Source of the DNA: Actinomycetota bacterium
GTDB taxonomy: Bacteria; Actinomycetota; Thermoleophilia; Gaiellales; Gaiellaceae
DNA: 35,135 bases
NCBI GenBank assembly: GCA_900299235.1
Contig: OMIZ01000166.1
Location: 1 to 35,135 of the forward strand
Direction of reading: 5' to 3'
The position numbers and the translations under genes are program-made. Shown piece after piece: positions 1-35,135 of this stretch. Position 1 is the stretch's first letter. The number at the start of each line of letters is the position of its first letter. The notes below the pieces were generated by a model. That model searched no databases. It had not been told where the DNA came from and was given only the letters and a program-made list of their open reading frames with translations.

Positions 1-2
1 CG

Positions 3-263
3 GCTGTGGCTCGTGGCGGGTATTGCGCAGCGAAGGGAAATACACGGCTTGATGGTTCGGCGATAACAGCAGGAAGTTTTTTGAACCTTGCGTTCAACCA
101 GCCGCTTTCAGACAGTCACTACAGCGGTGCAACAATCGCGATCTTTGTTGCCGGTAAAGGCCTGACATGTGACCCGCCACCTGCATCGTTCAAACGGAAC
201 GGCTTCGCAAGCAGCGCCACAGACAACGTGCCTGACGGTGTCTACCCGCTCTACACCCCGTAG
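3..263 (+). CDS. C-terminal end of an unrecognised protein (partial)
   Basis: The reading frame is open to the left edge of the window and stops with TAG at 261-263, so this is the last ~86 codons of a longer gene. A GTG at position 6 could be an internal codon or a start. The visible protein is rich in Gly, Ala, Ser and Pro, has two cysteines (one in YCAAKG, one in LTCDPPP), and ends in PLYTP. It contains no motif I recognise. Codon use includes several A/T-ending codons (AAA, ACA, TTT), unlike genes further right. The simple, weakly charged composition would suit a secreted or surface protein, but that is inference only. Confidence 0.55.
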   Translation, partial: AVARGGYCAAKGNTRLDGSAITAGSFLNLAFNQPLSDSHYSGATIAIFVAGKGLTCDPPPASFKRNGFASSATDNVPDGVYPLYTP

Positions 264-327
264 CGTTCGGCAGACCACCCTTCCCATAACCAGCCTGATC
301 GTGAACCACCGGCTGTTCTAAGGCGTA

Positions 328-399
328 TGCCCCCGACAAGAATCGAACTTGTGCACGCGGTTTAGGAAACCGCTGCTCTATCCACTGAGCTACGGGGGC
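328..399 (-). tRNA. tRNA-Arg (anticodon CCU)
   Basis: Read on the minus strand this is a complete 72-nt cloverleaf. The 7-bp acceptor stem pairs GCCCCCG with CGGGGGC and is followed by discriminator A at 328. The D-arm contains AGCTCAGTGGATAGAGC. The anticodon stem GCGGT/ACCGC closes the loop TTCCTAA, giving anticodon CCU (Arg). The T-arm contains the conserved GTTCGATTC. The 3' CCA is not encoded. The 3' end points toward the partial gene at the left edge, which is the side on which integrative elements usually insert. Confidence 0.95.
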
Positions 400-410
400 G
401 TCGGCTTTCG

Positions 411-439
411 AGTCTAACGCCGCGCGGCTGATCTCCTAA
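411..439 (-). promoter_or_regulatory. Candidate tRNA-Arg promoter
   Basis: On the minus strand TAGACT (411-416) is a good -10 match and ends 11 nt before the tRNA 5' end. At 17-nt spacing, positions 434-439 read TTAGGA, a poor -35 match. The call rests on the -10 hexamer and its location. Confidence 0.3.
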
Positions 440-540
440 GGCGCGAGACAGCGTTTGAATCGTGCTACGGCTCGCAGCCCACGCTTCTCCGGAGGTCGAA
501 GCTTACTATGACTGGGTCAAGAAAGAAGGGAGCCTAGCCG

Positions 541-2604
541 GTGGGAAGGATACGTCTCACAGCGAGCAAGACATTTCGCCTCGGAAGCGCCCTCGTTGCG
601 GCCGCGACGCTCGGTGTATTCACCGCTACCGCGGGCTTTTCGGGTTCGCGCACGCCGCAGGCGGCAAGTAGTGCTGGCCCAACGATCGGCGTCGCCGAGG
701 ATGCAATGCAGTACGCCGAAGGCGGTGGCAAGTCGCTGTTCGATCTCTTCGGTGGTGCTCAGCTTGGTGTGGCTCGGCTGACGCTGACGTTCGACGGCAA
801 CCCCGCGACGATCACCAACGCGGCTGGGCTCGACGCGGCTGCTGTAGCCGCAAAGAAAGACGGTATTGCGTTGATGCTCTCGCTCTATCCCGCCTCGGCT
901 CTGGCACCCGACCCGCAAACATTCTGCACCTGGGTTGGCAACGTTGCCGCCCGCTACTACCCGAAGGGCATCTCCCGCTACATCGTTGGCAACGAGGTGA
1001 ACGCGACGCGGTTCTGGTCGCCACAGCACACCGCATCTGACCAGACCGCTGGGCCAGACACGTACGAGCTCACGCTTGCCACCTGTTACGACGTGCTGAA
1101 GCAGGTCAGCAGCAACATCACCGTTGTTGGGATGGGGCTGGCACCGCGATCGGTTGACTCAAACTCGACGCCACCGATCGACTTCATCAAGCAGGTCGGT
1201 GCCGCCTACAAGGCCACCGGTCGCAGTAAGCCGATCATGGACGAGATCGCGGTACACCCGTACCCAAATCCCAATGCGTCTCCGCCACCCGCGCCGCTCA
1301 GCGCGGGATACGTCAACACTGGCTTCTACGGCATCCCGCAGATCCAACGTGTGAAGGACGCCGTCGCCACGGCGTTCGCAGGCACCAACCAGCCGACGAC
1401 CGCCAACGGGCTCGGCATCGTGATCGACGAGATCGGGTACCAATCCGACGAGTCGTCGAACATGAGTGCCGGGTACTCAGGTACCGAGAACTCACCGAGT
1501 GTGTCTGAGGGGACGCAGGCGACATACTACAGCCAGGTCGTGGCGCTCTACGCCTGCGATTCCTCAATCACCGACGTTCTCTTTTTCCACCTCGTCGACG
1601 AGCCGAACCTGAACACGAGCGCGACGTCAGGTGGCTGGCAGTCGGGCCTTGTTCGGCCGGACATCAGTCAGAAGCCTGCGTACGCGAGCGTTGCGAGCGC
1701 TGTGAAGTCGGGCTGTTCCGGAAGCTCGACGACCTCGATACCAACCCCGACCGTCACGTCGAAGAGCACCGTGACGAGCCCGATCGCAACCGTTCCTTCT
1801 CCCGCCTTTATCCAGAATTCGACCGCTGCACTCGCCGGCCTGAACAATGCGCTCGATGCGCTCAACGTTCAGGCAGAGAGCATGCCGGCGCTCTCAACAG
1901 ACGGTGAGGCTTCGACAGTGCTGAGCACCCAGGAGTCAAACGCAGCGTTGAACCGCGTCGCGCGTAATCTCGCTGCGACGCTTGTCTCTTGGGGCGGAAC
2001 GTCGTTCGACTTAGGCAGCAGCACGTACGGCAGCCCCGTAAACCTTCCTACACAGGTCTGGGCGCTCCCCGAAAACGTCCTTAAGGACTCCATGGCGTAC
2101 GCGCTGACCTACGCGCTCCCCGCGTGCGCGGAGATCGACGCGAACGGGGAGGTTGCTCAGGCCCCGGGGTACACCGTTGCCTCGAATCGATTTGGGAGTA
2201 TGTCAAGTTTTTTCGATGTCACTGGACATTGCTGGCCGGTAGGTGGTGGCTATGCGTTTTGCAACGTGCACCTGGAAAACTTGGGCAATCATTCTCGGTC
2301 GATCATGGTCCAGATCAGTGTCGGAAACCTAAATTCATATCGGTATTTGGAAAACGTGCGCCAGCACGGGATCACAAAGAAGAAGCTTGGTGCCTACCTT
2401 GTCTCGTACGGCAAGACGAAGCTCAACCGGGGCCAGCGTCTCCACGGTGTGATGCACCGCAATTTCAAACGGCCTATTCCAGGCGTCTACCGCACGTTCA
2501 TCATCGTGCGGAGCCGGTCAAACCCGAAGCAGGCGGTGGTGCTCTCGCTGCGTCCGCAGATCGTGAAGGCGAAGCGTTCCGACCTTCAGGTAGTCAAAAA
2601 ATAG
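541..2604 (+). CDS. Secreted glycoside hydrolase-like protein (GH-A clan TIM barrel) with unknown C-terminal domain
   Basis: The 687-residue protein starts at GTG 541, 8 nt after AAGGGAG (526-532). Residues 1-45 form a signal peptide: a basic start, then an Ala/Val-rich core ending near AGFSGS. Residues ~47-395 resemble a clan GH-A (beta/alpha)8 glycosidase. IVGNE carries the Asn-Glu pair (Glu152), a likely acid/base, and IVIDEIGY carries Glu297, a likely nucleophile. AVHPYPNPN lies between them. A Ser/Thr/Pro linker (~396-425) leads to a 260-residue C-terminal region with cysteines and a basic end, which I do not recognise. It could act on extracellular or cell-envelope polysaccharide; the substrate cannot be read. 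The part near 2160-2360 is markedly richer in A/T than neighbouring genes. Function is inferred from motifs only. Confidence 0.7.
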   Translation: MGRIRLTASKTFRLGSALVAAATLGVFTATAGFSGSRTPQAASSAGPTIGVAEDAMQYAEGGGKSLFDLFGGAQLGVARLTLTFDGNPATITNAAGLDAAAVAAKKDGIALMLSLYPASALAPDPQTFCTWVGNVAARYYPKGISRYIVGNEVNATRFWSPQHTASDQTAGPDTYELTLATCYDVLKQVSSNITVVGMGLAPRSVDSNSTPPIDFIKQVGAAYKATGRSKPIMDEIAVHPYPNPNASPPPAPLSAGYVNTGFYGIPQIQRVKDAVATAFAGTNQPTTANGLGIVIDEIGYQSDESSNMSAGYSGTENSPSVSEGTQATYYSQVVALYACDSSITDVLFFHLVDEPNLNTSATSGGWQSGLVRPDISQKPAYASVASAVKSGCSGSSTTSIPTPTVTSKSTVTSPIATVPSPAFIQNSTAALAGLNNALDALNVQAESMPALSTDGEASTVLSTQESNAALNRVARNLAATLVSWGGTSFDLGSSTYGSPVNLPTQVWALPENVLKDSMAYALTYALPACAEIDANGEVAQAPGYTVASNRFGSMSSFFDVTGHCWPVGGGYAFCNVHLENLGNHSRSIMVQISVGNLNSYRYLENVRQHGITKKKLGAYLVSYGKTKLNRGQRLHGVMHRNFKRPIPGVYRTFIIVRSRSNPKQAVVLSLRPQIVKAKRSDLQVVKK

Positions 2605-2661
2605 TCCGCTACAGCGGGCTGTATGTCGAAAGTGACAGGTCGGCGTTGGCAGGCACGGGAC

Positions 2662-3933
2662 TTACTCCTCGGCGCTTTGCCGCGCGATTGCGACGAACTG
2701 CTCGTCGGAGAGCAGGCCCTGACGGTGCAACGCATGCGCATGGGCAAGGACGTTCGTTGACCCTGGAGGATGTTGGAGTCGTGCGCGAGCGTCGGCGAGT
2801 GTCCAACCCCCACCGGGATGTTCGAGTGCTGTGCGACGCCGGATCAGCTCGTAGCCGATCACGAAGACCGCACCCACCGCGAGGCGCGGCACGATGCGTG
2901 TGGGGTCGCTGAGGGGCGCAATGACCAGGCTGACGATCCCCGCGGTGGCCAGCGCAATCCAGCCGATCAGCGGTCGACGAACAAGCAGCGGGGCGAGGAA
3001 CGCCCGGCCCCAGTGCGCTCCGATGCCCGGTCCGGCGAGCCATGCGATGCCGACTGTCGCGATGCCCGTTGCGAGGGTCGGCCAGGCAAGCGACGGCACA
3101 AGTGCGGTGAAGATCGCGTAGGCCTGACCTGTGGCGGCACGGTACGGAGAGCCTGCTGGCAGCAGCTGGTCGAGGACAACGGTTCGACCGATTGCGCGTG
3201 CGATAAACAGGGCGATGCCCACGGCGACGAGTCCGCTTCCCGCCCAGGCGAGTAGCCGGCGCCGGTCGCGCGTTAGGGCAAAGGCCGCGACATACAAGCC
3301 GATTGACGCCGCGTAGAGCCACACGCTTGCAGTGCGGGTGAGATCGATCCATGAGCGAATCGTCGACACGTTCGATTCGTCGATCACGTGCAGCTCGCCA
3401 GCTGTCGGTGGCAACTCTTGGCGTGCGAGCGCACCTACACCAACCTGGTCGGCCAGGTTGAGAACGAAGGGGCGGAGCTCGAGGTAGACAGTTTCGGCCT
3501 GTCCGCCACGCCGATCCACGAGAGCGATGAACGTCGTATGTGACCGCAGCACCGCGGCCCGGAACGTTGCGGCCGCCGTGTGTGTGCCAAGGATGTCGGA
3601 TGCACCACGGTCGGCGTATGCCCGGAGCGCTGCGGCGATCGGGTCGGCGAGCGGCGCGAACTGCTTCGGCAGCGTCGCGTGCAGCTCTGCCGAGACGTCG
3701 ACGTGGGCGTACAGCTGATCGACGAGGTAGCCGGCAACGGCCTGGCGCACCGTCGGATCGGAAAGTACGGCTGCGCTTGAGTTGGCGAAGCGCGACGAGT
3801 CGAGCGCCTGACGCCGTGCGAACACCGCGACGAGCGAGAGCAGCGTCAGCAACGTCGCCGCCGCCAGCAGAACGCCAACGGCGATCTGTCGAAACCTGAT
3901 TGAGCTTCCGTGAGTCACTGGGAGTTCGCGCAT
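2662..3933 (-). CDS. Polytopic inner-membrane protein with SHOCT-like C-terminal tail
   Basis: The 423-residue protein has a first transmembrane helix at ~18-40 (VGVLLAAATLLTLLSLVAVF). A predicted extracytoplasmic domain of ~160 residues follows, then about five more hydrophobic segments between ~205 and 360. The soluble tail ends LHRQGLLSDEQFVAIARQ, which resembles the short SHOCT oligomerisation motif found at the ends of many bacterial membrane proteins. No catalytic motif is visible. It is convergent with the secreted glycosidase-like gene and divergent from the DHA2 transporter gene, whose start lies ~110 nt away, so the two may share a regulatory region. The molecular function is unknown. 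Confidence 0.75.
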   Translation of the reverse strand: MRELPVTHGSSIRFRQIAVGVLLAAATLLTLLSLVAVFARRQALDSSRFANSSAAVLSDPTVRQAVAGYLVDQLYAHVDVSAELHATLPKQFAPLADPIAAALRAYADRGASDILGTHTAAATFRAAVLRSHTTFIALVDRRGGQAETVYLELRPFVLNLADQVGVGALARQELPPTAGELHVIDESNVSTIRSWIDLTRTASVWLYAASIGLYVAAFALTRDRRRLLAWAGSGLVAVGIALFIARAIGRTVVLDQLLPAGSPYRAATGQAYAIFTALVPSLAWPTLATGIATVGIAWLAGPGIGAHWGRAFLAPLLVRRPLIGWIALATAGIVSLVIAPLSDPTRIVPRLAVGAVFVIGYELIRRRTALEHPGGGWTLADARARLQHPPGSTNVLAHAHALHRQGLLSDEQFVAIARQSAEE

Positions 3934-4043
3934 CTCCGTGCAGCGTACGCCGCGCAGACCTCTCGGTTCCCGGCACGATACGGACGGTTGCCGTCTCCAA
4001 CTTCAGTCCGACCGAGCTTCGCGTGAGTCGCGAGAGCGGGAGC

Positions 4044-5588
4044 ATGACCGCTTCGCAGCCACCCGACGCGCCCGCCCCGCGCATACGGGTGATTTTCGGC
4101 GCACTGATGCTCGTGATGCTGCTCGCGGCACTCGATCAGACGATCGTGTCGACAGCGCTGCCAACGATCGTCGCCGACCTCGGCGGCCTCCAGCACCTTT
4201 CATGGGTCGTCACGGCCTACCTGCTTACCTCGACCGTGGCCGGCCCGATCTACGGCAAGCTCGGCGATCTCTACGGCCGCAAGCTCGTGCTCCAGATCGC
4301 AATCGTCATCTTCCTCGGTGGTTCGGCGCTCTGCGGCATCGCTGGATCGATGACCTCGCTGATCGCGTACCGCGCGATCCAGGGTCTCGGTGCCGGTGGC
4401 CTGATCGTCACGACGATCGCTGCCGTTGGCGACATCATTCCGCCGCGCGACCGCGGCCGTTACCAGGGCGTCTTCGGAGGTGTCTTTGGCCTCGCGACGA
4501 TCGTCGGCCCGCTCCTCGGCGGCTTCTTTGTCGACAACCTTTCGTGGCGCTGGATCTTCTACGTGAACATCCCGATCGGCGCCGTCGCGCTGTTCGTGAT
4601 CGCCACTGCCTTCCACTCGCAGACAGAGAAGGTTCGCCACTCGATCGACGTCGCGGGTGCCACCCTGCTCGCGGCGGGGCTCACGGCGATCATCCTGTTT
4701 ACGAGCCTTGGCGGCTCAACCTGGGCGTGGGGGTCAACGCAGGTCGTCGGGTTGATCGTCGCGGCACCACTGCTGCTCACTGCGTTCCTGTGGGTCGAGG
4801 GTCGGGCGGCCGAGCCGATCCTGCCGCTCTCGCTCTTTCGAAACAGGACGTTTGCAACGACGAGCGCTGTCGGCTTCATCGTTGGCCTCGCAATGTTCGG
4901 CTCCGTCACCTACCTGCCGCTCTTCCTGCAGATCGTGAAAGGTCAGCCGCCAACAAACTCGGGCCTCGTGCTGACCCCGATGATGCTCGGCCTGCTGATC
5001 ACCTCGATCATCAGTGGCCAGATGATCAGCCGCAACGGGAAGTACCGGATCTTTCCGATCGCTGGCACCGCGTTCGTGACCGTCGGGATGGGATTGCTGA
5101 CGCAGCTTGCGGTCTCGACTCCGATCTGGGTAGCCGCGCTCTTCATGGTCGTCCTCGGGCTTGGGCTCGGGATGGTGATGCAGGTGCTCGTCCTGGCCGT
5201 GCAAAACGCCGTCGACTTCCGGCTGATGGGTGTCGCGACCTCAGGCTCCACGCTCTTCCGACAGGTCGGTGGTTCGATCGGCGTCGCAATCTTCGGTGCG
5301 ATCTTCACCAACCGCCTGGCAGGCAATCTCGCCTCACGGCTCCCGCCGGGCACCCACATGTCGAAGACGGCAAATCCGGCCGCGATCCGGCATCTCCCCG
5401 CGGCTGTCCATCAGGCCTACGCCGAGGCAGTCGCCGCGTCGCTACGGCCGACGTTCTACGTCGCGGTCGCGATCGCCGGGTGCGCGTTCGCCATGAGCTT
5501 CCTGATCGACGAAGTTCCCCTCCGCCGCGGGGGCCACCCTGGCGGCAAGGAAGTCGGCGAAGAGTTCGGCATGCCCGCCCCGGAGTAA
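4044..5588 (+). CDS. DHA2-family drug:H+ antiporter (MFS, 14 TM)
   Basis: I start this 514-residue protein at ATG 4044, preceded by GAGAG (4032-4036). An in-frame GTG at 4023 is the alternative. It has the hallmarks of proton-driven multidrug exporters with 14 transmembrane helices. LDQTIVSTALPTIVADL follows helix 1 (motif D1), GKLGDLYGRK is motif A in the loop between helices 2 and 3, and GPLLGG is motif C in helix 5, a signature of antiporters. Length is normal for EmrB/QacA-type pumps. The substrate cannot be deduced. It faces a Usp-like gene, with a hairpin between them that probably ends transcription. A second DHA2 pump lies at 32221-33675, too diverged to be a recent duplicate by eye. 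Confidence 0.9.
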   Translation: MTASQPPDAPAPRIRVIFGALMLVMLLAALDQTIVSTALPTIVADLGGLQHLSWVVTAYLLTSTVAGPIYGKLGDLYGRKLVLQIAIVIFLGGSALCGIAGSMTSLIAYRAIQGLGAGGLIVTTIAAVGDIIPPRDRGRYQGVFGGVFGLATIVGPLLGGFFVDNLSWRWIFYVNIPIGAVALFVIATAFHSQTEKVRHSIDVAGATLLAAGLTAIILFTSLGGSTWAWGSTQVVGLIVAAPLLLTAFLWVEGRAAEPILPLSLFRNRTFATTSAVGFIVGLAMFGSVTYLPLFLQIVKGQPPTNSGLVLTPMMLGLLITSIISGQMISRNGKYRIFPIAGTAFVTVGMGLLTQLAVSTPIWVAALFMVVLGLGLGMVMQVLVLAVQNAVDFRLMGVATSGSTLFRQVGGSIGVAIFGAIFTNRLAGNLASRLPPGTHMSKTANPAAIRHLPAAVHQAYAEAVAASLRPTFYVAVAIAGCAFAMSFLIDEVPLRRGGHPGGKEVGEEFGMPAPE

Positions 5589-5612
5589 GGCGCGGTTCGG
5601 TCAGCGGGGTGC

Positions 5613-5660
5613 GGCTCGGTCGAGTGAGAGCTGCGCGTGTGGCGCCCCACCGACCGAGCC
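5613..5660. terminator. Inverted repeat between convergent genes, likely bidirectional terminator
   Basis: GGCTCGGTCG (5613-5622) is an exact reverse complement of CGACCGAGCC (5651-5660), with a 28-nt loop. It sits in the 94-nt gap between the converging DHA2 and Usp-like genes. There is no T-run, so it is at best a high-GC, U-poor terminator as is common in actinobacteria. Confidence 0.5.
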
Positions 5661-5682
5661 TCCCCCCGGGATGCGGCGTTCG

Positions 5683-6153
5683 TTACGCCGCGCGCCCCGC
5701 AAACAGCGCGAGCGCCGGCGCCGTGTCGACCACGACGTGCGTGAGGGGCAGGTCAACCGCAGCACGTGCCCGGTCGACAAGCCCACGCTCGAGCCAATTC
5801 GAGCGACCTTCGGGATGGGTCGCGATCAAGACCTCGTCGACGCGCGTGATCTGGAGCGCGTCTGCGAGCGCCTGCATCGGGTTCGAGTCGCCGACCCAGC
5901 CCTGGGCCTCGATGCCCGCAAGCTCGATGCGCTCGATGCAGCGGCGCAGCCGGCGCTCGGCTTCGCGACGCGCGCTGTCGACGTCCGACGCCCAGTGGCG
6001 CAGCCGTGAGTTCAGCGCGGGCGCGACGACGAACGCCTGCAGCGCACCAGCTTCGAGATGACGGTCGGCGAGTGCCTGGTGGATCGAGTCGCCGTCGAGC
6101 GTTTCGTTTGCGACGACGAGAATTCTGCGAACAGAACGATGGTCGTTGTCCAT
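5683..6153 (-). CDS. Universal stress protein-like (Usp/HUP fold) protein
   Basis: The 156-residue protein starts at ATG 6153, preceded by AAGGAG with a 10-nt spacer, which is why I reject the longer reading from 6225. It begins RRILVVANETLDG and continues through LQAFVVAP, then ADALQITRVDEVLIATHP, and ends DLPLTHVVVD. This is the alternating strand/helix pattern of the HUP/Usp fold. The segment THPEGRSNWLERGLVDRAR takes the place of the usual G-x2-G-x9-G(S/T) nucleotide loop, so ATP binding is doubtful. It is probably a cytoplasmic stress or signalling protein. It is convergent with the DHA2 pump and divergent from the NCS1 permease. Confidence 0.7.
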   Translation of the reverse strand: MDNDHRSVRRILVVANETLDGDSIHQALADRHLEAGALQAFVVAPALNSRLRHWASDVDSARREAERRLRRCIERIELAGIEAQGWVGDSNPMQALADALQITRVDEVLIATHPEGRSNWLERGLVDRARAAVDLPLTHVVVDTAPALALFAGRAA

Positions 6154-6274
6154 TGGTGCCCTAGCTCCTTTGCATACGTGGGGGTCGGGGCTCGTCCATC
6201 TGTGTATTCGTGACAAATGCCGCAATCGGATTGCTCGAGAGGGACACCGTGGGCGGCGCTACGCTGGGCGACCG

Positions 6275-7630
6275 ATGAAGGACGCGCCCAACTGGGGTAT
6301 CGACCCCGTTCCTGAACGGCTCCGCCTGCTTGGCGCTCTCGATGGCGTGCTGCTGTGGGCGAACCTCTCGGTCTCGCTGCTCGTGATCGTGGCGGGTGCA
6401 CTGCTTGTTTTGCCGGGCGATCAGGGTGGGCTCGGGCTTGCGCTTCCGTCGGCGTTCGCCGCGATCGTCGTCGCATCGATCGTCGGCAACGTGCTGCTCG
6501 GCGTTGGCGGTCTGATCGGCGCGCGTGCCCGCGTTCCGGCGATGGTCTTGCTGCGCGCGCCTCTCGGTCGACATTGCTCGCTGCTGCCGAGTGTGCTGAA
6601 CGTCGCCCAATGCCTCGGGTGGTCGGTGTTTGAGCTGATCATCATCGCCACCGGCGCCAGCGCGCTCTCGCAGGAGGTGTTCGGTGTTGGGGGACTCGTC
6701 TTCTGGAAGGTGATCTTCGGCGGCGTCGCGACTGCGCTCGCGCTGCTCGGCCCGGTTGGCTTCGTGCGGCGGTACATCCGCAAGTTCGCGATCTGGATCG
6801 TGATCGCGTCGCTGCTGTATCTCTCCTGGTGGTCGCTCCATCGCGGCCATGTCGGGCGACTGTGGGATCAGCCGGGTGCACACGCGTTCTGGGCGGGCTT
6901 CGACTTCGTGCTTGCGAGCATCATCTCGTGGACGCCCCTCGTCGCCGACTACACGCGCTTCTCGCGTCGCGATCGCGACGGCCTGATCGGTGCGGGCCTC
7001 GGCTACTTCCTGCCGTGCATCCCACTGCTCGGGCTCGGGGCTGTGATCGCGCTCTCGCGGCACATCGGCGATGCATCTGGCCTGCTCACGGCGATCGCGG
7101 CTGGTGGAGCCGCGAGCGTGCTCGCGTTGCTCGCGCTAACCGTGGATGAGAGCGACGAAGCGTTCGCCAACGTCTACTCGGCCGGGGTGTCGCTGCAGAA
7201 CATCCTGCCGCGCGTTTCGCAGCGCCTTCTCGTCTCGGCCGCAGCGGCGATCGCGACGGTCGGTGCGCTGCTGATTGACCTGCGCGACTACCAGCCGTTC
7301 CTCTTCTTGCTCGGCTCGTTCTTCGTGCCGCTCTTCGGCGTGGTGCTTGCCGACTGGCTCCGCTCGGCGCGGTCGTACACCGAGGAGCGCATCTTCTCGG
7401 GGCCGGCGTGGCAGCCAGCTGCGATCGTCTCCTGGCTCGCGGGCTTCAGCTTCTACCAGTGGCTTGCCCCTGTCGGCCCCTCGTGGTGGACGCGCGTTGT
7501 CGCGCATGCCCATCCGCATGCGCTGCCCTGGGGTGGGGCATCGATACCGAGCTTCGCGGCAGCTTTCGTTCTCACGTTCGCTCTCGGTGCAGTGTTTCGT
7601 GTGGGTGCGCGCGATACTGCCACCACGTGA
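6275..7630 (+). CDS. NCS1-family nucleobase/cation symporter
   Basis: The 451-residue protein starts at ATG 6275 (KDAPNWGIDPVPERLRLLG). About twelve hydrophobic segments follow. The opening GVLLWANLSVSLLVI, the helix with LRAPLGRHCSLLPSVLNVAQ, and the later SWTPLVADYTRFSR are characteristic of NCS1 transporters (CodB/PucI/CytX type). These take up cytosine, purines, allantoin, hydroxymethylpyrimidine or related compounds with Na+ or H+. It overlaps the next gene, a PfkB kinase, by 4 nt (GTGA), so uptake and phosphorylation are likely coupled. No TPP riboswitch-like element is visible upstream, which weakens a thiamine-precursor role. Substrate unknown. Confidence 0.85.
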   Translation: MKDAPNWGIDPVPERLRLLGALDGVLLWANLSVSLLVIVAGALLVLPGDQGGLGLALPSAFAAIVVASIVGNVLLGVGGLIGARARVPAMVLLRAPLGRHCSLLPSVLNVAQCLGWSVFELIIIATGASALSQEVFGVGGLVFWKVIFGGVATALALLGPVGFVRRYIRKFAIWIVIASLLYLSWWSLHRGHVGRLWDQPGAHAFWAGFDFVLASIISWTPLVADYTRFSRRDRDGLIGAGLGYFLPCIPLLGLGAVIALSRHIGDASGLLTAIAAGGAASVLALLALTVDESDEAFANVYSAGVSLQNILPRVSQRLLVSAAAAIATVGALLIDLRDYQPFLFLLGSFFVPLFGVVLADWLRSARSYTEERIFSGPAWQPAAIVSWLAGFSFYQWLAPVGPSWWTRVVAHAHPHALPWGGASIPSFAAAFVLTFALGAVFRVGARDTATT

Positions 7631-8394
7631 TCGCGGTTCTCGGCAACCTCTCGCGCGACCTGCTTCCAGACGAGCCGCCCAAGACGGGCGGTGGCCCGTT
7701 CCATGCCGCACGGGCACTCGCGAGGCTCGCCGCCCCCTGCCAGCTTTACGTGCGCTGCGCCGACGGTGATCGGTCGACATTGCTTCCGTCGCTCGCGGCG
7801 TTCGAGCTGCCCGTCGAGGTGCTGCCGGGAACGTCGACCGCGACGTTCGCAATGTCGTACGACGGAGACCACCGCACGATGCGCGTCGATGCAATCGGCG
7901 ACCCGTGGCTTGCGAGCGACCTGCCGACAATTCCCACGTCGACCGAGTGGCTGCAGGTCGCAGCACTGGCGCGCACTGACTTTCCCGAGCCGACGCTCGC
8001 TGCGCTCGCGCGTGAGCACCGCCTGCTCTTTGACGGGCAAGGGCTTGTCCGGCCTGCGGCGACAGGACCGCTCGATCTGAATGCGGACTTCGACCGCAGC
8101 CTTCTACGCCACGTCACGGCGCTCAAGCTCTCGGACGACGAGGCCGCGGTGATCGGCGATCCTGAGGCGCTTGGTGTGCCTGAGCTGCTGCTCACCTATG
8201 GCTCGCGCGGCTCGACGATCATTGCGAACGGCCGGGTTGAGGAGATCTCGGCAGATCCCGTCGTCGCCGACCCGACAGGATCAGGGGACATGTTTGGTGC
8301 GGCGTACCTCGCAGCGCGCGCCTCTGGCGAGCGGCCGGGTGAAGCAGCCCGGCGCGCAACCGAGCTCGTACACCTGATCCTCTCCGAACAGTGA
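7627..8394 (+). CDS. PfkB-family carbohydrate/nucleoside kinase
   Basis: The 255-residue protein starts at GTG 7627 inside the stop of the permease gene (GTGA overlap). It is shorter than typical ribokinases (~300). The N-terminal GGGPFHAARALARL is the substrate-binding Gly-Gly motif of the family. VVADPTGSGDMFGAA near the C-terminus is the PfkB signature, with Asp221 as catalytic base and the anion hole at GSG. The lid region appears reduced. The family phosphorylates sugars, nucleosides or hydroxymethylpyrimidine with ATP. Its position between an NCS1 permease and a BNR-like gene suggests it traps the imported compound in the cytoplasm. The exact substrate cannot be assigned. Confidence 0.85.
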   Translation: MIAVLGNLSRDLLPDEPPKTGGGPFHAARALARLAAPCQLYVRCADGDRSTLLPSLAAFELPVEVLPGTSTATFAMSYDGDHRTMRVDAIGDPWLASDLPTIPTSTEWLQVAALARTDFPEPTLAALAREHRLLFDGQGLVRPAATGPLDLNADFDRSLLRHVTALKLSDDEAAVIGDPEALGVPELLLTYGSRGSTIIANGRVEEISADPVVADPTGSGDMFGAAYLAARASGERPGEAARRATELVHLILSEQ

Positions 8395-8777
8395 TCGCGC
8401 TCGTTGCGACTGTTGGCGGAACGTTCGCCGTCGACCTCGACGACCAGGATGTGGGCCCGGCAGACGCGTTCTCGGCCACCCCGGGCGTCGAAACCGGGCT
8501 ACCCCGCGTGCTCCATGCGGCGGCGAGCGGTGCAACGGTGGTGGCCCTTGTCGACGCCAAGCCGCCGCTGCTGCTCTCGTATGACGCAGGCACGACATGG
8601 CGTGAGGGAGGGCGCGGCCTGCCACCAGGACGGGCAGTCGCCATCGCTACCGACGACCCGGACCTGATCGTCTACGCCGCCCGCAATCGCCTCTACGTAT
8701 CGCGCGACGCGGGCGTGTTCTGGACGGCGCTCGAGGTTGAGCTGCCTGAGATCGAAGCGCTCGTGCTTACGGAATGA
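8391..8777 (+). CDS. Short BNR/sialidase-repeat-like protein
   Basis: The 128-residue protein starts at GTG 8391, overlapping the kinase stop by 4 nt. Two copies of a BNR/Asp-box-like motif are visible: LLLSYDAGTTWREGGRGL and RLYVSRDAGVFWTAL (compare S-x-D-x-G-x-x-W). The flanking strands fit blades of a beta-propeller. A whole propeller would need about six blades, so this is either a fragment of a propeller or a unit that oligomerises. There is no signal peptide. Translational coupling to a kinase and a permease is unusual for a BNR protein. Its last 11 nt overlap the convergent PhzF-like gene. Function unknown. Confidence 0.75.
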   Translation: MIALVATVGGTFAVDLDDQDVGPADAFSATPGVETGLPRVLHAAASGATVVALVDAKPPLLLSYDAGTTWREGGRGLPPGRAVAIATDDPDLIVYAARNRLYVSRDAGVFWTALEVELPEIEALVLTE

Positions 8778-9621
8778 GGTACTCGCCGCGGGCGACCACG
8801 ACCGCGGAGCCACCAACGAGGATCCGCTCGATGTTGGTCTCTGTCCCGTTGGCCTGAGCCCAGAGCGTCGACGGGCGACCGATCTCGGTGCCCTGTGAGA
8901 TGCGGATGGTGTCGCCCCAGTTGATGCGGCCATGGCGCGCCAGGTGGAGGGCGAGCGGACCCGCTGCCGAGCCGGTGGCCGCATCCTCAGGGACGCCAGC
9001 GCCTGGCGCAAACATGCGGGTCTTCCACCCGTCGCCCTCTCGCGCAAAGCAGTTCACGCACGCACTCGTGAGATTTGCCAAGAAGCCGAAGTCCGGCTTC
9101 AGCGCAGCCACGGCCTGAGGTGACGGGAACTCGACGAAGATGTGCTTGGGGCCGATGTGGTACAGGTCGACCGGACAGGTTGGCTCTTCGAACTGGCCGA
9201 AGGAACGGATCAGCCGGATAGCACCGTCGAATGCCTGCCAGCCAGGGATCGGCTGCTGCATCCAGCCAAAGGTGATCTTCGGGCCCTCACGCGTGAGGTC
9301 AACCGGCACGAGGCCCCCCTGCGTCTCGATCGTGATCCGCATCTTCTGAAGCGGACCGCCGAGCACGAACGCGGTGCCGAGCGTGGGGTGTCCCGCAAAG
9401 GGCAGCTCCGTCTCGGGCGTGAAGATTCGAATTGAGACGTCGGCATCGGGCTGCGTCGCAGCCTGCACGAACACCGCCTCGGCAAAGCCGATCTCGGCCG
9501 CCAGTTGTTGCATCGTGAACGCATCGAGGTCGCGCGCGTCGGTAAACACGGCGAGCTGATTCCCTCCCGCGAGGGGCGTATCGGTGAAGACATCGGCGAA
9601 CACGTAACGGAGGCGACGCAT
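8767..9621 (-). CDS. PhzF-family isomerase/epimerase-like protein
   Basis: The 284-residue protein starts at ATG 9621 (MRRLRYVFADVFTDTPLAGG). The N-terminus through NQLAVF and the segment IGFAEAVFV, with the conserved catalytic Glu48, are PhzF landmarks. So are FTPETELPFAGHPTLGTA and the second-half motif GVPEDAATGSAAGPLALHL. The fold is two diaminopimelate-epimerase-like halves. PhzF isomerises a phenazine precursor, but most family members, including those in genomes without phenazine genes, have unknown substrates. No phenazine genes are present here, so only the family can be called. It is divergent from the SixA-like gene, 41 nt away. Confidence 0.9.
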   Translation of the reverse strand: MRRLRYVFADVFTDTPLAGGNQLAVFTDARDLDAFTMQQLAAEIGFAEAVFVQAATQPDADVSIRIFTPETELPFAGHPTLGTAFVLGGPLQKMRITIETQGGLVPVDLTREGPKITFGWMQQPIPGWQAFDGAIRLIRSFGQFEEPTCPVDLYHIGPKHIFVEFPSPQAVAALKPDFGFLANLTSACVNCFAREGDGWKTRMFAPGAGVPEDAATGSAAGPLALHLARHGRINWGDTIRISQGTEIGRPSTLWAQANGTETNIERILVGGSAVVVARGEYLIP

Positions 9622-9662
9622 CTCTCGAACGGTAGCGGCCCGGAAGCCTTTACTCTTGGCCG

Positions 9663-10046
9663 GTGCGTTTGATTGTCGTCCGACATGCAGAAGCGGCTCC
9701 GGGAGAGCCCGACGCGCTGCGCGCGCTGACCCCGCAAGGCCGGGTCGATGCTGCCGCGCTCGGAGAGCGACTCGTGACCGAGGGCCTTGAGGCGGTCGTC
9801 TCAAGCCCACTGCTGCGGGCGCGAGAAACGGCCGAGGCAATCGCCGTTGCAAGCGCACTCGCCCCCGAGATCGATGAGCGACTCGCCCCCGGCGCCACCG
9901 CAGACGACCTCAAGGCAGCCGCGCACGGACGCGGTGAAACGGTGGCCGTCGTCGGGCATCAGCCCGACCTAGGGCTTGCTGTACTGGCGCTGACCGGAGA
10001 AGACCATCCCTTTCCCCCAGGCGGAACGGCGGTTGTCGAACTGTGA
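9663..10046 (+). CDS. SixA-like histidine phosphatase
   Basis: The 127-residue protein starts at GTG 9663. It opens with LIVVRHAEA, the RHG/RHA motif whose histidine is phosphorylated in the histidine phosphatase superfamily. Then come LTPQGRVDAAALGERL, VVSSPLLRARETAEAI and VAVVGHQPDLG, the last carrying the second catalytic histidine. The short single-domain layout matches SixA, which removes phosphate from protein histidines. The gene's TGA overlaps the GTG of the following ABC ATPase gene by 4 nt, but a direct functional tie to the transporter is not evident. The true substrate could also be a small phosphoester. Confidence 0.85.
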   Translation: MRLIVVRHAEAAPGEPDALRALTPQGRVDAAALGERLVTEGLEAVVSSPLLRARETAEAIAVASALAPEIDERLAPGATADDLKAAAHGRGETVAVVGHQPDLGLAVLALTGEDHPFPPGGTAVVEL

Positions 10047-10900
10047 GCGCAGCGGTCTCCGTTCGTGGCCTACGCAAGAGCTACGGCGACGTCGAAGCCG
10101 TTAAAGGCATCGACTTCGAGATCGAGGCCGGGCAGGTCTTCGGACTCCTCGGCCCGAATGGCGCCGGCAAGACGACCACCGTCGAAATCCTCGAGGGCTA
10201 CCGCGATCGCACCTCCGGCGACGTCTCGGTGCTCGGCGAAGATCCTCAGCGCGCTGGCCGCGGCTGGCGATCACGGATCGGTGTTGTTCTCCAATCCTCG
10301 TCGCTCTACCCGAACCTCACTCCGCGCGAGAGCCTCCGTGTCTTCGCCGGGTACTACGAGAACCCGCGGCCGGTCGATGACGTGATCGAGATCGTCGGTC
10401 TCACCGAGAAGGCCGACGCGCGCGCCCGCACGCTCTCGGGCGGTCAGAAGCGCCGCCTCGACCTCGGACTCGCCCTCATCGGCAACCCCGACATGATCTT
10501 TCTCGACGAGCCCACGACCGGCTTCGACCCGGGTGCTCGCCGGGCCGCGTGGGAGACGATCCGCAACCTCCGCACGCTCGGCACGACGATCCTGCTCACC
10601 ACCCACTACCTCGACGAAGCCGAGCAGCTTGCCGACCAGGTCGCAGTGCTCCGTGGCGGTGTGATCGTCCGTGCCGGCTCGCCTGCCGACCTCACCGGCG
10701 GCGCATCGGAAACCGAGATCCGCTACCGCCAGGGCGGCGAAGACGTACTCGAGCGCACCACCGACCCGACCCGCCGCCTCCACGAGCTCACCTCCGCCGC
10801 CCTTGAACGTGGCGAAGCGCTCGAAGGCATCGAAGTGCGGCGACCCACGCTCGAAGAGGTCTACCTCGAACTCACCGGCTCCGAAGCAGGTGCCGAATGA
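10043..10900 (+). CDS. ABC transporter ATP-binding protein (ABC-2 exporter type)
   Basis: The 285-residue protein starts at GTG 10043. The ATPase motifs are complete. Walker A is GPNGAGKTT (37-45), the Q-loop is VVLQSSSLYP (~81-90), the signature is LSGGQKRRLDLG (131-142), and Walker B is MIFLDEPTTG (151-160). The switch histidine lies in LLTTHYLDEAEQLADQ. The ~70-residue C-terminal extension is typical of DrrA/YhcH-like export ATPases. It overlaps the permease gene by 4 nt (ATGA), so the two should form one complex energising export at the inner membrane. The transported compound is unknown. Confidence 0.92.
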   Translation: MSAAVSVRGLRKSYGDVEAVKGIDFEIEAGQVFGLLGPNGAGKTTTVEILEGYRDRTSGDVSVLGEDPQRAGRGWRSRIGVVLQSSSLYPNLTPRESLRVFAGYYENPRPVDDVIEIVGLTEKADARARTLSGGQKRRLDLGLALIGNPDMIFLDEPTTGFDPGARRAAWETIRNLRTLGTTILLTTHYLDEAEQLADQVAVLRGGVIVRAGSPADLTGGASETEIRYRQGGEDVLERTTDPTRRLHELTSAALERGEALEGIEVRRPTLEEVYLELTGSEAGAE

Positions 10901-11652
10901 AGCTCTTCACCCACCAGCTCCGCACCGAGCAGCTGCTCTTCTGGCGCAACCGCGAAGCGGCGTTCTTCACGTTCTTCCTGCCCGTCATCTTCTTCCTGAT
11001 CTTCGGAGCCGTCTACGGCAACACGCTGATCAGCTCTGAGCACATCAAGGGTTCCTACTTCCTCGAAGCCGGAATGATCGGGTACGGCGTTGCCTCCACC
11101 TGTTTCGCTGGCCTCGGCATCACGCTCGTCGTCCGCCGCGAACTCGGGATCCTCAAGCGCGTCCGCACCACGCCGCTCACGCCCATCACCTACCTCAGCG
11201 CTGTGCTCGGCTCGATCTTCGTCGTCTTCCTGCTCGAAGCCGCGCTGATCATCCTGATCGGTCGCGTGCTCTTCGGTGTTCCATTCCCCGCCCAGGCGCT
11301 CTCAGTGCTCGTCGTCCTGCTGATCGGCGCCGTGTGCTTCGCCGCCATGGGACTCGGGATCTCCGGCCTCGTGCGCTCAGCCGAAGGATCGTCGGCCGCA
11401 ATCAACGCCGTCTACCTGCCGATGGCGATCATCTCTGGCACGTTCTTCACGCCGAAGGGCTACCCGACATTTCTCAAGGTGATCGCCGACGCCCTGCCGC
11501 TCACCCACTACACCAAGGTCACACGCGACGTGATGGTGCACGGCGAACACATCTGGACTGACTGGAAGCAGCTGCTCGTCGTGCTCGCCTGGGGCATCGT
11601 CGGCATGCTCGCGGCCCTCAAGTTTTTCCGCTGGCAGCCTAGAGAGGCGTGA
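10897..11652 (+). CDS. ABC-2 type permease subunit
   Basis: The 251-residue protein starts at ATG 10897, overlapping the ATPase gene by 4 nt. It has about six hydrophobic segments: AFFTFFLPVIFFLIFGAVY near 28, the region around YGVASTCFAGLGITLVV, a long helix near IFVVFLLEAALIIL, two more between 140 and 185, and a final one before the stop. The cytoplasmic loop VRRELGILKRVRTTPLTP is the conserved coupling segment of ABC-2 permeases. FFTPKGYPTFLKVIADALPLTHY is also typical but is only partly conserved. It pairs with the preceding ATPase. The substrate may be a drug, lipid or polymer. Confidence 0.92.
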   Translation: MKLFTHQLRTEQLLFWRNREAAFFTFFLPVIFFLIFGAVYGNTLISSEHIKGSYFLEAGMIGYGVASTCFAGLGITLVVRRELGILKRVRTTPLTPITYLSAVLGSIFVVFLLEAALIILIGRVLFGVPFPAQALSVLVVLLIGAVCFAAMGLGISGLVRSAEGSSAAINAVYLPMAIISGTFFTPKGYPTFLKVIADALPLTHYTKVTRDVMVHGEHIWTDWKQLLVVLAWGIVGMLAALKFFRWQPREA

Positions 11653-11756
11653 TCGCCGACCCATGGCGACGAAGCATGTGTCGGCAAGCACGCTTGAACG
11701 TCCAAGGCCATGGCTCGAAGAAACGTTCTCCCGAGCGTTCGGCTCTGAGTGTGTGA

Positions 11757-11774
11757 GGCGTAGAGCTCTACGCC
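11757..11774. terminator. 18-bp perfect palindrome at the aconitase stop codon
   Basis: GGCGTAGAGCTCTACGCC is a perfect palindrome. The aconitase TAG stop (complement of 11768-11770) lies inside it. As RNA it forms a 7-bp stem with an AGCU loop in either direction. It lies between the converging ABC operon and the aconitase gene, so a U-poor bidirectional terminator is the simplest reading. A protein-binding site is the alternative. Confidence 0.45.
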
Positions 11775-14383
11775 GCGAGGCGGCGGAGCACGAACGGCAG
11801 GATGCCGCCGTGACGGACGTACTCGCGCTCCTTCGGCGTATCGAGCCGGAGGGTGGCGCGGAAGGTCTTATCGTCGGCCCGCACCGTGACCTCACGTGCC
11901 TCGGCGTTCTCGACACCCTCGATCGCAAAGCTCTCGTGACCGGTCAGGCCGAGCGTTTCGAGGTTCTCGCCGGGTAGGAACTGGAGCGGCAGGATCCCCA
12001 TCATCAGCAGGTTTGAGCGGTGGATGCGCTCGTAGCTCTCGGCGATCACCGCACGCACTCCGAGAAGGCGGGGTCCCTTGGCGGCCCAGTCGCGCGAGGA
12101 GCCGGAACCGTACTCCTTGCCGGCCAGCACGATCAGCGGCGTTGACTCGGCCGCGTACTTCTCGGCCGCGTCGAAGATCGACATCTCCTCGCCCGACGGG
12201 ATGTGCACTGTCCACGTTCCCTCGGCACCAGGGACGAGCTTGTTGCGCAGCCGCACGTTCGCGAACGTGCCGCGCATCATCACCTCGTGGTTGCCGCGGC
12301 GTGAGCCGTAGGAGTTGAAGTCGGCGCGCTCGATGCCGCGCTCAACCAGGTAGCGCCCGGCGGGTGAGTCGAGCTTGATCGAACCTGCGGGAGAGATGTG
12401 GTCGGTTGTCACCGAGTCGCCGATTGAAACGAGGCAGCGTGCGCCGGCGATGTCGGGCACCGTGCCCGGCTCGCGCGGAATGTTCTCGAGGTAGGTCGGG
12501 CGGCGAACGTAGGTCGACGCGTCATCCCAGGCGAAGAGGTCACCTTCGGGAACAGGCAGGCTCTGCCACGTGTCGTCGCCCGAGAAGACGTCGGCGTACG
12601 AGTTACGGAAGAGGTCGCCCTGAACGGCCTGGGCGATCGTGTCGGACACTTCTTTGGTCGAGGGCCAGATGTCACGCAGGAAGACATCGGCGCCATTGCT
12701 GTCCTGGCCGAGTTGCTCGTTCTCGAGGTCAAGATCCATGCGGCCCGCGAGCGCGTATGCAACGACGAGCGGCGGTGAGGCGAGGTAGTTCGCCTTGATC
12801 TCCGGATGGATGCGTGCCTCGAAGTTGCGATTGCCTGAGAGCACGGCGCACGCGACGAGGTCGCCCTCGCCGATCGCGGCGGAGATCTCGTCAGGCAACG
12901 GACCCGCATTGCCGATACAGGTCATGCAGCCGTACCCGACCGTGTTGAAGCCGAGCGCGTCGAGGTACTGCTCAAGCCCAGCACGGCGGTAGTAGTCGGT
13001 GACGACCCGGGAGCCTGGGGCGAGCGACGATTTCACCCAGGGCTTGCGCGTGAGGCCACGCTCGACGGCGTTGCGGGCGAGGAGGCCAGCCGCAACCATC
13101 ACCTGCGGGTTCGACGTGTTGGTGCACGACGTGATCGATGCGATCACCACAGCACCGTGGCCGATCTCGGCCTCTTCGCCTGCGGTCGTGAGACCAACGC
13201 GTGTCGACTGGGCCGCGGCGTTGACGCCGAAGCTCTCCAGCGCGTCCGTAAACGACTTCTTCGCGTTCGCCAGCTCGAGACGGTCCTGCGGACGGCGCGG
13301 GCCGGCAAGCGAGGGAACGACATCGCCGAGGTCGAGCTCGACGATCGTTGAGTACTCGGGTGCGGCGTGGCTCTCGTGCCAGAGCGCGTTGTCGCGGCAG
13401 TACGCCTCAACAAGCGCGACCCGCGCGTCGCTGCGGCCGGTGAGGCGCAGGTAGTCGAGCGTAAGCTCGTCGACCGGGAAGAAGCCACACGTCGCGCCGT
13501 ACTCCGGTGCCATGTTTGCGATCGTCGCGCGGTCGGCAACGGGGAGGCCAGCAAGGCCAGGGCCGAAGTACTCGACGAACTTGCCGACAACACCGGTGCG
13601 GCGAAGGATCTCGGTTACGGTCAGCACGAGGTCGGTCGCGGTCGCGCCTTCGCGTAGCGCGCCACTCAGCCGGAAGCCGACGACCTGTGGAACGAGCATC
13701 GACAGCGGTTCGCCGAGCATCGCCGCCTCCGCTTCGATGCCACCGACGCCCCAGCCGAGCACGCCGAGCCCGTTGACCATCGTCGTGTGTGAGTCGGTGC
13801 CGACAAGCGTGTCCGGGAAGGCGACGCCGTTGCGATCCTCGATGACGCGCGAGAGGTACTCAAGGTTGACCTGATGGCAGATGCCGGTGCCGGGCGGTAC
13901 GACGGCGAACTCGCGCAGCGCGCGCTGGCCCCAGCGAAGGAAGAGGTAGCGCTCGCGGTTGCGGGTGAACTCAAGCTCGACGTTCCGCGCGTACGCGCCC
14001 GACGAGGCAAACGCGTCGACCTGCACCGAATGGTCGATCACCAGCTCGGCGGGAATCAGCGGATTGATCTTCGCGGGATCGCCGCCAAGATCCGCCATCG
14101 CGTTGCGCATCGCAGCGAGATCGACAACGGCGGGGACGCCGGTCAGATCCTGCAGCAGCACGCGCGACGGAGAGAACGAGATCTCCTTCGACGGCTCGGC
14201 TGCTGGGTCCCACGACGTGACCGCGGCGACATCCGCCTCGCCACCAGCGCGTAGGACGTTCTCGAGGAGAACGCGCAAGCTGTAGGGCAGGCGGTCGATA
14301 TCGGCGCCTGGAGCAAGCTCGCGAAGCCGGTAGACGTCATACGTCTTCCCTCCGGCGGTGAGTGGGGAAGGCGCGGCTGCCAT
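11768..14383 (-). CDS. acnA: Aconitate hydratase (AcnA type)
   Basis: The 871-residue protein starts at ATG 14383; a TTG at 14395 is an alternative and neither has a strong ribosome site. It interconverts citrate and isocitrate in the TCA cycle in the cytoplasm. Cluster ligands for [4Fe-4S] are Cys420 in [11 protein letters not shown] and Cys486/Cys489 in [31 protein letters not shown] and the C-terminal swivel-domain motif [19 protein letters not shown], with substrate-binding Ser/Arg, are both present. Length and domain order match AcnA/IRP1-type enzymes. It stands alone, divergent from an S51-type peptidase gene, with a short inverted repeat in the shared 71-nt gap that may be a regulatory site. 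Confidence 0.97.
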
Positions 14384-14403
14384 TACTCGATTCAATCAAA
14401 AGT

Positions 14404-14418
14404 CGGTGGGATCCACCG
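14404..14418. promoter_or_regulatory. Inverted repeat in the acnA/peptidase divergent gap
   Basis: CGGTGG (14404-14409) and CCACCG (14413-14418) are exact reverse complements around GAT. The site lies ~21 bp upstream of the acnA ATG and 36 bp upstream of the peptidase ATG, where an operator could control either gene. No known regulator box was matched. Confidence 0.3.
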
Positions 14419-14454
14419 CAGTTCCTATTGGTTTGCGGTCTACACTCGGGCGCC

Positions 14455-15144
14455 ATGACGGCGAAACGGCAGATCGTTGGCCTCGGCGGCTACCCCGAAC
14501 CGGATGACGGCAGACCGCTCTGGGAGTGGATCGCGAGCCTTACCGGGAAGAAGAAGCCGAAGATCCTTTTCGTGCCGACTGCTGTTGGCGACAAGGACGA
14601 GTACATCGCCTGGTTCGAGAAATCCCACGCAGGCCTTGGCGAGCTCGGCTCTCTGACGTTCTTCCCGTATCCGCCAGACGATCTTCGCGCGTTCGTCCTA
14701 TCGCACGATGCGATCCACATCTGCGGCGGCAACACTGCGAACGCGCTCGCGATCTGGCGTGTGCATGGCTTCGACGCGATCCTCCGCGAAGCGTGGGAGC
14801 AGGGGACAGTGCTCTACGGCGGCAGCGCCGGAATGATCTGCTGGTTCGAGGCGTCGATCACTGACTCGTTCGGCCCGCAGCTCGAAGGTATGCATGACGG
14901 CCTCGGCTTCCTCTCGGGCAGCGCGTGCCCCCACTACGACCTGGAGCCGCTCCGTCGACCTCGCTATCGCGAACTCATTTCCGCGGGCTTTCCGAGCGGT
15001 ATTGCCGTCGATGACTGTGTTGCCGTGCACTACGTTGACTCAGAGCTGCACGAGGTCGTCGCGTTCCGCGAAGGCGCGGGAGCGTACCTCGTCTCGAGCG
15101 ACGGCGAAGTGCCGCTGCCGACGCGCCTCGGCGCGCTCGCTTAA
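14455..15144 (+). CDS. Peptidase S51 (PepE/cyanophycinase-like) family protein
   Basis: The 229-residue protein starts at ATG 14455 (MTAKRQIVGLGGYPEPDD). HICGGNTANALAIWRVHGFD and LYGGSAGMICWFE are the family's conserved motifs. The serine in GGSAGM is the nucleophile on the tight turn of the class I glutamine amidotransferase-like fold. A later His in SACPHYDLEPL probably completes the active site. PepE cleaves Asp-X dipeptides and cyanophycinase cleaves Asp-Arg polymers. This member lacks the extra length of cyanophycinase, so a cytoplasmic dipeptidase role is more likely. The stop codon sits inside a 15-bp palindrome. Confidence 0.85.
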   Translation: MTAKRQIVGLGGYPEPDDGRPLWEWIASLTGKKKPKILFVPTAVGDKDEYIAWFEKSHAGLGELGSLTFFPYPPDDLRAFVLSHDAIHICGGNTANALAIWRVHGFDAILREAWEQGTVLYGGSAGMICWFEASITDSFGPQLEGMHDGLGFLSGSACPHYDLEPLRRPRYRELISAGFPSGIAVDDCVAVHYVDSELHEVVAFREGAGAYLVSSDGEVPLPTRLGALA

Positions 15145-15155
15145 CCGACGGTTAA
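15141..15155. repeat. 15-bp palindrome over the peptidase stop codon
   Basis: TTAACCG, a central A, and CGGTTAA form a perfect inverted repeat that contains the TAA stop. It may be an operator or a short transcript-end structure. A one-base loop makes a pure hairpin role unlikely without fraying. Confidence 0.35.
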
Positions 15156-15351
15156 CAGCCGGGTGGCCTGCGGTGAGCGCGCGGGCCGTTATACAGAGAA
15201 GACAGATCTGGTCTGTCGCTGACAGCCCAAAGAGATGGCTGCGGCCCGCCTGCCTGCCCGGGCCGCGGCCATGCACTTCGCCTTGTGCGTGCTGCTCAGA
15301 TGATGGGGTGTCGTCTGAGCAGCACAGCGCAGGGCGGCGTAGTCTTTGGGT
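15156..15351 (+). ncRNA. Hairpin-dense gap: candidate structured RNA or 5' leader
   Basis: No gene fits this gap, but five successive hairpins can be drawn. They are GGCCTGCG/CGCGGGCC (15165-15187, one G-U pair), GACAGA/TCTGTC (15201-15217), CAGCC/GGCTG (15223-15241), GCGGCCC/GGGCCGC (15241-15266) and GTGCTGCTCAGA/TCTGAGCAGCAC (15289-15325, 12 perfect pairs, 13-nt loop). The third and fourth share one base. The last ends 26 nt before the ATG at 15352, so this could be a leader that controls that gene or a separate small RNA. No known riboswitch, 6S or SRP signature is present. High GC makes chance hairpins likely, but the 12-bp stem is harder to dismiss. Confidence 0.35.
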
Positions 15352-15696
15352 ATGGAACGAGGGCAGGTCGTATTCGATGAGACCGTTGTCGAGCAAGAGG
15401 ACCAGCTCTGGCACGACGACAACGACGACTACGACGGCTGGTTCTGCGTTCGTACCGATCCGTTCCCGTGCCCCGCAGCGGGGTGCACGTTCGTAGCGGA
15501 GTTCATGACCGCCGCGCATCTGATTCTCGTTTGGCAGGAGCGCGACGATCCCAACCTCTTGAAGCACGCCGCACGCGCCCGCGACGTCGGACGGAACCCC
15601 CGAGTGGTCGGGTACCGATCCGAATACGGCCCGAGCGCGTCGTACTACGCGTGGATTGCGGCCGGTCGCCCCGTGCACGGCATCCGCGCGAGTTGA
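15352..15696 (+). CDS. Small acidic Cys/His protein of unknown function
   Basis: The 114-residue protein starts at ATG 15352. It has a very acidic first third (QLWHDDNDDYDGW), then FPCPAAGCTFVAEFMTAAHL. Two cysteines four residues apart are followed ten residues later by a histidine and 15 further on by another, a pattern that could bind zinc although it is not a standard C2H2 finger. SEYGPSASYYAWIAAGRP lies near the end. It overlaps the ligase gene by a TTGA junction, so the two should be co-translated. I do not recognise the family. It may be a small metal-binding or regulatory partner, and the hairpin-rich leader in front of it is a possible control element. Confidence 0.7.
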   Translation: MERGQVVFDETVVEQEDQLWHDDNDDYDGWFCVRTDPFPCPAAGCTFVAEFMTAAHLILVWQERDDPNLLKHAARARDVGRNPRVVGYRSEYGPSASYYAWIAAGRPVHGIRAS

Positions 15697-16793
15697 CACA
15701 GGCCGGGGACAGGTTCGGCAGCTACCCGACCCTGACGATGGGGGTTGAGGAAGAGCTGATGATCATCGACCCGGTGACGTTCGACCTGTTCCCCGGGGTT
15801 CAACGCATTCGAGCCCGCGCCACCTCGTACGACCTACCCGGGCCGGTGAAGACTGAGCTGCACGCATCGATCTTCGAGCTGAACACGCCACCGTGCGCGA
15901 CGGCGCATGAGGCTGCAGCATCGCTCACTGCCCTCCGCACCGGGATCGCCGAGGTGGTCGCGGCTGAGGGCTTGGCGTTTGCGGCGGCAGGCTGCCACCC
16001 CTTCGCGCGGGCGCTCGACCAGGAGATCGTCGACGACGAGCGCTACCAGCACTTCGTCGGCTGGGCCGGTGTGTCGGCGCAGCGCCAGGGTGTGCAGGGG
16101 CTGCACGTCCACCTATCGATGCCCGACGGTGAGACGTGCTGGACGGTGCTTGAAGGGATGCTCCAGTGGCTGCCCGTGATCCTTGCGCTGTCGGCCAACT
16201 CGCCGTGGTTCGAAGGTGTCCAGAACGGGGTGCACTCGAACCGCGCAGAGATTCTGCTCGACCTGCCCCGCACCGGTGCTCCCCCGCCGTGCGGTTCGTA
16301 CGCGGGCTGGAAGGCCTGGGCGAATCGGCTGATCGCACTCGGCATCTTCGAAGACGCAACGAGGCTCTGGTGGGATGTCAGGCCGAACCCACACCTCGGG
16401 ACAGTCGAGGTACGGATCGCCGACCAACCGACCGACGTCCGCCGCTCCGGTGCCTTCGCGGCGTTGATCCAGGCGCTTGCAGCGACGATTCTCGAAGCAG
16501 CGTCAGCGCCGGAGGTTGACCCGGCTCGCCGGGGCGACTACCACCACAACCGTTGGGCGGCCTCGCACTACGGCCCGCTCGCGACCCTGATCCATCCCGA
16601 CGGCAGCCGGGTTGCGTCTGCGGCTGAGCTTGGCGCAGAGCTGCTTGAACTCGTCGCCCCGGCAGCGCGTGCACTCGGCTCAAGTGACCTCCTCACGGTG
16701 ATCGCACCAGAGACGTGCGAGGCTGACATCCAGACGGTCCTTGCGACCCCCCGCGAGGTTGCGGCCGATCTCGTAGCCCGTTCGGTAGCGTGA
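15693..16793 (+). CDS. Carboxylate-amine ligase (YbdK/GCS2 family)
   Basis: I start this 366-residue protein at TTG 15693, which overlaps the previous stop (TTGA) and gives the short lead-in normal for the family. ATG 15738 is the alternative. PTLTMGVEEELMIID is the conserved beginning. TELHASIFELNTPPC, GLHVHLSM, and HNRWAASHYG are landmarks of the GCS2 branch of glutamine-synthetase-fold ligases, which have weak gamma-glutamylcysteine synthetase activity in E. coli YbdK and include EgtA-type enzymes. The HVH and acidic residues should bind Mg-ATP. The nearby HMA and sigR-rsrA genes make a low-molecular-weight thiol role attractive, but that is inference. The true substrate is not determined by sequence. 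Confidence 0.88.
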   Translation: MTQAGDRFGSYPTLTMGVEEELMIIDPVTFDLFPGVQRIRARATSYDLPGPVKTELHASIFELNTPPCATAHEAAASLTALRTGIAEVVAAEGLAFAAAGCHPFARALDQEIVDDERYQHFVGWAGVSAQRQGVQGLHVHLSMPDGETCWTVLEGMLQWLPVILALSANSPWFEGVQNGVHSNRAEILLDLPRTGAPPPCGSYAGWKAWANRLIALGIFEDATRLWWDVRPNPHLGTVEVRIADQPTDVRRSGAFAALIQALAATILEAASAPEVDPARRGDYHHNRWAASHYGPLATLIHPDGSRVASAAELGAELLELVAPAARALGSSDLLTVIAPETCEADIQTVLATPREVAADLVARSVA

Positions 16794-16797
16794 CGTC

Positions 16798-17016
16798 GTG
16801 GCAACCGTGACCGAAACGATCGAAGTGACCGGCGTGAAGTGCGAGCGCTGCGTGATGCGCCTCGGCAAGGCGCTTGAGGGTCATGACGGCCTCTTGGCTG
16901 CAAACGCGACGCTCATGGGCCAGGTGTTCGTCACCTACGACGATGCGAAGACAAGTCGCTCGGCGCTTGTTGCCGCCCTCGCTGAGGGCGGCTGTCGCGA
17001 GCGATCGGCCTGTTAA
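16798..17016 (+). CDS. Heavy-metal-associated (HMA) domain protein, CopZ-like
   Basis: The 72-residue protein starts at GTG 16798, 4 nt after the ligase stop. It is a single HMA domain with IEVTGVKCERCVMRLGKAL. The CxxC pair Cys15/Cys18 replaces the more usual MxCxxC with VKCERC. Such proteins ferry Cu(I) or similar soft metals to P-type ATPases or repressors. No copper ATPase or repressor gene is in the window. Two extra cysteines at the very end (GGC at 66, AC at 72) are unusual and could bind metal or form a disulfide. It is probably transcribed with the ligase. Confidence 0.85.
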   Translation: MATVTETIEVTGVKCERCVMRLGKALEGHDGLLAANATLMGQVFVTYDDAKTSRSALVAALAEGGCRERSAC

Positions 17017-17029
17017 GGCTTGCCAAGCG

Positions 17030-17055
17030 GGAATGTCCGCGTTCTCGGTCTCGTT
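17030..17055 (+). promoter_or_regulatory. SigR-type ECF promoter upstream of sigR (autoregulation)
   Basis: GGAAT (17030-17034) is followed by exactly 18 nt and then GTT (17053-17055), which is the GGAAT-N18-GTT consensus of Streptomyces SigR and mycobacterial SigH. The extended forms are GGGAAT and CGTTAT. It ends 27 nt upstream of the sigR ATG and after the HMA stop codon, so sigR-rsrA should have its own autoregulated transcript. Confidence 0.85.
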
Positions 17056-17082
17056 ATGACTGATTGGTAGGGTGGCCTCGGG

Positions 17083-17670
17083 ATGAGTGAAATCTCGCCG
17101 GAAGTCACTGACGCGCGCCGCATTGCGGAGGTCGAACGTGATCGTGTCCGGTTTGAAGAAGAAGCACTTGAGCTCTCCGACCAGGTGTATCGGGTCGCCC
17201 GTCGCATGGTGAATTCGCGCGAAGAGGCCGAGGATCTCGTGCAGGACACCTACGCCCGCGCCTTCCGCTCGTGGCAGCAGTACCAGTCGGGCACGAACCT
17301 GCGCGCGTGGCTGCTTCGCATCCTCACGAACCTGAACATCGATCGCGGGCGCAAGGCACAGCGTTCGCCTGAATCGCAGCCGCTCGAGGAAGGCGACTAC
17401 TTCCTCTACAACAAGCTTGAAGAGACGATTCCCGATGAGAACCCCGACGAGGAGCGCGTCATCGAACGTCTCTCGCAGAGCGCAGTTGTGGAAGCGCTCG
17501 CCGAGGTGCCGCACGACTTTCGCGATGCAGTCGTTTTCGTCGATATCGGCGAGTTCTCGTATGCAGAAGCGGCGCACATCCTCGATATTCCTGTCGGCAC
17601 GTTGATGTCGCGGCTCCACCGCGGGCGGCGCATCCTCAAGGCGAGCTTGGCCGAGAAGGCGGTGGTGTAG
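17083..17670 (+). CDS. sigR: ECF sigma factor, SigR/SigH-like (redox stress)
   Basis: The 195-residue protein starts at ATG 17083. Region 2 covers VYRVARRMVNSREEAEDLVQ and the DTYARAFRSWQQY helix that melts and reads the -10. Region 4 contains FSYAEAAHILDIPVGTLMSR, the helix-turn-helix that reads the -35. The segments TNLRAWLLRILTNLNIDRGR and EALAEVPHDFRDAVVFVDI are closely like actinobacterial SigR/SigH. It directs RNA polymerase to thiol-oxidative stress genes. The promoter just upstream has the factor's own consensus, and the next gene encodes an RsrA-like partner overlapping by 1 nt. I use sigR for the subfamily; SigH is the mycobacterial name. Confidence 0.93.
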   Translation: MSEISPEVTDARRIAEVERDRVRFEEEALELSDQVYRVARRMVNSREEAEDLVQDTYARAFRSWQQYQSGTNLRAWLLRILTNLNIDRGRKAQRSPESQPLEEGDYFLYNKLEETIPDENPDEERVIERLSQSAVVEALAEVPHDFRDAVVFVDIGEFSYAEAAHILDIPVGTLMSRLHRGRRILKASLAEKAVV

Positions 17671-17897
17671 TGGCGCATTGCGACGATTGCGAGAAGATGA
17701 TGCAGCCGTACCTCGACGGGATGCTCTCCGACGAGGAAGTCGCCGAAGCACGTGCGCACCTCAAGGCATGCCCAGGGTGCGAGCGTCGCTTCATCTTCGA
17801 GGAGAAGCTTCGCCACTTCGTGATGGTGGCTGCGAGCGAGCAGATGAGTGACTCACTGCGCGTTCGCCTGCACGAGCTTCGTACGCCTCAGGCGTAG
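17670..17897 (+). CDS. rsrA: Zinc-binding anti-sigma factor, RsrA-like
   Basis: The 75-residue protein starts at GTG 17670, sharing one base with the sigR TAG. It has the ZAS motif His30-x3-Cys34-x2-Cys37 in HLKACPGC and an N-terminal HCDDC pair (Cys4, Cys7), one of which is the likely remaining zinc ligand. In RsrA, disulfide stress oxidises these cysteines, zinc is lost and the sigma factor is released. The short one-domain form with no membrane helix indicates a soluble cytoplasmic anti-sigma factor. The extra Cys beside Cys4/Cys7 is compatible with the redox switch. The partner assignment follows from gene order. Confidence 0.92.
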   Translation: MAHCDDCEKMMQPYLDGMLSDEEVAEARAHLKACPGCERRFIFEEKLRHFVMVAASEQMSDSLRVRLHELRTPQA

Positions 17898-17899
17898 CG

Positions 17900-18427
17900 C
17901 TACCGCAGCGACTCTGGCAGCAGATCGGGCGTGTCGATGTCGCCCGGATCATCTAGGTCGGAGCAGTCGATCAGCGTTGCGTTGAGCGCACGCAGGCCCT
18001 CGTCAGGAATCGCGCTCCAGAGTGATCGGTGGGCTGCCAGCGGATGGCTGCGCGAGCCGTTGTAGGTTGCGGCGACCAGGGGGGCATCACCACGGTGGGC
18101 GAGGATGCGGTCGATCGCGCGCGGGTCGAGGTGTGGCCCATCGGCGAGCAGCACGAGCGCCATTTCGGCCACGTCAGGAAGTGCAGCGAGGCCCGCACGG
18201 AGGCTTGCTCCTGGGCCGACCGCCCAGTCGGAGCACTGCACAAGCCGGGTGCCAGCAAGGTCGAGGTCGGCAAGCGAGTGGGCGCCCTCTACGACAACAA
18301 CGTCTGTCAGGCCGGCCGAACGCGCGGCGGCGAGTACCGAAGGGAGGAGCAGCTTCTGCTTTGGGCCGCCGAAACGAGACGCGGCGCCTGCGGCAAGGAC
18401 GACGGTGCCGACGTTGCCGTCGGCCAT
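17900..18427 (-). CDS. MobA/MocA-like nucleotidyltransferase
   Basis: The 175-residue protein starts at ATG 18427, sharing its first base with the stop of the cyclophilin gene (TGATG). VVLAAGAASRFGGPKQKLLL is the NTP-binding loop of the MobA-like transferase fold, and VLLADGPHLDP carries the metal-binding aspartate. The family includes enzymes that attach CMP or GMP to molybdopterin, such as MocA, and others that activate sugars. No molybdenum-cofactor genes are in view, so the substrate stays open. The protein is slightly shorter than MocA (~190). Confidence 0.8.
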   Translation of the reverse strand: MADGNVGTVVLAAGAASRFGGPKQKLLLPSVLAAARSAGLTDVVVVEGAHSLADLDLAGTRLVQCSDWAVGPGASLRAGLAALPDVAEMALVLLADGPHLDPRAIDRILAHRGDAPLVAATYNGSRSHPLAAHRSLWSAIPDEGLRALNATLIDCSDLDDPGDIDTPDLLPESLR

Positions 18428-19080
18428 CAGCTCTCGCCGACCGTGACCTTCGTGATCTCGACGACCTCGGTCGGCTGCTCACTGGCATCGCCGAGCGTGC
18501 CGATCCGGTCGACGACGTCGAGTCCCTTCGTCACCGTGCCGACGATCGCATAGTCGGGCGGCAGCTGTGCATCAGCGGCCGTCACGATGAAGAACTGGCT
18601 CCCGGCGGTGCCCGCTGGGTCGGCTCCGGTCTTTGCCATCGCGACGACCCCATGCGTGTATCGGGCGGTCGCGGGTGGCTTATCGACCGTCGAGTAGCCG
18701 GGGCCGCTCGTGCCGGTCTGGGTTGGGTCGCCACCCTGGATGACGAAGCCCGGAACGATCCGGTGGAAGACCGTGTTGTTGAAGAAGCCCTTCTGCACGA
18801 GCGAGACGAGGGATGCGGCGGTGTTCGGCGACTGCTTCTGATCGAGCGTCACGACGAAGGTTCCACAGTTCGTCTCGAAGGTCAGCGTGTAGGTCTTCGT
18901 CGCCGACAGCGTCGACGTCGGCTTGGGCGCCGTGCGCGCGGCAGGCGTTGGCGCGGTGACGACCGCGCAGCCGCTCGCGTCGGTCGAGGTCGTTGGAGCC
19001 GCCGACTTCTTGCCGCCGCAGCCAGCGGTGGTGAGTGCCAACGCGGCAACGCACACGAGGGTGGCTGACCGAGTGATCAT
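18427..19080 (-). CDS. Lipoprotein peptidyl-prolyl cis-trans isomerase (cyclophilin)
   Basis: The 217-residue protein starts at ATG 19080; GTG 19089 would add three residues. A lipoprotein signal (LVCVAALALTTAGC) places the lipid-modified cysteine at residue 21. A Thr/Ala/Pro-rich tether (~25-60) follows. The cyclophilin domain contains NTVFHRIVPGFVIQGGDP, with the catalytic arginine in FHR, and GTAGSQFFIV. It should speed proline isomerisation in proteins outside the cytoplasmic membrane. It lies 19 nt after the amidohydrolase stop and touches the nucleotidyltransferase gene, so the three may form one transcript. Confidence 0.93.
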   Translation of the reverse strand: MITRSATLVCVAALALTTAGCGGKKSAAPTTSTDASGCAVVTAPTPAARTAPKPTSTLSATKTYTLTFETNCGTFVVTLDQKQSPNTAASLVSLVQKGFFNNTVFHRIVPGFVIQGGDPTQTGTSGPGYSTVDKPPATARYTHGVVAMAKTGADPAGTAGSQFFIVTAADAQLPPDYAIVGTVTKGLDVVDRIGTLGDASEQPTEVVEITKVTVGES

Positions 19081-19099
19081 CGGCTGCACGGTAGCCGTC

Positions 19100-20245
19100 C
19101 TACGCCGTGACCGACTCGATATCGGCGAGGTGGATCATGCGGAAGATCAGCCGCACGCGGTGCAGGCGAGCGGTGTCGTCAGTCAAGTTCGGGAGATCGT
19201 CCCACAGCGCGCGAGCGACCTCGAGCAGCTCGCGAATACGGTCGGTGACCTCAACGTGCCCGTTGCGCTCGGCGCAGGTTGTGATCGCGAGCGTGAGCAA
19301 CGCCATCGTGTCGGGCTGCCGCGTCCACAGGAGCGGTGTGGCCATCGAGAGGTACTGGTGGATCCGTGCGAGCTGGATTGATTGGTCGAGCGAGTCTGGT
19401 CCGATCGGCGATGACGGCTCGGGGAGTGGCTTGCCGTCGGCAAGCGCATTCGCGGTACCCGCGAGCATTGCGCGCAGCTCCTTGTCGCGGTACCCGGCGC
19501 GAATCGCCGTCTTCAGCGCGATCAGCAACGAACCTGGCTCCTGCCCGTAGGGGTAGTCAGAGGCCCACATCACCTGTTCGGGCGGGATCTGGCGGTAGAA
19601 GTCGAGGAGGTCGACCGGGCTCCAGGTCGAGGTGTCAAACAGGACCCCTTTACGGCCCGCGGTGTGCCGCGCAAGCTCCGCCATATCGGCGATACCGGCG
19701 TGGGCGATGATCAACGTCGCTCCCGGGTGACGCTCGACGAGACCCGCGAGGCCCTCAGCGATCGGCGGCAGGCCGCGCCCTCCGTGGATCAGGATCGGCA
19801 CGCGACGCTCGGCGGCCAGGGCGAACACAGGCTCGAGGCGGCCATCGGCTGTGTCGAACCGTTGCGCGCGAGGATGGAGCTTGATGCCGCGCGCTCCTGC
19901 ATCGAGACAGCGCGTCGCCTCTTCGATCGGCCCCTCGTTCAAGTCGAGACGAACGAAGGGGATCAGGCGGCCGTTCGACCGCTCCGCGTACGCGAGCGTT
20001 CGGTCGTTCGCCACCCGGAAGCCTGGGTGTCGGTCGGGCTCGTCGAGGCAGAACATGAAGGCGCGCGAGATGCCGTGCTCGCGCATGACCGTTTCGAGCT
20101 CGTCGTAGTCGCCCACCATGCCGTCGATGTCGTTCCCGAGGTGGAGGTGCACGTCGAAGATGTCGGCGCCTGGCGGAAGCAGACGGCGCAGCTCCTCTTC
20201 GTATCGAGCGGTCAGCTCGCTCGCGCGTTCCTCAGCGTTCACCAT
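19100..20245 (-). CDS. Amidohydrolase-family (TIM-barrel) protein with C-terminal extension
   Basis: The 381-residue protein starts at ATG 20245. DIFDVHLHLGND carries the first metal-binding HxH motif. GIKLHPRAQRF, PILIHGGRG, LIIAHAG and MWASDYPYGQEP supply the later histidines and the catalytic aspartate. This is the amidohydrolase-2 pattern of decarboxylases and lactonases. Substrate cannot be assigned. After ~275 residues there is an extra ~105-residue helical segment rich in Leu, Arg and Asp (QSIQLARIHQYL to the end) that is not part of the barrel core and whose role is unknown. It precedes the cyclophilin gene on the same strand. Confidence 0.85.
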   Translation of the reverse strand: MVNAEERASELTARYEEELRRLLPPGADIFDVHLHLGNDIDGMVGDYDELETVMREHGISRAFMFCLDEPDRHPGFRVANDRTLAYAERSNGRLIPFVRLDLNEGPIEEATRCLDAGARGIKLHPRAQRFDTADGRLEPVFALAAERRVPILIHGGRGLPPIAEGLAGLVERHPGATLIIAHAGIADMAELARHTAGRKGVLFDTSTWSPVDLLDFYRQIPPEQVMWASDYPYGQEPGSLLIALKTAIRAGYRDKELRAMLAGTANALADGKPLPEPSSPIGPDSLDQSIQLARIHQYLSMATPLLWTRQPDTMALLTLAITTCAERNGHVEVTDRIRELLEVARALWDDLPNLTDDTARLHRVRLIFRMIHLADIESVTA

Positions 20246-20298
20246 TCCCTGAGGCTACCGCGCTGCGGCCACCAGGCGTTCGACGTTAGAGTGGCCAC

Positions 20299-21441
20299 GT
20301 GAGCGACGTACTGATCTTCGGTGACACGGAGCGCTCCCCGGAGCTTCGGCACGAGATCCCGGTAGGCATCGGCGATCCGTTCCTCTACGTCGAGCGCGGT
20401 GACGAACGACACGTCGTTGTTGGTTCGCTTGAGCTGCCGCGCCTTGAGGGTCTCGGGTTGCAGATTCATCCCCTTGAGGAGTTTGGGATCGAAGAGGTGC
20501 GGCGCGAGCTCGCCGGGCAGCCGATGGGCGCCGTTGTCGAGGAGGTCTCGCGGCGGGCAGCCGTTGCGCTCGGTCTGAGGTCAGCGCGAGTTCCTGCGAC
20601 GACGCCTCTTGGTTTCGCTGACTCGCTCCGCGCCTCGGGCATCGAGCTCACCGTCGATCGCACGCTGTTCAACACGCGGCGTCGCTCGAAGTCACCACAT
20701 GAACTTGACGGCATTCGGAGAGCCCAGCGGGCCGCCGAGGCCGGGATGGCTGCTGTTCGCGACCGGCTTGCCGCCGCGACGATCGGCGACTCCGGCGCGC
20801 TGAGCCTCGACGGGGAGCCGCTCACATCGGAGGTGCTGAAGACGGCGGTCTCGATCGCCTTCTCGCATCACGGCGCCGCTGCATCCGACTTCGTTGTCTC
20901 GCACGGGGCGCAGGCCGCGATCGGCCATCACGGTGGCGGCGGCGCGGTCATGGTTGGCGAGACTGTCGTCGTCGACCTGTGGCCAATGGATGTTGAGTCG
21001 GCCTGCTTCGCCGACATGACGCGCACCTTCGTTGTCGGCGAACCGAGCGACGAGGTCGCGACGTGGTGGCGCTTGTGCAAGCAGGTGCTCGACGAGGTCA
21101 CGGCGATGGCGCGACCCGGGATCACGGGCAAGGAGCTCTACGACCACGCCTGCGACATCTTCGAAGGCGCTGGCTTTCCGACGCAGCGAACGAAGGCCGA
21201 CGGCGTGGTGTTGGAGGATGGTTTCTTCCATTCGCTCGGTCACGGTGTCGGGCTCGAGGTTCACGAAGAGCCGCTCCTTGGTTCGACGGGCCGCGCGAAG
21301 CTCGTTCCCGGGGATGTGATCGCCGTCGAGCCTGGGCTCTATCGCGCGGGGTACGGCGGCTGTCGCCTCGAAGACCTCCTGCTCATCACCGAGACGGGCG
21401 TCGAGCGGCTCACCGACTTTCCGTACGACCTCGCGCCGTAG
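20299..21441 (+). CDS. Xaa-Pro aminopeptidase (M24B) family protein
   Basis: The 380-residue protein starts at GTG 20299, divergent from the amidohydrolase gene. The N-terminal ~130 residues are a creatinase-like domain. The pita-bread catalytic half holds the five metal ligands: Asp in VVVDLWPM, Asp in FADMTRTF, His in HSLGHGVGLEVHE, Glu in AVEPGLY and Glu in CRLEDLLLI. The family removes an N-terminal residue preceding proline using two Mn or Co ions. FFHSLGHGVG is the standard proline-pocket segment. Proline dipeptidase is the main alternative. It probably acts in the cytoplasm on peptides. Confidence 0.9.
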   Translation: MSDVLIFGDTERSPELRHEIPVGIGDPFLYVERGDERHVVVGSLELPRLEGLGLQIHPLEEFGIEEVRRELAGQPMGAVVEEVSRRAAVALGLRSARVPATTPLGFADSLRASGIELTVDRTLFNTRRRSKSPHELDGIRRAQRAAEAGMAAVRDRLAAATIGDSGALSLDGEPLTSEVLKTAVSIAFSHHGAAASDFVVSHGAQAAIGHHGGGGAVMVGETVVVDLWPMDVESACFADMTRTFVVGEPSDEVATWWRLCKQVLDEVTAMARPGITGKELYDHACDIFEGAGFPTQRTKADGVVLEDGFFHSLGHGVGLEVHEEPLLGSTGRAKLVPGDVIAVEPGLYRAGYGGCRLEDLLLITETGVERLTDFPYDLAP

Positions 21442-21526
21442 TCGCGTCAGCCTCCCGCAGCGAGCCCAAATACGTCAAGATCACGCCTGCATCGCAATGT
21501 GATTCAGGCGAAAGGGGCAAGCGAAC

Positions 21527-23482
21527 GTGAGCAGTGATTCGGGACAGGCGATCGACACACTCTTCCTCGAGGAGCGCCGCTACCCACCGGCTCCCGCATT
21601 CTCGGCAGCTGCGAACGCGCAGCCCGGTATCTACGACGAGGATTTCGACGCCTTCTGGGAGCGCGAGGCGCGCGAGCGGGTCACGTGGTTTGAGCCGTTT
21701 ACGTCGCTCTACGAGTGGAATCCGCCCTACGCCAAGTGGTATCTCGGCGGCAAGCTGAACGTCGCCTACAACTGTGTCGACCGCCACGTCGAGGCAGGGC
21801 GTGGCGACAAGGTCGCCTACTACTGGGAGGGCGAGCCGGTCGGTGATCGCCGTGCGATTACTTACGCCGATCTTCAGGACGAGGTCGTGCGGTGCGCGAA
21901 CGCCCTGAAGCAGCTTGGGGTCGGCAAGGGCACCGCAGTCGGCATCTACATGGGAATGGTTCCTGAAGCACCCGTTGCGATGCTCGCGTGTGCGCGCCTT
22001 GGCGCGCCGCACACCGTCGTCTTCGGTGGCTTCTCGGCCGACTCGCTCGCCGACCGTCTCAACGACATGGGCTGCGAGGTGTTGATCACCCAAGACGAGG
22101 CCTATCGTCGTGGCAACCCCGTGCCATTGAAGACGACCGCCGACGAGGCGCTCGCTACCGCACCGGGTGTGAAGAAGACTCTCGTCCTCCGTCGCACGGG
22201 CAACGCGGTGCCGATGACCGAGGGCCGCGACTACTGGTGGCATGAGCTCGCGACCGACACCTCCGAGTGCAAGCCCGAGCCGATGGACTCGGAGGATCTG
22301 CTCTACCTCCTCTACACCTCAGGCACGACCGCCAAGCCGAAGGGCATCGTTCACACGACGGGCGGCTATCTCGTTGGTGTCGCGACGACGCACAACTACA
22401 TCTTCGATCTGAAGCCCGAGTCAGACGTCTACTGGTGTGCAGCCGACGTCGGCTGGGTGACCGGCCACAGCTACATCGTCTACGGGCCCCTGGCGAACGG
22501 TGCGACCTCGGTGATGTACGAGGGCACCCCGGACTTCCCGGACAAGGACCGGTGGTGGGAGATCATCGCGCGCTACGGCGTCACGATCCTCTACACGGCA
22601 CCGACCGCGATCCGCGCGCACATGAAGTGGGGCCCGCAGTACGCCGAGAAGCACGATCTCTCGACGCTGCGGCTGCTCGGCTCGGTTGGTGAGCCGATCA
22701 ACCCAGAGGCGTGGGTCTGGTACCACGAGCACATCGGAGGCGAACGCTGCCCGATCGTCGATACGTGGTGGCAGACCGAGACGGGGATGATCCTGATCTC
22801 GCCGCTTCCCGGTATCACGACGACGAAGCCTGGCTCGGCGACGAGGCCGTTCCCGGGCGTCGATGCGGCGGTCTATAGCGAGGCTGGCGAGGAGGTCGGG
22901 CCGGGCGGTGGCGGCTACCTCGTGTTGCGCAAGCCGTGGCCGGCGATGCTCCGCGGCATCTACGGCGACGATCAGCGTTTCCGCGACACGTACTGGTCGA
23001 AGTACCCGAACACCTACTTCGCAGGCGACGGGGCTCGCATCGACCAGGACGGTGACTTCTGGCTGCTCGGACGCGTCGATGACGTGATGAACGTCTCGGG
23101 TCATCGCATCTCGACGATCGAAGTTGAGAGCGCGCTCGTCGATCATCACGATGTCGCGGAGGCCGCGGTCGCTGCCCGTGCCGATGCACTGACGGGTCAG
23201 GCAATCGTCGCGTTCGTGACGCTCAAGGGCGGCATCGAGGGCTCGGTCGAGAAGCTCGAAGAGCTTCGTAACCATGTCGCCGACAAGATCGGCCCGATTG
23301 CGAAGCCTGCAAACATCGTGTTCACGCCGGAGCTGCCGAAGACCCGCAGCGGCAAGATCATGCGCCGATTGCTTCGTGACGTTGCCGAGAATCGCCCGCT
23401 TGGCGATACGACGACCCTCGCAGACCCGTCTGTTGTCGCTGAGCTGCAGGACCGAAGCGTTGCTGAAGCGCACGACGACTAG
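21527..23482 (+). CDS. acs: Acetyl-CoA synthetase
   Basis: The 651-residue protein starts at GTG 21527, after AAAGGGG (21511-21517). It converts acetate, ATP and CoA to acetyl-CoA through acetyl-AMP. LLYLLYTSGTTAKPKGIVHT is the AMP-binding P-loop-like motif, and VDTWWQTETGMILI is the adenylate-binding core. FAGDGARIDQDGDFWLLGRVDDVMN contains the hinge. TRSGKIMRR carries the catalytic Lys610, which is also the usual acetylation control site. Full length and gap-free similarity to Acs is clear. Together with aconitase it suggests growth on acetate or fatty-acid breakdown products. A propionyl-CoA synthetase is the less likely alternative. Confidence 0.96.
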   Translation: MSSDSGQAIDTLFLEERRYPPAPAFSAAANAQPGIYDEDFDAFWEREARERVTWFEPFTSLYEWNPPYAKWYLGGKLNVAYNCVDRHVEAGRGDKVAYYWEGEPVGDRRAITYADLQDEVVRCANALKQLGVGKGTAVGIYMGMVPEAPVAMLACARLGAPHTVVFGGFSADSLADRLNDMGCEVLITQDEAYRRGNPVPLKTTADEALATAPGVKKTLVLRRTGNAVPMTEGRDYWWHELATDTSECKPEPMDSEDLLYLLYTSGTTAKPKGIVHTTGGYLVGVATTHNYIFDLKPESDVYWCAADVGWVTGHSYIVYGPLANGATSVMYEGTPDFPDKDRWWEIIARYGVTILYTAPTAIRAHMKWGPQYAEKHDLSTLRLLGSVGEPINPEAWVWYHEHIGGERCPIVDTWWQTETGMILISPLPGITTTKPGSATRPFPGVDAAVYSEAGEEVGPGGGGYLVLRKPWPAMLRGIYGDDQRFRDTYWSKYPNTYFAGDGARIDQDGDFWLLGRVDDVMNVSGHRISTIEVESALVDHHDVAEAAVAARADALTGQAIVAFVTLKGGIEGSVEKLEELRNHVADKIGPIAKPANIVFTPELPKTRSGKIMRRLLRDVAENRPLGDTTTLADPSVVAELQDRSVAEAHDD

Positions 23483-23487
23483 AGGCG

Positions 23488-24495
23488 ATGGCGCGTAGAC
23501 GTGTGGCTTGGGTCGCGGCACTCGCCGCGGCCCTCACATTCTCCGGCGCGGTAGCGGCCAAGCCGAAGCCGAAGCCGCTGCTGCCGAAGCAGCCAACGCA
23601 GGAGCAGATCCAGGCGGCCTACGACCGTGGACGTGCGACCGGGAACTGGAAGCTCGTGCGTGCCGCCGAGCACTTCGATAACGGCGGCGGTGCGGCCCTT
23701 TCCGCTCCTCTCGTTGCCCCGCCATCAAGGATCGCGACGCCTCCTGCGCATGAGGATTCGGCGCTCCGGGCCAAGCTCGCGGTGATTGGTCGGCACTTCA
23801 ACGGCTGGGCGGCGTTCTGGGTTCACGACCTTCGCACCGGTACCTACGCCGGCTGGAACTCCGATGCGCAGTTCCCGTCGGCGTCGATCGGGAAGGTCGC
23901 CGTCCTCGTCGCCGGGATCGCCGACTACGGCTACGGGCCCGGCTCACCGCTCGATTACGACATGCGCCAGATCGGCTCGATCTCATCCAACCTTGCTGCC
24001 AACCACATCTTTGAGCAGGTCGGCGCTGCAAAGGTCGACGAGGCACTGCAGCACCTCGGAATGCCCTCGACCCGCTACGTCGGGCTCTACCGAACCGCCG
24101 CGTCCGTTGGTGACGTGCAGAAGGCGCCTCCGTCTGTGCACTGGGGCGTGACGACGGCACACGATCTCGGTCGCGCCTTCCTCCGGCTGCAGGCGGCGGC
24201 TGGGGGCCACGCGTGGGCGATCGCCAAGCTTGGCCTGAGCCGCGAGCAGGCGACCGCAGCGCTCGGCTACTTGCGACTGCACGAGGTTGGCCCGAGCCTC
24301 CTCGCGCCACCGCCTGGCGCGGTCCTCGCCGAGAAGGATGGGTGGATTTCCGATGCGCGTGGCAGCGCCGCCGTGGCATACACACGCAACGGCCCGAAGA
24401 TCGTGATCGTCCTTACCTACCGGCCCGGCGTGAGCGACACCGAGGCCAAGGCGCTCGGCGCAAAGGTCTCGCGGCTCGTGTTCGCTACGCGCTGA
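23488..24495 (+). CDS. Secreted serine hydrolase, class A beta-lactamase fold
   Basis: The 335-residue protein starts at ATG 23488, 5 nt after acs. A signal peptide (RRRVAWVAALAAALTF) ends near residue 24, followed by a Lys/Pro-rich stretch. The penicillin-recognising fold motifs are visible: Ser133-I-G-Lys136 in the S-x-x-K motif, SSN (166-168) in place of SDN, and KDG (283-285) in place of KTG. The Glu166-type deacylation residue of true class A enzymes is not evident. It may be a penicillin-binding or peptidoglycan-modifying protein rather than a resistance enzyme. Its final 11 nt overlap the convergent M16 protease gene. Confidence 0.8.
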   Translation: MARRRVAWVAALAAALTFSGAVAAKPKPKPLLPKQPTQEQIQAAYDRGRATGNWKLVRAAEHFDNGGGAALSAPLVAPPSRIATPPAHEDSALRAKLAVIGRHFNGWAAFWVHDLRTGTYAGWNSDAQFPSASIGKVAVLVAGIADYGYGPGSPLDYDMRQIGSISSNLAANHIFEQVGAAKVDEALQHLGMPSTRYVGLYRTAASVGDVQKAPPSVHWGVTTAHDLGRAFLRLQAAAGGHAWAIAKLGLSREQATAALGYLRLHEVGPSLLAPPPGAVLAEKDGWISDARGSAAVAYTRNGPKIVIVLTYRPGVSDTEAKALGAKVSRLVFATR

Positions 24496-25756
24496 GGAGT
24501 TTCGCGAAGCGCTCTTCGTCCTTGAACGGTCCGATGACCGCAAGGTTGAGAGCATCTGTGCGAATGAGGTCCTGCGCGACGCGCTGGATGTCCTCTGCCG
24601 TGACCTTGTCGATCTCGGTGAGGTAGTCGACCGGCTCAAGGGCTGAGCCCTCGAGGACTTCGCGGTTGAGGCCGTACATGATCAGACCCTGCGGCGTCTC
24701 GGTGCGAAGAACGAATCGCCCCTTCGAGAGCGAGCGTGCCTTTTCAAGCTCATCTGCCGGAACCTTTTCGTTCGCGAGGCGATGGAACTGCTCGACGATC
24801 ACCGAGACAGCGTCGTCGATGCGGGTGATGTCGACTCCGGCCTGGGCGTACAGCGATCCGGCATCGGTGTAGCTGTGGTTCGTCCCAAAGACGTAGTAGG
24901 CGAGGCCACGGCGCTCGCGCACCTCAAGGAAGAGGCGCGATGACATGCCGCCACCAAGGACGGTCGCGAGCATCGCAAGCGCGTACCGGTCGGGGTGGCC
25001 GATGCCGATGCTCGGAACGCCAAGAATGATGTGAGCTTGGTCGGCGTCCTTGTGCTGAACGCGCACTCGCGGACCGGTCTGTGTGGGGGTCGGCGCCGGC
25101 GCCGGCCGACCGTCGGCCTTCCCGGTCATGTCGCCGAGGTGGCTCTCAAGCAGCGGAATCAGGTCGTCGCCGACCATGCCGCTGACGCCAACGACCATGC
25201 GATCGGGGCGGTACCACTCGTCCAGGTACCCGAGGAACGTGTCGCGGCTCGCCGCCTTGATCGTCTCCTTTGTGCCGAGGACCTCCCACCCAAGCGGGTT
25301 GTCGCCGTACATCAGGTCTTCGAAGACGTTGCCGATGTGGTCGCGCGGCGTGTCGGCGTACATGTTCATCTCTTCGAGAATGACGCCCTTCTCGCGCTCG
25401 ATCTCTTCCGGGTCGAACTTCGAGTGGCGAAGCATGTCGACGAGCACGTCAAGGGCGGTGTCACGGTCGGCGCCGGCGCAACGGACGTAGTAGCCCGTGT
25501 ACTCCTTTGAGGTGAAGGCGTTGAACTCGCCACCGATTCCGTCGACGATCGTCGTCAGGTCGCGCGATGACGGGCGGCGCTCGGTTCCCTTGAAGAACAT
25601 GTGCTCCGCGAAGTGCGCAATGCCGCGATTCTCGGCATGCTCGTACCGCGAGCCGGCGGCGAGCATGATGAAGCACGCGACCGATTGCGCATGGGGAAGC
25701 GGTGCCGTGAGAACGCGGAGACCGTTGGAGAGCTGCTGCCGTTCAAAGACGCCCAT
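24485..25756 (-). CDS. M16 zinc metalloprotease (mitochondrial processing peptidase-like)
   Basis: The 423-residue protein starts at ATG 25756. The inverted zinc motif His48-F-A-Glu51-His52 in GIAHFAEHMFFKGT is complete, with the third ligand in EKGVILEEMNMY around Glu128/Glu129. DGIGGEFNAFTSKEYTGYYV and the second-half RERRGLAYYVFGT are classic for the M16B branch of bacterial processing peptidases. Such enzymes cleave oligopeptides or signal-type peptides in the cytoplasm. It contains both halves in one chain, so a homodimer is likely. It is divergent from the SIS gene with only 25 nt between starts. Confidence 0.93.
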   Translation of the reverse strand: MGVFERQQLSNGLRVLTAPLPHAQSVACFIMLAAGSRYEHAENRGIAHFAEHMFFKGTERRPSSRDLTTIVDGIGGEFNAFTSKEYTGYYVRCAGADRDTALDVLVDMLRHSKFDPEEIEREKGVILEEMNMYADTPRDHIGNVFEDLMYGDNPLGWEVLGTKETIKAASRDTFLGYLDEWYRPDRMVVGVSGMVGDDLIPLLESHLGDMTGKADGRPAPAPTPTQTGPRVRVQHKDADQAHIILGVPSIGIGHPDRYALAMLATVLGGGMSSRLFLEVRERRGLAYYVFGTNHSYTDAGSLYAQAGVDITRIDDAVSVIVEQFHRLANEKVPADELEKARSLSKGRFVLRTETPQGLIMYGLNREVLEGSALEPVDYLTEIDKVTAEDIQRVAQDLIRTDALNLAVIGPFKDEERFAKLLSA

Positions 25757-25781
25757 CGCGTCGATCGTATAGACCTACGGC

Positions 25782-26639
25782 ATGTCTGGGGCGACAAGAC
25801 GCACGATCTACGCGCAGCCTGAGTGGCTCAGCCTCGTTCCGCGCCACGTGCGTTTCCCCGTGGATGCGCATGTCGTCGCGACTGGTTGTGGCACGTCGTT
25901 CCACGCCGCACAGACCAACGGGTATGCGGTGCAGGCGCTGGAGGCGGTGCTCTCGCCACCCGAGGCCGACCTGATGGTGTGTGTCAGTCACGAGGGTGAT
26001 ACGGCGTTGACCCTCGAGGCGGCTCACGCATTTGCGGGGCCGAAGTGGCTTGTCACCGGCAAGGTCGACTCGCCTCTCGGTGAGCTCGCCGACGAGATCA
26101 TCGTCGTCACCCCCGAGATCGAGACGTCCTGGTGTCACACGGCGAGCTACACCTGCGCCGTGGCTGCACTCGCGGCGCTCCGCGGTGAAGAGATCGACGA
26201 GCTGCCCGCCGCTGTCGGGCGTGCGCTTGTCGAGGAGGAGGCTCCCTGGCAGTCGCGGTTCATCGTCGCAGGAGCCGGTCGTGACTGGCCGACCGCGCAG
26301 GAGGCCGTACTCAAGCTGCGGGAGGGCGCACACGTTGCAGCGGAAGCGCACCAGACCGAGCAGCTCCTCCACGGCCACCTCGCCGCAATCGACGAGACCG
26401 TGCGTGCCTACGTCCTTGAGGGCGAAGGTCGCGCCGCCGAGCGCGCTCACGCGGCGGTCGCCGCCCTTCAGGAGCTCGGTGCGGAGGTCACGCTCGTTCC
26501 GACCGAGCACCCCGTGGTCGACATCGTTCGCTTCCAGCTGCTCACTCTGGTGATCGCTGAGTCGCTCGGTATCGACCCCGACCCGATCCATCGCGACGAC
26601 GAGCGTTGGGCTCGCGCCGCCGCCGCGCACAAGCAGTAG
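25782..26639 (+). CDS. Double-SIS domain phosphosugar isomerase/deaminase-like protein
   Basis: The 285-residue protein starts at ATG 25782. The first SIS domain contains VVATGCGTSFHAAQTNGYAV and LMVCVSHEGDTALTL. The second contains FIVAGAGRDWPTAQEAVLKLREG. This matches the isomerase half of GlmS, with no N-terminal glutaminase. HQTEQLLHGHLAAIDE corresponds to the region before the C-terminal tail, which is altered. It may act on an amino-sugar phosphate or serve as a regulator. SHEGDT differs from the usual SQSGET phosphate-binding loop, so the preferred ligand may differ. No sugar operon is attached. Confidence 0.8.
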   Translation: MSGATRRTIYAQPEWLSLVPRHVRFPVDAHVVATGCGTSFHAAQTNGYAVQALEAVLSPPEADLMVCVSHEGDTALTLEAAHAFAGPKWLVTGKVDSPLGELADEIIVVTPEIETSWCHTASYTCAVAALAALRGEEIDELPAAVGRALVEEEAPWQSRFIVAGAGRDWPTAQEAVLKLREGAHVAAEAHQTEQLLHGHLAAIDETVRAYVLEGEGRAAERAHAAVAALQELGAEVTLVPTEHPVVDIVRFQLLTLVIAESLGIDPDPIHRDDERWARAAAAHKQ

Positions 26640-26697
26640 CTCAGCGCTCGGCCGGCGCCCGATTCAAGCACGGCTCCTGCTGGCCGATCAGCGTGGT

Positions 26698-26859
26698 GTG
26701 AAAGCTCTGCTGGTCATCATCTGCATCGTCTTTGCCGCCGGACTTGGCGCTGCCACGCCGATGGTCTGGGATCCGTCGAGCTTCACGGGGGAGTCGCTCT
26801 ACTGCGCGCTCGTCGGTGCGTGGGTCGGCCGTTGGCTCGGCGCCCGCGTGTCGTTTTAG
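26698..26859 (+). CDS. Tiny one- or two-helix membrane protein
   Basis: A 53-residue reading frame begins at GTG 26698 and stops with TAG at 26857-26859, 3 nt before the convergent aminotransferase gene. It opens KALLVIICIVFAAGLGAATP, a clear membrane helix. A second hydrophobic stretch, SLYCALVGAWVGRWLGARV, follows a short polar loop (WDPSSFTGE). The frame is open further upstream without ATG or GTG, and no ribosome site is obvious, so the start is uncertain. Function unknown. Confidence 0.5.
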   Translation: MKALLVIICIVFAAGLGAATPMVWDPSSFTGESLYCALVGAWVGRWLGARVSF

Positions 26860-26862
26860 GAA

Positions 26863-28011
26863 CTACCGCGCGAGCTCTGCGAGCAGGCCATCGATCTCGG
26901 CCTCGGTGTTCGGGTGGAGGATGCCAACCCGAACGACGCCGTCAGGAAGGTCGAGGCGTCGCATGATCTCAAGCGCGTAGTTGTTGCCATGCCATACGGC
27001 GTAGCCGGCGTTCCCGAGTCGTTCCGCTGCCGCCGCCGGTGACTCGTTGGGGTTCGTGATGGCAAACGTCGCGACGCGGCCGTCCATTGTGGTCGGGCCG
27101 TGCAGCGTCCAGCTGCTTGGCAGCCCATCGAGGAACCGCTGACCGAGCGCGTGCTCGCGCTCGAGGATGAACTCCCAGCCGACCTCTTGCATGTAGTCGA
27201 CAGCTGCCACGAACCCCGCGAGCAGCTCGTGTGCGAGCGTGCCCGTCTCGTAGCGGTGGCCGGGCGGATTGTCGTCAGCCGGGCGCACCTTGTAGGCGCG
27301 CCAGCCCTCAAGCAGCTCGCGACGCGCGTAGGCGAGCCCGAGGTGGGGCCCGTAAAACTTGTACGGCGAGCAGAGCAGCACGTCGGCGCCGATCGCACGC
27401 ACGTCAATCGGCCCGTGAGGCGCGTAGTGCACCGCGTCGACCCAGGCGAGCGCGCCAACGCTGTGGGCAAGCTCCGCAATCTCTGCCACCGGGTTGACGA
27501 CCCCGATCGCATTCGACGCCCAGGTGTAGGCAACGACGCGCGTCCGTTCGGAAAGCAGCGACCGGAGGTGATCGAGGTCGAGCCGACAAGCTTCGTCGAC
27601 CTCAACGAGGTGCACCACGAGTCCCTTGTCGTGGGCCAGCTCAAGCCACGGCGAGATGTTCGCGTCATGGTCGAGCTTCGTGCAGATGATCTCGTCGCCG
27701 GCCTGCCACTGGCGGGCGGCCGCCCGCGAGAGCGAGAAGTTGAGCGTGGTCATGTTCTGCCCGAACGCGACTTCATCCGCATCGGCACCCAGGAAAGCAC
27801 CGGCGGTCTCGTGCGCCAGGTCGATCAGTGCGTCGCTTCGGCGCGCGGTTGGGAAGAGCCCGCCGTGATTCGCGTTTGACGTGCGCAGGTAGTCGCCGAT
27901 CGCCTCAATGACCGTGTCGGGGGTCTGGGTGCCACCTGGGCCGTCGAAGAATGCGAGTGGCTGACGGAGCGCCGTGAACCGGGCGCGGATCCGTTCGATC
28001 TCCGTCGGCAC
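26863..28011 (-). CDS. Class V aminotransferase / cysteine desulfurase-like protein
   Basis: I start this 382-residue protein at GTG 28011, just after the OsmC stop; GTG 28029 is the alternative. It is a PLP enzyme of the NifS/SufS branch. FFDGPGGTQTP opens the fold. WASNAIGVVNPV and LAWVDAVHYAPH supply the PLP-stacking and aspartate residues. CSPYKFYGPHLG carries the Schiff-base Lys218. The flexible cysteine loop near residue 320-350 of true desulfurases is not obvious: the region reads GNAGYAVWHGNNYALE without Cys. It may therefore be a lyase or aminotransferase relative. It is probably cotranscribed with the OsmC gene. Confidence 0.85.
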   Translation of the reverse strand: MPTEIERIRARFTALRQPLAFFDGPGGTQTPDTVIEAIGDYLRTSNANHGGLFPTARRSDALIDLAHETAGAFLGADADEVAFGQNMTTLNFSLSRAAARQWQAGDEIICTKLDHDANISPWLELAHDKGLVVHLVEVDEACRLDLDHLRSLLSERTRVVAYTWASNAIGVVNPVAEIAELAHSVGALAWVDAVHYAPHGPIDVRAIGADVLLCSPYKFYGPHLGLAYARRELLEGWRAYKVRPADDNPPGHRYETGTLAHELLAGFVAAVDYMQEVGWEFILEREHALGQRFLDGLPSSWTLHGPTTMDGRVATFAITNPNESPAAAAERLGNAGYAVWHGNNYALEIMRRLDLPDGVVRVGILHPNTEAEIDGLLAELAR

Positions 28012-28013
28012 GG

Positions 28014-28412
28014 CTACGAGACGTCCCACTCGTAGCGAGGCGCGATCGCAAGCGACGCGCCAACGAAGCAGTCGCGCTGTGCCTTCTCCAACATCTGCGC
28101 AAGACCGTCGCCTGCTGGCGGTGTCAGCACCGCCTCGATGCGCAGCGTGATTCCGGTGAAGGCGTACCGGCCATCGCTCTCGCGCCGCGTGATCGTTCCG
28201 CGGGCCGAGCCGATCGCCCGCATCTCATGCCCGGCGCGTTTTGCGTGGTAGTCGAGGCTCGCGATCGAACAGCGTACGAGCGCCGCCAGCAACAGATGAT
28301 CGGGCGTCCAGTCGGCCGGCACCGCGATCGTGGAGCCGCCAGGGATCGACACCGCCCCGTGCCGATCGACCTCAACTTCGTATTCAAAGACCTTCGCGCG
28401 CGGGGCACTCAT
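28014..28412 (-). CDS. OsmC/Ohr-family peroxide-reducing protein
   Basis: The 132-residue protein starts at ATG 28412 (SAPRAKVFEYEVEVDR). Two conserved cysteines of the OsmC/Ohr fold are present: one in LVRCSIASLDYHAK, the usual peroxidatic position, and one in QRDCFVGASLAI, the resolving position. Family members reduce organic hydroperoxides or act on small electrophiles using lipoamide or other thiols. It ends just before the aminotransferase start, so the two form a likely operon. A protective role fits the thiol-stress genes elsewhere in the window, but no SigR-type promoter was seen in front of it. Confidence 0.88.
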   Translation of the reverse strand: MSAPRAKVFEYEVEVDRHGAVSIPGGSTIAVPADWTPDHLLLAALVRCSIASLDYHAKRAGHEMRAIGSARGTITRRESDGRYAFTGITLRIEAVLTPPAGDGLAQMLEKAQRDCFVGASLAIAPRYEWDVS

Positions 28413-28475
28413 GTGCGACACGCTACACCGCGGCCTCGGTCCGGTCCGTCCGGTTCGGGTCCTACAGTGGCGCCC

Positions 28476-28652
28476 GTGAGGCTCAGAATCCTCTCGGAAG
28501 CCGAGTGCTACGTCAGGTGCTACGGCAGCCGGCCCGACGAAACGGTCAGCATCGTGCGTGTCCTTGAGACGCGTGCGTGGCGCAGCGCGCGCGCAGTCGA
28601 GATCAACGAAGTCGAGCAGGAGGGGCACGTCGTGCCGGAGGAGGCCGCATGA
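28476..28652 (+). CDS. Small protein of unknown function
   Basis: A 58-residue frame starts at GTG 28476, 64 nt upstream-divergent from OsmC. It reads RLRILSEAECYVRCYGSRPD, with two cysteines four residues apart, then an acidic/basic mix ending EEAA. Codon use is normal for the genome (mostly G/C in third positions), which supports coding. Its end overlaps an ATG (ATGA) preceded by GGAGGAGG, so a following gene is expected. The family is not recognised. A shift in reading frame at its end is possible (see findings). Confidence 0.6.
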   Translation: MRLRILSEAECYVRCYGSRPDETVSIVRVLETRAWRSARAVEINEVEQEGHVVPEEAA

Positions 28653-28813
28653 GCGCGTCTCCGCGTTGCGCGAGTTGGACGTCACGGCGGCGGTACGCAC
28701 CGCCCGTGAAGGGACGTCCTGTGCCACCGATCGCGAGCTCGTGGATCTGTACTGCAACGTGGGAGTCGCGTCTGCCACGCTGTCTGCCTCGTGGCCGCGT
28801 CAAGCCCAAGTAA
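28649..28813 (+). CDS. Doubtful short reading frame (54 residues) or frame-shifted remnant
   Basis: An ATG at 28649 has an ideal ribosome site (GGAGGAGG, 28637-28644) and runs 54 codons to TAA at 28811-28813. The product is rich in Arg, Pro, Ser, Trp and Cys and its third positions are only moderately G/C, so it does not look like a normal protein. The neighbouring frame, from 28651, reads a more protein-like sequence (ERVSALRELDVTAAVRTARE) but has no ATG or GTG start. Either this is a tiny gene, or one base is missing or extra here. I see no function. Confidence 0.25.
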   Translation: MSASPRCASWTSRRRYAPPVKGRPVPPIASSWICTATWESRLPRCLPRGRVKPK

Positions 28814-29780
28814 CACGTCGGCAACCCACGCAAGCGATGTGCCGGACGTTCTCCGGCCCGGACTCGCGTGCGTCTTCTGCGGGATCAATCCCGGCCGGTT
28901 CTCTGCGGCAGCTGCCGCCCACTTTGCAAATCCACGCAACGACTTCTGGCGGCTGCTTCATGACGGCGGGTTCACGCCTCGCCTCCTCGCGCCCGACGAG
29001 CAGTTCGAGCTGCTCGATCTTGGGTTCGGAATCACGAACGCCGCCTATCGCACAACGCCGGGGTCGAGCGATCTCCGCCGCCGCGACTTCGACCTCGAGC
29101 GACTACGAACAACGGTGCGTACGTTCGAGCCACGCGCGATCGCCTTCGTCGGCAAGGAGGCCTACCGCGGACTCTTCGGTGAGCGGCCCGAGCACGGGCC
29201 GCAGCTGAGGGCGCTGGGTGCCACCGGGCTCTTCGTATTGCCCTCGACCTCGCCCGCTAATGCGGCCGTCCCCTACGCCGAGCGTCTTGCGTGGTTCAGA
29301 CAGCTTCGAGCCTGGATTGAGCCCGAGCCACGCCAAGCCGTTCGCGCTCTCGTCATCGACGCCGACGAACGTGTCCTGCTCTTCCGTTTCGAAGGGGCGA
29401 AAGGCGCGGATATCTGGTGGGCGACGCCCGGTGGGGGCATCGAGGCAGGTGAGGATGAGAACACGGCGCTTCGCCGCGAGCTGGCCGAAGAGGTCGGCCT
29501 CGTCGACTTCGAGCAGGGGCCGTGGGTGTGGGAGCGCGAGCACGTCTTTCCGTGGCTTGGTCGTCTCCTCCGGCAGCGCGAACGCTTCGCCGTCGTTCGC
29601 GTGTCGGATCCGGCGGTGACGCCGGCGATCGACCTCGGGCCTGAGGGGATCCGTGGTTGGCGCTGGTGGACGCTCGCCGAGCTGGCAACGACAACCGAGC
29701 GACTCGGCCCTCCAGCGCTTGCGACGCACGTGGAGGCGCTTCTCCGCGACGGGCCCCCACCTGCACCCATTAGCCTGTAG
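28791..29780 (+). CDS. Mug-type uracil-DNA glycosylase fused to a Nudix hydrolase
   Basis: The 329-residue protein starts at GTG 28791; GTG 28839 is a plausible later start. Residues ~20-175 are a mismatch-specific uracil/thymine DNA glycosylase of the Mug/TDG family. GINPG (31-35) is the catalytic motif with Asn33. NPRNDFWRLL and GFGITN follow, and PSTSPANA (151-158) stands for the second Mug motif that inserts into DNA. Residues ~183-329 are a Nudix domain with the complete box G215-x5-E221-x7-R229-E-L-x-E-E-x-G-L. The pair would remove damaged or deaminated bases from DNA and hydrolyse a nucleotide, perhaps a damaged dNTP. The usual Mug is only ~165 residues, so the fusion is notable. It precedes a four-helix membrane protein gene. 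Confidence 0.88.
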   Translation: MAASSPSNTSATHASDVPDVLRPGLACVFCGINPGRFSAAAAAHFANPRNDFWRLLHDGGFTPRLLAPDEQFELLDLGFGITNAAYRTTPGSSDLRRRDFDLERLRTTVRTFEPRAIAFVGKEAYRGLFGERPEHGPQLRALGATGLFVLPSTSPANAAVPYAERLAWFRQLRAWIEPEPRQAVRALVIDADERVLLFRFEGAKGADIWWATPGGGIEAGEDENTALRRELAEEVGLVDFEQGPWVWEREHVFPWLGRLLRQRERFAVVRVSDPAVTPAIDLGPEGIRGWRWWTLAELATTTERLGPPALATHVEALLRDGPPPAPISL

Positions 29781-29784
29781 CACG

Positions 29785-30240
29785 ATGTTCGAAGTAATCG
29801 TGATCGTGCACCTGCTCGCGGCCTCGGTGTGGCTTGGAGGCTCTGTCGCGCTCATCGTGGCGGCCGTACCGTCGATCCGCACGCTTGAACTTGAGCACCG
29901 CGTGATTGCGATGAAGCGCATTGGCCTGCGCTGGCGTCCGCTCGGGTACGGCTCGCTGATCGTCCTCGGTGTGACGGGCGTCGAGCTTGCCCGTCACGAC
30001 TGGGAGCAGGGCCGCTCGCCGTTCCAGACGGTGCTCTGGGTTAAGGTCGCCCTGTCGCTCGGCATCGTGCTCGCGTCGTATCTGCACAACTTCGTGCTTG
30101 GCCCGCGCGTCCAGGCTGAGGTTCGGGAGCAGCGCCCGCAGAAGACACGCCCGATTCTTGTAGTTGTCGGTTACGTCAGCCTTGCGCTCACGATCACCGT
30201 GCCGATTCTCGGCGCGATCCTCGCGAAGCTCGCGGGCTAA
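29785..30240 (+). CDS. Four-helix membrane protein (CopD/DUF-like)
   Basis: The 151-residue protein starts at ATG 29785, 4 nt after the glycosylase-Nudix stop. It has four hydrophobic helices: EVIVIVHLLAASVWLGGSVA, LGYGSLIVLGVTGVEL, VKVALSLGIVLASYLHNFVL and VVVGYVSLALTITVPILGAIL. The first helix, with HLLAASVWLGG, is like CopD-type copper-resistance membrane proteins and heme-binding relatives. A histidine in helix 1 (VHLL) and one in helix 3 (YLHNF) could bind metal or heme. The function is not established. Close spacing suggests cotranscription with the repair fusion. Confidence 0.7.
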   Translation: MFEVIVIVHLLAASVWLGGSVALIVAAVPSIRTLELEHRVIAMKRIGLRWRPLGYGSLIVLGVTGVELARHDWEQGRSPFQTVLWVKVALSLGIVLASYLHNFVLGPRVQAEVREQRPQKTRPILVVVGYVSLALTITVPILGAILAKLAG

Positions 30241-30243
30241 CGC

Positions 30244-31905
30244 CTAGCCGCGCCAGCGGTTGGTGATCGGCGTGCGCCGATCACGGCCGAACGCCTTCGT
30301 ACGCAGCTTGACTCCGGGCGGAGCTTGCCGACGCTTGTATTCGGCACGGTCGATCAGTCCGAGCGCACGGTCGACAACTGACTGCTCGAAGCCATCGGCG
30401 AGGAGTTCGTCGCGCGAGCGGTCGCCTTCGACGTATGCCTCAAGGACCGCGTCGAGCTTGTCGTAGGGCGGCAGCGAATCTTCATCGCGCTGATCGGGCC
30501 GCAGCTCGGCGCTCGGAGCGCGATCGATTGTCGACTGCGGAATCAGCTCGCGCCCTGCCCGTTCGTTCAGATGGCGTGCCAGTCGAAAGACGTCGGTCTT
30601 GAAGACGTCCTTCAGCAGCGCGAAGCCGCCCACGAGGTCGCCGTAGAGCGTCGAGTACCCAACCGACATCTCTGACTTGTTGCCGGTGGCGATGACGATC
30701 CAACCGAACTTGTTCGAGAGACCCATCAGGAGTGTTCCGCGGGCACGTGCCTGGATGTTCTCTTCGGTCAGGTCGGGTGGTCGCCCGTCGAACGACGGCG
30801 CCAGAGCGGTGTCGAAGGCGGCGACGACCGGCTCGATCGGGATCTCCCGGAAGTCGATGCCGAGCGATTCGGCGACGGCGCGCGCATCGCTGCGCGTGTC
30901 AGCCGAGGAGTAGCGCGATGGCATCGAGACCCCGTGCACCCGATCGGCACCGAGCGCGCCGACGCAGAGCGCGGCCGTCAGGGCTGAATCGATTCCACCG
31001 GACAGGCCAATGACGACCTCGCCGAAGCCATTCTTGTTGATGTAGTCGGCAAGTCCGAGTTCAAGGGCCTGTCGCATCTGCTCGAGGTCGTCGAGCTGGG
31101 GTGCGAGCGGCGGTCGGAGGGGCTGACCTTCGTGTCCGAACGCGGCGATGTCGACGGTTGGCTGTGTGGCCACCGACGAAGGGATCTCGACATCGACCAC
31201 GAGGAATGCCTCCTCGAACCCCGGTGCGCGCGCGATCACCGTCCCGTCAGCAGCGATCACCACCGAGTGGCCATCGAAGACGAGCTCGTCCTGGCCGCCC
31301 ACCATGTTGCAGAGGGCAAAGACGCAGTTGTTGTCGCGTGCCCGCTGCTGCAGCATCGCTTCGCGCTCCCTGTCTTTGCCGACGTGGAAGGGCGACGCCG
31401 AGAGGTTTGCGAGCAGGCGCGCTCCCGCGGCGGCGAGTCCCGATGTCGTTGGGCCCGGGAACCAGATGTCCTCGCAGATCGTTGGCCCCACAATCACATC
31501 GCCCGCATCGAGCAAGACGTAGTCGCTGCCCGCTTCGAACCACCGCTCCTCATCGAACACCCCGTAGTTCGGCAGGAGCTGCTTGCGGTACGCCGCCACG
31601 AGCGCGCCGTTCGAGAGCACCCAGGCCGTGTTGTAGAGGTGGTCGCCAGCTCGTTCCGGACCGCCGACGAGCGCCGTGAGCCCTGTCGTGTGCGGCAGGA
31701 GCTCATCGACGACCGCGCGTGCCGCACGGACGAATGCCGGGCGGTGGAGGAGATCCTCTGGCGGGTAGCCGGTGATCGCGAGTTCGGGGAAGAGCACGAG
31801 GTCGGCACGAGCTGCGCGCGCGTCGGCGAGGCGCGCGACGATCGCGTCGCGGTTACCGGCGAGATCTCCCACAACGCTGTTTGACTGGGCAAGTGCGAGT
31901 CGCAT
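30244..31905 (-). CDS. nadE: Glutamine-dependent NAD+ synthetase
   Basis: The 553-residue protein starts at ATG 31905. It makes NAD+ from nicotinic acid adenine dinucleotide, ATP and glutamine in the cytoplasm. The N-terminal nitrilase-type glutaminase has Glu41 in LVLFPELAITGYPPEDLL, Lys108 in AAYRKQLLPNYGVFDE and Cys144 in GPTICEDIWFPG. The C-terminal synthetase has the ATP pyrophosphatase loop SGGIDS (302-307). IATGNKSEMSVGYSTLYGD lies further on. The two-domain form at ~550 residues is the short bacterial class, shorter than the ~680-residue mycobacterial enzyme. It converges with the four-helix membrane protein gene and appears monocistronic. Confidence 0.96.
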   Translation of the reverse strand: MRLALAQSNSVVGDLAGNRDAIVARLADARAARADLVLFPELAITGYPPEDLLHRPAFVRAARAVVDELLPHTTGLTALVGGPERAGDHLYNTAWVLSNGALVAAYRKQLLPNYGVFDEERWFEAGSDYVLLDAGDVIVGPTICEDIWFPGPTTSGLAAAGARLLANLSASPFHVGKDREREAMLQQRARDNNCVFALCNMVGGQDELVFDGHSVVIAADGTVIARAPGFEEAFLVVDVEIPSSVATQPTVDIAAFGHEGQPLRPPLAPQLDDLEQMRQALELGLADYINKNGFGEVVIGLSGGIDSALTAALCVGALGADRVHGVSMPSRYSSADTRSDARAVAESLGIDFREIPIEPVVAAFDTALAPSFDGRPPDLTEENIQARARGTLLMGLSNKFGWIVIATGNKSEMSVGYSTLYGDLVGGFALLKDVFKTDVFRLARHLNERAGRELIPQSTIDRAPSAELRPDQRDEDSLPPYDKLDAVLEAYVEGDRSRDELLADGFEQSVVDRALGLIDRAEYKRRQAPPGVKLRTKAFGRDRRTPITNRWRG

Positions 31906-31940
31906 AGATACCCCAGGTTTTGGCCTCGGGAGCGAAAACT

Positions 31941-32102
31941 CTAACGCACGCGGCGGCGCCAGGCGAGCACGACGATCGCGACGATCCCGAAGATCCCATA
32001 CGAGAGCGCGATCAGGAGCCGGTTGTTGTCGCGATGGCCGATCGCAGCAAGCGTCGCGCCGAGCGCAAGCAACACAATCAGCCCGATTCGCACCTGCGTC
32101 AT
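31941..32102 (-). CDS. Small two-helix membrane protein
   Basis: A 53-residue frame starts at ATG 32102; ATG 32132 would add 10 residues. It holds VRIGLIVLLALGATLAAIG and LIALSYGIFGIVAIVVLAW, two membrane helices joined by a polar turn (HRDNNR), and a basic end (RRRVR). Neither start has a strong ribosome site. It lies between the NAD synthetase gene and the divergent DHA2 pump. Such small hairpin membrane proteins are common; no function can be read. Confidence 0.5.
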   Translation of the reverse strand: MTQVRIGLIVLLALGATLAAIGHRDNNRLLIALSYGIFGIVAIVVLAWRRRVR

Positions 32103-32220
32103 GGTGAAACGCTCACGCACGTACACGAGCATAGTTCGCCCGCCAGGAATCTCTGTCAGCGTTGTGCCCGCTGGTAGCCTCGCCTTGCCCGTACCGGGCG
32201 GGAGAGACGAGGGGGAAACG

Positions 32221-33675
32221 ATGAAGGCACATCTCGTTGCCGATGAGAACCGTAAGTGGTGGACGCTTGGTGCAGTCGCGTTCGGCCTGTTCATGATCAT
32301 GCTCGACAACACCGTCGTGAACGTCGCGCTGCCGGCAATCGAGAAGTCGCTGCACCTCAAGATCGAGTCGCTCGAATGGGTGGTCGCCGGGTACGCACTG
32401 ACCTTCGGCGCCCTCATGCTCACAGGCGGGAAGCTCGCTGACCTGCTCGGGCGCCGCCGCATCTTCGTCGCGGGCCTCGTGATCTTCACCCTCTCGTCGC
32501 TCGGCTGTGGCCTGTCGACCTCGGCCACAATGCTGATCGCCGCCCGTGTCGTACAGGGGATCGGCGCCGCCATGATGAACCCCGCAACGCTCTCGATCAT
32601 CGCCGTCACGTTCCCACCCAAGGAGCGAGGCACCGCGATCGGAATCTGGGCCGGCGTCTCGGCGCTCGCACTTGCAATCGGACCGCTCGTGGGTGGCGTG
32701 ATCACCGAGCACATCAACTGGAACTGGATCTTCTTCATCAACGTGCCGGTTGGAGCGATCGCGATCGTCGCCGCGTACCTCTTCATCGACGAGTCGCGCG
32801 ACACCTCGCATGAGCAGAAGCCCGACGTCCCGGGCCTGATCGCCTCAAGCCTCGGCCTCTTCTCGCTGAGCTACGCCCTGATCGAGGCAAACACCTACGG
32901 CTGGGGCTCATCGCGCATCCTCGGGGCGTTTGCCGTTGCCGCGGTGGCGCTGGTCGCGTTCGTCGTGCTTGAAGCCAAGCAGCGGCTGCCAATGCTTGAC
33001 CTCTCGCTCTTCCGCAACCGGACGTTTGCGGGCGCGAATGCAACGATGCTCTTTGTCGCCCTCGCGATGTTCGGGGTCTTCTTCTACGTCTCGCTGTTCA
33101 TGCAGCAGATCCTCGGCTTCTCGCCCACCTCGGCGGGCGCTGCCTTCCTGCCGATGACGGTGCTGATCATCCTGATCGCCCCGCAGGCAGGGCGGCTGTC
33201 GGATCGTCTCGGGGCTCGGGGGCTTGCGGGCACCGGCATGGTGCTGCTTGCGATCTCGCTCTATCTCTTCTCGCGTCTCACCGAAACATCGAACTTCTGG
33301 TCGCTGCTTCCGGCGATGATCACGGGCGGCTTCGGTATGGCGATCACGATGACGCCCACGACTGCGGCTGCCATGTCGGCCGTCGCGCGCGACAAGGCGG
33401 GTGTCGGATCGGCCGTGTTGAACTCGATGCGACAGGTCGGCGGCTCACTTGGAATCGCGGTCATGGGAGCGATCGTCGCATCGCAATCGTCGTCGTGGCT
33501 GCGTGCGGGACACCCTCGCAAGGAGGCGTTTCTGCACGGCCTGCACGAGAGCCTGCTCGTCGCTTCGGGCATCGCGATCGTCGGTGCTGTGGTTGCGGTG
33601 AGCACGGTCCGTAAGCCGCGCCACCACGGCCATCCAAGCGACCACGACTACCAGCCTGCTGTCGCGCCCGAGTAG
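32221..33675 (+). CDS. DHA2-family drug:H+ antiporter (MFS, 14 TM)
   Basis: The 484-residue protein starts at ATG 32221 with a strong ribosome site (AGGGGG, 7-nt region before the start). LDNTVVNVALPAIEKSL is motif D1, GGKLADLLGRRR is motif A, and GPLVGGVI in helix 5 is antiporter motif C. Roughly 14 hydrophobic helices can be counted. The His/Pro-rich tail (PRHHGHPSDHDYQP) is unusual and could bind metal or simply be a flexible end. It is an EmrB/QacA-type exporter of unknown substrate. The next gene encodes an XRE-TPR regulator, and a 30-bp palindrome lies between them. Confidence 0.92.
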   Translation: MKAHLVADENRKWWTLGAVAFGLFMIMLDNTVVNVALPAIEKSLHLKIESLEWVVAGYALTFGALMLTGGKLADLLGRRRIFVAGLVIFTLSSLGCGLSTSATMLIAARVVQGIGAAMMNPATLSIIAVTFPPKERGTAIGIWAGVSALALAIGPLVGGVITEHINWNWIFFINVPVGAIAIVAAYLFIDESRDTSHEQKPDVPGLIASSLGLFSLSYALIEANTYGWGSSRILGAFAVAAVALVAFVVLEAKQRLPMLDLSLFRNRTFAGANATMLFVALAMFGVFFYVSLFMQQILGFSPTSAGAAFLPMTVLIILIAPQAGRLSDRLGARGLAGTGMVLLAISLYLFSRLTETSNFWSLLPAMITGGFGMAITMTPTTAAAMSAVARDKAGVGSAVLNSMRQVGGSLGIAVMGAIVASQSSSWLRAGHPRKEAFLHGLHESLLVASGIAIVGAVVAVSTVRKPRHHGHPSDHDYQPAVAPE

Positions 33676-33809
33676 CGCGACACGCGTCGTCTCGGTGCGG
33701 AGCGCACAGGAGAGCCCCGGCTGCGGCGCCCTGGGCCCTCCGTGCAGTGCTCTCACCAAGAAGGTCCCGCGGCGGGCCTCTGCGGCGAAGTCCCACTCCG
33801 CGGCTTTTC

Positions 33810-33840
33810 CTCCTCGGATCCACGACGGTGCTCCGAGGAG
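33810..33840. terminator. Hairpin after the DHA2 pump gene
   Basis: CTCCTCGGA (33810-33818) pairs exactly with TCCGAGGAG (33832-33840) around a 13-nt loop. It is 134 nt past the pump stop codon and is followed by no long T-run, so termination is possible but not certain. Confidence 0.35.
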
Positions 33841-33894
33841 AACTGTCGTTCGTTTGGCACTGTAGGCCCGGGTTTCCAGCCTGTCAAGTAGCGA

Positions 33895-33924
33895 GTCAAG
33901 TTCACTCATTTGAGGGAACTTGAC
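33895..33924. promoter_or_regulatory. 30-bp near-perfect palindrome, candidate operator
   Basis: GTCAAGTTC (33895-33903) mirrors GAACTTGAC (33916-33924), and the inner CTCA (33905-33908) mirrors TGAG (33911-33914) around TT. Thirteen of fourteen paired positions match; only 33904/33915 differ. Further half-sites are GTCAAGTAG (33883-33891) and its reverse complement CTACTTGAC (33983-33991). It lies 88 bp before the XRE-TPR regulator's start, so binding by that regulator is the simplest hypothesis. Confidence 0.5.
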
Positions 33925-34012
33925 CGGAGATTCCGCTTGAAAAGGTGGGTTTTCGGGGCATGTTCGAAAGAGCGGATTGCATCTACTTGACTTCTTCTGC
34001 ACACTCAGCGGT

Positions 34013-35135
34013 GTGGAAGCAGGGGTAGAACGTCACGGTTCGACAAGCGACGCACCGTCGCGTGCAGGTCAACGCGCTCGTGGTGTCGCCGCCTCACGGG
34101 GGTTGCGGCTCGGGGAACGGGTACGGCAACTGCGGGTGTCGGCTGGCCTCACGCAGTCCGAGCTCGCGGGCGATCGCTTCTCCAAGGAGTACATCTCGCA
34201 GATCGAGCGCGGAAAGACGCGCCCGACACGTGAGACCACCGCGTGGCTCGCCGCTCGCCTCGGTGTCGAAGTCGAATTTCTCCAGAGCGGTGTCTCGAGT
34301 GAGGAGCGAGATCGTGCCGAAGCGGTGATCGCCCGCGGCGAGGCGCATCTCAGCCGTCGCGAGTACGCCGCGGCCGTCATGGCGTTCCAGGAGGCGGCAG
34401 GGGCTGTCGCGGCGGCGAGCGCCACCGACCTTCGCGTGCAGGCTCTCGCGGGCGAGGCATGGGCACATATGCAAAGCGGTGACGTGCGGGAGGCGCTGGC
34501 GCTCCTTGGCGAAGCACGGACGCTTGCAGAGGGCCCCGAGTTTGACGATGTCGATCGCGCCGATGTGTTGTTCAGGCTTGGCGTTGCCCGGTACCTGCTG
34601 TCGAGCATCGCAACCGCGCAGACGCTTCTCGGTGAAGCCCTCACCCTGGCCGAGCGCTCCGAACTCACCTCCGACCTCCTCCGTTCACGCATCCTTCTGT
34701 GGCGCTCGCGCTGCCACCGTCGTCAGCGCGACTTCGAGGGGGCGCGCGAAGACGTCGAGCGTGCGCTGGAGCTCGCCGAGTCGCAGCGCGATCCGCGAGT
34801 CCTCGGCGAGGCCTACTTCCAGGCATCGCTCGTTGCTGAGCGCGACGGCCGCTGGGTGCGGGCACGTTCGTATGCCGAACGTGCGAAGGAGCGGTACGAG
34901 GAACTCGACGATGCTCTGAATGTCGGTCGCCTCCTGAACAACCTCGGCAACCTCGACTTCCTGCTCGGGCACGCTGACACCGCAGTCGAGCGTCTAGGTC
35001 AGGCCCTCGCCGTTGCGACGTCGCTCGGCAGCACCGATGAAGAGGCAATCGCCGTTTCGTCGCTCGCGCAGGTTCATCTCCGCACCGGTGAGATCGACGC
35101 TGCAGAGCAGGAGGCACGGCGTGCGCTCGCCCTCC
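34013..35135 (+). CDS. XRE-family transcription regulator with TPR repeats (partial, runs off window)
   Basis: The frame is open from GTG 34013 to the window edge, giving at least 374 residues. After a ~30-residue lead, residues ~31-95 form an XRE helix-turn-helix: LGERVRQLRVSAGLTQSELA, then FSKEYISQIERGKTRPT. The rest is helical repeats with TPR character, for example AYFQASLVAERDGRWVRARS and GRLLNNLGNLDFLLGHADTA. DNA-binding plus TPR regulators often respond to a peptide or small ligand, as in the RRNPP-like families, though here the C-terminus is missing. No ribosome site is clear, and GTG 34013 is the best start seen. Neighbouring inverted repeats are possible binding sites. Strong frame and repeat pattern support coding. 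Confidence 0.85.
   Translation, partial: MEAGVERHGSTSDAPSRAGQRARGVAASRGLRLGERVRQLRVSAGLTQSELAGDRFSKEYISQIERGKTRPTRETTAWLAARLGVEVEFLQSGVSSEERDRAEAVIARGEAHLSRREYAAAVMAFQEAAGAVAAASATDLRVQALAGEAWAHMQSGDVREALALLGEARTLAEGPEFDDVDRADVLFRLGVARYLLSSIATAQTLLGEALTLAERSELTSDLLRSRILLWRSRCHRRQRDFEGAREDVERALELAESQRDPRVLGEAYFQASLVAERDGRWVRARSYAERAKERYEELDDALNVGRLLNNLGNLDFLLGHADTAVERLGQALAVATSLGSTDEEAIAVSSLAQVHLRTGEIDAAEQEARRALAL

Follow-up and report, generated by a model that had tools for sequence, protein, structure and literature searches.

A control region shared by an HTH-TPR regulator gene and a divergent structured RNA in Gaiellales: a candidate peptide-sensing switch

The DNA analysed here (the window) comprises 35,135 nt of contig OMIZ01000166.1 (assembly GCA_900299235.1), from an Actinomycetota bacterium of the family Gaiellaceae. 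At its right-hand end a regulator gene coding for an XRE-type HTH followed by TPRs, hereafter the receptor gene, is read rightwards until the contig end interrupts it, while an unannotated structured RNA is read leftwards from the opposite side of the same intergenic region. Four copies of a 7-bp half-site, designated A1 to A4, lie between the two transcription units (Table 1).

Table 1. Features of the intergenic region and of the flanking transcription units (window positions)
Feature	Position	Strand	Remark
Structured RNA, ~170 nt, unannotated	33700–33852	-	Start placed 7 nt past the -10, end placed after P3 (both predicted)
Hairpin P3	33709–33741	-	Second GCCGCAG (33721–33727); terminator-like
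Hairpin P2	33766–33804	-	Loop GCCGCAG (33780–33786)
Hairpin P1	33807–33842	-	
RNA promoter TTGACA-17-TACAGT, -10 (TACAGT)	33859–33864	-	
RNA promoter, -35 (TTGACA)	33882–33887	-	Overlapped by A1
Half-site A1, GTCAAGT	33883–33889	+	In 77/77 distinct loci, which were selected by the A1 motif
Half-site A2, GTCAAGT	33895–33901	+	Direct repeat of A1
30-bp palindrome	33895–33924	.	A2 + 16 bp + A3
Half-site A3, ACTTGAC	33918–33924	+	Inverted, ~23 bp beyond A2
Putative regulator promoter TTGCAT-17-CACACT	33977–34005	+	By eye
Half-site A4, ACTTGAC	33985–33991	+	Within the spacer of the putative regulator promoter
Receptor gene, XRE-type HTH + TPR	34013–35135	+	Predicted GTG start at 34013 (leaderless); cut by the contig end

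The half-site array

The preliminary description of this DNA had pointed to a near-perfect 30-bp palindrome flanked by two copies of a 9-mer, and both observations were borne out: the arms of the palindrome (33895–33908 and 33911–33924) pair at 13 of 14 positions around a 2-nt centre, and exact copies of the 9-mer occur at 33883–33891 (GTCAAGTAG) and 33983–33991 (CTACTTGAC). For 35 kb of DNA the quality of the palindrome is unusual, not extreme. Two palindromes with at least 13 of 14 pairs and a centre of 0–8 nt are present in the window. First-order Markov simulation of its full length, run 20 times, gave 0.5 on average (maximum three, in one run); for the local stretch 33676–34012, none that good arose in 2000 simulations. 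The second one (15290–15324) has at least 13 of 14 pairs around a 7-nt centre, and the RNA covariance model described below matches there at chance level (9.2 bits). The clustering of the half-sites is more telling than the quality of the palindrome: GTCAAGT/ACTTGAC is found seven times in the window, where 2.6 copies are expected, and four of the seven fall within 109 bp. In the whole genome of this bacterium the 9-mer occurs six times, two of them at this site, and its reversed control 24 times.

Conservation was assessed on 106 operator loci (30 + 76), reduced to 77 distinct ones by removal of 29 duplicates. Among these loci, all chosen for A1, a half-site matching A2 in at least six of seven positions was found at +13 in 71, and one matching A3 equally well at +35 to +37 in 35, many of the others having looser TTCAC/TTGAC forms of A3 by eye. 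The step from A1 to A2 is 12 bp in the window and in the relatives L008 and L142, and 13 bp in most relatives; L008 and L142 also have ACTTGA(C/T) at the position of A4. It had been proposed that the palindrome should recur upstream of orthologues, and this held for the half-site array, not for the exact 30-bp form, whose inner arms were not kept in the orthologues read, including the closest ones, L008 and G007 (= L142). Judged from these orthologues, the 30-bp palindrome appears peculiar to this genome, the outer 7-bp half-sites being the conserved part. Conservation of A1 alone could perhaps be plain conservation of a -35 box.

The tandem operator with 0–1 mismatch was found exclusively at this locus in five of eight genomes, the other three being genomes of the window's genus that the pattern did not match (12-bp step). 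Further targets of the operator are possible, since 14 weaker tandem matches (one with two and thirteen with three mismatches) were retrieved, against six for the reversed control. The inverted pair GTCAAGT-N16-ACTTGAC with up to two mismatches showed no excess in the eight genomes (23 vs 35 in the control); with 0–1 mismatch it was found only at this locus, in the window's genome (G000), G007 and G010.

The preliminary description had also considered control of the preceding drug pump gene, for which no support was found: the pump gene has its nearest upstream half-site at a distance of over 11 kb, and its reading direction points to the RNA gene. What diverges from the receptor gene is the RNA itself. 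Elsewhere in the window, the ORF at 28791–29780 appears by eye to join a uracil-DNA-glycosylase-like N-terminus to a Nudix-like C-terminus.

The divergent structured RNA

The RNA promoter was the sole promoter-like site reported between 33600 and 34200 (mean of 0.0 in shuffled sequences). A -10 of the type TA(T/C/G)(A/G)GT, 16–18 bp from GTCAA, was present in 30/30 loci of the first set, window included, and in 76 of 80 loci of a named-genome scan, that is, the best 80 of 97 relatives, mostly labelled Actinobacteria/Actinomycetota, Thermoleophilia or Gaiellaceae/Gaiella. The four of these best 80 missing the RNA promoter (L085, L092, L103 and L104) would seem to be RNA-less paralogues; a peptide ORF (see below) is present in three, and L103 runs off its contig. 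The same locus as in the Gaiellales records is also present in a record labelled Acidobacteriota (L089), probably a mislabelled bin.

The stretch 33690–33852 folds with a z-score of -4.21. Of 77 distinct RNAs, 74 have the GCCGCAG loop, which is missing from two truncated contigs and from L112; a second GCCGCAG occurs in 65/73 and a T-rich tail after the last hairpin in 49/73. The P3 hairpin of the window is followed by a poor T-run, and terminator prediction reported no terminator there. An alignment by MAFFT, made first, yielded only five pairs with RNAalifold, probably because the stems were out of register, and a loop-anchored alignment gave a clear pairing signal. In apical P2 (74 sequences, 60 distinct) changes on both sides were observed in 7/7 pairs (mean of 5.2 in shuffles), with 76 both-side cells against 26.5 and a covariation score of 0.534, compared with 0.202 after shuffling and at most 0.144 with the partner slid. 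For P1 and P2 together, whose structure came from the very alignment on which it was tested, both-side changes affected 23 of 34 pairs (shuffled mean 17.9) and 111 cells (48.8 shuffled). A covariance model (R1) built without the window sequence matched positions 33748–33862 with 28.4 bits (E 5e-5), the next best match in the window scoring 11.1 bits. Since L007 and L008 were not included in alignment A4 (34 of the 74 RNAs with full P2 loop; unrelated to the half-site of that name), the window copy tests this model independently.

Comparison of the window stretch and of 13 loci with Rfam 15 gave nothing that reached gathering score, and neither tRNA nor tmRNA was found in eight loci. Two sub-threshold matches, lincRNA-p21_2 on the opposite strand (19.6 of 70 bits) and BTH_s19 in L036, outside the RNA (23.6 of 153 bits), look like chance. 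A coding role of the RNA is unlikely, because a Shine-Dalgarno sequence with an ORF of at least 15 aa was detected in only 13 of 74 RNAs. Pairing of the RNA with its own mRNAs was likewise rejected, native and swapped pairs scoring 21.5 vs 21.3 and 24.0 vs 23.7 (peptide and receptor mRNAs, 70 loci); with RNAduplex the means of native and swapped pairs did not differ either, and this result was set aside, the two example structures being long, nearly global pairings. The repetition of the GCCGCAG loop suggests seed pairing or binding of a protein.

In a survey of 129 genomes of the order, the RNA was found in 83, all of family f1, at 85 places. It lies divergently adjacent to the receptor gene at 82 of them, with a gap of 111–305 bp; two of the remaining places are at contig ends (G124:C72 and G014:C80) and the third, in G097, is without receptor. 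A receptor match at E <= 1e-40 was present in 97/129 genomes (92 of f1 and five of family f2), starting in G001 only after the HTH, and 82 genomes have both. Ten f1 genomes showed a receptor match and no RNA match in the survey, four of which (the window's genome, G007, G010 and G036) do have the RNA, as seen by other means; the multi-genome searches used stricter filters, under which the weak copy of the window was not reported. At a looser threshold (E <= 0.001) 45 of 61 related genomes had regulator homologues, some of them weak. In G097 (L190, contig C5), where no receptor was found, the RNA is kept, another gene follows it and the two direct half-sites have one and two changed bases; judging from its sequence, this genome can be regarded as one natural experiment on half-sites without receptor.

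A class sample of 250 genomes (completeness >= 80%) placed the RNA only within f1 (56 genomes), and the receptor extended to three genomes of family f7 (L196–L198). Upstream of the f7 receptor genes, two have GTCAAG repeats with a 14-bp step and the third a GTGAAG/GTCAAG pair 12 bp apart. Downstream, two are without a small ORF with ribosome-binding site, and the third has a 92-aa ORF, charged and not signal-peptide-like. The half-site motif thus tracks the receptor and not the RNA, since f7 has the receptor and GTCAAG repeats while the RNA stays in f1.

The receptor and the small ORF downstream

Hexamers resembling those of the putative regulator promoter were seen by eye in several relatives; promoter prediction did not report this site. 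The receptor shows the Pfam domains HTH_31, HTH_3, TPR_2 and TPR_12, with the TPRs C-terminal to the HTH, and no RRNPP family was found by Pfam and NCBIfam scans, which returned only HTH, TPR or families under their cut-offs. The window copy covers 374 aa until the contig end. Its missing C-terminus is not elsewhere in the genome assembly, and for this reason the window's own peptide gene is not seen. At complete loci the receptor measures 421–469 aa from the start of the match.

The closest relative, L008 (apparently the same record as L037), is 85–86% identical to the receptor part in the window. An AF2 model of the L037 receptor (pLDDT 91.4) comprises an HTH and a TPR superhelix. With VIA-align, NprR was the top match (Z 30.2, 353 residues) and Rap scored 29.6, tied with eukaryotic TPR proteins, LGN and APC/C chains being about as high; in the Foldseek ranking by E-value the top places go to eukaryotic LGN and to designed TPR proteins, with Rap first appearing at rank 31 and NprR at rank 41. 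The modelled fold is compatible with an RRNPP receptor and is no proof of one; the TPR superhelix is a common fold.

In relatives, a separate ribosome-binding site and an ORF of 28–68 aa come directly after the receptor stop; the N-terminus of this ORF resembles a signal peptide, and its C-terminus is conserved, often as xDG. By fixed filters (24–75 aa, start within 115 nt past the receptor stop, a basic residue and a hydrophobic stretch required, secretion judged by hydropathy only) such an ORF was recovered in 73 of 76 distinct loci, counted as distinct receptors with at least 150 nt downstream, compared with 0.18% of 2280 shuffles in 2-base blocks and none of 790 windows further downstream. 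For the three loci missed by the filters, inspection by eye revealed an xDG ORF in L027 and in L081 but none in L112. [DE]G falls within the last 14 residues in 64/76 loci, and differences between sequences concentrate on the third codon position (79/52/146 for positions one to three, over 12 pairs that are not independent). Some precursors contain internal repeats, such as MFDGG/AFDGG or three copies of GMHDGHG plus GMQDGHG, and the predicted C-terminal peptide of the nearest relatives is of the type GFWDGPG. As far as the available part of the RRNPP_detector paper goes (PMC10075063), several of the features by which RRNPP systems are recognised are found here in the relatives: propeptide size (10–100 aa), receptor length (250–500 aa), TPRs C-terminal to the HTH and direct receptor-propeptide neighbourhood. 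For export of the propeptide by the SEC pathway, another such feature, the basic residue and hydrophobic stretch make these ORFs candidates.

Variant loci were also observed. In the five f2 loci (L137–L141, L152–L156), GTCAAG half-sites accompany the receptor in 5/5 and the downstream ORF, 40 and 32 nt from the receptor stop in the two read, is of another peptide type in 5/5, ...HHxGRGFHEW and similar (GFHEW/GFHQW); the receptor-peptide layout is the same, and the divergent structured RNA there is a different one, a hairpin with a conserved GACYGGAGCCCC. Rap-like TPR paralogues without HTH, as judged by the start of the profile match and the open frame and not by a domain search, occur in two genera (L191–L195, from G003, G113, G126, G002 and G009), and in 4/5 they are followed by a small hydrophobic ORF ending in GFSSGG, GFSTGN or GFSSGN; the contig of the fifth does not extend past the stop. 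Finally, in G007 (L142/L151, G007:C1:298000-301000), which belongs to the window's genus, the receptor has an internal deletion (about query residues 136–275); the RNA and peptide genes look intact, the peptide being ...KPYGFWDGPG, with the same tail as in L008.

A putative switch, its alternatives and known systems

With a probability of roughly 0.7, we consider the site to be the common control region of a chromosomal peptide-sensing switch, in which a receptor dimer would act through the half-sites on its own operon and on the RNA, in response to a peptide. The half-sites, the RNA structure, the divergent linkage and the adjacent small ORF can be read directly from the sequences; binding, export or secretion, peptide sensing and the direction of regulation are steps that we infer from them. 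The HTH-TPR receptor dimer would bridge A2 and A3 as a 30-bp inverted pair, much as AimR does with its 31-bp palindrome (PMC6536502), and would also make contact with both promoters, through A1 at the -35 box for the RNA and through A4 within the one for the receptor gene. In this way it would control both the rightward operon, made of the receptor and then the pheromone precursor, and the leftward ~170-nt structured RNA. With its hydrophobic N-terminus directing export, the precursor may be processed to a short peptide from its C-terminal end, which, once taken up, would alter the grip of the receptor on DNA, as in RRNPP systems. Given a near-consensus RNA promoter whose -35 is covered by A1, it is slightly more likely that one receptor state represses the RNA and the peptide lifts this repression than that the receptor activates the RNA. 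The RNA would be the obvious, perhaps not the only, output, because the tandem operator with 0–1 mismatch is confined to this locus (5/8 genomes).

The suggestion that the region is an autoregulated operator thus remains the best reading, with binding predicted from sequence, since the half-sites accompany the regulator in f1, f2 and f7 and since in some relatives they flank, by eye, promoter-like sequence before the regulator gene. Autorepression is suggested by loci of a compact type (L025, L029 and the like), where by eye A2 and A3 flank such a sequence immediately before the receptor start.

The most serious competitor to the peptide-sensing switch is a plain autoregulated XRE-TPR repressor that happens to neighbour a constitutive RNA, the small ORF being an unrelated membrane protein and no signalling taking place. 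XRE-TPR regulators are common in Actinomycetota, and the RNA promoter is near consensus; this explanation is nevertheless unlikely, given the linkage of RNA and receptor at 82/85 places, the conserved C-terminal motif that is repeated within precursors, and the HTH-less TPR paralogues having a C-terminal motif of their own in 4/5 loci. Improbable, too, is that the half-sites are mere promoter elements (-35 boxes, TTGAC) and that the regulator binds elsewhere. Although TTGAC is present in all four sites and A1 coincides with a -35 box, A2 and A3 lie off the -35 positions of scored promoters, the spacing of A2 is fixed in 71/77 loci and that of A3 kept within three positions in 35/77, the f7 receptor homologues have GTCAAG repeats upstream as well, and in one case (G097) the sites are changed where the receptor is missing. 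A type I toxin-antitoxin pair, with the hydrophobic peptide as membrane toxin and the RNA as antidote, would account for a short hydrophobic ORF and an RNA at one locus, but is very improbable: the RNA is divergent and not antisense to the ORF, no excess complementarity was found, and conservation resides in the C-terminal tail, of which some precursors contain several copies. That the RNA is the 6S RNA of the lineage or another known housekeeping RNA placed here by chance is hardly credible, in spite of its strong promoter, ~170 nt length and mostly single copy, as Rfam, RF00013 included, gave no match reaching gathering score for the window stretch and 13 loci, as eight loci showed no tRNA/tmRNA, and as RF00013 matches at E <= 0.001 lie on other contigs in 23 of 41 genomes (four over the cut-off), among them G000:C51:485-643 in the window's genome (38.5 bits, gathering score 46.4).

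Returning to the peptide-sensing switch, it is somewhat more likely than not that Gaiellales communicate through an RRNPP-type system present across the order, with a dedicated structured RNA as its output and with receptor, pheromone and divergent RNA arranged round one operator. As far as the sequences indicate, it would work like an RRNPP system and be a putative member of that group. RRNPP signalling is regarded as a feature of Bacillota (Firmicutes). If the proposal is true, peptide-receptor quorum sensing, here with an RNA effector, would extend beyond Bacillota and its mobile elements and would include Rap-like HTH-less branches with their own peptide code; with such a counterpart spread across an order of Actinomycetota, peptide quorum sensing would have a wider range. 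Gaiellales are soil Actinomycetota, known here mostly from metagenome bins, and the readable peptide codes (xDG, GFHxW and GFSSGG) together with an unnamed conserved RNA would offer a testable handle on soil bacteria. Neither an RRNPP system in Actinomycetota nor an RNA of Gaiellales was among the matches listed in a search of open-access titles and abstract starts. The available part of the RRNPP_detector paper describes Actinomycetota signals as typically small molecules, its survey data deriving from Firmicutes and viral genomes (PMC10075063).

Among known systems, 6S RNA is comparable to the divergent RNA in length, strength of promoter and number of copies, about one per genome. The shape of 6S RNA is one long bulged hairpin, whereas three hairpins with GCCGCAG loops are found here, and separate 6S candidates lie on other contigs. 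The RRNPP systems (Rap-Phr, NprR-NprX, PlcR-PapR, Rgg-SHP and PrgX) share with this locus an HTH-TPR receptor (421–469 aa here), an adjacent small precursor with a basic-hydrophobic N-terminus and a short conserved C-terminus, repeated cores in some precursors and HTH-less, Rap-like TPR paralogues with their own peptide genes; they differ in that the host is here an Actinomycetota (Gaiellales) and a dedicated structured RNA lies in the common operator. Arbitrium (AimR-AimP-AimX) of the SPbeta phages likewise combines an HTH-TPR receptor, a peptide gene directly downstream and a third component. According to the portion of PMC6536502 at hand, AimR uses a 31-bp palindrome, ACT...AGT; GTCAAGT-N16-ACTTGAC spans 30 bp here, a similar geometry at which binding would be expected. 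The third component of phage phi3T, AimX, is reported as a peptide and not an RNA in the accessible text of PMC10769878. Unlike Arbitrium, the locus described here is order-wide, and its third component is divergent, structured and upstream of the receptor, not on the same strand downstream of the peptide gene.
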